Source: Terriglobia bacterium
Lineage (GTDB): Bacteria > Acidobacteriota > Terriglobia > UBA7540
Reading direction: 5' to 3'
Assembly: GCA_030041095.1 (NCBI GenBank)
Contig: JASHON010000169.1
Coordinates: 1 to 64,000, forward strand
DNA: 64,000 nucleotides
Position 1 is the first letter of the stretch. Each line of letters opens with the position of its first letter. Shown piece after piece: positions 1-64,000 of this stretch. The translations under genes and the position numbers were made by a program. Below the pieces are notes generated by a model. The model was not told the origin of the DNA. It did not search any database and saw only the letters and a program-made list of their open reading frames with translations.

Positions 1-182
1 CCGCCCTGGCCCATCACTTGGCCTGCCTCCTGTATCGCATGCTCCGGTTCGGGACTGAATACCACGACAAAGGGATGGAACATTACGAACGCAAATATCG
101 CGAAACGCAGATGAAATGGCTTCAAAAACAAGCTGCCGCCCTCAACATGCAACTCATTGCGATGCAGTCGGTTGCCAAGTGA
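1..182 (+). CDS. IS110-family transposase, C-terminal part (cut by window edge)
   Basis: The reading frame is open from the window edge (codons from base 3) to TGA at 180-182 and gives 59 residues. The pattern ALAHHLACLLYRML, then FGTEYHDKGMEHYERKY and a Lys/Gln-rich helix, matches the C-terminal helical tail of IS110/IS1111 transposases, which follows the serine-containing Tnp_20 domain. These enzymes are DEDD-type recombinases that act with a structured non-coding RNA from one element end. The N-terminal catalytic part lies outside the window, so I cannot say whether the gene is intact. The call rests on remembered family pattern only. Confidence 0.72.
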   Translation, partial: ALAHHLACLLYRMLRFGTEYHDKGMEHYERKYRETQMKWLQKQAAALNMQLIAMQSVAK

Positions 183-338
183 GTTTATGCAGAGCGACAG
201 CGAAGGATCCCGGTATTTCGCTTTTCAACCAACTGCAGAGATGCTTCGCTTCGCTCAGCATGACATCCTGGTCTTATTGAGTAGCCTGAGGGAGGTCGAT
301 GAAGATGCGTAAACAAACAGAGGCAACGCACCACCTAC

Positions 339-385
339 AACTGACAACTAACTGCTGACTGCTGACAACTGATAGCTGATAACTG
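339..385. repeat. Short tandem repeat tract (ACTGACAACT-like units)
   Basis: The tract repeats variants of CTGACAACT, CTGACTG and CTGATAACT in one direction. The units are imperfect and 7-10 bases long. It is non-coding and lies within the repeat cluster downstream of the IS110 transposase. Its function is unknown. Confidence 0.65.
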
Positions 386-397
386 TTCAACCCCATG

Positions 398-546
398 ACC
401 AACAAACCCAGTAACTTACTGAAAACAAACAATAGCGAAGAGAGCCGCAACCAACAAACCCAGTAAATTGATGAAAATGGGAGTGTTATCAACATTCGCC
501 CGGCAATAACCCAATAAGTTGATGAAAACAAGCAAGTAAGAAGAGC
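398..546. repeat. Three degenerate ~50-bp direct repeats
   Basis: Copies begin near 398, 450 and 504. The first two share ACCAACAAACCCAGTAA; copies two and three share a TTGATGAAAA segment; copies one and three share GAAAACAA and end in GAGCC or AGAGCC. The period is about 52 bases. Divergence between copies suggests an old tandem duplication and not an active array. Confidence 0.6.
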
Positions 547-875
547 CTGGAAACGCGAAAAACAGCACTCGAAACTCCAACGCTGGCTACCCGCTTGAAG
601 TTTGGATGGGGTTCACATGGCCATGACTGCGCGCCCACTTTCCACCGGCCCGGTCGCCGGCGGGATCGCTCCACTCTGCGCGCGCGAGGGAGCCCAGGTT
701 CCAGTATCCCGGCTTTCGGCGCGAACACGTCCGGCCAGAATCCAAAACCTGGACGAGCCTGTGTGGCGCGAACGCTGACTCCAGGATCAAAACTCATGGA
801 TGGGTTCTGACAAAGGCTTTGACGGTAGCACGTTGGCCTCGTTGCGTGGGTCGAACCGTTACCACTGAAACTTCA

Positions 876-1811
876 TCACGCCGAACGAAGCAGCGGGATG
901 GCGCCGAGAAGGGCAGCATCGTTGCCAAGTTGCGCCGCACGCAACTGCACCTTGCCCCACGGCGTCCATGCGTAGCGATTGACGTATTCCTGAAGAAACG
1001 GAAGTATGGTTGACGCGCGCTTCATTACGCCGCCGCCGAAGACGATCACTTCCGGATCGTAGGCGTGAATGAGGCTAACGGTGAGGGCACCCCACACTGC
1101 CAGGCAACGCTCGCGGACTGCCACCGCAACGGCGTCCCCCGCATCGGCATGGTGGAACAGCCGCTTGAAGCTGATGGAATTTTCCGTTGCCAGAGCGCTC
1201 GAGGCGAACCCTCGCGTATTCCTGCAAACCTCCGGCAATGACCATGCTGACGCTTCCGCCTCAGCGCAGCCAATCGCTCCGCACGTGCACCGGCGCCCGT
1301 TAAAAAGCACTGGAAGGTGACCTCCCAGGCATCCCGCTTGAGCGTGTTTGCCCCGCAAAAGCCCGCCCTGAATCATGGCCGCTGCACCGATTCCCGTGCC
1401 CAGCGTCACCATCACGACGTCCTCAAATCCCCTCGCCACGCCCGCATAGGACTCTCCGAGTAGAGCCATGCGCGCATCGTTCTCGATTTGAAAGCTGACT
1501 CCCAGCGAATCCTCACACCAGCTTCTCAGGTCGAGCGAGGGCGCGTCATCGTATTTGGCATTGGTTGAAACCACCTTTCCGCGGCCGTGGTCCACTAAGC
1601 CGCAAAAGGAGAATGCGAGTCCGGCGCATCCTGAAGGGCTCGTTCCGTGTTTGCCGAGAAGCGTTCGCAATGCCTCGGCCAGGAGCGGCAAAATAGACGC
1701 CAGGCCTTTCGAGCCTTCCGTTGGAATTGTCACGGCGCCGATCACGGCTTGGTCCTCCACCCAGGCGCACGTCGCGTGACTTCCTCCAAGATCAACTGCC
1801 AGCGCGTTCAT
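876..1811 (-). CDS. ROK-family sugar kinase (glucokinase-like)
   Basis: A 311-residue ROK protein, likely phosphorylating a hexose such as glucose or N-acetylmannosamine with ATP in the cytosol. Visible are the N-terminal phosphate loop VDLGGS (residues 6-11), the catalytic-type ND pair in IENDAR (about 111-112), GTGIG (138-142), a GGH segment (163-165) and the ROK zinc motif CTCGAIGCAE with Cys175, Cys177 and Cys182. The start at 1811 is preceded by GGAGGAGCG. The open frame continues upstream only by running through the tRNA gene, which I reject. The substrate cannot be told from sequence; a transcriptional ROK regulator is unlikely because no N-terminal helix-turn-helix is present. Confidence 0.9.
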   Translation of the reverse strand: MNALAVDLGGSHATCAWVEDQAVIGAVTIPTEGSKGLASILPLLAEALRTLLGKHGTSPSGCAGLAFSFCGLVDHGRGKVVSTNAKYDDAPSLDLRSWCEDSLGVSFQIENDARMALLGESYAGVARGFEDVVMVTLGTGIGAAAMIQGGLLRGKHAQAGCLGGHLPVLFNGRRCTCGAIGCAEAEASAWSLPEVCRNTRGFASSALATENSISFKRLFHHADAGDAVAVAVRERCLAVWGALTVSLIHAYDPEVIVFGGGVMKRASTILPFLQEYVNRYAWTPWGKVQLRAAQLGNDAALLGAIPLLRSA

Positions 1812-1870
1812 CGCTCCTCCACCGGCGTCACAGCACCTCTTGCGGTTCGGGGGTTGGCGTAGCTCGGCAA

Positions 1871-1946
1871 TGGTGGACCTGGGGAGGTTCGAACTCCCGA
1901 CCCCATGGTTGCAAACCATGTGCTCTCCCAACTGAGCTACAGGCCC
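1871..1946 (-). tRNA. tRNA-Ala (anticodon UGC)
   Basis: The 76-nt gene folds as a full cloverleaf on the minus strand. The acceptor GGGCCTG pairs with CAGGTCC (one G-U), and the 3' CCA is encoded. The D arm contains GTAGCTCAG, the anticodon loop TTTGCAA carries TGC, and the T arm contains GTTCGAACC. It sits 59 bases upstream of the ROK gene on the same strand, so the two may share a transcript. Confidence 0.96.
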
Positions 1947-2186
1947 GAAAGAATGCTTGTCTCATGATGAAGGAAGCAGCGGGTGTCGTCAAGAACGCCC
2001 GGCGGCGGATGCGCGAAGCGCCGCGCCTATTTTACTGCCCTGGCCACCCCGAGGCGCCTGCATCGGGCCGGTATTTGTCGCGCGCTGGGCCGGAATGTGA
2101 CGGGCGAGCAGCGCCACGCTAGACAAAATGAATGAGACCGCGACTAAAGTGAGCGGATCGCTTGCCTTAACTCTGTCGAGCCTTGA

Positions 2187-2552
2187 TTACCTGCTCTCCG
2201 TCGCCGGCTTCATCACGCTACCTACTGCTTGCACGATCTCCTCCCAGCGGGTTTCTTCCTTGACGAGATGCTTTCGACCGCCAGCGGTGAGCCGGTAGAA
2301 TTTTGCCCGCTGCTTGTTCTCCGTCACTTTCCATTCGGTGCTCACCCACCCCTGTCTTTCCAGACGGTGCAGGGCAGGGTAAAGTGATCCGGTCTCAACG
2401 GTGAGTACGTCCCCCGAGCCTGTCTGAATCGCACGGCTGATTCCGTAACCATGCTGCGGCCCCCACAGCAGCGTTCGCAGGATTAACATGTCCAAAGTTC
2501 CCTGCACAAGCTCAATCCGGTTTTGATACCGAGCGTTTTTGGATCTTGGCAT
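2187..2552 (-). CDS. PadR-family transcriptional regulator
   Basis: A 121-residue winged-helix regulator. The pattern LVQGTLDMLILRTL, then GPQHGYGISRAIQ, TGSLYPALHRLERQGWV and KFYRLTAGGRK is the classic PadR DNA-binding domain, covering roughly residues 14-100. The short C-terminal helix fits the small PadR class, which dimerises through it. In Acidobacteriota such regulators usually sit directly beside duplicated MacB/FtsX permeases. Here the only such permease is 11 kb away, so the target is unclear. The gene has no same-strand partner close by, and the downstream tRNA gene ends far from it. Confidence 0.9.
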   Translation of the reverse strand: MPRSKNARYQNRIELVQGTLDMLILRTLLWGPQHGYGISRAIQTGSGDVLTVETGSLYPALHRLERQGWVSTEWKVTENKQRAKFYRLTAGGRKHLVKEETRWEEIVQAVGSVMKPATESR

Positions 2553-2613
2553 GTAGAAACCCTACTTCCTCGTCGCGCGCCCTGTCAAGCGAACGATACG
2601 GAAATGAGGCAGA

Positions 2614-2653
2614 TCAGAATGACATTCGCTGAAAGCGTTTTTCAGCATTCTGC
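2614..2653 (-). repeat. 40-bp dispersed repeat, copy 1
   Basis: The reverse complement of this segment matches 63333-63372 at 37 of 40 positions, both containing AACGCTTTCA and CGAATGTCATTCTGA. It lies in the intergenic region between the PadR gene and the Gfo/Idh gene. The copies are in inverted orientation about 60.7 kb apart. Confidence 0.8.
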
Positions 2654-2787
2654 CAAAGGCTGCCGTCCTCAACGTGTTGAAATCCTTTCAAACGTTTCAC
2701 TCGCACCCCGGATACCCGCGGTAGTAGAATTGCCACTGCCGCTCGAAACCGTTGCAAGTATCTTGAGGCATGGAATAGGAGGAAGGT

Positions 2788-3912
2788 ATGGAGCGTGTGC
2801 GAATAGGGATCATTGGTTCGGCGTTTTCTTCTAACATTCACGCGGAAGCTTTTCAGGAGGTTCCCGAAGCAGAATTGGTAGTGGCTTGCTCGCCCGACAG
2901 TTCGCATGTGGAAAACTTCGCAGCAAAGTGGAAGATCCCGGACGCCGTAACGGATTACCGAAGAGTTGTAGAGCGCAAAGACGTGGCCGCCGTGGTCATT
3001 GGCATTCCCAACCACTTGCACCGTGCCGTGGCCGTGGCAGCGGCGGAAGCCGGAAAGCACATCATCATGGAAAAGCCCCTTGCTCATACGCTCGAAGACG
3101 CCGATGCGATCGTGGAAGCTTCCAGAAAACATCATGTGAAGCTGATGTACGCGGAAACCCTTTGCTTTACGCCCAAGTTCGCTCGCGCGAAGGCCCTCGT
3201 TGACGAGGGAGCCATCGGCCGGCTTTATATGGTGAAGCAAAACGAGAAGCATTCAGGGCCGCATTCAGACTGGTTCTATGACGTGCAGCGCTCGGGAGGC
3301 GGCGCGCTGATGGATATGGGATGCCACGGCATCGAATGGGCGCGCTGGATGTTTGGCAAGACGAAGCCGAAGAGCGTTCTTGCGCATTGCCAGCGCGTGC
3401 TGCACTCGCACCGCACGGACGGGGATGACAACTCCGTCGTCGTGCTGGAATTTGAAGGTGGTGGTATTGCCGTCATCGAAGACAGTTGGGCTAAACCGGG
3501 CGGCATGGACGATCGGGCCGAGCTTTACGGGACCGGCGGCGTCGTGCTGTGTGACCTCCTGCGCGGTAGCTCGATGGAAACCTACAGCACTCGCGGCTAT
3601 GGCTACGCCGTGGAAAAGGCGGGTGAAACCAAGGGCTGGACATTCACCGCGTCTGAAGAAGCGCACCTCTACGGCTTCCCACACGAGATGCGCCATTTTG
3701 TTCGCTGCATCCTGAACGACGAAACGCCCCGGGAAACAGGCGACGACGGGCGTGCGACGCTGGAAATCATTTACGCGGCATACGAATCCGCCGGGAGCGG
3801 CAAAAGAATTTCATGGCCGTATAAGCCCCAATTTCCCGATCGAGTTCCCGTTTATCCGTGGGCCTCAGGTGAAAGCGCTGCAACACCGTCTCGCGCCTCA
3901 GTAGGAACGTAG
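2788..3912 (+). CDS. Gfo/Idh/MocA-family NAD(P)-dependent oxidoreductase
   Basis: A 374-residue protein of the sugar/inositol dehydrogenase superfamily. The N-terminal Rossmann fold starts with RIGIIGSAFSSN (residues 5-16). The family Lys motif is present as MEKP (94-97), and Asp176-x-Gly-x-His180 in the C-terminal domain fits the catalytic DxxxH pattern. The start is fixed by AGGAGGAAGGT just before ATG. It is monocistronic in this window. The substrate is probably a pyranose or cyclitol, but it cannot be assigned. No Tat signal is present, so the enzyme is cytosolic, unlike many acidobacterial paralogues. Confidence 0.9.
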   Translation: MERVRIGIIGSAFSSNIHAEAFQEVPEAELVVACSPDSSHVENFAAKWKIPDAVTDYRRVVERKDVAAVVIGIPNHLHRAVAVAAAEAGKHIIMEKPLAHTLEDADAIVEASRKHHVKLMYAETLCFTPKFARAKALVDEGAIGRLYMVKQNEKHSGPHSDWFYDVQRSGGGALMDMGCHGIEWARWMFGKTKPKSVLAHCQRVLHSHRTDGDDNSVVVLEFEGGGIAVIEDSWAKPGGMDDRAELYGTGGVVLCDLLRGSSMETYSTRGYGYAVEKAGETKGWTFTASEEAHLYGFPHEMRHFVRCILNDETPRETGDDGRATLEIIYAAYESAGSGKRISWPYKPQFPDRVPVYPWASGESAATPSRASVGT

Positions 3913-4125
3913 ACTGGCCAGCCTTGGTCTGCCGCCCGCAGAATCCGGGAATTGTGGCGCCCGTCGGCCGTTGTAATGCTTTCCGAGGTCTTCCCGATCC
4001 CTCTCTGCGGGCGAACCATCACTGACCTGTAGGCTCAGTGAGAAGCGTACCGGAACTTGTTTTCACGGAAATGCAGAGGCGTTTCGCCTCGCGTCGCGTG
4101 ACCCATTGGCTTGCTCGGGAACTTC

Positions 4126-4758
4126 CTACGAGTGGTCCTGGCTGGAAGTGCAGGCTCCTGGGAATGACGTGTTATAGGTGTCTCCGGCGTACTGCAGCTC
4201 CATATCTAAACCGATCCTGGAGGTGTAGTAACCAAAAATGGTGAGTTCTTTGATGAGGTGGAAAAATCGCACTCCCGGCGAGTCCTGCGCATTCGGATTG
4301 CTGGGATTGGCGAGCGGTTGCAGCATGGCCGTCTGCTCTTCCGGCGTGAGACTCACAAACGGCTTGTTATGAATCGCCAGGCTGCGGCCGTCCAGCCAGG
4401 CCAGTCCCTGAACGATCTCCTTCTGCGCTTCCGGCGTCTCTTCGTTGTATTTCAAGTCGACGTAGCGATTGACGAGTGCGGCTTTGGCTCCGGGCGTATC
4501 TGTAGCCGGAATAATCAGGTCTGTGAGAACAATGATGGTTTGATTCTGGTGCTCGTCGAAAAAGCGAGGTTCCCAGTTGGCTTCAGACTGGTCTGCGGGA
4601 TCCGCAGCGGCGGGCGGGCGCGAGGCGGCGGAAGCGGCTCGAACGGTCTCCGCTTGGCCGAGAATGGGCAGCGCGGTGAGGCTGCCGGTGCCGATCACCA
4701 GCGTTTTCAGGGCGTCACGCCTTCCTGCATCGGCTTCATCTCCACGTTTTTTCTTCAT
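4126..4758 (-). CDS. Gluconate 2-dehydrogenase subunit 3-like protein (Tat signal)
   Basis: A 210-residue protein with a twin-arginine start (RRDALKTLVIGTG at about residues 13-25). The core, FFDEHQNQTIIVLTDLIIPATDTPGAK, is the hallmark of the gluconate dehydrogenase gamma-subunit family. That subunit chaperones and exports the flavoprotein partner to the periplasm, since the partner itself lacks a signal. It starts 23 bases after the GMC gene stop on the same strand, so the two form an operon. The usual third subunit, a multihaem cytochrome c, is not in the window. Confidence 0.87.
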   Translation of the reverse strand: MKKKRGDEADAGRRDALKTLVIGTGSLTALPILGQAETVRAASAASRPPAAADPADQSEANWEPRFFDEHQNQTIIVLTDLIIPATDTPGAKAALVNRYVDLKYNEETPEAQKEIVQGLAWLDGRSLAIHNKPFVSLTPEEQTAMLQPLANPSNPNAQDSPGVRFFHLIKELTIFGYYTSRIGLDMELQYAGDTYNTSFPGACTSSQDHS

Positions 4759-4781
4759 AGGGGGTACCTTTCGCTATCTTC

Positions 4782-6452
4782 CTACCCGAAAGCGCCGGTT
4801 CGCATCTGTTCGGCAATGTAGTCGGCCGTTCTCATGGAAAGCGCCAGGATCGTCAGTGTCGGGTTCTTCTCCGATGAGTTCACAAAACAGGCTGCGTCAG
4901 CCACAAACAGGTTCTTCACGTCATGAGCTTGATTGAATTTGTTCAGAACTGAAGTCTTCGGATCATTTCCCATGCGCGCCGTGCCTGCCGAATGAATGCT
5001 CCAGCCGGGCGCGAGCGGAGTGGTCCTTTCATTGATGATTTCAATTCCGGCCTTCTTGAACATTTCCCGTTGCGTATCATTGGCATCTTGCGCCATGGCC
5101 AGCTCGTTCGGTCCCCATTCGACTTCAAATTTGAGCACCGGAATGCCCCAAGCGTCGCAAACCAGCGGGTCGATCTCCACGTGATTTTCGGCTCTTGGCA
5201 CCACTTCGCCAAAGGAGCCGATACTCATCACCGTAGCGTAGTATTGCTTCACCTCTTCTTTGAAGTCGGCTCCGAAGCCCGGAATCTTCACGGCAAAACC
5301 GGGAAACTCACCGCTGCCACCCCCGCCCTCAAAACCGTAACCTCGCACGAAGTCTCTCCGCTTTTCTTTGAGGTTCCGAAAACGCGGAATGTAGATACCC
5401 GTACCCTCCGGGCGGGCGTCTCCGCCCCGGTTGGCATTCCCCTTGAGTTTTGGAATCAGACCGGTAATATCACCAGCCATAATCTGTTCGGAGAAGTATT
5501 TTCCCAGGACCCCGCTCGAATTGGCCAGGCCGTTTGGGAAATCGTCGCTTTTTGAGTTCAGCAGGATCCGTGTGGTATCCAGAGTTCCTGCGCCCATCAG
5601 GATGACTTTCCCAAAAACTTCTTCGACCTGGCGGCTGATTCGGTCAATGAAGAGAACGCTTCTGGCGCGGCCGTCGTCATCCGCGAGCACTTTCCAGACC
5701 ACGGCATTCGTCCGCAGCGTTAGATTCCCCGTCTTATGAGCAATGGGCAGCAACACCCCCACCGAGCTGAACGATGCAGAAACGTTGCACACGCGCCCGC
5801 AATGGCCACAATAATGGCATGACGCGCGGCCCTGAAATCCGGGCTGAGTCACGGTCGCGGACCGTCCATGAATCACATGCCACCCGGGAATCTCACGCTC
5901 CATCGCGTCTTTGAAAACTTCCTCTGCACAGGTGAAAGGAACGGGTGGAAGAAAGTGGCTGTCCGGGTTATTTTCGAGATGGTCGGCGTAACCACAAACG
6001 CCGATCATGTCTTCCACACGGTCGTAATACGGCTCGACGTCCGAGTAGGAGATGGGCCAGTTTTCTCCAGCGCCGTCGTAAGAGGCCGCCTTGAAATCTC
6101 GCGGGCTGAAGCGTAACGAAACAAGCCCCCAATGCAGCGTCTTGCCTCCCACCGCCTGGGCGCGAACCCACACGAATTTCTTGCCCGTGTATGGATTCTC
6201 CAACTCATTGACAAAATGTTTCTTGTTCCATTCGTTGGCGGTGTAGTTATACATGGCCCGCTCCGAAGGCCGAATTTTACCCCGGAACGGAAAGCGATAA
6301 GGCTTCCAGTGGTGATGAAAATCGGTGGCAGTATTGAAGAGCGGCCCTCGCTCGAGCATCAGGACCTTGAGGCCCTTCAAGCATAATTCGGTCGCCGCCA
6401 TGCCCCCCGCTGCGCCCGATCCCACCACCACTGCGTCGTAGACTTTGCTCAT
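4782..6452 (-). CDS. GMC-family FAD oxidoreductase, large subunit of a membrane sugar dehydrogenase
   Basis: A 556-residue flavoprotein. The FAD-binding motif GSGAAGG lies at residues 11-17, and the C-terminal active-site block contains HSAGTARMG and SSEKNPTLTILAL with the GMC His and Asn. A cysteine cluster, CHYCGHCGRVC, at about residues 212-222 resembles the position of the cluster-binding cysteines in bacterial FAD-glucose dehydrogenases, which suggests an Fe-S centre. It likely oxidises a sugar or sugar acid in the periplasm after export with the Tat-carrying small subunit just downstream. I chose ATG at 6452 because MSKVYDAVVVGSG is where the family begins; upstream in-frame ATG lacks support. 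Confidence 0.9.
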   Translation of the reverse strand: MSKVYDAVVVGSGAAGGMAATELCLKGLKVLMLERGPLFNTATDFHHHWKPYRFPFRGKIRPSERAMYNYTANEWNKKHFVNELENPYTGKKFVWVRAQAVGGKTLHWGLVSLRFSPRDFKAASYDGAGENWPISYSDVEPYYDRVEDMIGVCGYADHLENNPDSHFLPPVPFTCAEEVFKDAMEREIPGWHVIHGRSATVTQPGFQGRASCHYCGHCGRVCNVSASFSSVGVLLPIAHKTGNLTLRTNAVVWKVLADDDGRARSVLFIDRISRQVEEVFGKVILMGAGTLDTTRILLNSKSDDFPNGLANSSGVLGKYFSEQIMAGDITGLIPKLKGNANRGGDARPEGTGIYIPRFRNLKEKRRDFVRGYGFEGGGGSGEFPGFAVKIPGFGADFKEEVKQYYATVMSIGSFGEVVPRAENHVEIDPLVCDAWGIPVLKFEVEWGPNELAMAQDANDTQREMFKKAGIEIINERTTPLAPGWSIHSAGTARMGNDPKTSVLNKFNQAHDVKNLFVADAACFVNSSEKNPTLTILALSMRTADYIAEQMRTGAFG

Positions 6453-6634
6453 TCCCGATTCCCCATGTCCCTCAAAAGAGACCCTCCAGTGTTGCCCAAT
6501 CAAGAACGAATGACAAGAGTTTCGTGAGAGTCGTCTGCCGCACGAGACTTCTCACCAGAAGCGGATACGGCTGCCGCCCAGCGCTCCCTTCCCATATCAA
6601 TAGCCTGATAGAATTCGACGAGGGTAATCCAGTC

Positions 6635-6955
6635 ATGATGACCTTGGACGAGTCACTGGTTGCCGTGTGGCAGCAGGCATTGGCGGATGACAAGCCGGCG
6701 GTGGAATTGGAGGGCGGGCGTTACCGCGTGACGCGGACTCGATCCAAGGGTCTACTTACCGTGCGATTCAGGCACGGCGAACATGAGATCGAAGGGATCG
6801 AGCACAACCCCAATACAACGTCAAGATGGGCAGCCCTTGCCCGCGACGGGAAGCGGATCATGCAATTTTCGTTTCGTGGACGATACATTGCCAACGTCTG
6901 CGAAGGTGATTTGACGCGTTACGGCGCATGGCAAGACTTCGGCTTGCCCGGATAG
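6635..6955 (+). CDS. Small hypothetical protein
   Basis: A 106-residue acidic/basic mixed protein beginning MMTLDESLVAVWQQAL. Residues 25-75 alternate hydrophobic and charged positions in short strands (VELEGGRYRVTRT, LLTVRFRHGE, IMQFSFRGRYI), suggesting a small beta fold. There is no signal peptide or membrane segment. The open frame extends upstream to 6524, but a GAGGGT sequence sits near 6620 ahead of two consecutive ATGs (6635 and 6638), so the short form is preferred. I do not recognise the family. It is divergent from the GMC operon and precedes the metallophosphoesterase gene. Confidence 0.6.
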   Translation: MMTLDESLVAVWQQALADDKPAVELEGGRYRVTRTRSKGLLTVRFRHGEHEIEGIEHNPNTTSRWAALARDGKRIMQFSFRGRYIANVCEGDLTRYGAWQDFGLPG

Positions 6956-7118
6956 CGGTGCGGCAACGCCCGCGCCATCACGGCGTTGGGGCGTCCCGGA
7001 CCACCTCCGGATCGGGCGCGGCGCAGGCGTTGATCGGTCTTCGCGCAATGAAACGCTTGGGCAGCCTCACCGGCGCCGTTTGACAGGTGGAGTGGAATTG
7101 CAACAAGCTGGTCCTTAT

Positions 7119-8432
7119 ATGCACCACTTTGCGCTCAATCACCTTCTTTACCGGTTTATCCGATCTCCCCGGGCCAAGGTGGCGCTGGGGCTCCTGTTTT
7201 TTTATATCGCGAGCCAGGTGTTCTGGATTGCGAAGCTGCGGCAGTGGAAGCGGCGGTTGCTCACACGCCGGAGCTTGCGCCGGTGGCTCGGCGTCGCGGG
7301 CTGGCTACTCTATGTCGGGTTTTACGTCTACGATTTTTGGACCTTTCGCCATACGCCCAGTCCCACTCGCTTGACTCTCGGCACGGCGCTCTTTCAGGGG
7401 CCCTTCCAGTGGTGGCTGTTCGGCTCGTCCTTGGGCTTCGCCATCTATCTGGTCGTGCTGGCGGTCGGCGCGGTTTGCCGCCTGGCGGTGCGGGTCATCC
7501 AGCGCGAGCCTTCGCCCGCAGCCTCCGCTGACGCGCCTGTGGATCCGCCCTCGCCGTCCGGCCCATCGCGCCGGCAGTTCGTTAAGCAGACAGCAACGGC
7601 CTTGGGCGCGATCCCGTTTGCCGCGGGCGCTTACGGTGCGCTTTATGGCCGGCTTGACCTGAAAGTCACTCATCCCCGAATCGTCCTCCCTCACCTTCCG
7701 CAGTCGTTCGAGGGATTCACGATTCTTCAGCTTTCGGATCTGCACATTGGCCCATTCATGACAGCGCGCGAAATACAAAAAGTGGCCGAAGTCTCCAACC
7801 GGCTGCGCCCTGACCTCATGGTGCTGACCGGCGATTTTGTTACGTGGGATGCTTCCACTCAATACGCCGTGGTGGACGCGCTTTCCGGGCTCAAGGCGCC
7901 TTTCGGCGTGTGGGGCTGCCTGGGCAACCATGAAATCTACACACATACTCAGAGATCGATTACCCGGCTCTTCGCCAAAGTTGGCTTTCGAATTCTGCGC
8001 TACGAGAACGCGCTCGTTCAAAACCAAAGCGGCGCCATCAACTTGATTGGAGTAGATTTCGAGCAATTCTCGCACGGCGGATGGGGCGGCGCCGGCCACG
8101 TCCGGCGTTATCTGCCGGGCGTCGATAAGCTGATGATGCCCGACCGAGCCAATATTCTTCTCAGCCATAATCCCAACACCTTCGACCGCGCGGCCCAACT
8201 CGGCATCGATCTGACGATTTCCGGCCATACGCACGGCGGACAAATCAACCTCGAGCTGGCCGGCATCGAGATTTCGCCGGCTTGGCTCTACACGAAATAC
8301 GTCCGAGGATGGTTTAGAAAAGGAAAGAGCCACCTTTACGTGAATCGAGGGATTGGAACGATTGTCGTACCCGTGCGTATCGGCGCCCCTCCGGAAATCA
8401 CGGTGTATCACCTCAGCCGCATCGCCGGCTGA
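7119..8432 (+). CDS. Membrane-anchored metallophosphoesterase (YaeI-like)
   Basis: A 437-residue protein. Three or four hydrophobic helices occupy about residues 20-125. A second signal-like segment, SRRQFVKQTATALGAIPFA, follows at about 150-168 and resembles a Tat signal. The catalytic domain then shows the calcineurin-like set: SDLHIGP (Asp207, His209), GDFVTWD, LGNHE and GHTHGG, which bind two metals. Relatives include YaeI-type phosphodiesterases with possible activity on phospholipid or UDP-linked substrates. The frame could start at TTG 7080, but no ribosome binding site favours it. The C-terminal domain faces the periplasm if the Tat-like segment works. Confidence 0.85.
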   Translation: MHHFALNHLLYRFIRSPRAKVALGLLFFYIASQVFWIAKLRQWKRRLLTRRSLRRWLGVAGWLLYVGFYVYDFWTFRHTPSPTRLTLGTALFQGPFQWWLFGSSLGFAIYLVVLAVGAVCRLAVRVIQREPSPAASADAPVDPPSPSGPSRRQFVKQTATALGAIPFAAGAYGALYGRLDLKVTHPRIVLPHLPQSFEGFTILQLSDLHIGPFMTAREIQKVAEVSNRLRPDLMVLTGDFVTWDASTQYAVVDALSGLKAPFGVWGCLGNHEIYTHTQRSITRLFAKVGFRILRYENALVQNQSGAINLIGVDFEQFSHGGWGGAGHVRRYLPGVDKLMMPDRANILLSHNPNTFDRAAQLGIDLTISGHTHGGQINLELAGIEISPAWLYTKYVRGWFRKGKSHLYVNRGIGTIVVPVRIGAPPEITVYHLSRIAG

Positions 8433-8462
8433 TTCGCCACCACCTCCGCCCGACGCTTTCTC

Positions 8463-8772
8463 GTGAGAAGAGCAAGCTGCCAAATCCGCGACCGAGGGTT
8501 GCGAGGAAGATTGAGGGGAGGAGTTTCGGAGAACCGTTGAGATGCAAGTCCAAAGTGATCGCCTCGTAATTACCCCTGAGCGTCGGTCACGCCAAGGATG
8601 GGAAGGAGCCTTCCGTGCAGCAGGTTCATCGGCCCAGGATGAACTGCTACTTGAAAACCTGCCAGCTAACAAGTTCGATCGTGACGCATGGCAATATTTC
8701 CGTGCACACGAGGCTTCCGCAAATCTGGCTTTCAGTAAGACGATTCTTTCAGCGGCGCAAGTCGCACCTTGA
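8463..8772 (+). pseudogene. Decayed MazE/AbrB-type antitoxin
   Basis: Codons from ATG 8542 read MQVQSDRLVITPERR, SRQGWEGAFRAAG and FDRDAWQYF. This is the C-terminal toxin-binding half of MazE antitoxins (family pattern: GDRLVI.P.R.PR.GWEEAF ... FDREEWEW). The N-terminal swapped-hairpin DNA-binding part should lie in the preceding ~100 bases. It is scattered over frames and interrupted by TGA at 8512-8514. The 3' end also runs past the normal stop into DNA antisense to the S9A peptidase. No MazF toxin follows. I read it as a dead remnant; translation of the short ORF is possible but unlikely to give a working antitoxin. Confidence 0.55.
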
Positions 8773-10984
8773 CTCCCAGCTCGCGAAATAGAAACGCGTC
8801 CATGTCCGCGATTTCCATTAATTCTTCGTTCAGTGACGACTGAATGTGGCCGGTGTTCGCGCTGGTTCTCAGCAAAATGGGCAAGCCTGACGAAGAGGCC
8901 GCTTGCAGCCGTGCGGTCATTTTTCGTGACTGCATGGGATTCACGCGCGGATCGTTGGCGCCCGTAAAAAACAACACCGCGGGGTAAGCAACGCCGTTCT
9001 TGACGTGTTGGTATGGCGAGTAGGCGAGAAGAGCCCTGAAATCTCGAAGGTTTTGAATGGTTCCGAATTCAGTGGTGTTGAAAACGGCGTTGGGGGTGGT
9101 AATCTCTTCCCGAATCATGTCATAGATGCCGACGAAGGAAACCACCGCGCGAAACAAGCCGGGATGCTGCGTCAACGCGGCGCCCATCAGCAAGCCGCCG
9201 TTGCTTCCGCCTTCAATGGCGAGCTTCTTCGGGCTCGTGTAGCGCTTACCAATGAGGTACTCAGCGCAAGCGGTGAAATCGTCGAAAACGTTCTGCTTCT
9301 TGGTCAGCATGCCTTCACGATGCCATTCTTCTCCGTACTCGCCGCCACCACGCAGATTGGCGATCACCCAAATCCCTCCCTGGTCAAGCCAGACACGGCG
9401 GGAGAAGCTGTAAGAAGGCGTCAGGCTGATGCCGAAACCGCCGTAGCCGGTGAGGAGCGTGGGATTTTCTCCATCGAGCTGCGTGCCCTTGCGCATGAGG
9501 ATGGTCATCGGCACGCGCGTTCCGTCTTCGGAGCGGGCAAGGGCGCGGATCACTTCTGTGTCACTGAAGTTTACTGCCGGCTCCGTCCAGAGCGCCGTAC
9601 GAATCGGCTTGAGCGAGCCCGCAGTCACCTCATACCACGCCGGCGGACGCAAATACGATTCTGATTGGAAGAGCAACGTGTCGCCGGAAAGAGCGATGAG
9701 ACCGTTGACCGCCGAGACAGGATCGAGCAAGACTTTCCCGAGCGTATGCCCCTCCAGGCTAAAGACGCGCACGTCCGACGGCCCGCCCCAGATATCCGTA
9801 ACGTAAAGCCGGTGGGCAACCGGCACAAACGATTGGATCACGTCCTCAGCCTGCGGCACGATCGTCCGGGCAGAAGCCAGCGAAGGCTGAGAAAGCGGAA
9901 TGAGCACAATGCTCCCGCGCGGCGCACCTTTTTGGGAAAGCAGGTAGAGCGCCGAATCTTCGCCGAAGACCGCCTGGGTGATTCCGTCCTGGAAATGAGT
10001 GATCTGGGTCCATTGACCCTGCGGGCCAACCAGGAAATGCTCGAATTGGCCTCCGTCTCCATTCGCCACGGTCGCCAGAATGTAACGGCCATCCGGCGAG
10101 GACTGGAGCGCGATCTCGGCAATGCGTGGGAACTTCTTTCCGAGCGAATAGGTGTCTTCACTTACAGGGGCGCCGAGCTTGTGAAAGTAGATTTGCTGAT
10201 AAAAGTCCAAATCTTTGACGGGTCGCTCGCCCGGACTTGGATAGCGCGTGTAGTAAAAGCCGGTTCCGTCATCGTTCCACGCCGCACTTCCGCCTGCAGT
10301 GCCTTTATTGACCCTCGGTATCACATCCGGGAGTGGCTCGCCGGTCGAAACACGATACACGTGCAGCGCTCCATTTTCACTTCCGCCTTTCGAAAGCGAT
10401 ACGGCGACGAGCTTTCCATCGCGTGACGGCACGTAAAAATCGATAGCCGTTGTGCCGCTGGGATCGATTCGGTTCGGGTCAACGACCATGCGTTCGGAAG
10501 CCGTGTCATTGGGGGATTTCAACGTCACCAGGAATGGCTGTTGCTTGGGCGGCTGGAACTTGAGGGCAAAGAGGAAACCGTTTCGATATTGAAAGTCTCC
10601 ATACGATGCAGAAGTCTTTCGCGCGAGTGCAAGCAACCGCTGGTCAATCGCGTTTCGCGCCGGCAGGCTGGCGAGAAACGCGCGTGCACGCCGGTTTTCC
10701 TCATTACTCCAGGCTCGTACGGCAGGATCGTTCCAGTTTTCCAGCCATTGGTAGTCATCCTCCACTTTGATGCCGTGATAGACGTCAATCACAGGCTTCT
10801 TGGGAGTAGCCGGAAGGGGTGGTAGCGGCTTGCCGGCCGGTTGCTGGGCAGCCAGGATGCACGTTGCCAACATCAGCGCCAGCAGCACGCCTCCGGCGAC
10901 GCTCTTTTTCGAGAATAGAACGCCTATGCTGGAGCTTATCTTAGGGCCGTTCGCTGCGAGAGTGCCTCCTGGGTTTCGTTTCAT
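8732..10984 (-). CDS. Secreted prolyl oligopeptidase-family serine peptidase (S9A)
   Basis: A 750-residue peptidase. The N terminus carries a hydrophobic segment at about residues 30-46 ending near AAQQ, a signal peptide after a long n-region. The propeller domain begins PPLPATPKKPVIDVYHGIKV and YQWLE, typical of S9A. The catalytic triad is visible: Ser in GGSNGGLL (about 594), Asp in GANDPRVNP (about 678) and His in NTGH (about 711). It would cleave short proline-containing peptides in the periplasm. The gene has its own GAGG-type ribosome site (rev. of ccctcc at 10987). Its 3' end overlaps the tail of the MazE remnant. Confidence 0.93.
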   Translation of the reverse strand: MKRNPGGTLAANGPKISSSIGVLFSKKSVAGGVLLALMLATCILAAQQPAGKPLPPLPATPKKPVIDVYHGIKVEDDYQWLENWNDPAVRAWSNEENRRARAFLASLPARNAIDQRLLALARKTSASYGDFQYRNGFLFALKFQPPKQQPFLVTLKSPNDTASERMVVDPNRIDPSGTTAIDFYVPSRDGKLVAVSLSKGGSENGALHVYRVSTGEPLPDVIPRVNKGTAGGSAAWNDDGTGFYYTRYPSPGERPVKDLDFYQQIYFHKLGAPVSEDTYSLGKKFPRIAEIALQSSPDGRYILATVANGDGGQFEHFLVGPQGQWTQITHFQDGITQAVFGEDSALYLLSQKGAPRGSIVLIPLSQPSLASARTIVPQAEDVIQSFVPVAHRLYVTDIWGGPSDVRVFSLEGHTLGKVLLDPVSAVNGLIALSGDTLLFQSESYLRPPAWYEVTAGSLKPIRTALWTEPAVNFSDTEVIRALARSEDGTRVPMTILMRKGTQLDGENPTLLTGYGGFGISLTPSYSFSRRVWLDQGGIWVIANLRGGGEYGEEWHREGMLTKKQNVFDDFTACAEYLIGKRYTSPKKLAIEGGSNGGLLMGAALTQHPGLFRAVVSFVGIYDMIREEITTPNAVFNTTEFGTIQNLRDFRALLAYSPYQHVKNGVAYPAVLFFTGANDPRVNPMQSRKMTARLQAASSSGLPILLRTSANTGHIQSSLNEELMEIADMDAFLFRELGVKVRLAPLKESSY

Positions 10985-11089
10985 GGGCCACCCTCCTTAA
11001 AGGAAGTATTTGCGAAGTAGAACATTCTAACTGAAACGGGCTGTGGCTTGCTTCCGGAATCTGCGCGCCACTTATGCTATCAATAGGGA

Positions 11090-11995
11090 ATGCGCGTGAG
11101 GATATTGGGAGTTCCGCTTGATCTCGGACAGGAGCGCCGCGGCGTGGACATGGGCCCGTCCGCGCTGCGCGCTGCGGGGCTGAACGCCGCGCTTCAGGCC
11201 CTGGGGCATCAGGTGGAAGATGGCGGCAATCTGTACGCCAAGAACCCTGAAGAACAGCACTTCGGTGACCGGCATGCCAAGTATTTGAACGAAATCGCCC
11301 AGGCTTGTAACGACGTCGCCCTTCGCACCGAACGAACCCTCAGCGATAACTTTTTCCCGCTCTCACTCGGTGGCGACCACTCGCTGGCGATCGGCACCAT
11401 TGGCGGCGTTTCCAAGTTCTGGCGCGATCGAGGACGCGACGTAGGATTGATCTGGATAGACGCCCATGGCGACATCAACACGCCGGAAACGAGCCCAAGC
11501 GGAAACATTCACGGAATGCCGGTAGCTGCCTCGCTCGGATACGGACCGGCAGCCATCACGGAGATTGGCGGATTCAAGCCTAAGCTGCAGCCGGGAGCGT
11601 CCGTATTAGTCGGCGTCCGCGACCTGGATGCGGGTGAGCGCCAGATCATCAGGCAATCGGGCACGACGGTATTTACCATGCGCGATATCGACGAGCAAGG
11701 GATGCGCGCCGTGATGGAAAAGAGCCTTGCCCTGGCCGCAAAAGGCGCCGCGGGGTTTATTCTGTCGTTTGATATGGACGTGATGGATCCTTCCGAAGCG
11801 CCCGGTGTGGGGACACCCGTAAGAGGCGGACTGACTTTTCGCGAGGCTCATCTCGCCATGGAAATGGTCTCCGATAGCGGAAAGCTGCTGGCCTTCGATC
11901 TGGTCGAGATCAATCCCATCATCGACATCATGAATAAAACGGCCATTCTGGGCGTAGGACTGATTAGCTCCGCCTTGGGAAAGAAGATTCTTTGA
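11090..11995 (+). CDS. rocF: Arginase
   Basis: A 301-residue binuclear-manganese ureohydrolase that splits arginine to ornithine and urea. All metal-binding motifs are present: GGDHS (about 98-102), DAHGD (about 124-128) and SFDMDVMDP (about 224-232). The DAHGDIN form is typical of arginases, and not of agmatinases. The first ATG at 11090 opens directly into the conserved start [24 protein letters not shown] urease is not in the window. The ddl gene follows 55 bases downstream on the same strand. Confidence 0.93.
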
Positions 11996-12050
11996 CGAAA
12001 AATCCACGGCAGGCACAAACTCGCCCCGGCGCCACTCCGCAACTTATCAC

Positions 12051-13151
12051 ATGGCCAAGAAGATCAAGTTAGGGTTACTGTTCGGCGGGCGGTCCGGCGA
12101 GCACGAGGTCTCGCTCCAATCGGCAGCATCCGTGTTGAAATCGCTCGATCGGCAAAAGTATGAAGTCGTGCCCATCGGAATTACCAAACAGGGCCAATGG
12201 CTTCTGGGCAAAGCGTTGAAAGGCAGCTCGGCGCTGGCTTTGCCCGAGGTGCTCGAGCACGGTGACGCGGTGATTCCTCCGTCAAACCCTTCCGGGCAGG
12301 AATTGATTTCGCGGAGTTCCACTGGCGCCGGCGCGCGCGTTGACGTGGTCTTTCCCGTTCTTCACGGCACGTTCGGCGAAGATGGAACCATCCAGGGTTT
12401 GCTGGAGCTCGCCGGCATCCCGTATGTGGGCGCGGGCGTGCTTGCTTCCGCCACAGGCATGGATAAGGATGCGATGAAACGGCTTTTCCGCGACGCCGGG
12501 CTCCCCGTCGTGCCATGGCAGTTGGTGTTACGGCATGAATGGGAATGCTCGCCAAAAACTGCGCGCCGGCGCATCGAGCACAAGATTGGCTATCCTGCGT
12601 TCGTCAAGCCCGCTAACCTGGGCTCTTCCGTCGGTATCTCGAAAGTTCACTCGCGGAACGAGCTCGGGCCGGCAATGGACTTGGCCGCGCAGTACGACCG
12701 CAAAATCATTGTGGAAGTGGGCATCGACGCGCGCGAGATCGAATGCGCCGTCCTGGGCAACGACCGGCCGGAGGCTTCGCTGCCCGGAGAAATTGTCCCC
12801 GTCAACGAATTCTACGATTACGACGCCAAGTACGTCCGCGAAGGATCGGAACTGATGGTGCCGGCAAAAATCGGAGCGCGGCGCACGAAGCGGGTGCGTG
12901 ATTTGGCGGTTCGCGCGTTTCAGGCAATCGATGGCGCCGGCATGGCGCGAGTGGATTTCCTGATGGATCGCCGCAGCGGCAAAATCTTCGTCAATGAGAT
13001 CAACACCATCCCCGGGTTCACCTCCATCAGCATGTATCCCAAGCTTTGGGAGGCAACCGGCATTCCATACCCGAAACTGATTGACCGCCTCATCGAGCTG
13101 GCCCTCGAGCGCGCCGAAGAAAAAAGACGGACGAAGTACTCGTACGATTGA
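12051..13151 (+). CDS. ddl: D-alanine--D-alanine ligase
   Basis: A 366-residue ATP-grasp enzyme that makes D-Ala-D-Ala for peptidoglycan in the cytosol. Diagnostic segments are [17 protein letters not shown] (residues 9-25), [27 protein letters not shown], the ATP-grasp stretch [17 protein letters not shown], and [16 protein letters not shown] at the metal/active site. Length and insertion pattern fit the DdlA type. No clear Shine-Dalgarno precedes ATG 12051. It is 55 bases after arginase and may be cotranscribed. It is far from any mur/fts cluster. Confidence 0.95.
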
Positions 13152-13217
13152 CATGCGATAGGTGCGGCGAAACACCAGGTGTTGGCTCAACCTCCGTCGT
13201 GAACATGATCCCACGGC

Positions 13218-13233
13218 GGGACCGATAGGTCCC
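13218..13233. repeat. Perfect 6-bp palindrome with GATA loop
   Basis: GGGACC-GATA-GGTCCC lies 67 bases after the ddl stop. There is no U-tract, so it is not a convincing intrinsic terminator. It is immediately followed by the larger hairpin repeat at 13271-13350. Confidence 0.45.
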
Positions 13234-13270
13234 ATGCTACCAAAATGGCTGATTCGCTCGTCTTATTCCC

Positions 13271-13350
13271 TGTAGTGCCGGCATCGAGGAATGCCGCCGG
13301 GACGGCGGCGCTCTGTCGAGGGTGCGTCGCTTTGCAGTGCGAGAGCCGGC
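13271..13350. repeat. Hairpin-type dispersed repeat, copy A
   Basis: The core 13290-13350 matches 18084-18144 at roughly three quarters of positions, including GGCGGCGCT, GTCGAG, GTCGC and AGTGCG. GCCGGC occurs near both ends. It lies upstream of the permease gene. The arrangement resembles REP/BIME-type intergenic elements. Confidence 0.6.
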
Positions 13351-13365
13351 AACGTGAGGTGACCT

Positions 13366-15843
13366 ATGACAACTCTTCTGCAGGATGGCCGCTACGGCTT
13401 GCGGCAACTGCGCCATCATCCCGGCCTGACGGTTGTCGCCATCCTGACGTTGGCGCTCGGCATCGGGGCGAATACAGCCATTTTCAGCGTGGTGAATGCC
13501 GCGCTGCTCGAGCCGCTTCCTTTTCGCAATCCCGGCCAGTTGGTCCAGCTTTGGGAGACGGAATCGGCGCCGGGAAATTATCCGCTTACCGGGCCCGATT
13601 ATCTCGACTGGCAAGCGCAAAATCGCACCCTCGCCTCCACCAGCCTCTATGCGTGGACGATGACCGAAAACTTGAGCGGCGCGGGCCAAGCGCAGCCCGT
13701 GCGCGTGGCTCCGACCCAGGCAAATTTCTTTTCTACGATCGGAGCGAACCCATTTCTTGGACGAGCGTTCGCGCGAGGCGAGGATCGACCCGGTCGCGAC
13801 CAGGTTGCGGTGCTCAGCTACGGCTTCTGGAAAGTACATTTTGGCGGTCAGCGTGGCGCTATCGGCAAAACGATTGAGCTTGACGATCAGGCTTTCCAGG
13901 TGGTCGGCGTGATGCCGCCCTGGTTCAATTTTCCGGAAGGCGCCGAGCTTTGGACTCCCATGGATATGTCGCCGGCGAATCTGGGCGGCCGCGGTGGCCA
14001 CAATTGGCGAGCGGTGGCGCGAATGAAATCGGGCATTACGGCGGCTCAGGCTGCCGCAGACTTGACGGCTATCGAAACGCGCCTTGGGCGCCTGTATCCG
14101 GATAACGACAAGGGCGTGAAAGCGGTCACCGTTCCGCTGCAAGAGCAGTTGACGCGCGGCGTGCGGAGCCAGCTTTGGATTCTTCTCGGCGCCGTGGCTT
14201 TGGTCCTGCTGATTGCGTGTGCGAATCTTGCCAATCTGTTACTCGCGCGGGCGATGGGCCGGCAGCGCGAAATCGCACTGCGCGTCGCGCTCGGCGCCGG
14301 ACGATGGCGGTTGGCGCGGCAATTGCTCACTGAAAGCATCACGCTTGCCTTGGCCGGTGCTGCGGTTGGACTGGCGGGCGCGTGGTGGCTGATTCTTTTG
14401 GCAAGGAACGACCCAAGCCTTCCCATTCCGCGCACGCATCCTCTTGGAATCGATTGGCGCGTGCTGCTTTTCACATTGGCCATCAGCGTACTTGTCGGAA
14501 TTCTGTTCGGCCTCGCTCCGGCGCTCCGCGTGCGCGAAGCTCGGTTGGTGGAAGAGCTCAAGATCAGCGCGCAAGCCGTCCTCAGCCCGGGCGGGACTTC
14601 GGGGTTGCTGCGCGACAGCTTAGTCGTAGCGGAGATTGCTTTGTCCCTGGCCCTGCTCGTCGGCGCAGGGTTACTGCTGAGGACGTTTGCCAACATGCGC
14701 AACGCAAATATCGGCGTGCAGGCCACCGGTTTACTGACGGGAAGCTTGTCACTGCCCGACGCGCGCTACGCTGACGCTCCCGCTCGCCTCGCCTTTCTCG
14801 ATCGGCTTCTGCTGAAAGTTCAGCATTCTCCGGGTGTCGCCGCCGCCGCGCTCTCCTGGAACATTCCGCTCGAAGGTGGCACGAACGGCTACGTCAGTGT
14901 CCCCGGCAACACGAACCGCGCCCTCGAAAACCAGCTTGTGGAATGGAATTTCGTCACTCCGGATTATTTCCGCGCTTACGGCATTCCATTCTTCCGAGGT
15001 AGAAATTTCACCGCCCTGGACGCTCAGCGCGCCGCCGTCGATGCGGATAAGCTCTTCGCTCTTTACAAAGCGGCGAAATTTGCGCAGCCGAAGATCCCGG
15101 CAGGCTTGTCTTTCCCGGCCATCATCAATCGCGCTATGGCGCGCACCTTCTGGCCGAAGCAGAATCCGATTGGCAGGACGTTTGAAGGCGGCGCGGGGCC
15201 TTCCAAGGTCATCGGCGTCGTTGGGAATGTGAACGAGGTCGGCATCACATCTCGAGTGCGTCCGGAAGCGTATTTCCCGTACCCGGTCGGACTCACGTGG
15301 GCTGGCATGGCGAGCTTGACGGTCAGAACGCAATTGCCGCCGCTCAGCCTGCTTCCGGAGATCCGAAACGACGTTCGCTCGCTCGATAGCCAACTCGCGC
15401 TATCTCATCCGCGCACCATGCGACAGGTGATGTCGGATCACATGCAAGGCATCAGCTTGCAAACGGTTCTGCTCGGTGTTTTTGCCGTGCTGGCGGTGTT
15501 CCTGGCCTCGATCGGCATTTATGGAGTGATGGCATATCTCGTCGCCCAGCGAACGCGCGAGATCGGCATTCGCATGGCGTTCGGCGCTGAGCGTGGGGAC
15601 ATCTTCAGGATGATCCTGGCCGATAGCGGCAAACTGGTTCTTCTGGGAATCGGAATAGGACTTCTGGCCGCATTCGCGCTGACCCGCCTCCTCACTGCTG
15701 AGCTTTTTGGAGTGAGCCCGACCGATCCCTACACATTCGCCGCGGTTTCAGTGTTGCTGGCGACGATCGCGCTCGCTGCCTGCGCCATCCCGGCCCTCCG
15801 GGCTACCAGAGTGGATCCGATGGTAGCGCTGAGGTATGAGTGA
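13366..15843 (+). CDS. Orphan MacB/FtsX-type ABC permease (ADOP family)
   Basis: An 825-residue permease with the acidobacterial ADOP layout. The N-terminal cytoplasmic stretch (YGLRQLRHHPGLTVVAILTLALG) leads into TM1 (about 20-42), then a MacB periplasmic core (about 50-260), an FtsX domain with three helices, a second periplasmic core (about 450-690) and a second FtsX domain. GANTAIFSVVNAALLEPLPF and the final RATRVDPMVALRYE are hallmarks. GAGGTGACCT precedes ATG. There is no ATPase or membrane-fusion gene alongside, as is usual for this family. The role is probably export or mechanotransmission; the substrate is unknown. Confidence 0.92.
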   Translation: MTTLLQDGRYGLRQLRHHPGLTVVAILTLALGIGANTAIFSVVNAALLEPLPFRNPGQLVQLWETESAPGNYPLTGPDYLDWQAQNRTLASTSLYAWTMTENLSGAGQAQPVRVAPTQANFFSTIGANPFLGRAFARGEDRPGRDQVAVLSYGFWKVHFGGQRGAIGKTIELDDQAFQVVGVMPPWFNFPEGAELWTPMDMSPANLGGRGGHNWRAVARMKSGITAAQAAADLTAIETRLGRLYPDNDKGVKAVTVPLQEQLTRGVRSQLWILLGAVALVLLIACANLANLLLARAMGRQREIALRVALGAGRWRLARQLLTESITLALAGAAVGLAGAWWLILLARNDPSLPIPRTHPLGIDWRVLLFTLAISVLVGILFGLAPALRVREARLVEELKISAQAVLSPGGTSGLLRDSLVVAEIALSLALLVGAGLLLRTFANMRNANIGVQATGLLTGSLSLPDARYADAPARLAFLDRLLLKVQHSPGVAAAALSWNIPLEGGTNGYVSVPGNTNRALENQLVEWNFVTPDYFRAYGIPFFRGRNFTALDAQRAAVDADKLFALYKAAKFAQPKIPAGLSFPAIINRAMARTFWPKQNPIGRTFEGGAGPSKVIGVVGNVNEVGITSRVRPEAYFPYPVGLTWAGMASLTVRTQLPPLSLLPEIRNDVRSLDSQLALSHPRTMRQVMSDHMQGISLQTVLLGVFAVLAVFLASIGIYGVMAYLVAQRTREIGIRMAFGAERGDIFRMILADSGKLVLLGIGIGLLAAFALTRLLTAELFGVSPTDPYTFAAVSVLLATIALAACAIPALRATRVDPMVALRYE

Positions 15844-15851
15844 GGCCGCGG

Positions 15852-17960
15852 TCAGTGGTTAGTGGTTTGCGAAGGACGAAAGTGCGAGCTGAACCACTGA
15901 AGAATATAGCTGCGGCCTTCAAAGCCGTGCCAAGGCTCGCTCGACGGCAATCCGAGGATACCGAGCGCCAGGCCGCCGTGGTTTTCGCGCGGAAACTCCA
16001 CCAGCTTCACCGCTACGTGATCCTGACGGAGCGCACGATACATCTCCTGTGATTGGCCGAGTGGATCGGTCGTGTCCGCCTTGCCCTGCAAGAGCAAGAG
16101 GGGCGTGTGGGCGTCCATGGCTCTCGCAAGCGGCGATTGCCGCCAGGCATCGGCTGGCCGCTTCCACGGCTGGCCGAAAAACCAGCGGTCATACCATGAG
16201 CCATCCTCCGTCCCGTACTCGCTGTATTGATCGATGACGGGCGCGCCGGAAACAATGGCGGCGAAGCGCGTGGTGCGCCCTTCCACGAACCCTGCCATCT
16301 CGCCGCCGTAACTGTACCCAAACAATCCCAAGCGATGCGGGTCCACGGGCTCGTGCGCAACCACCCAGTCGAGGCCTGCCATGATATCTTTGTAGTCTCC
16401 ATCGCCCAGATCATTTTGGTTCGCTGCGACAAACCGCCAGCCGTAGCCGGTGCTGCCGCGCGGATTGGGCTCAAGCACCGCCCAACCCTGCGCCAGTAAG
16501 AACTGAACGAAAGGTGAGAAGTTTTGGATAAAGGCGCCCGTGGGTCCGCCGTGGACGTTGACGATGAGGGGAAACGGCGGCTTTTGCGGTGCGCCGGAGC
16601 AAGCATTGGCCGGCGGCATGAACGCCAGCCCATGGATTGCAAGACCGTCGCTCGACTTCCACTCCACTCGCTGCGCGCTCTGCCAGCCGGATTCGGGCCA
16701 GGCTGGATTAGCGCGGCTGAGCGTCAAGGGCGCCGCTTCGGCAGAGAACCGGCGGAGGAACATCACTTGAGGTGGGCGATTCGATGCTTCAGCAACGAAC
16801 GTCCAACCTGTTTGCGCGCGATTGGTGGCGAACGAAAAGGACGACGGGAAGCCCGTCTCGAGCATGACCGGCTCTCCACCTGAAACAGGGATGCGCGCCA
16901 AACCCATGCGGCTTCCTTTCTGTATTTGAACAAGAATCGAAGCATCGTGTTTCGACCAAAGCGGAATTCCTTCGATCCCGGCGCCTTCGGGCGTCAGATC
17001 CGCGGCCTGGCCACCTTCCACCGGAATGACATAAAGATCCCCAACGCCCGGCGGTACGTTGTGGCGGCTTTGAGCGAGAAATGCGAATCGGCTGCCACTG
17101 CGAGACCAGGAAACGCGATTGACGGTTGAGGGAATCCCGGTGACGATGCGGCTCACGTGCGGGTGAGCCAAGGCAATGATTTCGACAGAGTGCCTGGGTC
17201 CGAGATCGTCGGAATCACCGGGCGTTCGGGTGACGATTGCCAGTTGGGTCGAGTCAGGGCTCCAGCTTGCACTCAAGGCGGCGCGTTGGTCACTCGTCAA
17301 GGGCGTCAGCGATTCATCCGCCATGGAATAGAGCCACACTCGCATTGGATGGCGCGCTCGATCCACAACAACGGCGTCGCGTTTCTCCTTCTGCCGCTGA
17401 CGTTCCTTCGCGGTCTCGGGATCTTTGGCGAGGATGGCAAGCCACTCGCCATTGGGCGAAATTTCGAAGCTTGCAACGTTCAGCTCCGCTCCGGTGCTGG
17501 TGGATGCGGCGCCGGCTTTCGTGGGAGTGGCGCCAGCCTCCTGGCCCGCGCGATATTCGATCTTCAGCGGCGAAGCCTCACCGCCTGTGACGGGAAGACG
17601 GAAAATGCGGCGATGCTTGCCGCGCCTGGCGAGAAACAGGATGGCCGATCCATCCGGCATCCACTGAGGTTGGGATTCGCCCACGTGGTTTGAAGGCGGT
17701 GAGAAGGTGATCTGGCGAGCGTTCCCGGGCTTTTCCACGTTCGCCCACCAAAGGTGCGAGACGCCAAGATCCGCCGCGCCTTCCTGAACGGCGAAGACCA
17801 CGCGGCGCCCGTCGGGCGAAAGCTGAGGCGAGCGGGGGAGCGCAAAATGGCGTAAGTTTTCGTTCGATAAGCAAGCGGGCCGGATGGCGCGCTGCGCATG
17901 CGCCGTTGCGACACATCCGAGAAGCAGAACGATGAGTCCGTTAACTTTTCTGTCTCTCAT
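15852..17960 (-). CDS. Secreted S9-family dipeptidyl/acylaminoacyl peptidase
   Basis: A 702-residue peptidase with a signal peptide (VNGLIVLLLGCVATAHAQ). The WD40-like propeller covers about residues 40-400, with repeats such as LSPDGRRVVF, WMPDGSAILFL and ISPNGEWLAIL. The C-terminal hydrolase domain contains Ser in GYSYGGEM (about 550), Asp in GKADTTDP (about 628) and His in ENHGG (about 660). It likely removes dipeptides or acylated residues from peptides in the periplasm. It is convergent with the permease gene, whose stop is only 8 bases away. With the S9A enzyme it gives two exported peptidases within 9 kb. Confidence 0.92.
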   Translation of the reverse strand: MRDRKVNGLIVLLLGCVATAHAQRAIRPACLSNENLRHFALPRSPQLSPDGRRVVFAVQEGAADLGVSHLWWANVEKPGNARQITFSPPSNHVGESQPQWMPDGSAILFLARRGKHRRIFRLPVTGGEASPLKIEYRAGQEAGATPTKAGAASTSTGAELNVASFEISPNGEWLAILAKDPETAKERQRQKEKRDAVVVDRARHPMRVWLYSMADESLTPLTSDQRAALSASWSPDSTQLAIVTRTPGDSDDLGPRHSVEIIALAHPHVSRIVTGIPSTVNRVSWSRSGSRFAFLAQSRHNVPPGVGDLYVIPVEGGQAADLTPEGAGIEGIPLWSKHDASILVQIQKGSRMGLARIPVSGGEPVMLETGFPSSFSFATNRAQTGWTFVAEASNRPPQVMFLRRFSAEAAPLTLSRANPAWPESGWQSAQRVEWKSSDGLAIHGLAFMPPANACSGAPQKPPFPLIVNVHGGPTGAFIQNFSPFVQFLLAQGWAVLEPNPRGSTGYGWRFVAANQNDLGDGDYKDIMAGLDWVVAHEPVDPHRLGLFGYSYGGEMAGFVEGRTTRFAAIVSGAPVIDQYSEYGTEDGSWYDRWFFGQPWKRPADAWRQSPLARAMDAHTPLLLLQGKADTTDPLGQSQEMYRALRQDHVAVKLVEFPRENHGGLALGILGLPSSEPWHGFEGRSYILQWFSSHFRPSQTTNH

Positions 17961-18067
17961 GGGCTCTGTTGCCCTCCGTGGAAGGATCGAATGCGAAAAT
18001 CAAGATTATCATCTACTGAGGGCCGCACCATACGGTGGCGCTTCCGGATTGTGCCGGTTCCGCAGGG

Positions 18068-18144
18068 CGGGGCCCGCATTGAAAAGTGCCGCGGAGACAG
18101 CGGCGCTACGTCGAGAGCCCGTCGCCATGAAGTGCGGGCCCGTT
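18068..18144. repeat. Hairpin-type dispersed repeat, copy B
   Basis: Inverted arms CGGGGCCCGCATT (18068-18080) and AAGTGCGGGCCCG (18130-18142) enclose a second, imperfect palindrome (GTGCCGC / GCGGCGC). The core matches copy A at 13290-13350. It is directly upstream of the NicO-like gene, so a transcript of that gene would carry the hairpin in its leader. Confidence 0.6.
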
Positions 18145-18161
18145 AAGGGAAAGGCTCCAAC

Positions 18162-19040
18162 TTGGCAGCGATACTGATCGACTGTTTTCTCCTCGGCTTG
18201 CTTCACGGCATCCTGCCGGATGAGCATACATGGCCGATTACGTTCAGCTATGCGATCGGGAGTGGGAGCGGCTCGCGCGGAATGCGCGCGGGCGTCTATT
18301 TCGGGGCCGCGTTCACCTTTCAGCGCACGCTGATGTCGGAGCTCTCCTACCTCGCGCTCGCGCCGTTTCTGCGCTCGCCCAAAGTGAACGCGGCGGCCTA
18401 CGTGGTGGTAGGAGCGGCCATGTCGATTGCGGGCTGGCTTTTGTTGCGCGGCCGCCATTACGGCCATTTCCATATTCTGGGGCATCATCACGAGAGGCTT
18501 GAGGATATGGAGCGGTCGCGGGCAATCCTGACGCGCCATCACGTCTCCCGCGCCAACGCACAAGGGACGCCATTGTATTGGACGCTGATTCACGGCTTCA
18601 TTGCAGGCTTCGGGTTTGGAGCATTTTCGCTTTTCGTCAATGGAGTGGCTGCGCCAGCCATGCCGGGCGCATGGCTCGGATTTTTGCCGGGGCTGCTCTT
18701 CGGCGTGGGAACTTTGGTAATGCTGGCCGCAGTGGGAGCCGCTTTTGGCGCCGGATTGCGGCTGGTGAGCGGAGTGAAGGAACAGGATGCGCGGCGTCTG
18801 GGAGCCCGTTTGGGCGCCACGGTGCTGTTTGCCGGAGGATTCCTCTTTGTTGCCGCGGGGCTTGTGATGGCGACCGGGCTCAGCCGGCATCTACCGGTGG
18901 ATATGGGGGAGGCCGTGATCGGGTTGTTCGTTGTCGTGATCGTCATTCCGGCTTCGGTAGATGCCTGGCGAAAATTGGCGCACGCGACGCGGTCGGCCGG
19001 TGGGAGCAACGCCGGACGCTCTCAAAATGCCGGCCGCTGA
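18162..19040 (+). CDS. NicO/RcnA-like metal transporter (predicted)
   Basis: A 292-residue polytopic membrane protein with about seven helices. The first helix holds LLHGILPDEHTW, resembling the HxxxxDH-type metal site of nickel/cobalt permeases. A cytoplasmic loop at about residues 100-130 is rich in histidine (HYGHFHILGHHHE, later RHH), as in RcnA and UreH-like exporters. Metal identity and direction are unknown. The start is TTG at 18162, with AAGGGAAAGG 8-15 bases upstream; no ATG fits better. A TauE/SafE-type anion exporter is the main alternative. Confidence 0.65.
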   Translation: MAAILIDCFLLGLLHGILPDEHTWPITFSYAIGSGSGSRGMRAGVYFGAAFTFQRTLMSELSYLALAPFLRSPKVNAAAYVVVGAAMSIAGWLLLRGRHYGHFHILGHHHERLEDMERSRAILTRHHVSRANAQGTPLYWTLIHGFIAGFGFGAFSLFVNGVAAPAMPGAWLGFLPGLLFGVGTLVMLAAVGAAFGAGLRLVSGVKEQDARRLGARLGATVLFAGGFLFVAAGLVMATGLSRHLPVDMGEAVIGLFVVVIVIPASVDAWRKLAHATRSAGGSNAGRSQNAGR

Positions 19041-19108
19041 CCGGGCCTCGAGGCACCGAGTTCCGCGTAAGCCCGATTGTCGGCGGTGCTAGAAGAAACA
19101 ACTGTGCG

Positions 19109-19921
19109 CTACCTGCTTTGCCGTTCATTTTCTAACGCGCGCAGACGAGCGGGCAGGAATGGATGAATTAACACCTGGTAAGCTCCAGCGCCGATCACCC
19201 CGCCTGCCAGTGGGCCGGCAATCGGCACCCACCAGTAATGACCGGGCGAAGGAAGGGCCGCGGCTCCCCAACCGGCAAAGAAGCAGAACAGCCGCGGGCC
19301 AAAATCACGCGCCGGGTTAATCGCCCAGGCCTCCAGATATCCCATGGAAGCTCCGATCGTCGCCACCAGAAGGCCGATGATCAGCGCGCTCGAGTTCGCC
19401 TGGGGCGCCATTTCATTGTACTGTTCCGTGATCGCGAAAATACCAAACAGCAGAAACGCGGTGAGAATAATCTGGTCGGAAAATGCGTGCACGGGCGTAA
19501 CGGCCAAGCCGTTGTGCGTGAAGAAAACGGCGGCAGCGCCGCCCGCGGCGCGTGTGAGCCCACTGGCCGAATTGAAGTGGTCAATCACGGGCTGGAACAA
19601 AATGTAGACCAACACCGCGCCCAGAAATCCGCCAACAGTCTGCGCGACGCAATAGGGAACCACTTTCTGCCAGGAGAATTCGCGATAAAGTGCGAGCGCC
19701 AGGGTGATGGCAGGGTTGGCGTGCGTTCCCGATATCGATCCCGTCACATAAATAGCGATGCTGACGCCCAAGCCCCACGCAATACAAAGTCCCCAATACG
19801 CGTGCTGATAGGGGCTGGGCTTGTAAAGGAAATACATGGCCGCAGCCGAGTCTCCGAAGGAGATGATGATCAAGACAGCTACAGCTTCGGCGATAAGCTC
19901 GCCAAACAATCGTTTGGTCAT
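19109..19921 (-). CDS. glpF: Aquaglyceroporin (MIP family)
   Basis: A 270-residue channel with six membrane helices and the two NPA half-helices, seen as HANPAIT (about residue 66) and INPARDFGPR (about 200). The Asp directly after NPAR is the usual mark of glycerol-conducting members, so passive uptake of glycerol or small polyols is likely. I start at ATG 19921 (MTKRLFGELIAEA), since this is where the family begins; the open frame runs further upstream into the divergent gene. No glpK or glpD is present. The gene is divergent from the sugar-acid module. Confidence 0.88.
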   Translation of the reverse strand: MTKRLFGELIAEAVAVLIIISFGDSAAAMYFLYKPSPYQHAYWGLCIAWGLGVSIAIYVTGSISGTHANPAITLALALYREFSWQKVVPYCVAQTVGGFLGAVLVYILFQPVIDHFNSASGLTRAAGGAAAVFFTHNGLAVTPVHAFSDQIILTAFLLFGIFAITEQYNEMAPQANSSALIIGLLVATIGASMGYLEAWAINPARDFGPRLFCFFAGWGAAALPSPGHYWWVPIAGPLAGGVIGAGAYQVLIHPFLPARLRALENERQSR

Positions 19922-20071
19922 GGTCTCTGAATAGTATCTCCGAGCCAGCCATTGAGACAACCGGCGTGACACCTCGATCTTGCGTAGCACCTCGCAATCT
20001 TCAGCGTGCCCTCGGCGCCGTGGTATTCTTAGCGGGTTGTCGAGAACACCATCGCTTCTGAAGGAGCCGAG

Positions 20072-20893
20072 ATGCATCTCTATCGATCGAAAGACGGGAC
20101 GGTTATCGAACACGGTGGAAATCATTTTGCCGCCCCGGCACTCGCTTGGGATGCGCTGATCGCTCGTGATGACTTACAAGCCTTTCTCGAGCGGCAAGTT
20201 TCTACGGCTCGCCAGCTCGACCACCTTCCGGATCTCCTCGCGCCCATTGGCAGCCAGGAAGTTTGGGGTGCAGGCGTCACTTACAATCGCAGCCGAAGCG
20301 CTCGCATGGAAGAAGCGCAGTCGGCGGGAGGCGGTGATTTTTACGACCGCATCTATGGTGCCGAGCGGCCGGAGCTGTTCTTCAAAGCTCCGCCGTCCCG
20401 GGTTGTGGGTTCCGGCGACCGGGTGGTGATCCGGCGAGACAGCTCATGGTCTGTGCCGGAGCCGGAATTGACCCTCCTGGTTGCGGCTAGCGGCAAGATT
20501 ACCGGCTACACCATTGGCAACGACATGAGTGCACGCGACATTGAAGGGGAAAATCCGCTCTACCTTCCTCAAGCCAAGATGTACGATGGAAGCTGCGCTT
20601 TGGGACCCGGCATTTGGCTGAGCGAGAATCCCTTGCCAGGCTCTACAGAAATTCGCCTTGAAATCTTTCGTGACAGCAGTCTTGCATTCCAGGGAATAAC
20701 GAACCTGGCTGAGATGAAGCGTACCCCTGAGACTTTGGTGAAATATCTTTTCAGCCATATTCGATTCCCTAACGGCTGCTTCTTAATGACGGGCACGGGA
20801 ATTGTGCCTCCGGAGCGTTTTACGCTAAAAGCGAACGATGAAATTCGCATCACCATCGAGCCGATTGGAACGCTCGTGAACACGGTGGGGTAA
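20072..20893 (+). CDS. 2-dehydro-3-deoxypentonate dehydratase (FAH family)
   Basis: A 273-residue fumarylacetoacetate-hydrolase-fold protein. Motifs are VWGAGVTYNRSRSAR (about 68-82), PELFFKAPPSRVV, the metal-site stretch PEPELTLLV (about 129-137) and GNDMSARDIEGENPLYLPQAK. The last pattern matches 2-keto-3-deoxy-arabinonate/xylonate dehydratases (KdaD/AraD1) better than true FAH enzymes. The product would be 2,5-dioxopentanoate. GAAGGAGCCGAG precedes ATG. The next gene starts 2 bases after the stop and encodes the enzyme that uses this product, which strongly supports the role. Confidence 0.85.
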   Translation: MHLYRSKDGTVIEHGGNHFAAPALAWDALIARDDLQAFLERQVSTARQLDHLPDLLAPIGSQEVWGAGVTYNRSRSARMEEAQSAGGGDFYDRIYGAERPELFFKAPPSRVVGSGDRVVIRRDSSWSVPEPELTLLVAASGKITGYTIGNDMSARDIEGENPLYLPQAKMYDGSCALGPGIWLSENPLPGSTEIRLEIFRDSSLAFQGITNLAEMKRTPETLVKYLFSHIRFPNGCFLMTGTGIVPPERFTLKANDEIRITIEPIGTLVNTVG

Positions 20894-20895
20894 AG

Positions 20896-22506
20896 ATGGA
20901 ACCAGGAGCGGCGCAGCTATTGAGTGGGAAAAACTTCACAGGCTTCACGCTTTCGGCGCGAGGCAGCAAGACCTTCCGGGGATTTAATCCGGCGACCGGC
21001 GAATGGCTGGAACCGGCTTTTCATCAGGCTACTTCGGAAGAAATTGACGCTGCGCTGGCCCTGGCTTCGCGCGCCGCACCTGCTCTTCGTGCAATGTCTC
21101 GGGAAGCCACAGCCGCATTTTTGAGGGTGATCGGCGAGGAGTTGGAAACGGTCGGAGAGGAATGGATCGAGCGGGCGGCTGAAGAGACCGGACTCGGGCC
21201 GGCACGATTGGCGGGCGAAAGAACGCGCACCATCAACCAGATCCGCCTTTTTGCGGCGCTGGTGAAGGAGGGTTCCTGGGTGGACGCGCGAATTGATCCA
21301 GCGCTTCCCGACCGCAAACCGATCCCACGCCCTGACCTGCGGCGAATGCTCGTGTCTTTAGGGCCCGTTGCAGTTTTTGGCGCGAGTAATTTTCCTCTGG
21401 CTTTCTCTGTGGCTGGTGGTGACACGGCTTCGGCGCTTGCTGCCCGCAATCCGGTCGTCGTCAAGGCGCATCCAGCGCATCCCGGAACGTCGGAGATAGC
21501 GGCAGAAGCCATCAAAAGAGCGGTTCAAAAATCGCGTTTGCCCGAAGGTACGTTTTCCATGCTTCACGGCATAGATCCCGAAATCAGCCTGGCCGTGGTG
21601 CGGCATCCCGCAATCAAAGCTGTGGCTTTCACAGGCTCATTGAAGGCAGGGCGGGCCATCTTTGACGCGGCCTCGCAACGGCCTGAGCCTATTCCTGTGT
21701 TTGCAGAGATGGGAAGCATCAATCCGGTTTTCGTCTTGCCCGGTGCTGCGAGGGAGAGACGTGATGAGATTGCGAGCGGCCTGGCAGGATCCATCAATTT
21801 GGGCGTCGGACAGTTCTGTACCTGTCCGGGGCTTATCGTGGGGAAAGAGGACGAAGCTTTCAAGCAGTTCGCAGAAAAGCTTGCGGCGCTTTTCGGCCAG
21901 GCTGCGCCTGCCACGATGCTCCATCCAGGAATCCTCAAGGGCTACGGGGAAGCCGTCAAGCGAGCTCAGAAGGTGAAGGGTATCACAGCGCATCCATCCA
22001 TGCTGCCGGCCGATCCCGCGCGAACGGCCGCCACTCCCGTCTTGTTTGAAACGGACGCTGCCGCTTGGCTTTCGAATGCGGAACTGGCTGAAGAGATATT
22101 CGGCCCGGCGTCGATTCTGGTTCATGCAGAGCACGACGAAACGCTCCTGCAGATTGCCCGGACGCTGCCTGGCAGCCTCACCGCCAGCGTGTTTGGAGAC
22201 GTCTCAGACCTCTCTGCGCATCGCGAGCTTATTGCCGTTCTCGAAGCAAAAGCAGGCCGGCTGATCTTCAACGGCTATCCCACCGGACTGGAAGTGTCGC
22301 ACGCGGTTCATCACGGCGGTCCGTATCCCGCCACCACCGATCCTCGATTCACTTCAGTGGGCACGGCCGCGATCCTGCGCTTTGCCCGCCCTATCTGTTA
22401 TCAGAATTTTCCGGAGAAAGTTTTGCCGCCAGAGTTGCAGAATGAAAACACGCTGGGAATCTGGCGCACCATCGACGGCGAGCTTACCAAGAGAAACGCC
22501 GGCTGA
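20896..22506 (+). CDS. 2,5-dioxopentanoate (alpha-ketoglutarate semialdehyde) dehydrogenase
   Basis: A 536-residue NAD(P)-dependent aldehyde dehydrogenase. The catalytic Cys lies in GQFCTCPG (about residue 308) and the general base Glu in FAEMGSINPVFVLPG (about 270). PVAVFGASNFPLAFSVAGGDTASALAA and FTGSLKAGRAIFDAA are typical of the KGSADH subgroup. It oxidises 2,5-dioxopentanoate to 2-oxoglutarate. It follows the dehydratase by 2 bases, with GGGGTAAAG as ribosome site, so both are translated from one message. Together they form the last two steps of the Weimberg route from pentoses. The earlier dehydrogenase and pentonate dehydratase are not in the window. Confidence 0.9.
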   Translation: MEPGAAQLLSGKNFTGFTLSARGSKTFRGFNPATGEWLEPAFHQATSEEIDAALALASRAAPALRAMSREATAAFLRVIGEELETVGEEWIERAAEETGLGPARLAGERTRTINQIRLFAALVKEGSWVDARIDPALPDRKPIPRPDLRRMLVSLGPVAVFGASNFPLAFSVAGGDTASALAARNPVVVKAHPAHPGTSEIAAEAIKRAVQKSRLPEGTFSMLHGIDPEISLAVVRHPAIKAVAFTGSLKAGRAIFDAASQRPEPIPVFAEMGSINPVFVLPGAARERRDEIASGLAGSINLGVGQFCTCPGLIVGKEDEAFKQFAEKLAALFGQAAPATMLHPGILKGYGEAVKRAQKVKGITAHPSMLPADPARTAATPVLFETDAAAWLSNAELAEEIFGPASILVHAEHDETLLQIARTLPGSLTASVFGDVSDLSAHRELIAVLEAKAGRLIFNGYPTGLEVSHAVHHGGPYPATTDPRFTSVGTAAILRFARPICYQNFPEKVLPPELQNENTLGIWRTIDGELTKRNAG

Positions 22507-22514
22507 ACGATTGT

Positions 22515-24515
22515 CTACTGAATTTCCAGGAAATCATCTTGGCGTACCCGCGCAGGCTTCGCCAGCAGCGCGAGGCGGTCGAGATCGAAATATCGATAAA
22601 AGTCCAGGCAAAACAATTCCGGGGCGTCTCCGAAATGGATGGGCTTGGTGTAAACGTAGGAGAGACTATGAATGCCGCGTCGCGTCCGGATCTCGGAAAA
22701 TAGCCCAGGCTGAAGCGCACCGGATAGCAGCGCGACGAACTGGCTGCGGATGCCCGTAGCGTCGAGACCGATGCCCGGCGGATTCCATCGGTGCTTGGCC
22801 CATTGAGCAATCGCAATCAGTTGTGCGGCTTCCAAGGCAGCGGGGCGCTTTCCGACGGCGTCCAACATTTCGGCGAAGCTTTCCACGGCCCCGCGGCTTC
22901 CCGGCGATGCATCGCCTGTGAAGAGAAGGTTCACCGCCAAAACCTGCTCGTCGCGGCCGATCAGGAAAGCGACGCGCGGAAGCTGCGCCCAGCTTTTTTG
23001 AGCTTCGTCTGCTCTTCCTTGGTCATCCAGAAAGATAGTGAGTGGCGCGCGGTCCGGCGCATCCATCGACTTCAGCCAAACACCCGTTGCGCTCAAGCCG
23101 TTGCTCATCTCAAAGCGATAGGAAAGGGATTCGAGCCGGTTATGCAGGGTGTCATCGATGCGCCACGGACGCACCACCGCCACAGGATGGTATCGAACTA
23201 CGTCACGCAGCTTGGCGCGTTGCGAGACCGCCCAAGCGGCAAAGGCAGGGCCGGTAGGAACGGCAGGGCGGCTGAGTCCAGCCGCCATTTTTCGCGCCAG
23301 GCCGAGAATCGTCAAGTTATCTTTAGGAAGACCGACGGCGAGTTGGGAATAGCTTTTGATGTCCGACCCCACCAGAATTTCCTTGCTTGGGCCTTCGACG
23401 CCGAAATTTGAGTCGAAGAACCGATACGCCTGCTGGCGATTGTCTCTGCCGTTGTTGTGGGCGGATATCTGGGTGTCTTCGTGGAACTGGAAGGCGGATG
23501 GTTTGCCGAACATGCGATAAAACGGCAGGATGGGATCATAGATTTCCGGCTTTACGAGCGGCCCGCGGAAGCAGCAATTGTCTTCAGCATTGGTGACAAT
23601 CAGTGTGGGCCGTGGCGCGCGCAAAGCTGCCAGGGTTGAATAATCCTGTCCCACAAGAAAATCCGATTCATTTTGCTCGAAGTCGCCGGGCTCGCCCGGC
23701 GGCCGTTCCACCCGGCCGATGAGAGACGTAAATCCTGCCACCGGAATTGCCACGGCAACGCGCTGATCGAGCGAGCTGAGCAAGATCGTTTGCCAGCCGC
23801 CTCCCGAGACGCCGGTCATTCCAATCCGCGCACGATCGACGTGCGGATCGTCCCACAGGTAGTCAAGGCCTCGCCGCATGGCCAGGTAAAAAAGTCCCAC
23901 GCCACTTGCGCCTGCAAGGTCAAGCTGGGCGCCGTACCAGTGGTCGTTCTGCGGCGTCCGCAGTTCGCCCATGTCCAGCCATTCGAGACTCAGCACGATC
24001 ATGCCTCGGAGCGCCAGGTTGATGCACTCTTTCTGGTTAAACTCCTCAGCCTTGCCGATGGGAAAATGCCCTATAACGTCCAGCACAGCGGGAACTTTCC
24101 CGTTCAAGTGCGCCGGCTCGTAGAGCAGGGCCGTAGAATCGAATCCGGGAACAATTTCATACTGATACTTTGCGATTTGATATCCTTCGCCGGCTGGAAT
24201 CTTGCCCAGGTTGCGGAACTCGGGCGGCGAGTCCACCCACGCCCGTGGCCAGCCGTGATCGATCACCTTCAGAACCCGCTGCCGGATTCGTTCGGATTCA
24301 GAGAACCACTCGGCGGCGCTTGCAGGATGAGGAAGCTGAGGCGCGCGTTGCAACAGGTATTCTTGCAGTTGATAGGCGACCACGTCGGGAGTCTGCAGCG
24401 ACGGGTCGAGAATGGGACCGATCTCCTCGCTGGTGGCTTGCGCAGCAGCGCAAGCGGCGCCGGCGAGCAGCAATACAGCCAAAACGATCATCCGCCGCAG
24501 CAAGTGTCTCTCCAT
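22515..24515 (-). CDS. Secreted alpha/beta hydrolase (acetyl-xylan-esterase-like)
   Basis: A 666-residue protein with a signal peptide (MIVLAVLLLAGAACAAAQ). The hydrolase fold lies at about residues 130-360. The nucleophile elbow is GVSGGGW (Ser near 236), an Asp candidate is in NAEDNCC, and a His candidate is in DTQISAHNN. The C-terminal 300 residues form a second domain I cannot name. It resembles the acidobacterial xylan-esterase-like family, but the substrate is unproven. The gene follows the TIM-barrel gene by 21 bases, and both proteins are exported, which suggests a common sugar-polymer task. Confidence 0.82.
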   Translation of the reverse strand: MERHLLRRMIVLAVLLLAGAACAAAQATSEEIGPILDPSLQTPDVVAYQLQEYLLQRAPQLPHPASAAEWFSESERIRQRVLKVIDHGWPRAWVDSPPEFRNLGKIPAGEGYQIAKYQYEIVPGFDSTALLYEPAHLNGKVPAVLDVIGHFPIGKAEEFNQKECINLALRGMIVLSLEWLDMGELRTPQNDHWYGAQLDLAGASGVGLFYLAMRRGLDYLWDDPHVDRARIGMTGVSGGGWQTILLSSLDQRVAVAIPVAGFTSLIGRVERPPGEPGDFEQNESDFLVGQDYSTLAALRAPRPTLIVTNAEDNCCFRGPLVKPEIYDPILPFYRMFGKPSAFQFHEDTQISAHNNGRDNRQQAYRFFDSNFGVEGPSKEILVGSDIKSYSQLAVGLPKDNLTILGLARKMAAGLSRPAVPTGPAFAAWAVSQRAKLRDVVRYHPVAVVRPWRIDDTLHNRLESLSYRFEMSNGLSATGVWLKSMDAPDRAPLTIFLDDQGRADEAQKSWAQLPRVAFLIGRDEQVLAVNLLFTGDASPGSRGAVESFAEMLDAVGKRPAALEAAQLIAIAQWAKHRWNPPGIGLDATGIRSQFVALLSGALQPGLFSEIRTRRGIHSLSYVYTKPIHFGDAPELFCLDFYRYFDLDRLALLAKPARVRQDDFLEIQ

Positions 24516-24536
24516 GGTCGGGAATCCTTGAGGAAC

Positions 24537-25454
24537 CTACAAAAATCGGACCAGCTCATTGACGATGTTTTGAACTCCTTCGTACGGATCCCCCATCCCA
24601 TCGTAGAGGACGGAATAGATTCCGCGAAACCTCGCTTCTTTGGAGATTTCGACGCAAGCTTCAAAATCAAATGTGGATTCGTTTCCCTGTGCGTCAAACG
24701 AATCGCCGGCTGCGTGGCACAAGTCGTAGGCGCGGGAGAATAACAGGCGCAGACCGTCCTGTCGCGCCTGGCTGTTCGAGAAGGCCGCGAAGTCAGGCAA
24801 GGTTCTCACATAGAAAGATTCCGAGCCTCGCACGATGGCGATTAGAGAATCCGGGTCTTCTTCAGATAGGTCACCAACCAGCGTATAAACGCCCCGCTCC
24901 CTGCCGTAGAAAGCCAGCCGCCGGTAAGATTCGATCACCGGAGAAAGGTCCGCAGGATTCACTCTGCCCGGCAATACCGAAACCGAGTGTGCGCCCACTT
25001 CCTGGGCGTAGGTCACCCATTTCTCGGCAAGCGCGACGGCGTCCGCGCGGGCGCCGGGATCGGGCGAAGACAACCCGCCGGCGTTCAGAACCTCGGGCAG
25101 ATCAATTTGCACATTCAGGATGATTGAGCGCGAGCGGTACGCCTGCCGTCGGATCTCGAGAAGGTAGGGTCTTTCTGTAGACGCAAAGTGGCGCGCGGCG
25201 ATCTCTAACCGGTGGACTTCATATCGTTCGGCCACCATCGCCGGAAAGTCGAGCAAGGACAGCATAGGGCCGGGCAGTTGAAAGGAGGGATCACGAGTGG
25301 CGGCAAAAAAGTTGCGAAAGCTCCGTGAAGAAATTCCTACGCGGATGAGCCGGGCGGGATCGTAATAAACAGGCAAGCTACGGCCCAGCGGCTTGCCCCA
25401 CGCCCGTGCCGCGCCCGCCGACACTGCCGCCGCAAGGAACTTTCTGCGATTCAT
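24537..25454 (-). CDS. Tat-exported sugar phosphate isomerase/epimerase-like TIM-barrel protein
   Basis: A 305-residue protein. It opens with a Tat signal (MNRRKFLAAAVSAGAARAWG). The rest has the AP-endonuclease-2/xylose-isomerase-like barrel pattern: LEIAARHF near the second strand, ILNVQIDLP, GAHSVSVLPG, YTLVGDLSEEDPDS and a final GIYSVLYDGMGDPYEGV. The usual metal ligands are only partly recognisable, so activity is uncertain. It lies 35 bases after argS and 21 bases before the hydrolase gene, all on the minus strand. The substrate is unknown. Confidence 0.78.
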   Translation of the reverse strand: MNRRKFLAAAVSAGAARAWGKPLGRSLPVYYDPARLIRVGISSRSFRNFFAATRDPSFQLPGPMLSLLDFPAMVAERYEVHRLEIAARHFASTERPYLLEIRRQAYRSRSIILNVQIDLPEVLNAGGLSSPDPGARADAVALAEKWVTYAQEVGAHSVSVLPGRVNPADLSPVIESYRRLAFYGRERGVYTLVGDLSEEDPDSLIAIVRGSESFYVRTLPDFAAFSNSQARQDGLRLLFSRAYDLCHAAGDSFDAQGNESTFDFEACVEISKEARFRGIYSVLYDGMGDPYEGVQNIVNELVRFL

Positions 25455-25489
25455 CCGTTAAACCCTCCCCGGTGTCTGAACACTATTCA

Positions 25490-27601
25490 CTACATCCGGC
25501 CCGGCGCCTCGATGCCCAGCAATCGAAGCGCGGTTACCAGCGTCTCGGAAGCGAGAATCACTAGGAAGAGCAAGAAATTCTGTAATGTCTCGTCAGACTC
25601 ATGCAGGATGTGGTGATGGTGGTAGAAATTGTTGAATGCCTGGGCAAGCCTGAAGCAGAACTTCGCGAGTGTCGCCGGCTCTTCGTCTGAGATCGATTGG
25701 TCCACGGCCATCTCCAGTTGCGAGCAAAGAAGAACCAGGCCCCAAAACGCCGGCCCATCCTTTCCGCAAAGCGCCTGCCGCAATTGCTCCGGGCTAAGAG
25801 CAGCCGCCCGCGAGCTGACTGAAATGTCCGGGCGCGCTTCCCGGTATTTATTCAGGATGTTGCGTGCCCGAACCACCGTATATTGCAAGTAAGGCCCCGT
25901 CTCTCCCTCGAACGCCAACGCGTCCCTGAAGTCAAAGGCGATCGTCGTGTTCCGTGTGAATTTAACAAGGAAATAGCGCAAGGCGGCAACGGCGATTCGC
26001 CTGGAAATCGCCTCCTCCTCCACCGCATCCACCGCGGTTTCGCGCGCGCGGATCTCCTCGCGGGCTTTGTTTACCAAGGCATCAATCAAATCGTCGGCTT
26101 TCACTCCCAAGCCCTTCCGCCCGGAGACTTCAACCGTGTTTCGCTTTCGATCTTCTTCACTGAGTGCGACGCCCATCTCTTCCGCGCATCGCGCGGAGAG
26201 TTCCACCACTTCGTAAGAAAAGTGATGCATATGGCGAGCGGCCTCGGCATAACCTAACGCGAGAAATGCCCGCCGAACCACGTCCTGCAAATACGCCTGG
26301 CGCGAGTCAATCACGGCATAAGCTTCTCCGGCGCGGCCGAAGGGCGGAGCGCCTTCTTCTTCGTTCAATGCCGTCCGCCAAACTTCACTTCCGTCGGAAT
26401 AGCGGAAGAACGAGTGGTAGCCAAAGTCCCTGCCCAGCAACCCGAATTTCCAAAGATGATAAGCAATGTCTTTTCCAACGTAGGTGACGGTGCCGTTGGA
26501 CCGGACAATGATCTTCACGTCCTCACCGGCAGAGGGCGCTTCAGACCTTTCCACCGAGCCTGGTGCGCCTCCCTCGCGGCTTGAGCCGTTTTCGCCGGCC
26601 AAATCCATGACCCAGCATCCCTGGTTTTTGCCCGTTTCTTCGTAACGGATAGCGCTCGCGGACTTCATCAGCTCGAAGGCGGACTTCCAGAAATCCAGAC
26701 GAAGAATCTCACTTTCCTGGACGAGAAGATCGTAATGAATATTCAGGCGCGCCATCGTGCAAAGGTGCAGGCGGGTGATGGCTCTTGAAACTAGGTCCGC
26801 GATTGCCGCCGCTTCCCCTTTACCTTCTTCGATAACCTTTAACGTGGCGGCGCGGAATGCCAACGCGTCCGGTTGGGTTTCATAATACCGGGAGACTCGC
26901 GCGTAGAGGTCCCAACAATAATAGTCGAACCGCAGGCCGGATTCGGCCTGCGTCAGCTTGCGAACTTGCTCAAGAGATATCCGCTCCAGGCGCTCGAAAC
27001 CCACCACCACGTCCGCCACCTGAACGCCTGTATTGTCGATGTAGTATTGCACTTCCACCCGATGGCTGCGAAATCGCAGAAGCCGCACCAGAGTATCGCC
27101 TAGAACCGCATTGCGCAGGTGCCCGATGTGAGCGGCCTTGTTGGGGTTGATGCTGGTATGTTCCACCAGAACCTTGCGGCCGCTGGCGGGTGAAGCGTCC
27201 GTGCCGGTAGGGCTGGTCATCACCGAGGGCGTCGCTTCGTCGGATGCGGGCGCAACCGGCTGCGCGTCCACTGAGGGGGTTGGGGGCTGCCCAACGCGCT
27301 GGCGGAACAAGCCGGAGGCGAGCGCGCCGCGGTCGAGATGAACGTTAATGTACCCGGCCCCGGCCAGACTCAGCCTCTCGACGCCTTCAATCGGCAGCAT
27401 CCGCGCCATCACTTGCTCTGCAAGGCGTCGCGGCGGTTGCCGCAGCCGCTTCGCCAGATCGAAGCAAGACGTAATGGAAAGCTCGCCCATCTCCGGCGAC
27501 GGAGGAAACCCTAGCGCCACCTCGGCCACCTCGAGCTGGAATAACTCCATAACTACGCGACCGAATCGATCGCGGACCGCCGTTTGAATTTCAGAGTACA
27601 A
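25490..27601 (-). CDS. argS: Arginine--tRNA ligase
   Basis: A 703-residue class I synthetase, longer than the usual 550-600. HIGH is present as AHIGHLRNAVLGD (about 157), the second signature is degenerate (SGRKGLGVKADDLIDAL) and the DALR anticodon domain ends the protein. Two low-complexity insertions account for the extra length: about residues 108-145, rich in Pro, Ala, Ser and Thr just before the HIGH region, and about 333-362, rich in Gly and Ser. I prefer the TTG start at 27601, with AAAGGA 6 bases upstream. The upstream ATG at 27709 lies inside a MITE-like element. Confidence 0.92.
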   Translation of the reverse strand: MYSEIQTAVRDRFGRVVMELFQLEVAEVALGFPPSPEMGELSITSCFDLAKRLRQPPRRLAEQVMARMLPIEGVERLSLAGAGYINVHLDRGALASGLFRQRVGQPPTPSVDAQPVAPASDEATPSVMTSPTGTDASPASGRKVLVEHTSINPNKAAHIGHLRNAVLGDTLVRLLRFRSHRVEVQYYIDNTGVQVADVVVGFERLERISLEQVRKLTQAESGLRFDYYCWDLYARVSRYYETQPDALAFRAATLKVIEEGKGEAAAIADLVSRAITRLHLCTMARLNIHYDLLVQESEILRLDFWKSAFELMKSASAIRYEETGKNQGCWVMDLAGENGSSREGGAPGSVERSEAPSAGEDVKIIVRSNGTVTYVGKDIAYHLWKFGLLGRDFGYHSFFRYSDGSEVWRTALNEEEGAPPFGRAGEAYAVIDSRQAYLQDVVRRAFLALGYAEAARHMHHFSYEVVELSARCAEEMGVALSEEDRKRNTVEVSGRKGLGVKADDLIDALVNKAREEIRARETAVDAVEEEAISRRIAVAALRYFLVKFTRNTTIAFDFRDALAFEGETGPYLQYTVVRARNILNKYREARPDISVSSRAAALSPEQLRQALCGKDGPAFWGLVLLCSQLEMAVDQSISDEEPATLAKFCFRLAQAFNNFYHHHHILHESDETLQNFLLFLVILASETLVTALRLLGIEAPGRM

Positions 27602-27665
27602 AGTGAATCCTTTCGATTGCTGCTCTCCAGGCGAACCCTCCGGGTGCCGGCTGTGCGGCTCAATA

Positions 27666-27792
27666 GGCTGCGGAAAAACTCGGCGCCGCCGCGAATGGTG
27701 CGCCGGCATCTTGCCGGCCTCCGTTGAATTGAAGCGAGTTGCCGGCTGGAAGCCGGCGCCACGTCAACTCCCGAAAGACTTTTTCCGCAGCC
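27666..27792. repeat. MITE-like element with 13-bp terminal inverted repeats
   Basis: GGCTGCGGAAAAA at 27666-27678 is the exact inverse of TTTTTCCGCAGCC at 27780-27792. Between them lie two further palindromes, GCCGGCATCTTGCCGGC and GCCGGCTGGAAGCCGGC. There is no coding capacity. No clear target duplication is seen. A half-copy of the terminal sequence occurs at 60472-60493. The element separates argS from the DinB-like gene upstream. Confidence 0.7.
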
Positions 27793-27869
27793 TGTCAAGT
27801 CACCCTGCCGAGCGTTTCTAATCTCGGGCGTGGCTGCAGAGTGACCGCTTACGCAGGTGCTGAAGCGAC

Positions 27870-28502
27870 TTATTGGCATTCGTTCCTTGATTTTTTTGCC
27901 AGTCGCGGCAATCGGGTAAACTCGAGGTCTTTCCCTTCTTTCAGTTTGGTCGCGTAAATAATCTGCCCGCAGTGATACGCAAGGTGTTCGGTTACGTGAG
28001 CAACAACCTGCAGACCGGTCACATGAAATCCCTGGATCTGGTAGTGCGAAGAGAGACTCGCCGTGGGCAGGTGTCGAAGAGCGCGGCAAGCCGCCCGAAC
28101 TTCGCGCCCGAGCAACGCCAGAAGCTCCTGCCGAGGAAGTGGTCCTTGTTCCTGGAATTCACCACCGCGTTTTCGAATATCCGGCCTTCCCTCCAATCCC
28201 GAACCGATCCACTGGCGGATGTTTCCGGCAAGGTGCAGCACCAGATTTCCGGTGCTGTTCGACGCACGGTTCGGCCTCCACCAGATTTCCTCTTCGGAAA
28301 GGTGCTGAAGGCAACGTACGATTCTCGGGTAGTAATGCTTTTCGATCGAGTACAACGCCTGCGCCACGAAAGCCGAGGCCAACGCCGAAGGCTCTGGCCG
28401 GGCGCGTTGTCCTCGGCGCAGTTTTCCGCCAGGAAGCGGTGAGCCAATTTCCACTCGCGCCGGAGCCCGCCCGCGGTTTCGCGCTTCAATCCGTCTAGCC
28501 AT
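27870..28502 (-). CDS. DinB/YfiT-like protein
   Basis: About 210 residues. The four-helix DinB pattern starts at ALYSIEKHYYPRIVRCL and continues with WWRPNRASNSTGNLVLHLAGNIRQWI and HVTEHLAYHCGQIIYATK. The three His of the metal site are plausible in LHLAGN, HVTEH and AYHCGQ. Members include thiol transferases, but most are of unknown role. The N terminus is uncertain: the frame also has TTG at 28517, and the first ~45 basic residues are outside the domain, so a later start near residue 45 is possible. Confidence 0.72.
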   Translation of the reverse strand: MARRIEARNRGRAPARVEIGSPLPGGKLRRGQRARPEPSALASAFVAQALYSIEKHYYPRIVRCLQHLSEEEIWWRPNRASNSTGNLVLHLAGNIRQWIGSGLEGRPDIRKRGGEFQEQGPLPRQELLALLGREVRAACRALRHLPTASLSSHYQIQGFHVTGLQVVAHVTEHLAYHCGQIIYATKLKEGKDLEFTRLPRLAKKSRNECQ

Positions 28503-28517
28503 ATCCCGGACCGCCAA

Positions 28518-28760
28518 CTCCCGTCAGACGCCGAACTCGTCCTGGCCACGCTGCCCGAGGGCCGGCTAATCTGAACGCGATCGGTTAAATTTCGCTCTTC
28601 CGAAGAGCGCCACCCCACAAAAAGACGCTTAAACACCACGGGTTCTTTGTAACGTACCTCTCGGCGCGCTCATCCAACCCGAGTGGGGAGGCGCTGGGAG
28701 CCGGATACACCCGGAAGGGGCAAGTAGAACACCGGGTCAAAAATGCATTATACTTCCTGA
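28518..28760. other. Intergenic region with a possible promoter
   Basis: This divergent region separates the DinB-like gene from the sigma factor gene. A TATACT at 28749-28754 with AGAACA 17 bases upstream could be a weak promoter for the sigma gene, which would then start almost at its GTG codon. I see no gene or large repeat. Confidence 0.4.
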
Positions 28761-29420
28761 GTGGCCCCAGACCTGAATCCTCTCCAGAAAGAGCCTGACG
28801 AGCCTCCGGATGTCGCATCGGGCTTGCCACCCGACGATGGCGCTGGGAAGCCGGAATCGGAACTTGTCGCTCAAGCGAAGGCAGGCAGCTCCGAGGCGTT
28901 TGAAGAGCTGGTGAACCGTTACGAGCGGCGGATTTTCAGGCTGGCAATGCGCCTTACCGGGAATACGGAAGACGCTGAGGATGTCCTTCAGGAGACGTTT
29001 CTCAAGGCTTTTGAGCATTTGCCGGACTTCCGGCAGGATTCGCGCTTTTACACCTGGCTGGTTCGTATTGCCGTGAACGAAGGGCTGATGAAGCTCCGCA
29101 AACGGCGCTCCGATCGCTCGGAGCCGCTCGAGGATGCCGTGGATGACGATGGACAGGTCATACCGCGGGATTTTCGGGATTGGAAGCCTAACCCGGAGCA
29201 GCTTACGAGCCAGGAGGAAATGGAAAGGATCTTGTTGGGCGCTGCCGCCCAGCTTCCGCCGAGCCTGCGCACGGTCTTCATGTTGAGGGATGTTGAAGAG
29301 CTATCCACGGAAGAGACGGCGCAAGCTTTGAACCTCACTTTGGGCGCCGTTAAGGCGCGGCTCTTCCGCGCCCGGTTTCAATTACGCGAGGAACTGAGCA
29401 AAACCTTCAATCGAGAGTGA
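28761..29420 (+). CDS. ECF-type RNA polymerase sigma factor
   Basis: A 219-residue sigma-70 family protein. Region 2 covers about residues 45-115 (FEELVNRYERRIFRLAMRLTG, DAEDVLQETFLKAF, FYTWLVRIAVNE). Region 4 covers about 160-215 (LPPSLRTVFMLRDVEELSTEETAQALNLTLGAVKARLFRAR). The first 35 residues are acidic and Pro-rich, a feature not needed for the fold. The start is GTG at 28761 without a Shine-Dalgarno; the -10 candidate at 28749 makes a leaderless message possible. The zinc-binding anti-sigma gene follows by 3 bases, so the two are one regulatory unit. Confidence 0.92.
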   Translation: MAPDLNPLQKEPDEPPDVASGLPPDDGAGKPESELVAQAKAGSSEAFEELVNRYERRIFRLAMRLTGNTEDAEDVLQETFLKAFEHLPDFRQDSRFYTWLVRIAVNEGLMKLRKRRSDRSEPLEDAVDDDGQVIPRDFRDWKPNPEQLTSQEEMERILLGAAAQLPPSLRTVFMLRDVEELSTEETAQALNLTLGAVKARLFRARFQLREELSKTFNRE

Positions 29421-29423
29421 AGC

Positions 29424-29666
29424 TTGACCTGCAAAGAAGCCTTCAAACAAATCTCGGCCTACCTCGATGGCGATCTGACGGAAGAGTTGAAGAACATCCT
29501 GAACGAGCACATCTGCAAATGCGCCCACTGCAAGGTGGTGTACGATACCACGGTCAAGACCGTCGAGCTTTACTGTGACGGAAAGCTTTTTCCCATGCCG
29601 CAGACCATCAGCAACCGCCTGCACACGGCTCTCCGCCGCAAGTTTCAGGACCGCCGCGCCGTCTAA
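29424..29666 (+). CDS. Zinc-binding anti-sigma factor (ZAS-type)
   Basis: An 80-residue soluble protein. It reads CKEAFKQISAYLDGDL followed by the ZAS motif His-x3-Cys-x2-Cys in EHICKCAHCK, at about residues 28-37. There is no membrane segment, so it is a cytoplasmic, possibly redox-sensing, regulator that would bind the sigma factor encoded just upstream. The start is TTG at 29424; no ATG is available nearby. The short distance to the sigma gene implies coupled translation. Confidence 0.85.
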   Translation: MTCKEAFKQISAYLDGDLTEELKNILNEHICKCAHCKVVYDTTVKTVELYCDGKLFPMPQTISNRLHTALRRKFQDRRAV

Positions 29667-29685
29667 TCTCCACGCTCCCGTCGCC

Positions 29686-29714
29686 TTGACTTTGGTCCAA
29701 CCGCAAAATAGAAT
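29686..29714 (+). promoter_or_regulatory. Predicted sigma-70 promoter of the GWxTD gene
   Basis: TTGACT (-35) and TAGAAT (-10) are separated by exactly 17 bases, each matching five of six consensus positions. Transcription would begin near 29721, 18 bases before the ATG, and the leader contains GTAGGAGGCTGT. The GWxTD gene thus seems to have its own promoter after the sigma/anti-sigma pair. Confidence 0.7.
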
Positions 29715-29738
29715 TTTTATCAGGGTGTAGGAGGCTGT

Positions 29739-31469
29739 ATGCAGAGTCCTGGTCACGCATCAAAGGAGCCGGAGCGAAGCCGGCCTACAAGGCCAACCTG
29801 GATTTTCTTCATGATTTACGCGCTCGCCTTCGCGTTCCTTGCGGCGAGCGTAAAGCCGGCTTTGGCGAAGAAGAAGGACTCCAGTGGGGACAAGAAGCTT
29901 TCCAAACAAGAGAGAAGGCGCGAGAAGGCCATTCAGAAGGAAATGCAAAGCCCTTACCTCAAGTGGTTAAACGGCCCCATAGGCTACATCATCACGCCCC
30001 AGGAGCGAACGGCGTTCAAGAAGCTGACCACCGACGACGAGCGCGAACAGTTCATAGAGAATTTCTGGGAGCGCCGTAATCCCAACCCGGGCGATCCGGA
30101 AAATGAGGCGAAAGAGGAATTCTTCCGGCGTGTCGCCTACGCCAACGAGCACTATGCTTCCGGTGTTCCCGGATGGCGAACGGATCGCGGGCGCATTTAC
30201 ATCATGTGGGGCCCTCCCAACGAAGTGGATAGCCATCCTTCCGGCGGCACCTATGTGGCGAATCCTGATGAGCTTCCCTATATGGATACGTCCGGCGACG
30301 ACGAGATGGTCACGTACCCCTTCGAGGATTGGACTTACAACTACATCCCAGGGATCGGCGAAAACGTGAAGCTCGAATTCGTTGACCCAACAATGTCCGG
30401 TGAATACCGCTTGACGATGAACCCGTGCGAGAAAGATGCTATGGCTGAAGTTCCCGGCGATACGACCGGGTGCCAGGGCGCCGTTTCGATCGGTCCCATC
30501 TTTGTTCCGGAATCCGTCATCCAGCCCACCTCCGGTTCGGAAGAGGAGCTGAACGAGGGCATGCCGCAAAGCATGGATGAGTTCACTCAGCTCGATACTT
30601 ACGCCAAGATTTTCCAGCCGCCTCCGGTGAAGTTCAATGACCTCCGCGCGGCCGTATCGCATCGCATTATTGCCAACCTGCTTCCCTTCAAAGTCCAGCC
30701 GGACTTCATCCGCTTGACGTCGGATATGGATTTAGTTCCGATCACGGTGCAAGTGGCAACCCGCGAGCTGGAGTTCGTCAAGAAGGACAACGTGATGCAG
30801 GCCAGCATGGACATCTACGCTCAGCTCTCCACTTTGAGCGGCCGCGTTGCCACGACGTTTGAGCAAGAGCTGCAGGCCGATGTGCCTCCTGACGACTTCT
30901 CCTCTTATTCCACTCACCAGCAAATCTACCAGCGGATTTTGCCCCTCACGCCGGGACGGTACAAGCTGACGGTCGTTCTTAAGGATCAGAACAGCGGGCA
31001 TATGGGTACTACGGCGATCGGGATCATCGTTCCGGAATATCCGGACAATGCCTTAGAGCACAGCTCGCTGATTCTGGCAGACCTCATCCAGACCGTTCCC
31101 ACGACGGATGTTGGAACCGGGCCGTTCATTATAGGTGGAACGAAAGTTCGTCCACGCCTCGGTGACCCTCCGATCTTTCAGCCTGACCAGAATCTCGGCA
31201 TCTACATGCAGGTCTACAATCTTGGAACTGACCCCAAAACTCACCGGCCAAACGCCCAGATTCAATATCAACTGCTGCAGAACGGCAAGACGGTCTTCAC
31301 CGCCTCGCAGAGTGCAGCCACCATCCACGATGCGTCAAGCCAGGTGACGATCGAGAAGACGATGTCTTTGAGGCCGTTGCAGCCTGGGCACTATACCATG
31401 AACATCAAGGTGACCGACGATATCAACAAGAAGTCCTTTGATTCTTCGGCGCCGTTTGTGGTGAAGTAA
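29739..31469 (+). CDS. GWxTD-domain secreted protein
   Basis: A 576-residue protein. A signal segment lies at about residues 23-43 (MIYALAFAFLAASVKPALA). The lysine-rich stretch KKKDSSGDKKLSKQERRREK follows, and then the GWxTD domain with FWERRNPNPGDPENEAKEEF and GWRTDRGRIYIMWGPP (near 145). The C-terminal half is beta-rich, with a VSSxTTxF-like pattern that may form two Ig-like domains. The family is common in Acidobacteriota and of unknown function. GTAGGAGG fixes the first ATG. The neighbouring sigma/anti-sigma pair may regulate it. Confidence 0.88.
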   Translation: MQSPGHASKEPERSRPTRPTWIFFMIYALAFAFLAASVKPALAKKKDSSGDKKLSKQERRREKAIQKEMQSPYLKWLNGPIGYIITPQERTAFKKLTTDDEREQFIENFWERRNPNPGDPENEAKEEFFRRVAYANEHYASGVPGWRTDRGRIYIMWGPPNEVDSHPSGGTYVANPDELPYMDTSGDDEMVTYPFEDWTYNYIPGIGENVKLEFVDPTMSGEYRLTMNPCEKDAMAEVPGDTTGCQGAVSIGPIFVPESVIQPTSGSEEELNEGMPQSMDEFTQLDTYAKIFQPPPVKFNDLRAAVSHRIIANLLPFKVQPDFIRLTSDMDLVPITVQVATRELEFVKKDNVMQASMDIYAQLSTLSGRVATTFEQELQADVPPDDFSSYSTHQQIYQRILPLTPGRYKLTVVLKDQNSGHMGTTAIGIIVPEYPDNALEHSSLILADLIQTVPTTDVGTGPFIIGGTKVRPRLGDPPIFQPDQNLGIYMQVYNLGTDPKTHRPNAQIQYQLLQNGKTVFTASQSAATIHDASSQVTIEKTMSLRPLQPGHYTMNIKVTDDINKKSFDSSAPFVVK

Positions 31470-31474
31470 ACGGA

Positions 31475-32887
31475 CTAGGCTTCCAGGTTGTAGGCTTCCT
31501 CGCCGTGCTGCGACACGTCGAGTCCTTCCACTTCTTCGTCTTTTTCCACCCGGACCCCAATCAGCATATCGACCACTTTGAGGAGGATCAGCGTTAGGAT
31601 TGCCGCAAGCGTCCAGGCAATGATGACGGCGGCAAACTGATTGAGAATCTGCCTCGCATGGCCATCGATGAGGCCCGACGCCAGCACGCGCCCGGCCTTG
31701 CTTCGAAAAACGGGATTTACGGCGCTCGCCGCGAATACACCGGTCAGTAGCGCGCCCACCGTGCCTCCGACGCCGTGCACTCCAAACGCGTCCAGCGAAT
31801 CATCGTAACCAAACTTGTGTTTCACTTTTGAAACCATAAAGAAACAAACCACTCCGGCCGTGGCGCCGATGGCAAGCGCCGGCATAGGACCGACGAAGCC
31901 CGATGCCGGTGTAATAGCCACCAAGCCGGCCACGCCGCCGGAAATGGCTCCGAGCACGCTCGGCTTGCCGTTTCGAATCCACTCGGCCCCCGTCCAGCCC
32001 AGCACGGCAGCCGCGGCGCCCAGTTGCGTGGCTACAAATGCGCTGCTGGCCAGAGCGCCCGCGCTCAAGGCGCTGCCCGCGTTGAAACCGAACCAGCCCA
32101 CCCATAGCAGGCAGGCGCCGATGACGCTCAAAACCAGATTGTGAGGAGGCATCGGCTCGTGAGGAAATCCTACACGCTTGCCCAGGTAGAGCGCGCAAAC
32201 CAGCGCCGACACTCCGGAGGTGATGTGGACAACGGTGCCACCGGCAAAGTCCAGCGTTGGAAAGAGCCCACCGGCGGCGTTGAGCAGCCCTCCTTCGCCC
32301 CACACCATGTGCGCCATCGGATCGTAAACGAGAATCGACCAGAGAAGCATGAATAGGACCATGGCGCTGAATTTCATGCGCTCGGCAAACGCGCCCGTGA
32401 TCAACGCGGGCGTAATGATGGCGAACATAAGCTGAAAAAGGAAGTACGTCTGCTGCGGAATCGTCGGTCCGTAAGCCGGATTCGGCGCGCTTCCAACCCC
32501 GTGCATGAACCGATAGCCGAACCCTCCAATCAGCCAGTTGCCCGTGTGGAAACAAAGGCTATAGCCGAAGAGCGCCCACAACACCGTAATCATGGCCATC
32601 AGGATGAAGCTCTGCATCATGGTGGCCAGCACGTTCTTTCTGCGAACCAGTCCTCCGTAAAAAAGGGCCAGGCCGGGTCCCGTCATCAGAAGGACCAAAG
32701 CCGAGCTCATCAAAATCCAGGCGTTGTCACCAGACGATCGCGCTTCCGCGACCTCCTGCTCCAGCGCGGTCAGCCGGGCCGCCGTCACATGCTGCGCCGT
32801 TGCCGCTGTTTGCGCCAGACAGGGCGATTTAAGCGCGGCCAGCGCCAACAACCCCACGCACAACATCCAGACTCTTCGTTTCCTCAT
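31475..32887 (-). CDS. amtB: Ammonium transporter
   Basis: A 470-residue Amt protein. A signal peptide (LLALAALKSPCLAQ) and a short coiled segment precede eleven membrane helices. Characteristic stretches are ALVLLMTGPGLALFYGGLVRRKNVL, FAGGTVVHITSGVSALVCALYLG and FGVHGVGGTVGALLTGVFA, which hold the two pore His residues. It conducts ammonium into the cell. No glnK/PII gene is next to it, contrary to the common pairing. GGAGGTCGTGG precedes ATG. Confidence 0.95.
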   Translation of the reverse strand: MRKRRVWMLCVGLLALAALKSPCLAQTAATAQHVTAARLTALEQEVAEARSSGDNAWILMSSALVLLMTGPGLALFYGGLVRRKNVLATMMQSFILMAMITVLWALFGYSLCFHTGNWLIGGFGYRFMHGVGSAPNPAYGPTIPQQTYFLFQLMFAIITPALITGAFAERMKFSAMVLFMLLWSILVYDPMAHMVWGEGGLLNAAGGLFPTLDFAGGTVVHITSGVSALVCALYLGKRVGFPHEPMPPHNLVLSVIGACLLWVGWFGFNAGSALSAGALASSAFVATQLGAAAAVLGWTGAEWIRNGKPSVLGAISGGVAGLVAITPASGFVGPMPALAIGATAGVVCFFMVSKVKHKFGYDDSLDAFGVHGVGGTVGALLTGVFAASAVNPVFRSKAGRVLASGLIDGHARQILNQFAAVIIAWTLAAILTLILLKVVDMLIGVRVEKDEEVEGLDVSQHGEEAYNLEA

Positions 32888-32934
32888 CCACGACCTCCGG
32901 GCAGACGAATCGATCCAACTTCCGAAAGACGGCG

Positions 32935-32940
32935 ATTATA
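32935..32940 (-). promoter_or_regulatory. Candidate -10 element upstream of amtB
   Basis: A perfect TATAAT reads on the minus strand 48 bases upstream of the amtB ATG. No good -35 hexamer is found at 16-18 bases, so another sigma context or an activator may be needed. I saw no clear sigma-54 GG/GC pair. Confidence 0.4.
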
Positions 32941-33126
32941 ACCGGTCAGGATTGAAACGTGCTACCCATGATATTGGACAATGGCGGGAACGCCGCACGG
33001 GACTCTTAAGCTATAGCGCGCGGCAGGCAGAGAAGGCCCTTGCGACGCCGCGGAGGCTTGCAGCGTCAGGACACTTGCGTTGTGGGATAATGGCAAGAGT
33101 AAACAATCTCAGGGATCGGCAACCGA

Positions 33127-34161
33127 ATGAAGTCACCGGACATCTTCGGGTACGAGCGCACGCGCCACCTCAACTGGCGAGTTCTCCGCCCGCTGAAAGT
33201 ATTGGCGCCGGGAACCTCGCTTCGGCGCAGGGTGGGCTATAGCCTCCTGGTAGTTCGCGTGGTTCTGGCTCCGGTCATCTTCATCGCGATTTACTATCTG
33301 GTGGTGATGGGCCGCTTGGTGGATCGCATCGTCAACGTCGATGCCCAGGTTTCCACTTTGGCCGAAAGTCTTTCGATAGAAATGCTTAACGCGCGACGCA
33401 TGGAGCTGAATTATTTCCTCCTGGGTGATTCCGCAGACCTTAGCGCCAGCCGGGCATCGCTCGACGCGATGCAGCAAACGCTGCGCCAATGCGAGGACTT
33501 GCAGCCGGGCGACCGGGCCGCCGTAGGCCAGGTGCGAGCGGAAATCACCACGTATCGGCAAAGCCTCGAGGAGGCGGTGGCGAAGGCTGCAACGTCGCGA
33601 CCCTCGGTTTCGGAGAGGTTTCGGAAAGTCGTCATGGCTTACGAGACCAACCTCGACAAAGTACTGGCCCGGTCGAGGCATGAAAGTCGTATCCAATTGC
33701 TTCAGGACCTGCGCGATCAAAGCGGGTCGTTCGATAGCCAGGTGGCCAACGCGCTCGCCGCCGGCAACCCCGAGCTGCGAGAGACCACTCAGGCTCTCGA
33801 AGCATCCAGCAATCGCATCCTGCAGCTTTCAGCGGAGTTGGAAGCACGAAGTTGGGACGCTGTCCGGCGTGACCACGTGGAGGCACGGCGGCTGGTCCGG
33901 CGAGCGGAGCTGGTGTTGCTTATCGTTTCACCGCTCGTTATCCTGTTGAGTGTTCTCGTTGGTATTATCTTGCCTCGCCAGGTGGTGAAGCCGCTGATGG
34001 ATCTGAAGGCGGCGGTGGATCACGCCGCGGGGGGGGATTATGGCATTGAATTTGACATTCAAGGAAAAGGGGAAGTGGCCCAGCTTGCCCGCAGCGTGCG
34101 CGAGCTGATCGAGCACGCCAGCGAAAAAGCAGAAGAATCTAAAGCGCACAGGTCTGGCTAG
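33127..34161 (+). CDS. HAMP-domain membrane protein without an output domain
   Basis: A 344-residue protein. It has a cytoplasmic start, TM1 at about residues 38-62 (LLVVRVVLAPVIFIAIYYLVV), a helical periplasmic sensor region (about 63-255) with MELNYFLLGD-like helices, TM2 at about 259-283 and a HAMP domain (about 283-335) ending in AEESKAHRSG. The architecture matches the front half of a chemoreceptor or histidine kinase. No kinase, MCP or cyclase domain follows, and the stop is followed directly by intergenic sequence. It might pair with a separate partner in trans. The next gene is bacterioferritin. Confidence 0.75.
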   Translation: MKSPDIFGYERTRHLNWRVLRPLKVLAPGTSLRRRVGYSLLVVRVVLAPVIFIAIYYLVVMGRLVDRIVNVDAQVSTLAESLSIEMLNARRMELNYFLLGDSADLSASRASLDAMQQTLRQCEDLQPGDRAAVGQVRAEITTYRQSLEEAVAKAATSRPSVSERFRKVVMAYETNLDKVLARSRHESRIQLLQDLRDQSGSFDSQVANALAAGNPELRETTQALEASSNRILQLSAELEARSWDAVRRDHVEARRLVRRAELVLLIVSPLVILLSVLVGIILPRQVVKPLMDLKAAVDHAAGGDYGIEFDIQGKGEVAQLARSVRELIEHASEKAEESKAHRSG

Positions 34162-34163
34162 CC

Positions 34164-34207
34164 GTTTTGGGGCCTCGCGCAAGCCGCGAGGTTATTGCCG
34201 CCAAAAC
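34164..34207 (+). promoter_or_regulatory. Nested two-stem RNA structure upstream of bacterioferritin
   Basis: An outer stem, GTTTTGG (34164-34170) with CCAAAAC (34201-34207), encloses an inner stem, CCTCGCG (34173-34179) with CGCGAGG (34185-34191). Both are perfect 7-bp pairings. There is no U-run, so it is not a simple terminator. It lies directly after the HAMP gene stop and 61 bases before the bfr ATG. It could protect the message or control translation of bfr. Confidence 0.45.
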
Positions 34208-34268
34208 CTGCCGGCCGGCGCGACGTCATCTTTCGAGCAGTTAAGCTCAGCACAAGGAGAAGACGATC

Positions 34269-34751
34269 ATGAAGGGAAAGTCCGAAGTGATTGAAGTTCT
34301 TTCCGAAATGTTGAAGGAAGAGTTGGGGGCCATCAGCCAGTATTTTCTTCATGCAGAGATGCAGGAGAACTGGGGCTATGACCGGCTCAGCGAGGAGATC
34401 AAGAAGCAGTCGATCGGGGAGATGAAGCACGCTGAAATCCTCGTCGAGCGAATCCTTTTCCTCGAGGGCACTCCTGACATGCAGGACCTTCCCAAAATCA
34501 ATATCGGCAAGAGCGTCAAACAGCAAATCGAAAATGACCTGGCGATCGAGATCGGTGCCGTCGCCGATTACAACAAGGCCGTGGCTCGCTGCCAGAAAGC
34601 GGGCGATTACGCTTCCGCGGATTTTCTCAAGGAAATCCTGGACGATGAGGAAGACCACGTCGATTTCCTGGAAGCCCAGCTCAGCATTATTAAGGATGTG
34701 GGGCTGGAGAATTATCTCCTCGGGCAAATGGGCGAAAAAGACGAGGACTAG
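34269..34751 (+). CDS. bfr: Bacterioferritin
   Basis: A 160-residue iron-storage protein. All expected ligands are seen: ferroxidase residues Glu18, Glu51, His54, Glu94, Glu127 and His130, and the haem-axial Met52 in MKHAEIL. It forms 24-subunit cages that oxidise and store iron. AAGGAGAAGACGATC precedes ATG. Its stop overlaps the stop of the convergent carboxylase gene by 4 bases. The C-terminal sequence GEKDED is acidic. Confidence 0.96.
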
Positions 34752-36298
34752 AGCGGAATGTTTCCGTGCTTCTTCGCCGGCATGCTTTCCCGCTTGGTCT
34801 GAAGCATTCGAAGAGCTGCAATAAGCCGCGGGCGTGTCTCGCGGGGCAGGATGACGGCGTCAACATAGCCGCGCGCCGCCGCAATATAAGGATTGGCAAA
34901 GCGCTGGCGAAACTCAGCCGCCTTTTCTTTCCGTAACCGGTTTGGATTTTCAGCCGCGGCCAGCTCCCGCCGGTACACGATGTTCACCGCCCCCTCCGCG
35001 CCCATCACCGCAATCTCTGCTGTCGGGTAAGCGTAATTAACATCCGTGCGCAGGTGCTTGGATGACATCACGCAATACGCTCCGCCGTACGCCTTGCGCG
35101 TAATCACCGTGACCTTCGGCACGGTGGCTTCGGCGAAAGCATAGAGAAGCTTGGCGCCCTGGCGAATGATGCCGCCGAATTCCTGCTGAGTACCGGGCAG
35201 GAAGCCAGGAACGTCCACGAACGTGACGAGCGGTATATTAAAAGCGTCGCAGAACCGGACAAAACGCGCCCCTTTCACTGAGGCATCGATATCCAGGCAG
35301 CCCGCCAGAACTTGTGGCTGATTCGCCACAATCCCGACGCATTGGCCGCCAAGCCGCGCAAAGCCTACAACCAGGTTCAGCGCGTAGTGCTCCTGAATTT
35401 CCAGGAACGTTCCATCGTCCACCACGCCCAGGATGAGCTGTTTGATGTCGTACGGCTTGTCCGGCTCCGCGGGGACAATCTCATCAAGCGATTCATCGCT
35501 GCGGTCGTCGCGGTCGCGCGATGCCACCCAAGGCGGGTCTTCGTGGTTGTTCTGTGGCAGGAATGTGAGGAGATGCCGCACCCGCGCCAGGCAATCCGCA
35601 TCATCCGCAGCAAGGAAATGCGCCACACCGCTTTTTCGATTGTGGGTGAGTGGACCGCCCAGATTTTCCTTCGTCACCTCTTCGTGCATGACGGTCTTGA
35701 TGACGTCCGGGCCGGTTACAAACATGTAACTCGAGTGATCCACCATGAAGGTGAAGTCAGTGATGGCAGGCGAATAGACGGCTCCGCCTGCACACGGTCC
35801 CATGATGGCCGAAATTTGCGGGATCACACCGGAAGCCAGCGTGTTCCGAAGAAAGATATCCGCATAGCCTGCGAGGGATGCCACCCCTTCCTGGATGCGA
35901 GCGCCGCCGGAGTCATTCAGGCCGATCACGGGCGCGCCCACTTTAAGCGACAGATCCATTACTTTGCAGATCTTGGCCGCGTTCGCTTCACTGAGCGATC
36001 CTCCGAACACGGTGAAGTCCTGCGCGAAGGCAAAAGCCAGGCGGCCGTGAATTTGTCCGCGGCCGCAGACCACGCCGTCGCCGGGCACACGAACTTCAGC
36101 CAGGCCGAAATCCTGCCCGCGGTGCTCCACAAACTTGTCGATTTCTTCGAACGACCCTTCGTCGAAGAGCAATTCCAGCCGCGCCCTTGCCGTCATCTTG
36201 CCCGAGGACTCCTGGCGCGCTCGTCGCTGTTCACCTCCGCCTTGCTCGGATTCCGCGTTGCGGCGTTCGAGCTCTTCGATTCTTGAGTTGATGGTCAT
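34748..36298 (-). CDS. pccB: Acyl-CoA carboxylase beta subunit (propionyl-CoA carboxylase type)
   Basis: A 516-residue carboxyltransferase. Key segments are [55 protein letters not shown] and [33 protein letters not shown] with the two oxyanion-hole glycine pairs. It transfers carboxyl from biotin to propionyl- or other acyl-CoA in the cytosol. The alpha/biotin subunit is not in the window. The N-terminal [17 protein letters not shown] is typical of this family. Substrate (propionyl, methylcrotonyl or acetyl) is uncertain; propionyl is the best guess from overall length and motif order. Confidence 0.88.
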
Positions 36299-36408
36299 GC
36301 CGGGTTGTGTTTCAGGCTGGATTATAGCATTTCACTTCAGGCAACTGCCCGTTGCCAATGGATGGGCACTGTCCGGAGCAATGGCCGAAAATGACGTCTG
36401 CCCGTCGC

Positions 36409-36437
36409 TTGCTATCGACGTAATCAAAAGTTATACT
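36409..36437 (+). promoter_or_regulatory. Predicted sigma-70 promoter of the rimP-nusA-infB operon
   Basis: TTGCTA (-35) and TATACT (-10) are separated by exactly 17 bases. Transcription would begin near 36444. The predicted leader is about 105 nt and contains the hairpin at 36453-36476. Confidence 0.72.
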
Positions 36438-36452
36438 AACCATGGTGTGGTT

Positions 36453-36476
36453 AAGTGGGCGAAAGCCCACTTTTTT
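36453..36476 (+). terminator. Terminator-like hairpin in the rimP leader (possible attenuator)
   Basis: An 8-bp perfect stem AAGTGGGC / GCCCACTT with a GAAA tetraloop is followed by TTTT. It lies only ~10 bases after the predicted start of transcription and 73 bases before the rimP ATG. Similar short GC hairpins with U-runs are frequent upstream of rimP in other bacteria. NusA, encoded in the same operon, acts on such hairpins, so feedback control is plausible. Confidence 0.65.
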
Positions 36477-36548
36477 GTTGGCACGCCGGTGTGTCCGGGA
36501 CCAAGGTCGAGTCCCCGGCTTTTCCAACGAGACCGGAAGCGATTCTTC

Positions 36549-37004
36549 ATGGCCGTGGACGTGGAGCTTATTCGAAACATGGCAGCGCGTGTTGCTGCCT
36601 CAGAAGGCCTCACCCTTGTAGATGTGGAAGTTAAGGGCGGCCGGACCAACCAGTTGTTGCGCATTTATATCGATAAGCCGTCTGGCGTTTCGCACGCAGA
36701 CTGTCAGACGATGAGCGAGCAAATGAGCGCGCTTCTGGACGTTGAAGACCCGTTTCCCGGCCGGTACATGCTGGAAGTCTCGTCCCCGGGCCTTGACCGG
36801 CAACTTTCGAGACCTTCCGAATTCGAGTGGTTCGCGGGCCGACGCGCGCGGCTGGTTTTGCGGGATGCTGTGGAGGGACCGAAAGTCATCGACGGACGGC
36901 TTGCCGGCGTTGAATCGGGGCGTGTGCGCTTCGACCTGGGCGCCGGCGAGATTCGGGAATACCGGCTGGACGAGATTTCGAAAGCCAGGCTGGTCCCTGA
37001 ATGA
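36549..37004 (+). CDS. rimP: Ribosome maturation factor RimP
   Basis: A 151-residue protein needed for 30S maturation. The pattern GLTLVDVEVKGGRTNQLLRIYIDKPSGVSHADC and MLEVSSPGLDRQL is diagnostic. The C-terminal Sm-like domain ends EIREYRLDEISKARLVPE. The open frame extends upstream to 36135, but it would then span the promoter and hairpin, so I start at ATG 36549. It is first in the operon with nusA, infB, ylxP and truA. Confidence 0.95.
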   Translation: MAVDVELIRNMAARVAASEGLTLVDVEVKGGRTNQLLRIYIDKPSGVSHADCQTMSEQMSALLDVEDPFPGRYMLEVSSPGLDRQLSRPSEFEWFAGRRARLVLRDAVEGPKVIDGRLAGVESGRVRFDLGAGEIREYRLDEISKARLVPE

Positions 37005-37048
37005 CAATATAGGGCTACAATTCGAAAGTCACTTTGAGGTAGCGTTCT

Positions 37049-38590
37049 TTGACCACGAGTTTGTTGTATCAAACCATTGACCAGTTGAGCCGCGAAAAGG
37101 GTATTGACCCCCAAGTGATCATCGCCGCCGTCGAAGACGCCATCCTGGCGGCCACGCGCAAGTACTATCGCAGCGCGGAGGACCTCGAATCCCACTTCAA
37201 CAAGGAAACGGGCGCGGTCGAAGTGTTCGCAGTGAAGAAAGTGGTGGAACAGGTTGAAGACGCGGACCACCAGCTTTCTCTCGACGAAGCTCGCCGCTAC
37301 GATGCGGAAGCCGTTCTTGAAGGCCAGGTTCGAATACGCAAAGCCACGGATGTGTTGGGACGGATCGCAGCGCAGGCGGCAAAACAAGTGATTTTCCAGA
37401 AAGTCCGTGAGGCGGAGCGGGACACGGTTTACGCAGAATACCATTCGCGTGTAGGAGAGCTTGTTAATTGTACGGTCAAACAGATTGAGGGACCCGACGT
37501 CATTGTAGACCTGGGACGCACAGAAGGGCGCATGCCCAGGCGCGAGCAGTCACGGCTGGAAACTTATCAAATCGGAGACCGGCTGCGAGCGGTAATCACG
37601 CTCGTGGACCGGGCAGCGCGGGGTCCGCAGGTGGTCGTTTCGCGGGCGGATGCAAGCCTCGTGCAGCGCCTCTTCGAAATGGAAGTCCCGGAGATTTATG
37701 ACGGGACGGTAGTGATCCGGGCCATTGCGAGGGAGGCCGGAGAGCGCACGAAGGTAGCCGTTTTCTCGAAGGACTCGGAAGTTGATTGTGTCGGCGCGTG
37801 CGTCGGCATGAAAGGGATGCGCGTGCAGTCGATCATCAGGGAGCTGCGAGGAGAGAAAATTGACATTATTGAGTACAACGAGGATCCGGTGCAGTTCGCA
37901 GCCAATGCGCTGAGTCCGGCGAAGATCAACCACGTCTCGGTCATCGACACTGAGGAAAAACAACTGGAAGTGATTGTCGACGACAGCCAGCTATCTCTGG
38001 CCATCGGCAAGAAGGGGCAAAACGTACGCTTGGCGGCGAAGCTCCTGGGTTGGCATATCGACATCAAGAGCGAAGAGGAAAAACGCCAGGAGATTGAGTC
38101 TCAAATGGCAGCCATGGCTTTGCGAGGCGCAGCCATTTCCGAGCTCAAGGGCCTGGGTGACAAGACACTTCAAAAGCTCAAAGATCATGGGGTGGAGACG
38201 GTTGAGCAGCTTGCGCACATGACGCCGGATGACCTTATGCAAATCTCCGGCATTGGCGACAAGACGGTCGATCGAATTCGGCGCGTGGTGACGGATTATT
38301 TCGAGAAGGGTGAGCCATCGGAAGAAGCGGCGGAAACCGGGGTAGACGAGGAACTGGAAGAGTCCGGCGCCGCCCAAGGCGCAGAGGCGGCGGAGCCGGC
38401 GCCTGCGCTTCCGGAAAATGAGCCCGATACCGAACCCCAGGCATCCCTACAGTCGTCGGCCGAAGAGGCGGCGGTGTTGGCGGAGCCGGACGAGCCGCAG
38501 AGCGAGGCCGGTGCGGAGCCGGACCGGCAAGTCCCAGCTTCTGAAGCCCAAGAGGAAGAGCCCGGCAAGCCGGACGAAAATCGATCGTGA
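37049..38590 (+). CDS. nusA: Transcription termination/antitermination factor NusA
   Basis: A 513-residue protein. The N-terminal RNA-polymerase-binding domain covers about 1-125, the S1 domain about 130-200 (RVGELVNCTVKQIEGPDVIVDLG), two KH domains about 205-345 (GACVGMKGMRVQSIIRELRGEKIDIIEYNEDP; LAIGKKGQNVRLAAKLLGW) and a pair of helix-hairpin-helix segments about 360-430. An acidic, Ala/Glu-rich tail fills about 430-513 and is longer than in most homologues. The start is TTG at 37049, with GAGGT 8 bases ahead. It follows rimP by 44 bases. Confidence 0.95.
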   Translation: MTTSLLYQTIDQLSREKGIDPQVIIAAVEDAILAATRKYYRSAEDLESHFNKETGAVEVFAVKKVVEQVEDADHQLSLDEARRYDAEAVLEGQVRIRKATDVLGRIAAQAAKQVIFQKVREAERDTVYAEYHSRVGELVNCTVKQIEGPDVIVDLGRTEGRMPRREQSRLETYQIGDRLRAVITLVDRAARGPQVVVSRADASLVQRLFEMEVPEIYDGTVVIRAIAREAGERTKVAVFSKDSEVDCVGACVGMKGMRVQSIIRELRGEKIDIIEYNEDPVQFAANALSPAKINHVSVIDTEEKQLEVIVDDSQLSLAIGKKGQNVRLAAKLLGWHIDIKSEEEKRQEIESQMAAMALRGAAISELKGLGDKTLQKLKDHGVETVEQLAHMTPDDLMQISGIGDKTVDRIRRVVTDYFEKGEPSEEAAETGVDEELEESGAAQGAEAAEPAPALPENEPDTEPQASLQSSAEEAAVLAEPDEPQSEAGAEPDRQVPASEAQEEEPGKPDENRS

Positions 38591-38703
38591 CGAGCGTACT
38601 GCCCTGTTTTAAGTCTGGAGATTCCAGTCACCAAGGGTGGCGCCGAGGAACCGCGACGCGGCGCAAAGCTCCCACGCGACGTTGCTCCTCAACCGGAGCA
38701 TAG

Positions 38704-41346
38704 ATGGAATTAAACGTGACGGCTAAGATTCGAATCAACGATTTGGCGCGCGAGCTGGAGGTCAAGAGCAAGTCCGTTCTCGATTATCTTCACGAGCTTG
38801 GATTTACCGACAAGAGATCGCACTCGAGCGCAATTGAGGATGAAGTCGCCGATAAAGTACGGGCGCACTTCCGCGGCCTCTCTGCCTCTGAGGAACCGCC
38901 TGTTGCCCTCGCAGAGACGCATGCTCAGCCCTCAACGCCAGCGCCCGTCTCTTCCAAGCCCGCAATACTGCACCCGCCTTTGCATCTTCCACCGCCGCCT
39001 CCCGTTCGAACCATCGAGCAAATCAAGGAGGCGGCTCGGAAGGCAACGACGCCCTTGCCGAGGCCTGCTCCTGCGCCGCCGGTGACGGCGGTGCGGCCCC
39101 CGGTCCACGCTCCACGGAGTGAGCCTCCTCCGGTTGTGCCGGCCGTGGCAAGCCCAGCCGCTCCTGGTCGTGCGCCTCTTGCGGCTCGGCCGAGTGCCGC
39201 AGCCAGTCCACCAGCCGGGAAGGAGCAGACCGCTCCGATGGCCAGCAGGCCAGCGGCTGCAGCCAGTCCGGCGCCTGCAGCCCCCGCTCAAAAGCGAGCT
39301 CGTCCCGCGGCAGGTAAGAAGTCAGCGGCCTCTAACCAACCGATTTATCCTGGCGTGACCGGCGCACGGCCAGCGGGGCTGCGGCCTGTGCCCTTGCGCC
39401 GGCCGGGTGAGCATCGGCCCATGCACCCGACAGCTTCAACTCCTGGCGCGGTGGCCGGCGCACGCCCCGTCGATGCCGGTGCTGCGGCGAGACTCCACCA
39501 CGCTCGCAGGCCTGCAACGGCTGCCGGCGCGCCCCGCTTACAACCGATGGTGCCTCCGAAGCCCGTGGCGCCGGAAGAAGTTCCGATCACGAAAAACATC
39601 GTGATTACGGAAGGCATCAGCGTCAAAGAGCTGTCAGAGAAACTGGACGTGCGTGCCAAGGACGTCATCAAGCGGCTGCTGGACAAAGGCATCTTCTCGA
39701 CGATCAATCAGACGCTGGACAGCCAGACAGCGCAGGAGGTGGCTTCAGCTTTTGGGGCGGAGGCGTCGGTTATTAGTTTTGAAGAAGAAGTGGCTCACGA
39801 AGTGGAACAGGCGGACAAGCCTGAGGATCTGAAACCCAGAGCTCCCGTGGTTACGGTCATGGGCCACGTGGACCACGGGAAGACATCGCTGCTGGACGCC
39901 ATCCGCGAAACGAACGTGACCGCACGCGAGGCGGGCGGCATCACCCAGCATATTGGCGCGTACCACGTTGAGGTGCGAGGTCGCCAGGTGGTATTCCTCG
40001 ATACGCCGGGGCATGAAGCCTTCACGCTGATGCGCGCGCGTGGCGCAAAAGTCACCGACGTCGTCGTGCTGGTTGTCGCGGCGGACGATGGCGTGATGCC
40101 GCAGACGAACGAAGCCATCAATCACGCTCGCGCCGCAAAGGTACCGATTCTTGTCGCCATCAACAAAATCGATAAGCCCGATGCGCAGCCCGAGCGCGTC
40201 AAGAAACAGCTCGCTGATCAGAACCTGCTTCCGGAAGAGTGGGGAGGCGACACCGTCGTGGTGGAGGTTTCGGCCAAGCAGAAAAAAAACCTGGACCTCC
40301 TGCTGGAAATGATCCTGCTGGTTGCGGACCTGCAAGGCATGAAGGCAAACCCGAACCGTCCGGCCTCCGGAACCGTTATCGAAGCCAGGCTGGACCGGGG
40401 GCGTGGGCCGGTGGCCGCTGTGCTCGTTCAAAATGGAACGCTGCATGCCGGCGACGCGTTCATCGTCGGCCCTATTTACGGCAAAGTGCGGGCCATGTTG
40501 GACGACCGGGGCGAGTTCATTACCAACGCTCCTCCCTCGATGCCGGTTGAAGTCCTGGGGCTTGAGGATGTGCCGCAAGCCGGTGACCGGCTTCAAGTGA
40601 TTGAAGACACTGCCAAGGCCCGCCAGATTGCGGTGCACCGCCAGGCGAAGGCCCGGGAAGCCGCGCTCGCTAAGAGCGCCCGCCTTACGCTCGATCATCT
40701 GCACCAGCAGCTCGCGGCCGGTGACGTAAAGGAACTGCCGCTGATCATCAAGGCGGACGTACAAGGGTCCGTGGAAGTCTTGACCGAAACGCTCACGAAG
40801 CTAAGCGACGACAGGGTTAAGGTAAAAGTGATCCACGCGGGGGTCGGCGCCATTACCGAAACTGACATTCTGTTGGCGGCCGCATCGAATGCGGTTGTGA
40901 TCGGTTTCAGCGTTCGCCCGGAACGTAAAGCTTCGGAGCTCGCGTCACTGGAAAAAGTCGATATTCGTCTTCACACCATCATTTATGAGCTCGTGGACGA
41001 GATCCGTAAGGCCAAGGCAGGGCTCCTGGCCGTGAAATACAAGGAAACCTCGCTCGCCCACGTCGAAATCCGCGAAACGTTCCGCGTCTCCAAAGTGGGG
41101 ACCGTGGCGGGCTGCTACGTTCAGGATGGCAAGCTGGCTCGCGACTCGAGAGTACGCCTGCTGCGAGACAATGTGGTGGTCTATGAAGGGCGCGTTAAGT
41201 CCTTGCGGAGATTCAAAGACGACGTGGCCGAGGTCAGGGCCGGCATGGAATGCGGCGTCTCCCTCGAAAACTACAGCGATGTGAAGACGGGCGATCTCAT
41301 CGAAGCGTTTGTCACCGAGCGCGTAATCGAAGAAGTTCTTGCCTGA
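38704..41346 (+). CDS. infB: Translation initiation factor IF-2
   Basis: An 880-residue GTPase. An IF2_N domain (about 4-55, [19 protein letters not shown]) is followed by a Pro/Ala linker to about 290 and a second IF2_N-like domain (about 300-350). The G domain holds [14 protein letters not shown] (G1), [12 protein letters not shown] (G2), DTPGHEAF (G3) and NKIDKPD (G4). Domains II, III and C (fMet-tRNA binding) complete it. The linker is unusually Pro/Ala-rich and its DNA is strongly repetitive. GGAGCATAG precedes ATG. Confidence 0.97.
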
Positions 41347-41352
41347 TCCGCC

Positions 41353-41634
41353 ATGCCCGTCGGCCTGATGACGCTCGAGATTCAAATTCCCTACGCCCAT
41401 TCCCTGAAAGAGAAAAGAGCGGTTCTGCAGAAGCTGCAGAGCCGTCTCCGCGTTAGGTTCAATGTGGCGACAGCCGAGTTGGACCACCAGGATGTGTGGC
41501 AAAGGACCACCGTAGGAATTGTTTCCATTTCCAACAGCCAGTCCTTGATTGATTCTACGCTGCGTCAGGCGTTGGGAGAGGCTGAGGCAATCCTCGGCTA
41601 TGACGTGGACCACTACACCGTAGAATATCTATGA
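41353..41634 (+). CDS. DUF503 family protein YlxP
   Basis: A 93-residue protein, MTLEIQIPYAHSLKEKRAVLQKLQSRLR followed by FNVATAELDHQDVWQRTTVGIVSISNS. This is the YlxP/DUF503 pattern, a small alpha-beta protein that accompanies infB and rbfA in many genomes and is thought to support ribosome assembly. It starts 6 bases after infB. The rbfA gene that normally follows is absent here, and truA comes next. Confidence 0.92.
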   Translation: MPVGLMTLEIQIPYAHSLKEKRAVLQKLQSRLRVRFNVATAELDHQDVWQRTTVGIVSISNSQSLIDSTLRQALGEAEAILGYDVDHYTVEYL

Positions 41635-41638
41635 GGTG

Positions 41639-42415
41639 ATGCGAAACCTCTGCCTGACGATTGCCTATGACGGCACGGATTTCCATGGCTGGCAGCGGCA
41701 ACCTCACGCCCCCACAATCCAGGACTGCATCGAACAAGCCCTCGCACGAATACTGGGCGAGCGAGTCATCGTGACGGGCTCCGGCCGCACCGACGCCGGC
41801 GTTCACGCGGCCGGCCAAGTGGCGAACTTGAAGACGGCGTGCAGAATCCCAACGGAAAATCTGCAAAGGGCGCTCAACAGCAAGCTGCCCAAAAGTGTGC
41901 GCATTCTGAAGGTTCAGGAGATGCCCTTCACCTTTAATGCCCGATACGATGCCCGCTCCAAAACGTACCGATATCGGTTGCTCCTCGCGCCCGTTTGCCC
42001 TCCGCCGCTCGTGCGATTCGTGCATCATTATCCTTGGCCCCTTAACCTGGGCCGCATGACCAAGGCTGCAGCGCTTCTCGTTGGCGCGCACGACTTCACT
42101 TCGTTCATAGCGGCCGATGCGCGGCAGGCAGAGAATCGGGAAAAGGTGTCGCAGAAGAGAAGTTCCCGGCCCGTCCGCACCGTTCTCTCATCCCGCATCA
42201 CCTGGAGGCCCGGAACTTCCCTGTTGGTCTACGAGATTCGCGGTGACGGATTTCTGCATCACATGGTTCGCAACATCGTGGGCACGCTCATCGAAGTGGG
42301 ACGAGGAAAGATCGAACCAAAACAGATCCTGACGATTCTTGCGGCGCGCGACCGCTCGCTGGCTGGCCCGACCGCGCCGGCATGCGGTTTGTGCCTGGTA
42401 AAGGTGGAATACTGA
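41639..42415 (+). CDS. truA: tRNA pseudouridine synthase A
   Basis: A 258-residue enzyme making pseudouridine at positions 38-40 of tRNA. The catalytic Asp lies in GSGRTDAGVHAAGQVANLKT, and YDGTDFHGWQRQP and FLHHMVRNIVGTLIEVGRGK are family signatures. An in-frame GTG sits directly before the ATG at 41639, and GAGG overlaps it, so the true first codon could be GTG 41636. It begins within a few bases of the ylxP stop, making it the last gene of the operon. Confidence 0.95.
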   Translation: MRNLCLTIAYDGTDFHGWQRQPHAPTIQDCIEQALARILGERVIVTGSGRTDAGVHAAGQVANLKTACRIPTENLQRALNSKLPKSVRILKVQEMPFTFNARYDARSKTYRYRLLLAPVCPPPLVRFVHHYPWPLNLGRMTKAAALLVGAHDFTSFIAADARQAENREKVSQKRSSRPVRTVLSSRITWRPGTSLLVYEIRGDGFLHHMVRNIVGTLIEVGRGKIEPKQILTILAARDRSLAGPTAPACGLCLVKVEY

Positions 42416-42859
42416 TCAGGGAAATCTTACGAAAAAGACGTCGCCACGCGCCAGCGCGCTGCCGTTTGCGGGTGCGCGTCGGGCCAAGGCCGGCGAGGCG
42501 CGGCGGGCGGCGCGCGAAAGACGATAGACCAGCAGTCCACGCCCAAAGCAGATTCTGAGCCGCAGCACCGTGGCCCGGCGCCACTTGCCCCCGGGCGATT
42601 GGAACTCTACGGTGGCGCCATCATCCTTTCTCAAAAGGGCGCCTAGTTTTGCACGCTCCGCATCGTCCCGATAATGAAAAATTACCAAACGGACGCCATA
42701 ACGCGTGCTTTCCTCCGCTTCAAGGACGCGGCATGCAATCGTCTGGCGCGTCATTGAGTTTTGGCGGCTCTGGGCCAACGAAACAGCCGGAAAAACCAGT
42801 CCGGCAATCACGAAAAAACTGATCAGCGTTATGCTGTCCACCTTCGGTTTCAGTTTCAA
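42416..42859 (-). CDS. Secreted hypothetical protein
   Basis: A 147-residue protein with a signal peptide (ITLISFFVIAGLVFPAVSLAQ, cleavage near 30). The mature part has TIACRVLEAEESTRYGVRLVIFHYRDDAERAKLGALL and KWRRATVLRLRICFGRGLLVY, then an Ala/Arg-rich segment. I do not recognise a domain; the strand pattern suggests a small beta fold. It follows sixA by 24 bases on the same strand and may be cotranscribed. Confidence 0.6.
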   Translation of the reverse strand: MKLKPKVDSITLISFFVIAGLVFPAVSLAQSRQNSMTRQTIACRVLEAEESTRYGVRLVIFHYRDDAERAKLGALLRKDDGATVEFQSPGGKWRRATVLRLRICFGRGLLVYRLSRAARRASPALARRAPANGSALARGDVFFVRFP

Positions 42860-42883
42860 CCTGCGCCCCTCCCGGTTTTGACT

Positions 42884-43435
42884 TTATCCGAGCTTGCGAA
42901 GCAGGCGCGGCGTCAGCCACCAAACGAGCCGGCCAGGAGACTTGGCGGGCAGGCGATCAAGCTCGATCAAGCAGCATCCACCCTTTTTGAAGCCAAAGTT
43001 CGCTGCGTGGGACGCGCCGATGAGCTCAGCGGCAAGCTGGCTCAAGGAAGGCTCGTGACCTGCCAGCAACACGCGCCTCCGCTCCGGGTGTTGCTCAAGA
43101 AACGCCGTCACCTTTGCCGCAGAAACCTGGCCTGGAGCAAGCGCATCACACGATTCAAGCACCGCGGTAGCTGAGAGCTCTTGGGCGAGAATTTCGGCAG
43201 TTTCAACGGCGCGCAGCAGCGGGCTGCTGACGATCCAATCCAACTCAACGCCGGCGCTCTGCAAGCCTTTTGCGATGGTTCTCATCTTCAACCGGCCTTC
43301 GGATGTCAGCGGCCGCTTCGCATCGTCTGAGCTGCCCTGAGCGTCCAAATCCGCCGCAATGCCGTGACGCATCAGGTAGATCTGGTAAGGTCCGGCGTCC
43401 GCCCGTTTCCCTGCAGGTTTCTTGTCATGAGCCAT
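42884..43435 (-). CDS. sixA: Phosphohistidine phosphatase SixA-like
   Basis: A 183-residue histidine-phosphatase-superfamily protein. Catalytic Arg-His is in YLMRHGIAAD (His24), the second Arg in SSPLLRAVETAEIL and the second His in LLAGHEPSLSQLAAELIG. The short, lidless form matches SixA, which removes phosphate from histidine in Hpt/PTS-Ntr proteins. No two-component or PTS gene is close, so the partner is unknown. A TATAAT reads on the minus strand at 43500-43505, 65 bases upstream, without a good -35. Confidence 0.85.
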   Translation of the reverse strand: MAHDKKPAGKRADAGPYQIYLMRHGIAADLDAQGSSDDAKRPLTSEGRLKMRTIAKGLQSAGVELDWIVSSPLLRAVETAEILAQELSATAVLESCDALAPGQVSAAKVTAFLEQHPERRRVLLAGHEPSLSQLAAELIGASHAANFGFKKGGCCLIELDRLPAKSPGRLVWWLTPRLLRKLG

Positions 43436-43513
43436 GGTAACCGCCCCGTCCCTGGCAAAGTCAGATTCCGATGACGACGCTATCTGCCCGGAACCCGTAA
43501 TTATACTCTTCCC

Positions 43514-43981
43514 TTACGCCTCATCCGTTCCGTCGGCAGACGACTGTGCCCAAAGCAATTCGAATTCGCCGGCATAAGACTTCGCAACAATCGGATCGTG
43601 GACGATAACCAGATTCTCGTAGTTTTCCCTGTCGGATTCTACAGTCCAGTTATAACTTCCGGTAATCGCCGTTTTGCCGTCGACAACGGCGAACTTATGA
43701 TGCATTTTCGTCTTCGGTCCCAAGCGTCCGAAGGACAGGCGCCATGCCACCGCTCTCTGTTCTTCGATCAGTTCGGCGGCAAGGCCCTCCTTGAACTTAC
43801 TTCGATCCAGGATCAAGCGAACCCGAACACCGCGGCGCGCGGCCTCGGCCAGCGCCTTCTTAAGCTCCGGGTGGCCGAGACGGTAGAGGGCGCAATCGAT
43901 CGATTTCGTCGCTTCGCCCAACATTTCGTCAATCCGTCCCGCAATGGGATTTGATCGGCTGAAGAGGAATTCGGCGTCCAT
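43514..43981 (-). CDS. Single-HKD phospholipase D-like nuclease
   Basis: A 155-residue protein with one PLD motif, His94-x-Lys96-x4-Asp101, followed by GSYNW (HHKFAVVDGKTAITGSYNW). One motif per chain is typical of the Nuc/BfiI-type endonucleases, which dimerise to build an active site. ILDRSKFKEGLAAELIEE fits the fold. There is no signal peptide, unlike secreted Nuc. The ATG at 43981 lies 1 base after the stop of the GNAT gene, so it is translated as part of one operon with fmdB and the GNAT gene. Confidence 0.85.
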   Translation of the reverse strand: MDAEFLFSRSNPIAGRIDEMLGEATKSIDCALYRLGHPELKKALAEAARRGVRVRLILDRSKFKEGLAAELIEEQRAVAWRLSFGRLGPKTKMHHKFAVVDGKTAITGSYNWTVESDRENYENLVIVHDPIVAKSYAGEFELLWAQSSADGTDEA

Positions 43982-43982
43982 C

Positions 43983-44843
43983 TCACTTCCCCTGGGCACG
44001 AACTGTGGGTGGCATTCCGATGCCTCGACGAAGCTCATAAAAACATCGAGTTGCTCCGGCTTTCTGCATTCGGATGAATCCTGCCACGCTGTAGCCGGCC
44101 TTAAAATAGTGCGTGAAAATCCTGCGCGTCTGCAGTCGCCAGCGCCGGGCCAAATCCGGAGCGTCACGCCGCATCGAATCCGAGTCTGCGGGAATCTCAA
44201 CCCAGACCTTCGGGCCCGCGAGATTCAGGATGATCCGCTCGTTCTCGAGAAAGCCGTTTTCGGAGGGTCTTGTAAGGTTGGCGTGAGTTGAGGGAAGCTG
44301 CAGCGGAACATCCGAACGGGTGCGCAACCCAATCTCTGCTCGCGCGATTTGCCAATTTACGATGAACCGGTCGCTCGGCAGGCCTCCCTCGATGGTGCTG
44401 GGAAAATCGCCATAACAATCCGGAACGTATTCTTCCACCTGCGCGCCCAAGCGCCCTAAGTTGAGAGCAGCGTTGCGGCTCTGTAAGGGATCGAAAGTCC
44501 AACAGATCGAGCGAAGACCTTGCCGGAGGGCAAGGCGGCGATGGGCGCGTTTCATCAGGAAACCCAGACCTCGACCCCGGTGGCCCTCACTCACTGCCAT
44601 CAGGTGAGACCAATGAATCAGCCGGTCCCGATACCGGCCCAGGAAAGCATAGATGAAACCGCACAGCCGCTGCTCGAGGAAGGCTCCGAGAACGGCCCCG
44701 CCATGTTCCTGCGTTACCTTGAGCACTTCTGCCGACACGGAGATTCGGCCCCAAACCGCCCTTTGGATTTCCTCGCACGCTCGGAATTCCTGCAGGGTTC
44801 GAAGCAGGCGAATCTGCGGCAAAAGTCTCCCTGCCCGAGTCAT
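43983..44843 (-). CDS. GNAT-superfamily acetyltransferase (COG3375-like)
   Basis: A 286-residue protein. The GNAT acetyl-CoA motif is seen in LMAVSEGHRGRGLGFLMKRAHR (about 96-116), with SICWTFDPLQSRNAALNLGRLGAQV after it. The C-terminal half (about 140-286) is a second region typical of the predicted COG3375 group, whose substrate is unknown. The start at 44843 shares ATGA with the fmdB stop, a 4-base overlap that implies translational coupling. The longer frame to GTG 44885 would overlap fmdB and is rejected. Confidence 0.85.
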   Translation of the reverse strand: MTRAGRLLPQIRLLRTLQEFRACEEIQRAVWGRISVSAEVLKVTQEHGGAVLGAFLEQRLCGFIYAFLGRYRDRLIHWSHLMAVSEGHRGRGLGFLMKRAHRRLALRQGLRSICWTFDPLQSRNAALNLGRLGAQVEEYVPDCYGDFPSTIEGGLPSDRFIVNWQIARAEIGLRTRSDVPLQLPSTHANLTRPSENGFLENERIILNLAGPKVWVEIPADSDSMRRDAPDLARRWRLQTRRIFTHYFKAGYSVAGFIRMQKAGATRCFYELRRGIGMPPTVRAQGK

Positions 44844-45055
44844 TCGCCGCACATTCCCCGACGAGGGGCGCCACAAGCCCCACACGGCCCCGGCTCAGGG
44901 GAGGAAACCGCATTTCCCGAAACCGCAAAAACAGAGAGGAGTTGCTGGATGCGCGGGCTGGAACATTGGGTGCAAACAGCTTTCGCGGAGCCCGAAATCA
45001 AAATCTTCTCGAATCGCGCACCGCAGTCGCGACACTCGTATTCAAAGATCGGCAT
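44840..45055 (-). CDS. FmdB-family zinc-ribbon protein
   Basis: A 71-residue protein. It starts MPIFEYECRDCGARFE and carries two CxxC knuckles, Cys8/Cys11 and Cys28/Cys31, forming a zinc ribbon. The last 20 residues have more cysteines (PCGACGAPRRGMCGE), also common in the family. FmdB-like ribbons are linked to regulation of amidase/formamidase genes, but most have no known role. It heads the operon with the GNAT and PLD genes and has a clear promoter 18 bases upstream. Confidence 0.9.
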   Translation of the reverse strand: MPIFEYECRDCGARFEKILISGSAKAVCTQCSSPRIQQLLSVFAVSGNAVSSPEPGPCGACGAPRRGMCGE

Positions 45056-45072
45056 GGATTTTCCTCTTTCCG

Positions 45073-45101
45073 AATATATCCAACCGGGTTTCCGTTTTCA
45101 A
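45073..45101 (-). promoter_or_regulatory. Predicted sigma-70 promoter of the fmdB-GNAT-PLD operon
   Basis: On the minus strand TTGAAA (-35, 45096-45101) and TATATT (-10, 45073-45078) are separated by exactly 17 bases. Transcription would begin near 45066, 11 bases before the fmdB ATG. Confidence 0.72.
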
Positions 45102-45115
45102 TCCGGACGGTTGTA

Positions 45116-45145
45116 TGATGAGGGTGGCGATAGTTACCCTCATCA
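45116..45145. promoter_or_regulatory. 30-bp dyad (operator candidate) between the fmdB operon and the YqgE gene
   Basis: Perfect 10-bp inverted arms TGATGAGGGT and ACCCTCATCA flank a 10-base spacer. The site starts 15 bases upstream of the -35 of the fmdB promoter. For the rightward gene, a TATGAT at 45114-45119 would place transcription start inside the dyad. It could therefore be an activator site for one operon, a repressor site for the other, or an RNA hairpin in the rightward leader. Confidence 0.55.
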
Positions 45146-45226
45146 GGATGGAACAGCGTGCGCGTGCTTGCATGGCTCCAGAGAAGCCGAAACGCTGCAT
45201 TATGGCCTTTCGCAACAGCCTCTGGC

Positions 45227-45928
45227 ATGAAGACGGCCGGCCCCGGGGCAGGCCGCCCCAACGTGCTGGCAGGCGCATTGCCCGTCTGCCTGGTGTGTGC
45301 GCTTGCTGGCCCAACCCTGGCTGCAGCTACGAAGACTCCGGAACAGCCACTCTACCTCGTTGCCCGCCGCGGTTTGCTGGACCCCTACTTTCGACATTCG
45401 GTAGTGCTGATGCTACCCCTCGACGCAGTGCCGATACCGGTGGTGGTGGGTATCATCATCAATCGTCCCACGCCACTCATGCTGCGGACGCTGTTCCCCT
45501 TCAACGTACGGCTCAAGCCGAGCGCCGCGGTTGCCTACTTCGGAGGGCCTGTAGACATTCGTGATGTCAGCATCTTCTATCGGTCAAACCACCCACCCGA
45601 TCATGCCATCCCCATTGGTCCGGGCGTTTATGCCTCTTTCGACGCAGCCGGAGTTGACAAGCTGCTGGCGGAAAAGCCGCAGGACGCAAGCCGGAGGGTG
45701 TTCCTCGGACGCGCTCAATGGTCGTCCGAGCAGCTTCGAGGCGAAATGCTTCGGGGCTCCTGGTACAGTATCCGCGCCGCAGGTAGCCTGATTTTCAGCA
45801 AGCAGGATTCAGACCAAGTGTGGCAGAGCTTGCTCGACCGGGCTCGCCCCGGTATGCTGGCAATCAAAGTGTCAGCCAACAACCGTCCAGAAACAATCCG
45901 GAGCGACCAGCGCTCGGCAAATCCTTAG
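45227..45928 (+). CDS. AlgH/YqgE-like protein with signal peptide
   Basis: A 233-residue protein of the UPF0301 family: LYLVARRGLLDPYFRHSVVLML, VGIIINRPTP, FGGPVDIRDVSIFYRS and RVFLGRAQWSSEQLRGEM are clear. Unlike typical YqgE proteins, it carries an N-terminal hydrophobic segment, LAGALPVCLVCALAGPTLAAA, that looks like a signal peptide with cleavage near residue 33. Export or membrane anchoring is thus likely. ATG 45227 is preferred; an upstream in-frame ATG at 45158 would hide the signal. Function is unknown in the family. Confidence 0.8.
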   Translation: MKTAGPGAGRPNVLAGALPVCLVCALAGPTLAAATKTPEQPLYLVARRGLLDPYFRHSVVLMLPLDAVPIPVVVGIIINRPTPLMLRTLFPFNVRLKPSAAVAYFGGPVDIRDVSIFYRSNHPPDHAIPIGPGVYASFDAAGVDKLLAEKPQDASRRVFLGRAQWSSEQLRGEMLRGSWYSIRAAGSLIFSKQDSDQVWQSLLDRARPGMLAIKVSANNRPETIRSDQRSANP

Positions 45929-45969
45929 AACTCCGCCCTCGCCGACAGCGTAGCCGCTGACAGCGGTTC

Positions 45970-47568
45970 CTACGCTCTCCTGCGCCGTCTGCCGAGCCGC
46001 GCTGGCGCCACGCTGGTTTCAGCGGCGGACCAGCGTCCTAGCCTGAACTCGCGGTGGAACTGATCGGAAATTGTGGTAAGCTCCACCGCCAGCATTCCAT
46101 TCGAATCGCAAGAAGTCCGCTCCTCAACTTCGCCAGCGCTGGTGTTCGCGACGCGCCTGACCGGCACCCCGGTCAGGCTGGCTTCGCTGCGCAGCGCAGG
46201 GTCAAACGGAAAGCGGATCTCGTCCCAGACTGTGATGTCTCCTTCGGGACGGCCGCCGCTGCCCAGCCGGGAGCATTCGAGATAGCGGTAATGGCCCACG
46301 TTATGGACTGGAAGGTATCGCCGGTTGATGGAAAGTGGCGGCTCGTCCGGGTTCGGTAACGTCAAGCCTTTCGCAAACAGCGGATCGAAAACGATCGTCT
46401 GTCCCCCTTCACCCTCCCTCCAGACGCCGAAGTAACGGGAGAACTGCTCTCGCAGGCGGTAGCCTGACTGAGCGTCGGCCTGGATGGCCAGCCCAATCGC
46501 GGTGGCTGAGCGCGTATAAGCTGACCGCCTGACTTTGCGCCCAAAAGTTTCGCGCAGCATGCGGCCGATCAGCGGCAGCTCACTCCCTCCCCCCGTCACA
46601 TAGAGCGCCTCCGGCGTCACGTCGCAATTTTCGCCCGGGCTGCGCGTGGTCAGGACTTCTCCAGCAATTCGGAGCGTTTCACCTACGAGCGGCCGGCAGG
46701 CGTCGTAGAACTTGGCTGCAGCCACGGAAATCTCGGGCCATGCCGGCCTCACAAGACCCAGGTCGATGGCGATTTGTCTCGTGTTCGGGTGCAGGCCTTC
46801 TTTTCGTCGCTGGCATTCCTCGTGGAGCTGAAACACCTCAGCTTGCTTCATGCCTTCACGTTCATCCTCGGATATGCCTGCCTCATCGAGTGCCAGCGAC
46901 GCCAGCAGCTCGTCAAAGTCATCGCCGCCGCAGGTTGCGTTGCCGGCCGATGCAATCACCGTGTGCTCGCCTCGCGTAAGTTCCACCAGAGAAGCGTCAA
47001 ACGTCCCTCCGCCCAGGTCGTAGACGAGCAGGCGAGCTCGTTCTTTTTTCTGAAATGGCGATCGCTGGCCGTGCGCGAACTCCATCGCCGCCGCCGAGGG
47101 CTCATTCAGCAGCCCCAGCACCTCAAAGCCGGCCGCCCGAAACGCTTCGACCGTAAGAAATCTCTGGTTGCTGTTGGCGTTGGCGGGCACGCCCAGCTCA
47201 ACCTCGAACCGTTCCTTCGAGGATGCTTCAAGGCTCGACTGTCCCATCAAGGCGGCGCGCAGGCTATTGGCCATGCCAAACAGCACGTCCGTAAGCGGAA
47301 ACGATTCGCCCGCCACTTCAATTCGCGTTTGCGGGCCGCCGGCCGCCAGCAGGCGCTTAATGGAGCGAACCACAGTCCAGCCTGCCTCTTCTTGCGCTTC
47401 CCATGCCTGCCAACCAAACAGCAGTTGCTCGTGCCGCACGGCCAGGAGCGGCGGGAACCAATCTCTGGACGTAGAATCCGGAGCATCGAAGGTCACAAGA
47501 GGATAGTTACCTCGGTCCGCGTGGGCCACCACAATGCGCGTAGTTCCAAAATCGATACCCAGCTTCAT
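45970..47568 (-). CDS. Hsp70-family protein lacking a lid domain
   Basis: A 532-residue protein. The nucleotide-binding domain has LGIDFGTTRIVVAHAD (residues 3-18), LNEPSAAAMEFA, VYDLGGGTFDASLVEL and YVTGGGSELPLIGRML. A shorter beta-rich C-terminal part (about 400-520) follows, without the helical lid of DnaK. Hydrophobic-peptide binding may differ from DnaK. No dnaJ or grpE lies nearby. It begins 43 bases after the GH92 gene stop on the same strand and could share its message. Confidence 0.87.
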   Translation of the reverse strand: MKLGIDFGTTRIVVAHADRGNYPLVTFDAPDSTSRDWFPPLLAVRHEQLLFGWQAWEAQEEAGWTVVRSIKRLLAAGGPQTRIEVAGESFPLTDVLFGMANSLRAALMGQSSLEASSKERFEVELGVPANANSNQRFLTVEAFRAAGFEVLGLLNEPSAAAMEFAHGQRSPFQKKERARLLVYDLGGGTFDASLVELTRGEHTVIASAGNATCGGDDFDELLASLALDEAGISEDEREGMKQAEVFQLHEECQRRKEGLHPNTRQIAIDLGLVRPAWPEISVAAAKFYDACRPLVGETLRIAGEVLTTRSPGENCDVTPEALYVTGGGSELPLIGRMLRETFGRKVRRSAYTRSATAIGLAIQADAQSGYRLREQFSRYFGVWREGEGGQTIVFDPLFAKGLTLPNPDEPPLSINRRYLPVHNVGHYRYLECSRLGSGGRPEGDITVWDEIRFPFDPALRSEASLTGVPVRRVANTSAGEVEERTSCDSNGMLAVELTTISDQFHREFRLGRWSAAETSVAPARLGRRRRRA

Positions 47569-47610
47569 GCTTCAACACACTCCCGATTTTTACCAGTATA
47601 TCAAGACGCC

Positions 47611-49953
47611 TTAGCGTGCTTCGCTCAACGAGGGCGGAGCATCTTCCGGCGCTGAGCCCCATGCCGTGTTTGGCTTCGTCCCGAGCACAAATCGCAGCGT
47701 GCCACCGGAGCTGAGATCATGAAGCGGTATCCAGTTCCGCGCATGGTTGTGACTGTCGAAGGTCACGCTTTGGATATAAGGCGTGCTTTCCGGATTGGAG
47801 GACGCTTCGATGGTCAACGCTTTTCCAGGATACGGAGCGCGCAAGGCCACCACAATTCGGCTGAATAGTGGACTGACGAGCTCGTAGGCCAGGCTCGCCG
47901 GATCCACCGTATAAATCCCCATCATGCTCAAAACCGCCCACGAAGACATTGCCCCGCAATCGTCGTTGCCCGGAATGCCGTCGGGTGCAGCGGTATAGTT
48001 CTCGCTCAGGACACGGCGGACGACGCGCTGCGTTTCCCAAGGCCTGCCGGAAAAATTGAACTCGAATGGCGCTTCCAGGTCGGTTTCGTTGTAAGGGTTG
48101 TAATACTGGCCGTACCAACCCGGTTTTGTATAGCTGAAGAACTTCGTCAGCCGGTTGTTGAAGCGGTTCACGCCTACCGCATGGATCAGCCACGCCATAT
48201 CCTGCGGCGCCAGCCATTGGTAATGCCAACCGGAACCTTCGATGAACCCGTGTTCTTCCACGACCGGATTAAAATTCGGCGCCCAGCTTCCGTCTGAATT
48301 TCGCGGACGGAAGTAGTGGTCCTGGGAGTCAAAAACATTGCGATAGTACAGGGCGCGCCGGTAAAAGGTCTTCGCTGCCTCGCTTTTCCCCAACACCTTC
48401 GCCAGTTGATAGAGAGAGCCATAGGCGATGCAATCTTCCTGGATCTGTGAAACGGAGCCGTATTGATCCTTGTCATTGGGAACGTAATGAATGTTGTTGA
48501 TCCAGTCGATCCCCTCCTCGCCTTGGTAGGGATGGCCGGGCGGCGGCGCCTCCGTCGCGTCCCGAAACATCCCGGCCCAAGCCGTCTTGATGTCAAAGCC
48601 GTGGAGTCCATCCAGCCACACCATGCATAACATAGTGGTCAGCGGACTCCCGGCCATCACATTCGTATAGAGATTGATTTGGGGCCAGCGGCCGATCCAG
48701 CCTCCTTGCTGGTACATCAGCACGACGGACTGTGCCATGTCTTCCAGACGCTTCGGCTCGATGAGCGCAAGCAGAGGGAGTTCGCTTCGATAGATGTCCC
48801 ATCCGGAATAGTTGCAATAGATGAGGTGGCCGGCGGCGACATGATGAACCTTGCGATCAAAGCCAAGATACCGCCCGTCGGAGTCGCTGAAAATGCTTGG
48901 CATCAGCAGGCTGTGATAAAGCGCGGTGTAAAACACGCGGCGTGCGCTGGCGCTGCCTCCAGAAACCCGAATGACGCTGAGCGCTCGATTCCACGCTGCG
49001 AAGGCATGGTGCCGTAATTCGTCAAAAGTTTTCCCGGCCGCTTCCACTTTCAGGTTGTTCTCCGCCCCCGCCAGGTCCACGTAGGAGATGCCCACCCTTG
49101 CAATGATGGTCCGCGGATGGGACGAGGCCGGCCAGCTTGCGTACGCGCCGATCCACTGTCCGTGCCTGGTTTCGAGGGCGTGACGGTTTCCCGCAGATAT
49201 TTTTCCGGGTCCCATCGGGATATCGCCATACCACGTTCCGAACGAAGAAAAGGGCTCGCTCAAGGTCATGACAAAGTACACCTTGTACCTTTGCCGGCTT
49301 CCGCAGAACGCGTGGTCTTCCACCCAGCCGGTCATTTCGCGATCGCCAACCACTTCAATCTCCGCCTGTTCCGTGTCATTGAGAGTGTGGCTGATAGGAA
49401 CCAGTAAGTTGGCCGTCTTGCCGGCCGGGAAAGTGAATCGCGCAACGCCGGTGCGGTCGGTTGCGGTGAGTTCTGTGTTAACGCCCCAGCGCGAAAGAAA
49501 AACCCGATAGTAACCGGGTGTCGCCGATTCCCGGGTGTGAGAATAAGGTGACTCAACGTCGCTGGCGCCCGTTAACACCGGTCCGGTCGTGGGAGTAAAG
49601 AACACATCACCTTCGTTGTCGCAGCCCGGACCGCTCATGTGCGTCATGCTGAATCCCTGGATCTCGTTCTGATAATAGTGGTAGCCATATCCGTAGCCTT
49701 CAGTGTCCGGGCTCAATTGCACCATCCCAAACGGAGTCACAGCCCCTGGAAAGAGATTGATGCTTCCGCCCGGCCCTTTTCCGGTGCCAATAAACGGACC
49801 GACAGCGTCCGCGGGCGCCGCGGGGTCTACCGCCTGCCTGGCCTGCGCGTCCGAAGCAGCGAACTGAGCGCACAGGCAAAACATCAGGCCGAACATGACT
49901 CCGGCAAAAGCCTTCCGAATCGTCGAGTCGAATGGTGCACGGAATCGATCCAT
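47611..49953 (-). CDS. Glycoside hydrolase family 92 (alpha-mannosidase-like), secreted
   Basis: A 780-residue enzyme with a signal peptide (AFAGVMFGLMFCLCAQFAASDAQA). GH92 marks are FIGTGKGPGGSINLFPGAVTPFGMVQLSPDT, FSMTHMSGPGCDNEGDVFFTP, the central RDATEAPPP-like region and GNDDCGAMSSWAVLSMMGIY, which holds the Asp pair proposed as catalytic base. GH92 enzymes are calcium-dependent exo-alpha-mannosidases (1,2-, 1,3- and others). CAGGAGGCGCAG precedes ATG. The C-terminal beta domain is complete. Confidence 0.92.
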   Translation of the reverse strand: MDRFRAPFDSTIRKAFAGVMFGLMFCLCAQFAASDAQARQAVDPAAPADAVGPFIGTGKGPGGSINLFPGAVTPFGMVQLSPDTEGYGYGYHYYQNEIQGFSMTHMSGPGCDNEGDVFFTPTTGPVLTGASDVESPYSHTRESATPGYYRVFLSRWGVNTELTATDRTGVARFTFPAGKTANLLVPISHTLNDTEQAEIEVVGDREMTGWVEDHAFCGSRQRYKVYFVMTLSEPFSSFGTWYGDIPMGPGKISAGNRHALETRHGQWIGAYASWPASSHPRTIIARVGISYVDLAGAENNLKVEAAGKTFDELRHHAFAAWNRALSVIRVSGGSASARRVFYTALYHSLLMPSIFSDSDGRYLGFDRKVHHVAAGHLIYCNYSGWDIYRSELPLLALIEPKRLEDMAQSVVLMYQQGGWIGRWPQINLYTNVMAGSPLTTMLCMVWLDGLHGFDIKTAWAGMFRDATEAPPPGHPYQGEEGIDWINNIHYVPNDKDQYGSVSQIQEDCIAYGSLYQLAKVLGKSEAAKTFYRRALYYRNVFDSQDHYFRPRNSDGSWAPNFNPVVEEHGFIEGSGWHYQWLAPQDMAWLIHAVGVNRFNNRLTKFFSYTKPGWYGQYYNPYNETDLEAPFEFNFSGRPWETQRVVRRVLSENYTAAPDGIPGNDDCGAMSSWAVLSMMGIYTVDPASLAYELVSPLFSRIVVALRAPYPGKALTIEASSNPESTPYIQSVTFDSHNHARNWIPLHDLSSGGTLRFVLGTKPNTAWGSAPEDAPPSLSEAR

Positions 49954-50116
49954 CTGCGCCTCCTGGAATCAATGCAACCCAACAACATACACCATTTCAG
50001 CGTAGCGCATCGGCGCCAAGTTCCTTCGCGCAATTTCTTTGAGCGATCTCCTCCCGAGAACCGTCCGGCGTTTTTCAGGAGCGTCAGCGGCTGCCTTCGG
50101 TGTAAAATTCCTTGCC

Positions 50117-51709
50117 GTGATCCTTCCTCTCACTCCGGTGCGCTTTAAGCGTCATGCGGCTCGAATTTTCGGCTCAAAGACGGGCGTGGTTTGCGGCGCC
50201 CTCCGCTTCACGTACCGCGAGTTCAGTGAGCGCTCGAACCGGCTGTCACACGCACTCCGCGAGCTCGGAGTTGTGGCCGGGGATCGAGTAGCCTTCCTCT
50301 CTTTCAATTGCCATCGCCTGCTCGAAGCTTACTACGGAGTGCCGCAGGCTTCGGCGGTACTCCTGCCGCTCAATATTCGCCTGAGCGCAGAAGAGCTGGC
50401 CTACATTTTGAAGGATGCGTCGCCGCGCGTGCTGTTTTTCGACCTCGATCACTCCGCTCTGGTAGAAAGTTTGCTCCAGCATGATGTGCGCTGCGCGGAG
50501 CTCGTTTGTCTTGACGGCGCTCCTCCAACCTGGGCGCGCAGCGAATGCTATGAGGAGCTGCTTTCGGCTGCCGATACGAGCGAGATCGAATATCAGAGCA
50601 TTGAGGAAAACGCGGTTGCCGAGCTGTTCTATACGAGCGGCACGACAGCTCATCCCAAAGGCGTGATGCTCACTCATCGTAATCTCTATCTCCACGCCTT
50701 CTCCGTAGCTGCCGCCTTGCGGCCCGCGGACGCGGACGTCGGGCTTTATACCGTTCCCCTTTTTCATGTGAATTCGTGGGGCATGCCGCATGTGCTCACC
50801 TTGGCGGGCGGACGCCACGTCATCCTGAAGAAATTCGATGCTGGCGAGACGCTGAGGCTGATTGAGCAGGAACGAGTGACGCGGCTGCAGATGGTGCCGG
50901 CCATGCTGATCGCTCTTCTCAACCATCCGCACTGCCAGCGGGCGGACCTTTCCAGCGTCAAAGAAGTGATGATGGGCGGCGCGCCGGCCAGCGAGGCGCT
51001 GGTGCGCCAGGCCCAAAAACGATTCGCCGGAAGCGTTGTGGTGGGCGGCTACGGGTTAACAGAAACTTCTCCCGTCGCAACCATTGCCTATCCGAAGGAT
51101 CATCTGCAGAATACTCCGGAAGAAGTGCGGTTGCGGCGCGCCGCCAGTGCGGGATTCCCCATCGCAGGTGTGGAAGTTCGGGTAGTCGATTTGATCGGAA
51201 AAGACGTGCCGGCGGATGGCAACACAGTCGGAGAGATTCTTGTCCGGGGCGACGGCGCAATGGCAGGCTATTGGAACCAACCGGAGGAGACGGCGCGCGT
51301 GCTCCGCGATGGCTGGCTCGCGACCGGAGACCTCGCTACCGTTGACGAAGAGGGATACATCCTCATTGTCGATCGTGCGAAAGATATGATTCTGAGCGGC
51401 GGTGAGAACATCGCCACAGCGCAGGTGGAGCGAGCCATTTACGATCATCCAGCCGTCCTTGAATGCGCCGTCATTGCCGTTCCCGACGATCGTTGGGGAG
51501 AAGTGCCGAAGGCTTTCGTGGTGCTCAAGCCGGGCGATCAGGTTTCGGAAGGCGAAATCCTGGCTCACTGCCGTGAGCATCTGGCAGGATATGAGGTTCC
51601 GAAGTCGGTTGAGTTTCGCGACGCTCTTCCCAAAGGCGGAACAGGCAAGATCCTGAAACGGGTTCTGCGCGAACCCTACTGGCAAGGGCGGGAGCGCAGG
51701 GTGCATTAA
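50117..51709 (+). CDS. AMP-forming acyl-CoA ligase
   Basis: A 530-residue ANL-superfamily enzyme. The AMP-binding core is LFYTSGTTAHPKGVMLTH (P-loop), then GYGLTETSPVA, the hinge GDLATVDEEGYILIVDRAKDMI and the catalytic Lys in GGTGKILKR. It activates a fatty or aromatic acid to its CoA ester in the cytosol. The family normally begins with IPLTPVRFL-like sequence, matched here by VILPLTPVRFKRHAARIFG, so I prefer GTG 50117 over an earlier TTG (50039). Substrate is not predictable. It is not in an obvious operon. Confidence 0.88.
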   Translation: MILPLTPVRFKRHAARIFGSKTGVVCGALRFTYREFSERSNRLSHALRELGVVAGDRVAFLSFNCHRLLEAYYGVPQASAVLLPLNIRLSAEELAYILKDASPRVLFFDLDHSALVESLLQHDVRCAELVCLDGAPPTWARSECYEELLSAADTSEIEYQSIEENAVAELFYTSGTTAHPKGVMLTHRNLYLHAFSVAAALRPADADVGLYTVPLFHVNSWGMPHVLTLAGGRHVILKKFDAGETLRLIEQERVTRLQMVPAMLIALLNHPHCQRADLSSVKEVMMGGAPASEALVRQAQKRFAGSVVVGGYGLTETSPVATIAYPKDHLQNTPEEVRLRRAASAGFPIAGVEVRVVDLIGKDVPADGNTVGEILVRGDGAMAGYWNQPEETARVLRDGWLATGDLATVDEEGYILIVDRAKDMILSGGENIATAQVERAIYDHPAVLECAVIAVPDDRWGEVPKAFVVLKPGDQVSEGEILAHCREHLAGYEVPKSVEFRDALPKGGTGKILKRVLREPYWQGRERRVH

Positions 51710-51804
51710 GAGACCTTCGCATCCCACGCCGAAGTGCAACCGATCCTAAGCCGGTGGAATCGAATACTAAGAGAGCCGTTCTTCATGCGCTGAGGAGATG
51801 ATGC

Positions 51805-52893
51805 ATGAAAGCCTGTTCCAAGAGTTCGGCTGTGATGGTGTGCGTTGCGGCAAGCCTGGTAATGGCAGCGTGCAGCAAATCCCCAAGCGCCCGCAATAAT
51901 GACGCCCGGATCGCCGAATCCATCCAAAGCCAGTTGGATCGCAACCCGCAGTGGAAGCCGCTTGCCATTACCGTCGCATCGAAAAATGGTATCGTCACAC
52001 TCAAGGGAACGGTCCAGGCCGGCTATCAGAAGCTCGCCATTGAAGATCTGGCGGATAAAACGCAAGGTGTTCTGCGCGTGCAAGATCAGCTACAGGTTGC
52101 GCCTCAACCTGCGGCGGCGCAGGCGGCCAACGCTCCTTTAGTCGTTCCCCGGGCGCAGTCCCGTTCCGAGGCTTTGAATGCTCCGCCTCAGAGTCACCGG
52201 CAATCGTCCCACACCGCTTCTGAGCGCTCGAGCTCGGTGGCAAATGAGAACCAATCCACTCGTGCGGTTGCAGAGAATAGCCCGCCGCCGGAAACACAGC
52301 CCCAGCCGGCATCGAGCTCTCAGCCTGCATCTTCCGCCCCTACTGAGGCGCCACCACCGCCTCCTCCTGTGAGCGTTACAATCCCTCGAGACTCCGTGAT
52401 CAGGGTGCGGATGATAGATTCCATCAGCTCTGAAACGGCCCGGCTCGGGCAGACCTACGCTGCAAGCATCCTGGCGCCTGTTGTGGTGCAAAACAAAATG
52501 GTGGTTCCGCAAGGCGCGTATGCCCGTGTTCGCGTGGTCGGCGTGGACAGCGCCGGCCACCTCGGAGGCCAACCCGAGCTAAGAGTGGAGCTGGTTGGAT
52601 TCACCGCTCACCACGAGAGCTATGACGTCAGAACGGATCCTTACGAGAAGATTGGAAAGTCTCGAGCAAAGACTACCGCTGAGCGAGTGGGCGGTGGCGC
52701 CGGACTCGGGGCACTGCTTGGCGCCGTCATAGGGCGCGGCAAAGGAGCGGCCATCGGCGCCGCCATTGGCGGAGCCGCCGGAACTGCGAGCGCAGAAGCC
52801 AATCACGGAGAGCCCGTAACCATCCCGTCTGAAGCGACCATTAATTTCGTGCTGAGAGCTCCGGTTACCGTTACCTGGAATTCCGGAGAATAG
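51805..52893 (+). CDS. BON-domain lipoprotein with glycine zipper
   Basis: A 362-residue protein with a lipobox (LVMAAC, Cys at about 23). A BON domain covers about residues 30-95 (ARIAESIQSQLDRN, VASKNGIVTLKGTVQ). A Pro/Ser/Ala linker runs to about 190, then a beta region (DSVIRVRMIDSISSETARLGQTY) and a glycine zipper (GGGAGLGALLGAVIGRGKGAAIGAAIGGAAG) near 295-330. It likely sits in the outer membrane or periplasm and binds lipid. The combination of domains is unusual. The DUF2088 gene follows by 16 bases. Confidence 0.83.
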   Translation: MKACSKSSAVMVCVAASLVMAACSKSPSARNNDARIAESIQSQLDRNPQWKPLAITVASKNGIVTLKGTVQAGYQKLAIEDLADKTQGVLRVQDQLQVAPQPAAAQAANAPLVVPRAQSRSEALNAPPQSHRQSSHTASERSSSVANENQSTRAVAENSPPPETQPQPASSSQPASSAPTEAPPPPPPVSVTIPRDSVIRVRMIDSISSETARLGQTYAASILAPVVVQNKMVVPQGAYARVRVVGVDSAGHLGGQPELRVELVGFTAHHESYDVRTDPYEKIGKSRAKTTAERVGGGAGLGALLGAVIGRGKGAAIGAAIGGAAGTASAEANHGEPVTIPSEATINFVLRAPVTVTWNSGE

Positions 52894-52909
52894 GTCTTCT
52901 AAGTCGGAA

Positions 52910-54217
52910 ATGCCCACGATCCCTGAAACGTTGATCCATACCCGGCAATCGCCGGCCCACCCATATGCCCGTTTCCGCCGGCTCGAGAGGGTCTCACCAA
53001 GCCTGCCTGCGGCGCCGGACGTAGAGACGGTCATCCGTCGCAGCCTGGACCACCTCGCGCTTCCGTCCGCAACCCTCGCGGGCCGCCGCATTGCCGTGGC
53101 GGCAGGAAGCCGGGGAATCGCCAGCTTGAAAGAGGTCGTGCGCGCAACCTGTGGGTGGCTGCGCGATCGAGGAGCTCATCCATTTGTCTTCCCGGCCATG
53201 GGCAGCCACGGTGGCTCAACGGCCCGAGGCCAGCGCGCCATCCTCGAATCGTACGGAATCACCGAAGCGTCGATCGGCTCATCCGTCGAGCCATCGATGG
53301 ACGTTGTGCGGGTGGGGCAGACGCCCGGAGGCATGGAAGTCTTTGTGGGACGCAACGCTTGGGCGTCCGACGGCATCGTGGTCATCAACCGGGTGAAGCC
53401 GCACACGAATTTTTCCGGAAAGGTTGAAAGCGGCATTCTTAAGATGATCGCCGTCGGACTTGGCAAGCGGAAAAGCGCAGCAGAAGTTCACCGGGCCGCG
53501 GTGAGCCGCGGAATGGAGCAGGCCATTCGTGAAGCGTCGGGATTCGTCCTCGAGTCCGGCAAAGTCCTGTTCGGCGTAGCGCTCGTCGAAAACGAATTTC
53601 ATGAGCTCTGCATGGCGCACGCGCTCCATGCCCGTGATCTTCCGGCCCGTGAGGAGGAGATCCTGATGCAGGCCCGGCAGTTTGTGCCGCGGATTCCATT
53701 TGCCAGCCTGCAATTGCTCGTTGTGGACGAGATCGGCAAGAACATCAGCGGGACGGGAATGGACGCCAAGGTGATCGGACGAAGCCGGTCAGTGGCCGGC
53801 CACGATGGCGTTCCGAAAATCGACCTTATTTACGTGCGCGATTTGACTGCGCCGAGTGAGGGCAACGCCGTCGGAGTGGGGTATGCAGATCTCATTCACG
53901 AACGCGTTCGGCAGAAAGCGGACCTCCAAAAGACTTATCTCAACGCACGCACATCTCTAAATTGGAACTCCGTACGCTTGCCCATGTCGCTGCCTTCGGA
54001 CCGCGAAGCGATGGACTTCGCCCTCGGTGTCGCCGGCGGTCCATTGCCGGCCGCGCAGCGGTGGATTTGGGTTCACAATACTCTCGAGCTGAACCGAATC
54101 GCCGTTTCCGAAATGCTGGCGCGGGAAGCAGCCTCGCTGGAGGGATGGAAACTCGCAGGTGAGGCCTTCGATCTCCGCTTCGATGACCGCGGAGACCTGA
54201 TTCCCTGTTTCTCCTGA
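52910..54217 (+). CDS. LarA/DUF2088-like protein (lactate racemase domain)
   Basis: A 435-residue protein of the lactate racemase N-terminal-domain family. Clear segments are AVAAGSRGIASLKEVV, FVFPAMGSHGGSTARGQ, DGIVVINRVKPHTNFSGKVESGILKM and LVVDEIGKNISGTGMDAK. His residues in the MGSHGG and KPHT motifs fit the LarA fold. The nickel-pincer biosynthesis genes larBCE are absent, so racemase activity is unproven. The stop overlaps the tsaB ATG by one base (TGATG), so translation is coupled. Confidence 0.85.
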   Translation: MPTIPETLIHTRQSPAHPYARFRRLERVSPSLPAAPDVETVIRRSLDHLALPSATLAGRRIAVAAGSRGIASLKEVVRATCGWLRDRGAHPFVFPAMGSHGGSTARGQRAILESYGITEASIGSSVEPSMDVVRVGQTPGGMEVFVGRNAWASDGIVVINRVKPHTNFSGKVESGILKMIAVGLGKRKSAAEVHRAAVSRGMEQAIREASGFVLESGKVLFGVALVENEFHELCMAHALHARDLPAREEEILMQARQFVPRIPFASLQLLVVDEIGKNISGTGMDAKVIGRSRSVAGHDGVPKIDLIYVRDLTAPSEGNAVGVGYADLIHERVRQKADLQKTYLNARTSLNWNSVRLPMSLPSDREAMDFALGVAGGPLPAAQRWIWVHNTLELNRIAVSEMLAREAASLEGWKLAGEAFDLRFDDRGDLIPCFS

Positions 54218-54906
54218 TGCATATCCTCGCGCTGGACACAACGCAAGAGCACGGTGGTGTGGGAATCTTTCGGGATTCGGAATGCCTCGCCGTCGCGCCG
54301 CATGAAAGCCCTCAAGATTATTCCAGGACGCTGTTTCGAGAGGTAGACGACGCTCTGAAAAAGGCCGGCATTCGCCTGGAGGACATCGGTCTGTACGCCG
54401 TGGCACAAGGTCCCGGATCGTTTACCGGGATTCGCGTCGGGATTTCTGCCGCGCTCGGCTGGCGCAGTACATTCCGGCGCGCTTTGCGGGGTGTGACTCT
54501 GTTCGACGCGATGATGGAGCAGGCGCAGCCGCGGACGCCCACTGCGCTCACTTTACTCAATGCGGGCCGTGGAGAGGTTTACTGCGCGCTGTTTCGCCGG
54601 CCGTCTTCCCACCTTGGCTATGTGCGGAATGGACAAGGTTTCCTCTTCAAGCCTCATGAACTGGCGAATTTTCTCGCGCCGGAGTTACAGGCCGGCGAAA
54701 CCCTCACCTGTATTGCATTGGACGTGGATGATGTCGCGCGCTCGTTCCAGGCCGTGATTCCTCCGGCCTGCCAGTGGCAATGCTTGAAAAGCTTTCTCGT
54801 CCCTCCCATCGCGCGTGTGGCCCTGCGATCTTTCCAGCAGGAGGGATCGCAGCAGGAAATCGATGCCTATTATATCCGCCGTCCCGACGCGGAATTGCAC
54901 TCGTAA
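54217..54906 (+). CDS. tsaB: tRNA threonylcarbamoyladenosine biosynthesis protein TsaB
   Basis: A 229-residue protein of the ASKHA fold. MHILALDTTQEHGGVGIF (1-18), YAVAQGPGSFTGIRVGISAALGW (64-86) and TLLNAGRGEVYCALF (about 112) are TsaB signatures. It assists TsaD in t6A37 formation. The start is in TGATG with the upstream gene. Its 3' end overlaps the end of the convergent glcF gene by 37 bases. Confidence 0.92.
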   Translation: MHILALDTTQEHGGVGIFRDSECLAVAPHESPQDYSRTLFREVDDALKKAGIRLEDIGLYAVAQGPGSFTGIRVGISAALGWRSTFRRALRGVTLFDAMMEQAQPRTPTALTLLNAGRGEVYCALFRRPSSHLGYVRNGQGFLFKPHELANFLAPELQAGETLTCIALDVDDVARSFQAVIPPACQWQCLKSFLVPPIARVALRSFQQEGSQQEIDAYYIRRPDAELHS

Positions 54907-56216
54907 GCTTCGTCCAGCAGCTCGATGACGTGCATCACCCGGCGCTCCGGCCGGGAACTGGCTCGCACCCCGGCGCTCAGTTGGAGCAGGCAGCCCGGAT
55001 TGGCGGTCACAATCCAATCCGCTTCCGATTCATCCACCCGCTTCATTTTGCTTTGAAGAAGGCGGGAAGCCATCTCCGGATGCAGCACGTTATAGATTCC
55101 TGCGCTGCCACAGCAAATTTCGCTCTCTTTGAGCTCAATGAGATTGATTCCTGGAACGTGAGCCATCAGATTGCGCGGGGCGGAACGGATGCGCTGAGCG
55201 TGTAAAAGATGGCAAGAGTCCTGGTACGTGACGCGCCGCTCGAGCCGGCCAAAGCTGGAGTTCAAGCCGATCTCGTCCAGGAATTCTGTCACGTCCCTCA
55301 TCCGCTTGCTGAAGGCCTGCGCCGCGGTGTAGTGCGCCTGCTGTTCGTGCTCGAAAAGCTGCGGATATTCTTTCAAGACGGAGCCGCAGCCGGCGGCGTT
55401 CGTAACGATGGCGTCAAAACCACCGTCTTCGAAGACGCGGATGTTCCTCAGCGCGAGCTCCCGCGCCCGCTCCCGCAGCCCGGAATGAACTTGAAGTGCG
55501 CCGCAACATCCCTGGCCGGCGGGTATAACGACTTCGCAGCCGTTCCGGGCGAGCACGCGCACCGTCGCTTCGTTCAGGCGAGCAAAAGCGAGTGAAGCGA
55601 TGCACCCGGCAAGGAACCCGACCCTGTACCGTCGTGGACCTTCGGCGGGAACCACCGCGCCGAGCCGTTCGGTGAAGAACGGCTTCTCCATGCGAGGAGC
55701 GAGCGGAGCGAGCGCGGCAACATGACGAGGAAGAAGCTTCAGCAGACCGGAAGCGAGAACCACCCTTTCCGCGCCTGAGCGTTGATAGAAGCGGAGCAGC
55801 TTGCCTAGCTTCTCCAACCGGCTGGGATGCGGAAGGATCTGGCAGAGAAAAAAGCGTTGCAAAAGCCGAAAGGCTGCGGGACGGCGGTAATATTCTTGAA
55901 TCTGGCCGCGGGCGGCTTCCACCAGGCGCCCGTACTCAACGCCCGAGGGGCAGGCCGTCTCGCACGAGCGGCAATCGAGGCAGAGATCGATGTGACGCAC
56001 GAAGCTCTCCGCGACGGCAAGCCTCCCGCGATCCACCTGAATCATCTGATGGATTCGGCCGCGCGGGGAATCCATTTCCAAACCCAACTCGCGATAGGTT
56101 GGGCAGGCATTCAAGCACAGCCCGCAATGAATGCACTTCGAGTATTCTTCCCAGCGAGGCTTCTCGCCCGGGCCGTAGCCGACAAAGCCTCCTCCTGCTG
56201 CAGTCGTCGCTTTCAC
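54870..56216 (-). CDS. glcF: Glycolate oxidase iron-sulfur subunit
   Basis: A 448-residue protein. Two 4Fe-4S motifs, CIHCGLCLNACP (Cys28-31-34-38) and CLDCRSCETACP (Cys79-82-85-89), are followed by two CCG domains (GCCGALQVHSG, EICCGSAGIYN). It passes electrons from the flavoprotein GlcD. The GTG start at 56216 forms GTGA with the glcE stop and has GGAGGATT just upstream, so I reject the longer frame to 56264. Third gene in glcDEF. Confidence 0.93.
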   Translation of the reverse strand: MKATTAAGGGFVGYGPGEKPRWEEYSKCIHCGLCLNACPTYRELGLEMDSPRGRIHQMIQVDRGRLAVAESFVRHIDLCLDCRSCETACPSGVEYGRLVEAARGQIQEYYRRPAAFRLLQRFFLCQILPHPSRLEKLGKLLRFYQRSGAERVVLASGLLKLLPRHVAALAPLAPRMEKPFFTERLGAVVPAEGPRRYRVGFLAGCIASLAFARLNEATVRVLARNGCEVVIPAGQGCCGALQVHSGLRERARELALRNIRVFEDGGFDAIVTNAAGCGSVLKEYPQLFEHEQQAHYTAAQAFSKRMRDVTEFLDEIGLNSSFGRLERRVTYQDSCHLLHAQRIRSAPRNLMAHVPGINLIELKESEICCGSAGIYNVLHPEMASRLLQSKMKRVDESEADWIVTANPGCLLQLSAGVRASSRPERRVMHVIELLDEAYECNSASGRRI

Positions 56217-57562
56217 AATCCTCCTACGTAACGGCCGGGAGAAAGCGCCCCGTGGGGATCCCAAACATTTTTCAGTTCTCGCATAACCCTGAAATCGTCT
56301 CCCATCGGGCCCCAGGAATCAACGCCCGGTCCCATTTCTATGGGCCAACGCTCCACCACCAGCGAACCGCCTTTGCCAACTACGGCGCCTCGCAGCCGCT
56401 CAACGAGCGTGAATAAGTTCTCGAACGGTGGCTCCGGCAGCAGAAATACCCGGACGATGCCCGTTCCGAGCTGAGCGAAACACGCAAGGGGCACTCGGGC
56501 ACGCCCGGTTTCACTCCGGGCGTGCGCGAGAAACTCTTCCACGCCATCAATTGGAAGAGCCGCTTTCAGCAGGACTTCATGCGAGCCGCTGGCGTTTGGC
56601 GGCGGGTTGCATTCCGTAATTCGCTGCCACCCCGGCCGAGCTTCGTCGTCCGCTATCTCGCGTGGTTCAAGCCCCACGCTGCGTGCCAGCTCGATCGCAG
56701 CGGCGATCGAGCGGCGAATCACCCGCTCGGAGCCTCCAAACTCAATCCAAATATCGAAGGTGTCTGAACCCTGCGACCATGGCGCGCCTGCCAACCTTCG
56801 TCCTCCCTCATCCATCAACACTGCGCGGAGTGGATTGAGCGGAGATCTCAACAATTTCCTCCGGAACATTTGAGTGCCATTGAGAGCGGCGGCATGGAAG
56901 GCCCATGTGGAGCGGCAGGCGGGCGCGGGAAACAGCTTCAAATTGATATCCACAATGACGCCGAGCGTTCCGAAGGAGCCAACAAACAGCTTCGTCAGGT
57001 CATAGCCGGCAACGTTCTTTACCACTCGCCCACCCGTCTTAATGATTTTCCCCTCAGTGGTGGCTATGCTTAAGCCAAGCACCATATCGCGAGGCGCGCC
57101 ATACCTCGCGCGGTACGGGCCGGAAGCGTTCGCAGCCACGATCCCTCCCAGGCTGGCACGGTCCCCTCCAGGCGGATCGAGGGGAATCCAAAGCTGGTGG
57201 CGCGCGAGGAAATGCTGGAAGTCGCCCAGCTTCATCCCCGGCTCGACGCTCACGGTAAGATCGTTCGGCTCGTATCGCCACACCTGATTCAATTCTTTAA
57301 CGGAAAGCGCGATGTCGTAACGGCGAGGAGGGTTTCCGATGGGAAGTTTGGTCGCGTTGCGGCAAGGGATAACGGCCAGACCGCTCTCCGAAGCAAAGCG
57401 AAGAGCGGCAGCCACGGATTCCGGAGTGGTTGGGTACGCCACGCAATGCGGGGCTATTCCCCCCGTGGCCAGCGCAGCGCAGGTCGAAGGCTCAGCGGTA
57501 ACTTGCTGCCCGCCCATCGTCGAGGCAAGCCCGGCGAGCCAGACTTCAGCGGCGTTCGTCAC
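56213..57562 (-). CDS. glcE: Glycolate oxidase FAD-binding subunit
   Basis: A 449-residue FAD-binding type-4 protein. VAYPTTPESVAAALRFASESGLAVIPCRNATKLPIGNPP, LGGIVAANASGPYRARYGAPRDMVLGL and GRVVKNVAGYDLTKLFVGSFGTLGVI are typical of GlcE. It pairs with GlcD and GlcF in a membrane-linked complex oxidising glycolate to glyoxylate. Its start overlaps the glcD end by 17 bases. Confidence 0.93.
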   Translation of the reverse strand: MTNAAEVWLAGLASTMGGQQVTAEPSTCAALATGGIAPHCVAYPTTPESVAAALRFASESGLAVIPCRNATKLPIGNPPRRYDIALSVKELNQVWRYEPNDLTVSVEPGMKLGDFQHFLARHQLWIPLDPPGGDRASLGGIVAANASGPYRARYGAPRDMVLGLSIATTEGKIIKTGGRVVKNVAGYDLTKLFVGSFGTLGVIVDINLKLFPAPACRSTWAFHAAALNGTQMFRRKLLRSPLNPLRAVLMDEGGRRLAGAPWSQGSDTFDIWIEFGGSERVIRRSIAAAIELARSVGLEPREIADDEARPGWQRITECNPPPNASGSHEVLLKAALPIDGVEEFLAHARSETGRARVPLACFAQLGTGIVRVFLLPEPPFENLFTLVERLRGAVVGKGGSLVVERWPIEMGPGVDSWGPMGDDFRVMRELKNVWDPHGALSPGRYVGGL

Positions 57563-59015
57563 CTGGCCCTCCCGCGCCGGCGCTGACCCGTAATTCTCCG
57601 CACATCTTGCCGGTCGGCAACACCTTGCCCGGGTTAAGCATTCCGTCCGGGTTAAAAACGGACTTGATGGTCCGCATCATCGCAAGGTCATTCTCGGAGA
57701 AAAGGACCGGCATCAATTCGTTTTTCTCCAGTCCCACCCCGTGCTCTCCCGTAATCGATCCACCCAGCTCCACACAGCGAGTAATAATCTCGCCTGCCGC
57801 CTGAACCACGCGGCGCGATTGTTCCGGATTGCGGCTGTCGTACATCAGCAGCGGATGCAGATTTCCATCGCCGGCATGAAAAATGTTGCCAATGCGCAGC
57901 CCGTATTTGCTTTCCATGGATGCGATGAACTCCATCATCTCCGGCAGGCGCGTGCGCGGGATTACCCCGTCCTGGACGTAATAGCTGGGACTGATGCGGC
58001 CCAGCGCGCCGAAGGCGTTCTTGCGCCCACGCCACAGCAATTCGCGCTCCGCAGACGTCCGTGCCCGGCGGACCTCGCGCGCGAGGTTTTCACCACAAAC
58101 GGCTTCAATCTGCGCCGCGTCTTCTGTCGCCGCCTCCTCGATGCCTTCAACCTCAATAAGCAACACGGCGGCAGAATCCATCGGATAACCGGCATGCGTG
58201 GCTTCCTCAACGGCGCGCAGCGTAAATCCATCCATCATTTCCAGGGCCGAGGGCGTAATGCCGCGTGCGGTGATGGCGGCGACGGTGCGCGTCGCGTCCG
58301 CCACTGAATCGAACACGGCCAGGAGCGTTTGCACCATTTCCGGCTTCCGGCAAAGCCGAACGGTAATCTCAGTGACGATTCCAAGCGTTCCTTCTGAGCC
58401 CACCATCAGCCCCGTCAGATCATAGCCCGGACGGTCCCAGCAACTGCCTCCGGTGTGGACGACGGATGCGTCGGGAAGCACCACCTCGAGGCCCAACACG
58501 TGGTTTGTCGTCACGCCATACGCCAGCGTATGAGGCCCTCCGGAGTTTTCTGCGACGTTCCCTCCCAGCGTGCACGCTTTCTGGCTGGAAGGATCCGGCG
58601 CGTAATAGTAGCCCTCCGCGGCGACGGCAAGCGAGAGATCGGCATTCACCACCCCGGGTTGCACGCGGGCTCTCTGGTTCTCAAGATCGATGGCGAGAAT
58701 CTTATTCATTCGCGAAAAGCCCACAACGATGCCCCCAACGGCAGCCACGGCGCCGCCACTCAGTCCCGTCCCGGCGCCCCGAGCCACAATGGGGATCCGC
58801 TCCCGCGCGGCCAGCCGGACGATTTCCACCACGTCTTCGGTGGACAAGGGAAAGACGACGGCATCCGGCGTTCCATGCGTCGAGAGCCCGTCATATTCGT
58901 AGAGCATCAGGTCTTCAGGTTGGTAGAGCACGTGATCGCGGCCCAACAATCGCTGAAGCGAATCGACCACCCGCGCCTTCTGAGATGGCAAAATCCCGCC
59001 CGGTTCCACGCTCAT
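57546..59015 (-). CDS. glcD: Glycolate oxidase catalytic subunit
   Basis: A 489-residue FAD-linked oxidase. The FAD site RGAGTGLSGGA (about 80-90), GNVAENSGGPHTLAYGVT and GSEGTLGIVTEITVRL are seen, and the C-terminal domain has NIFHAGDGNLHPLLMYD and ITGEHGVGLEK with the metal/substrate His residues. It may act on glycolate or D-lactate; the glcE and glcF neighbours favour glycolate. I use ATG 59015, with AAGGAG about 14 bases ahead; ATG 59054 is an alternative. No malate synthase gene is present. Confidence 0.93.
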   Translation of the reverse strand: MSVEPGGILPSQKARVVDSLQRLLGRDHVLYQPEDLMLYEYDGLSTHGTPDAVVFPLSTEDVVEIVRLAARERIPIVARGAGTGLSGGAVAAVGGIVVGFSRMNKILAIDLENQRARVQPGVVNADLSLAVAAEGYYYAPDPSSQKACTLGGNVAENSGGPHTLAYGVTTNHVLGLEVVLPDASVVHTGGSCWDRPGYDLTGLMVGSEGTLGIVTEITVRLCRKPEMVQTLLAVFDSVADATRTVAAITARGITPSALEMMDGFTLRAVEEATHAGYPMDSAAVLLIEVEGIEEAATEDAAQIEAVCGENLAREVRRARTSAERELLWRGRKNAFGALGRISPSYYVQDGVIPRTRLPEMMEFIASMESKYGLRIGNIFHAGDGNLHPLLMYDSRNPEQSRRVVQAAGEIITRCVELGGSITGEHGVGLEKNELMPVLFSENDLAMMRTIKSVFNPDGMLNPGKVLPTGKMCGELRVSAGAGGPGDERR

Positions 59016-59094
59016 TCTGAAGTCCCGCTCCTTGTTCTGATTGTAACGCGCCATCGCCGAAATCACGCTCAGGCAAGGCGACTTTCTTTTTGTT

Positions 59095-59122
59095 TTGTCC
59101 GGCCGGACTTTACCGCTACAAT
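59095..59122 (+). promoter_or_regulatory. Predicted promoter of ruvC-ruvA
   Basis: TTGTCC (-35, 59095-59100) and TACAAT (-10, 59117-59122) are separated by 16 bases. Transcription would begin about 59129, almost at the ruvC ATG (59131), which has no ribosome binding site. A leaderless message is likely. Confidence 0.6.
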
Positions 59123-59130
59123 CCTATCCG

Positions 59131-59787
59131 ATGGCCAAAGCTGCATCGAGCCGGTTCCGCATCGTTGGGATCGATCCGGGTCTGAATCTCACCGGTTATG
59201 GACTGGTCGACTTGCGCGCGGGGGAAATCGGGCTCTGCGAGGCGGGAGTCATCCGTCTGCCGCGAGCCGATGGAGAGAATCTACCGGAGCGCCTTGCCCT
59301 GCTGTTCGGAGAGCTGGTTGAATTGCTGGACGAATTTCGGCCTCAACAGATGTGCCTGGAGGAAGTGTACAGCCACGCGTTTTATCCCCAGACTGCCATC
59401 TTAATGAGTCACGCGCGGGGCGTGATTTGCCTTGCCGCCTGCCAGGCAGGCATTCCCGTCCTGAGTCTTCCCGCAAAACGCATCAAGCAGTCGGTCACGG
59501 GAAATGGAAACGCCAGCAAGCTCCAGGTGCAGCGCGCCGTGCGCCAGTTCTTTTCCCTCGACCGTACTCCACATCCGCCTGACGTTGCCGATGCGCTTGC
59601 TTCAGCGCTCTGTTGCGCCAACTCGCTGCAGCACGGAACCGTTTTCGTGTCATCGGCGGGCAGAACAGGAGCAACCGGCAGCAAGGCTGAGTCGCTCGTT
59701 CGCGGGGCGCGACTCGTCGGCAAAGCCCGAACCAAAATCCGCAGGCGCCACTCTCCTGGACCGGCCCTGCCTGCGACTCTTCTATGA
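59131..59787 (+). CDS. ruvC: Crossover junction endodeoxyribonuclease RuvC
   Basis: A 218-residue resolvase of Holliday junctions. The acidic residues are in IVGIDPGLNLTGYG (Asp15), CLEEVYSH and PPDVADALASALC. KQSVTGNGNASKLQVQRAV is the DNA-binding segment. The last ~45 residues (after CANSL) form a basic tail, SLVRGARLVGKARTKIRRR, that most homologues lack. The stop overlaps the ruvA ATG in ATGA. No ruvB is in the window. Confidence 0.95.
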   Translation: MAKAASSRFRIVGIDPGLNLTGYGLVDLRAGEIGLCEAGVIRLPRADGENLPERLALLFGELVELLDEFRPQQMCLEEVYSHAFYPQTAILMSHARGVICLAACQAGIPVLSLPAKRIKQSVTGNGNASKLQVQRAVRQFFSLDRTPHPPDVADALASALCCANSLQHGTVFVSSAGRTGATGSKAESLVRGARLVGKARTKIRRRHSPGPALPATLL

Positions 59788-60446
59788 TTGCCGAACTTAC
59801 GGGAGAAATTCTCTACGACCGGATTCAGCGGCACTCTCTTCTGCTCAAAGCGGGGCCCATGTGCTTTGAGATTCTCGTGCCCTCCGGCATCGCCTCGCGC
59901 CTGCGGCAAACAGCGGAAGCGGAGCGACTGAACCCCATGACGATCTATACCATTTTCTACATTGACGGCGCGGTGGGCAGAGGCCACCTGACCCCGCGCT
60001 TGGTGGGTTTCCTCGACCCGCTCGACCGTGAGTTCTTTGAGGCCTTTACCACCGTACCCGGTGTTGGCTTCATGCGTGCGCTGAAATGCCTGGTGCGGCC
60101 GCTCACCGAAATTGCAAGCGCCATCGAAAACGGCGATACCGCGCTCTTGAAGGAGTTGCCGCATATCGGCGCGAAAACGGCCGAACGCATCGTAACAGAG
60201 CTTCGCGGCAAAATGGCGAAATTTGCGCTCGCGGAGCGGGTTGAGCCCCTCGCCATCGAGAAGGAAACAGATGCTGATCTCAGGGCTGAAGCGCTCCAGG
60301 TTTTGGAGCAGTTGGAATATTCCCGCGCCGAAGCACAACGCATGGTGGAAAAAGTCTTCGCTCAGCATCGCCACTTGAAGACCGGCGAAGAATTTCTCCG
60401 CAAAGTCTTCGAGCAACGCCGCGCAGGGCCGGAGTCCCAGGGTTGA
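59784..60446 (+). CDS. ruvA: Holliday junction branch migration protein RuvA
   Basis: A 220-residue protein. An OB-fold N domain (about 1-65) is followed by helix-hairpin-helix motifs (VPGVGFMRALKCLV, LPHIGAKTAERIVTELRGKM) and a C-terminal RuvB-binding helix bundle (LEQLEYSRAEAQRMVEKVF). It tetramerises on four-way junctions. It overlaps ruvC by four bases. The first HhH has GVGFMRAL in place of the usual GVGPKxAL, a minor variation. Confidence 0.95.
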   Translation: MIAELTGEILYDRIQRHSLLLKAGPMCFEILVPSGIASRLRQTAEAERLNPMTIYTIFYIDGAVGRGHLTPRLVGFLDPLDREFFEAFTTVPGVGFMRALKCLVRPLTEIASAIENGDTALLKELPHIGAKTAERIVTELRGKMAKFALAERVEPLAIEKETDADLRAEALQVLEQLEYSRAEAQRMVEKVFAQHRHLKTGEEFLRKVFEQRRAGPESQG

Positions 60447-60471
60447 TTCTCTGTCGCCGGAAGGCAGACAG

Positions 60472-60493
60472 GCTTTTTCCGCGGCCTGCTAAG
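60472..60493 (+). repeat. Half-copy of the MITE terminal repeat
   Basis: AGGCTTTTTCCGCGGCCTGC resembles the right end of the element at 27666-27792 with one internal change (GCGGCC for GCAGCC). It lies between the convergent ruvA and NmrA-like genes and has no matching left end nearby. Confidence 0.5.
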
Positions 60494-61391
60494 CGCCGGC
60501 GGCCTTTTGCTGATAACGCGGTACGAAGACTTCGTCGATGAACGTTTCGATCGAAGTGGGTGTCGTGTTGGCTTGGGAGCGCGGCTCGAGCGCGCGCATG
60601 TAAGTGGAGTTCAGCGCGTCCGTCATTTCCAGAATCAGGTCCGCCATGTTCGCAGACATGCCCAATTGAACGAAAATGGGCCTCACCTGTTGAGGTGGAA
60701 GCTGTTGGTATCTCAGTTCCGGCTTCCCAATCGCCTTGCCAATGATCGTGGCGACTTCGGCATAGCTCACATCCCGCTGGCCAAGCAGCTCAACGGCCTT
60801 CTTACCTTTGAAATCCAGCTTCAACAGGAATTCTGCCGCTGCGTTGCCAATATCCTTCGTGGCGATCAATGGCAGAGGAAGGTCTGCTCGAAGGGGTCCT
60901 GCTACCATTCCAAAGTTCCGAACCACGTCTGTCTGGGGCAGAAGATTCTCCATAAAGTAACCCGCCCGCAAGTAGACGGCGTCCAGGGCCGCAATCTCGT
61001 CCATCTGGCGCTCGAGGTTGTGCAACCCCATCACCGGCCCTGTCTTTTCCGGTTTATCCGCACCCACGCTGCTAAGAACGACGGCTTGGGGGACGCCTGC
61101 CTTCCGGATGGCCGCGGTTACTGCATCCGATATTCTCTGGGAAACCGAAAGCACGTCCGGGGCCGCGGGGCTCGGCGGGATCAGCACAAACGCCGCTTGC
61201 GCCCCTTCGAATGCTCTCGTAAGCCCTTCCGTGTCCGCCAGGTCCACGGCCATCGCCTGAGCGCCTTTCGCCGTCAAGCGTGCCAGTTTCGCCGCGTCCC
61301 GGCCAAGCACGCGCACCTGCCGCCCGCGAGCCAGGAGCTTCTCTGCCACAACGCTTCCGGTATTTCCACTGGCGCCTGCAATGACGTACAT
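60489..61391 (-). CDS. NmrA-like NAD(P)-binding protein
   Basis: A 300-residue atypical short-chain dehydrogenase. The Rossmann motif is YVIAGASGNTGSVVAEKLL (2-20), followed by VLGRDAAKLARL and FVLIPPS. No Tyr-x3-Lys catalytic pair is clear, fitting NmrA/quinone-oxidoreductase-2-like sensors or reductases. GGGAGG with 8-base spacing selects ATG 61391 over the GTG at 61400. The DUF169 gene lies upstream on the same strand. Confidence 0.85.
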   Translation of the reverse strand: MYVIAGASGNTGSVVAEKLLARGRQVRVLGRDAAKLARLTAKGAQAMAVDLADTEGLTRAFEGAQAAFVLIPPSPAAPDVLSVSQRISDAVTAAIRKAGVPQAVVLSSVGADKPEKTGPVMGLHNLERQMDEIAALDAVYLRAGYFMENLLPQTDVVRNFGMVAGPLRADLPLPLIATKDIGNAAAEFLLKLDFKGKKAVELLGQRDVSYAEVATIIGKAIGKPELRYQQLPPQQVRPIFVQLGMSANMADLILEMTDALNSTYMRALEPRSQANTTPTSIETFIDEVFVPRYQQKAAGA

Positions 61392-61451
61392 ATCTCGCAC
61401 CTCCCTATGGGATGTATCTTTGATGAATTGAGGGGTGAGAGGGGTTCAAGG

Positions 61452-62150
61452 CTACGCCCTGTTCCGCTCTTCATGAAACAATTGAAGCTCGCGGTTAGCG
61501 GCCACGATTCGTTCCAGCCCGGTAATGAAAGACGAAAGCTTGGCTCCCGGAATGGCAAAATAAAGATCGTTTTCGCCGAGCCCCGTGTAGACGCGATTGC
61601 CAATGCACCCGAAGCTGGGAATGACGCATCCGGACTCAATGGCTGCGGGAATGAACGCACAGGTCGGCCTTCCCATCAAGCCGCCTGGCAAAGAAATGCC
61701 CGCTGCGATTGCAGCCTCGCTGAGCAGCATCAAGCCTTTCGCGTTTGTTGAGAGAATCACCACGTCCGGTGGAAACGGCGACCGGGCGAGTGGCGCGTAA
61801 ACAGCCACCTGCAACGGGGCAGCACGATGGGGGATCGATCCCACTTCTTCCGCGCGCAGGTAGCCGATCTCGAGCATCCGCCCCACCACCGATTTCATCT
61901 CATCCGCTTTTTCAGGAGGCAGTGAGGCGCCGTGCGTGTACGCCCCAACGGTGCAACCCAGATGGTCTCCCGCCGTTGTGCAGAAGACTTCTCCATCACT
62001 GGCTCGCCTCCAATAGGCGCAGCTTGCCGGCGCCGCAGATTTCAGTCGTGGAACGGATGCCGGAGCTTGATCCATAAACGCGATGGAGACAGGCTGGCGC
62101 TCCATGTCCAACAAGTTCCCAAGCTTTTTTCCTAACTCGGTGTAGTCCAT
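61452..62150 (-). CDS. DUF169-family protein
   Basis: A 232-residue protein. The pattern MDYTELGKKLGNLLDMERQPVSIAFMD, then ASCAYWRRASDGEVFCTTAGDHLGCTVGAYTHG, and GRPTCAFIPAAIESGCVIPSFGCIGNR matches DUF169 with its conserved cysteines. Five or six Cys suggest a metal or Fe-S site. Function is unknown. I chose the second of two tandem ATGs (62150), 5 bases after GGAG. It precedes the NmrA-like gene by 60 bases on the same strand. Confidence 0.82.
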   Translation of the reverse strand: MDYTELGKKLGNLLDMERQPVSIAFMDQAPASVPRLKSAAPASCAYWRRASDGEVFCTTAGDHLGCTVGAYTHGASLPPEKADEMKSVVGRMLEIGYLRAEEVGSIPHRAAPLQVAVYAPLARSPFPPDVVILSTNAKGLMLLSEAAIAAGISLPGGLMGRPTCAFIPAAIESGCVIPSFGCIGNRVYTGLGENDLYFAIPGAKLSSFITGLERIVAANRELQLFHEERNRA

Positions 62151-62301
62151 CATTTCTCCTTCTTCCTCGCCTCCGGTAGACCGGCGAAAGATTGAATCTG
62201 CGGCGCTGAATTGCTCAAAAACTCCCGCGCATCCTATGACACGTTCTCGATGATACCAGAATAACAAGGCTGCAGGTGAGCCAGTCGGCCCCGAACAGGC
62301 A

Positions 62302-62310
62302 TGTTATAAT
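62302..62310 (+). promoter_or_regulatory. Extended -10 promoter of ilvE
   Basis: TGTTATAAT gives a perfect TATAAT at 62305-62310 with the upstream TG of extended -10 promoters, and no good -35. The message would carry a ~65-nt leader before the ilvE ATG. No attenuator peptide rich in Leu, Ile or Val is visible in the leader. Confidence 0.55.
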
Positions 62311-62380
62311 TCGGCCTGGATCGATTCCACACATCAGCCCGGCGTTTCGCATCGGGCAGCGCGTTGAGGAGCATTTTTAG

Positions 62381-63322
62381 ATGGCGATCGATTACTACGA
62401 GAATGTCTGGCACAACGGGAAGTTCATCCCGTGGGAGGAAGCCACGCTGCACGTGGCGTCCCACGTGGTGAGTTACGGCACGTGCCTTTTTGAAGGGATC
62501 CGTTGCTACGAAACGCCGCAAGGCCCCGCGATCTTCCGGCTGAAAGATCATGCCCAAAGGCTTGCGGATTCTTGCAAGATCTACCGCATGGAACTTGCTT
62601 ACTCCGTCGCGGACCTGCAGCAGGCCATGACGGAGCTGATTCGCGTGAATCACGCGCAGCACGCGTATATCCGTCCGCTCGTTTTCCGAGGCCTCGGCGA
62701 TCTGGGCGTCAACCCGCTGAAGAATCCGATCGAAACCTATATTCTTTGCTGGCGCTGGGGAAAATACCTGGGCGACGAGGCATTGAAAAATGGGATTGAC
62801 GTTTGCGTTTCATCGTGGAATCGCATTGCGCCCAATACCTTGCCCTCCATGGCGAAAGCTGCGGCGAATTATATGAATTCCCAGTTGATCAAGATGGAGG
62901 CTGTCGCTAACGGGTATGTCGAAGGAATCGCGCTCGACCACACCGGTAATGTGAGTGAAGGAAGCGGCGAAAACATCTTTGTGGTTCGAAACAACCGCAT
63001 CGTGACCCCGCCTCTTGCCAATTCGGTGCTTCCCGGCATCACGCGCGATTCCGTGATAACGCTGGCGGAAGAGTTGGGCTTGCCGGTCAGCGAGCAAGTG
63101 GTGCCGCGGGAAGCGCTTTACATAGCAGACGAGGTTTTCTTCTGTGGAACCGCTGCGGAGATCACGCCGCTCCGGTCTATCGATCGGATCGTGATTGGCA
63201 AGGGCCGGCCGGGCCCGGTCACGCGTGAGCTTCAGGAGCGCCTTCTGGCGATTGCGTCGGGACGCGCTGAAGATAAGTATGGCTGGCTCGCTTACGTCCA
63301 TCAGCCCGTTGCCGCCCGCTGA
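62381..63322 (+). CDS. ilvE: Branched-chain amino acid aminotransferase
   Basis: A 313-residue class IV PLP enzyme. WHNGKFIPWEEATLHVASHVVSYGTCLFEGIRCY (10-43), the PLP lysine in LPSMAKAAANY (about 158) and EGIALDHTGNVSEGSGENIFVV with FFCGTAAEITP are diagnostic of IlvE. It performs the last step of valine, isoleucine and leucine synthesis. GAGGAG lies 11 bases before ATG. No other ilv or leu gene is near. Confidence 0.95.
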   Translation: MAIDYYENVWHNGKFIPWEEATLHVASHVVSYGTCLFEGIRCYETPQGPAIFRLKDHAQRLADSCKIYRMELAYSVADLQQAMTELIRVNHAQHAYIRPLVFRGLGDLGVNPLKNPIETYILCWRWGKYLGDEALKNGIDVCVSSWNRIAPNTLPSMAKAAANYMNSQLIKMEAVANGYVEGIALDHTGNVSEGSGENIFVVRNNRIVTPPLANSVLPGITRDSVITLAEELGLPVSEQVVPREALYIADEVFFCGTAAEITPLRSIDRIVIGKGRPGPVTRELQERLLAIASGRAEDKYGWLAYVHQPVAAR

Positions 63323-63332
63323 CGCGCTTCCA

Positions 63333-63372
63333 GCAGGATGCTGGAAAACGCTTTCAACGAATGTCATTCTGA
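63333..63372 (+). repeat. 40-bp dispersed repeat, copy 2
   Basis: Identical at 37 of 40 bases to the reverse complement of 2614-2653. It starts 11 bases after the ilvE stop. The following CCGCAGCGAAGAATCTC resembles REP-like sequence also seen near 190-260. Confidence 0.8.
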
Positions 63373-63500
63373 CCGCAGCGAAGAATCTCAGCATTCGTTG
63401 GCGGTAAAGCTGAAACAATGGAGCTTACGCTCGCTGCCTGGCTGGCCCGGTCGGACGCCGCAGGAGTGACCGATGCGGCAGAACCTGCGCGTGAAAGACG

Positions 63501-63941
63501 ATGAGTATGGCTCAGCGAACGTCAGGAAGTCTCCAGCTAAAAGCAGCTCGCGCGAAACGAAGCGCCTCAGTTCTGGGCTCTCGGAAGCTCGTGGCTTTTG
63601 TGGCTACGAGTGACGCGGCTCGTGCCAAGGTCTTTTATCGCGACACTCTCGGTCTGCGTCTGATCCGCGAGGACAGATTTGCGCTGGTGTTCGACGCAGA
63701 TGGAACCATGTTGCGGGTGACGACCGTCCCGGAAGTCGTGGCCGCAAGCTATACGGTTTTGGGATGGCAGGTGCCCAACATTGTCCAGACGGCGAAACGG
63801 TTGCAAAAGGCTGGCGTCACGCTTGCGCGCTACCCAGGCATGAAGCAGGATGCACGGGGCGTCTGGAGCTCGCCGGGTGGCGCTAAAGTAGCGTGGTTCA
63901 AGGATCCGGATGGAAACACGCTGAGCGTCACGCAGTTTTGA
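63501..63941 (+). CDS. VOC-family (glyoxalase-fold) protein
   Basis: A 146-residue protein. After a 25-residue basic start, the beta-alpha-beta-beta-beta pattern begins with KLVAFVATSDAARAKVFYRDTLGLRL and ends with KVAWFKDPDGNTLSVTQF, where the last Glu/Gln positions can bind metal. One VOC module pair fits a dimeric glyoxalase or dioxygenase-like protein. The true start could be ATG 63507. Function is unknown. Confidence 0.83.
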   Translation: MSMAQRTSGSLQLKAARAKRSASVLGSRKLVAFVATSDAARAKVFYRDTLGLRLIREDRFALVFDADGTMLRVTTVPEVVAASYTVLGWQVPNIVQTAKRLQKAGVTLARYPGMKQDARGVWSSPGGAKVAWFKDPDGNTLSVTQF

Positions 63942-64000
63942 TGGACGACGAAACGGCTGCCGCCGGGCGGGCCTGCTTGGTCAACCTCACCTCAACCCCA
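63941..64000 (+). CDS. Possible start of a further gene, cut by window edge
   Basis: ATG at 63941 overlaps the VOC stop in TGATG and stays open for 20 codons to the window end (MDDETAAAGRACLVNLTSTP). Stop-start overlap is the only support; the peptide is not recognisable. Confidence 0.25.
   Translation, partial: MDDETAAAGRACLVNLTSTP

Follow-up and report, generated by a model that had tools for sequence, protein, structure and literature searches.

In the 64,000-nucleotide stretch of Terriglobia DNA analysed here (the window), genes for an FmdB-family zinc ribbon protein, a GNAT-fold acyltransferase, a phospholipase D (PLD)-superfamily protein and a SixA phosphohistidine phosphatase appear, from gene order in relatives, to constitute a real four-gene transcription unit conserved across many related uncultured soil acidobacteria. 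The unit is made of mostly ordinary parts and one unexpected bond, that of PLD with SixA, which by genome comparison is the tightest in it. The explanation preferred here, to which we give about an even chance, is an ordinary lineage-specific, probably constitutive cytoplasmic FmdB-GNAT-PLD-SixA operon with two separable modules, probably involved in nucleotide and phosphate economy. What was a vague nuclease-plus-transferase grouping is in this way defined as a conserved operon, one bond of which can be tested, and the annotation of the GNAT gains a small-molecule lead. Literature on SixA with phospholipase D and on FmdB with zinc ribbon yielded no description of this gene group. The features of the unit are as follows.

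45116 to 45145, no strand assigned: perfect 10-10-10 dyad (arms 45116–45125 and 45136–45145), upstream of the promoter
45073 to 45101, minus strand: sigma70-type promoter, TTGAAA-17-TATATT, ahead of FmdB
44840 to 45055, minus strand: FmdB-family zinc ribbon protein, 71 aa, first gene of the unit
43983 to 44843, minus strand: GNAT-fold acyltransferase, 286 aa, second gene
43514 to 43981, minus strand: PLD-superfamily protein with a single HKD motif, 155 aa, third gene
42884 to 43435, minus strand: SixA phosphohistidine phosphatase, 183 aa, fourth gene, absent from the preliminary description

The preliminary description gave the first three genes at these positions and on this strand, which is confirmed, as are the tight junctions it reported: FmdB and GNAT overlap by ATGA (44840–44843), and a single base (43982) separates GNAT from PLD. 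Its three-gene operon stands as a real unit cut short, since SixA, 78 bp past PLD on the same strand, was missed. The ATGA overlap occurs in this genome alone; in relatives, profile scans place 10–338 bp between the matched domain of FmdB and that of the next gene. Sequence inspection shows codon 8 of the GNAT frame to be TTG behind AGGGAGA, a candidate alternative start. Across 43000–45600 no terminator-like site was found, and the sequence is consistent with a probably cotranscribed, constitutive operon. The PLD/SixA gap holds a perfect TATAAT (43500–43505, minus strand) without a good −35 element, a possible second promoter for SixA. A divergent AlgH-like (DUF179) open reading frame (45158–45928, plus strand) starts 103 bp away from FmdB; its place is taken in many relatives by an HU-like gene, likewise divergent from FmdB.

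Forty genomes of the order, among them that of the window, were searched, and relatives of PLD were found in 35 of them and of GNAT in 37. Profile scans of the loci (G001, G009 and G025 have no row in the table of relatives) revealed collinear GNAT-PLD-SixA in 17 of the 39 other genomes, spread over 12 genera: G003, G004, G012, G013, G014, G018, G020, G021, G022, G027, G030, G031, G032, G035, G036, G037 and G038. The unit was to be considered unreal if its genes were not adjacent in related genomes; the linkage of GNAT and PLD in these 17 speaks for it. At these loci SixA is present in 17/17 and FmdB in 11/17, and the six genes flanking the unit in the window in 0/17; because the loci were chosen by GNAT-PLD linkage, only SixA and FmdB count as independent evidence. 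The GNATs of G003 and G035 are fragments at contig ends. In G038 the PLD gene is disrupted, its sequence spread over several frames (L078:6890-7260), with GNAT and SixA still in place. A multihaem c-type cytochrome gene lies on the opposite strand between GNAT and PLD in G003, G013 and G014 (L071:7351-8514, L074:2643-3785, L075:571-1734).

Counting the best PLD match per genome gives 26 relatives of this type and three more distant ones. SixA comes after PLD in 25 of the 26, the matched domains lying −26 to 185 bp apart, and in the last (G007) the contig ends 87 bp past PLD. SixA was found at none of the three more distant PLD loci (L030–L032) and near PLD in 0/9 loci outside the order. The gene order thus divides into two modules, FmdB-(DUF72)-GNAT and PLD-SixA, which lie on different contigs in G002, G005, G006, G015 and G016; PLD is away from GNAT in these five and also in G008, G019 and G028. 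FmdB-PLD-SixA occurs without GNAT in G034, and GNAT-SixA without PLD in G024, G026, G029 and G039, as well as in G017 with a 1.1-kb gap. Since the modules are separable and split among relatives, an obligate three-gene machine or complex was rejected. The functional pairing of GNAT with PLD, on which the preliminary description relied, is likewise not supported, as these genes part in several genera and the constant partner of PLD is SixA. Comparison of genomes thereby shows the gene content, order and separability of the unit, together with its conserved promoter.

The good promoter noted earlier is present and conserved: of the 21 genomes tested, the window's among them, 11 have TTGAA[AG]-16..18-TATA[GT]T immediately ahead of FmdB, a post hoc test, as the pattern was picked after inspection of the upstream sequences and the genomes are kin. 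None of 97 control starts (GNAT, PLD, SixA, DUF72, CHAD and HU genes) has the pattern, nor does any of the 50 shuffles of each region. The perfect 10-10-10 dyad also exists as described and, for the 102-bp intergenic stretch in which it lies, is seldom matched by chance (0.2% of Markov shuffles). As a conserved operator it was rejected: with up to 3 mismatches allowed, it was found at FmdB in 0/39 other genomes of the order, and the whole window has 4 dyads of this kind against 2.7 expected.

The earlier family calls of FmdB zinc ribbon, GNAT and single-HKD PLD all pass Pfam or NCBIfam cut-offs, GNAT weakly. PLD scores 96.5 bits against PLDc_2 (cut-off 27) and has the signature HxKx4Dx6GSxN, which is given in the part of PMC5714352 consulted; H94, K96, D101, G108, S109 and N111 are invariant among 16 PLD sequences. 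Its AF2 model (monomer, pLDDT 89.5) is matched by Foldseek with Nuc (1byr), NucT (6ehi) and Zucchini/MitoPLD (4ggj), and also with a FAM83 domain. Superposition on 1byr gives TM 0.86 and rmsd 1.7, the Nuc/NucT fold covering the full chain. The protein resembles Nuc, NucT and Zucchini in whole-chain fold (TM 0.79–0.86 on the query), in the signature and probably in forming a homodimer; it differs from them in that no signal peptide or membrane anchor is apparent on inspection of its N-terminus, in falling below the NCBIfam NucT cut-offs (best 63.2 against 211 bits) and in being encoded with SixA. Membership in DISARM or another defence system was rejected, as the similarity to DrmC is weak (52.6 bits, cut-off 133) and PADLOC has no match for GNAT, FmdB or SixA.

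GNAT passes PF00583 narrowly (24.3 bits, cut-off 20.7). Residues of about 8–172 of its AF2 model (pLDDT 92.9) match GNAT chains with Z up to 18.8, N-terminal and RimI-type acetyltransferases being the closest, and an extra C-terminal domain occupies residues of about 175–273; such model-based matches say little about the substrate. The neighbours of its relatives were compared at the best 80 loci from the genome_contigs collection, in which each species has one genome. Among these matches, 24 are Terriglobia/Acidobacteria records of the window's lineage, some labelled gp13, with FmdB at 16, SixA at 16, PLD at 12 and a MenC-type enolase at 0; the other 56 belong to Chloroflexota, Bacillota, archaea, other acidobacteria and more, and 40 of them adjoin a MenC-type enolase, with FmdB, PLD or SixA at 0/56. 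A representative of the enolase reaches 370 bits with the menC model, whose cut-off is 200.65. The window GNAT is 31–41% identical to its relatives outside the lineage; GNAT signature residues are kept in both, and the motifs WTFDPL..RN, YG and DR are common to it and the enolase-linked proteins.

We take the enolase-linked GNAT to be the partner of N-succinylamino-acid racemase, of the COG3375 type. Such GNATs reportedly (Sakai 2006) act as amino-acid N-succinyltransferases in the N-succinylamino-acid racemase route, a Geobacillus pathway; no account of a GNAT partner was found in the literature on N-succinylamino acid racemase. The window GNAT is like the racemase-linked one in sequence over the GNAT domain and in motifs, and unlike it in its own lineage's lack of the adjoining enolase among the matches listed. 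The enolase neighbourhood argues for a small-molecule acceptor, and for placing GNAT in a small-molecule family, not in a nucleic-acid modification system. Since the MenC-type enolase of the window's genome is located elsewhere (contig C117, L229), GNAT may act in trans as its partner, or else use a new substrate. At L229 no GNAT lies within the 1.5-kb flanks of the enolase. A second full-length GNAT of this type, sharing 47% identity, adjoins an SDR gene in the same genome (L095:7628-8464, contig C7). The GNAT tree, inside a clade of which this C7 paralogue lies, is poorly resolved (14/30 inner branches open), and on it the linked label requires 8 changes against a shuffled mean of 10.2; the tree does not discriminate between an ancestral and a later linkage. 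Shorter GNAT paralogues (L096, L099, L100, L101) have a MazG nucleotide pyrophosphohydrolase gene on one side and a MenC-type enolase on the other, with a rhomboid gene near.

FmdB passes NCBIfam TIGR02605 (46.7 bits, cut-off 31.3) and Pfam Zn_ribbon_8 (PF09723; 49.1 bits, cut-off 34.4), has two CxxC pairs and is upstream of GNAT across genera in the profile scans. The FmdB family is linked with formamidase. The window protein is like this family in its TIGR02605 match and unlike it in its neighbourhood, as no formamidase gene was found among the adjacent genes identified. SixA scores 94.2 bits against TIGR00249 (cut-off 74.5), with catalytic RHG and GHE motifs invariant among 10 sequences. 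In both respects it is like SixA of E. coli (1ujb) and Alr0221 (3f2i), from which it differs in its partnership with a PLD protein.

Chance proximity in a single genome would be in keeping with the short intergenic gaps common in bacteria; with the order kept in 12 genera and the window's flank genes at 0/17 loci, it is scarcely credible. The preliminary description proposed a modification-plus-nuclease unit acting on nucleic acid; in such a unit GNAT would acylate nucleic acid and PLD cut the unmodified form, or the reverse. Adjacency of the two genes in 17 of 39 other genomes, the nuclease fold of PLD (1byr, 6ehi, 4ggj) and its slight DrmC likeness agree with this proposal, which we nevertheless regard as very unlikely: the outside-lineage kin of GNAT pair with the enolase (40/56 among the matches listed) and none with a PLD, eight genomes have PLD away from GNAT and G034 does without GNAT, and PADLOC recognizes neither GNAT nor FmdB nor SixA. 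SixA could instead serve PLD directly by dephosphorylating its catalytic phosphohistidine, so as to clear a dead-end phospho-enzyme or switch the nuclease off. The close PLD-SixA spacing in 25/26 relatives is consistent with such a role, as is the asymmetry of the pair: SixA persists without PLD, and among the 26 relatives PLD of this type was never found without SixA. According to the parts consulted, PLD enzymes work via a phosphohistidine (PMC5714352) and in E. coli the catalytic phosphohistidine intermediate of Ndk is a target of SixA, which helps starvation survival (PMC12934123). The cleavage intermediate, however, is a phosphodiester on His still joined to nucleic acid, not an obvious SixA substrate; moreover, the linkage can be positional and is not seen outside the order (0/9 loci), so we hold direct action on PLD to be improbable, if less so than nucleic-acid modification. 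If true, the precedent set by Ndk would hold for the PLD superfamily as well, with a nuclease reset or switched off by a dedicated phosphatase encoded alongside.

In the preferred nucleotide- and phosphate-economy operon, PLD is predicted to be a homodimeric endonuclease/phosphodiesterase cutting single-stranded nucleic acid via a covalent phosphohistidine, and SixA to strip phosphate from phosphohistidines of cytoplasmic proteins, such as NPr- or Ndk-like targets. Both would act in nucleotide and phosphate economy, probably under starvation. GNAT would N-acylate a small amino-acid-like metabolite, FmdB would be a small zinc-ribbon protein of the unit, and the four genes would be adjacent through shared expression and not as subunits of a single machine. 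This operon is favoured by literature on NucT, SixA and CHAD and by SixA-CHAD-thymidylate-kinase-like neighbours. In the parts of the sources consulted, NucT is a nuclease that has been connected with purine salvage and with natural transformation (PMC5714352), SixA dephosphorylates NPr (PMC7948535, PMC6282199) and CHAD binds polyphosphate (PMC6537752). A generic stress or housekeeping operon is possible. A further alternative, somewhat less improbable than direct action of SixA on PLD and still unlikely, is a polyphosphate/phosphate-economy neighbourhood of SixA, CHAD and thymidylate kinase with FmdB, GNAT and PLD attached. CHAD adjoins SixA or is close to it in L067, L068, L071, L073 and L094 and is 5–6 kb off in L077 and L092, several relatives have SixA near CHAD and tandem thymidylate-kinase-like genes, and the legend of Figure 2 in PMC10892726 groups SixA, PPX, dTMP kinase and CHAD for archaea. 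Such a neighbourhood is absent from the window and most relatives; the window unit has no adjacent CHAD, that of its own genome being on another contig. PPK and PPX were not found among the neighbours scanned, and a polyphosphate kinase beside SixA was rejected, the large neighbour in L066 being a GGDEF protein. The tandem thymidylate-kinase-like pair is convergent with CHAD near SixA in L068 (1073-2544), L073 and L094.
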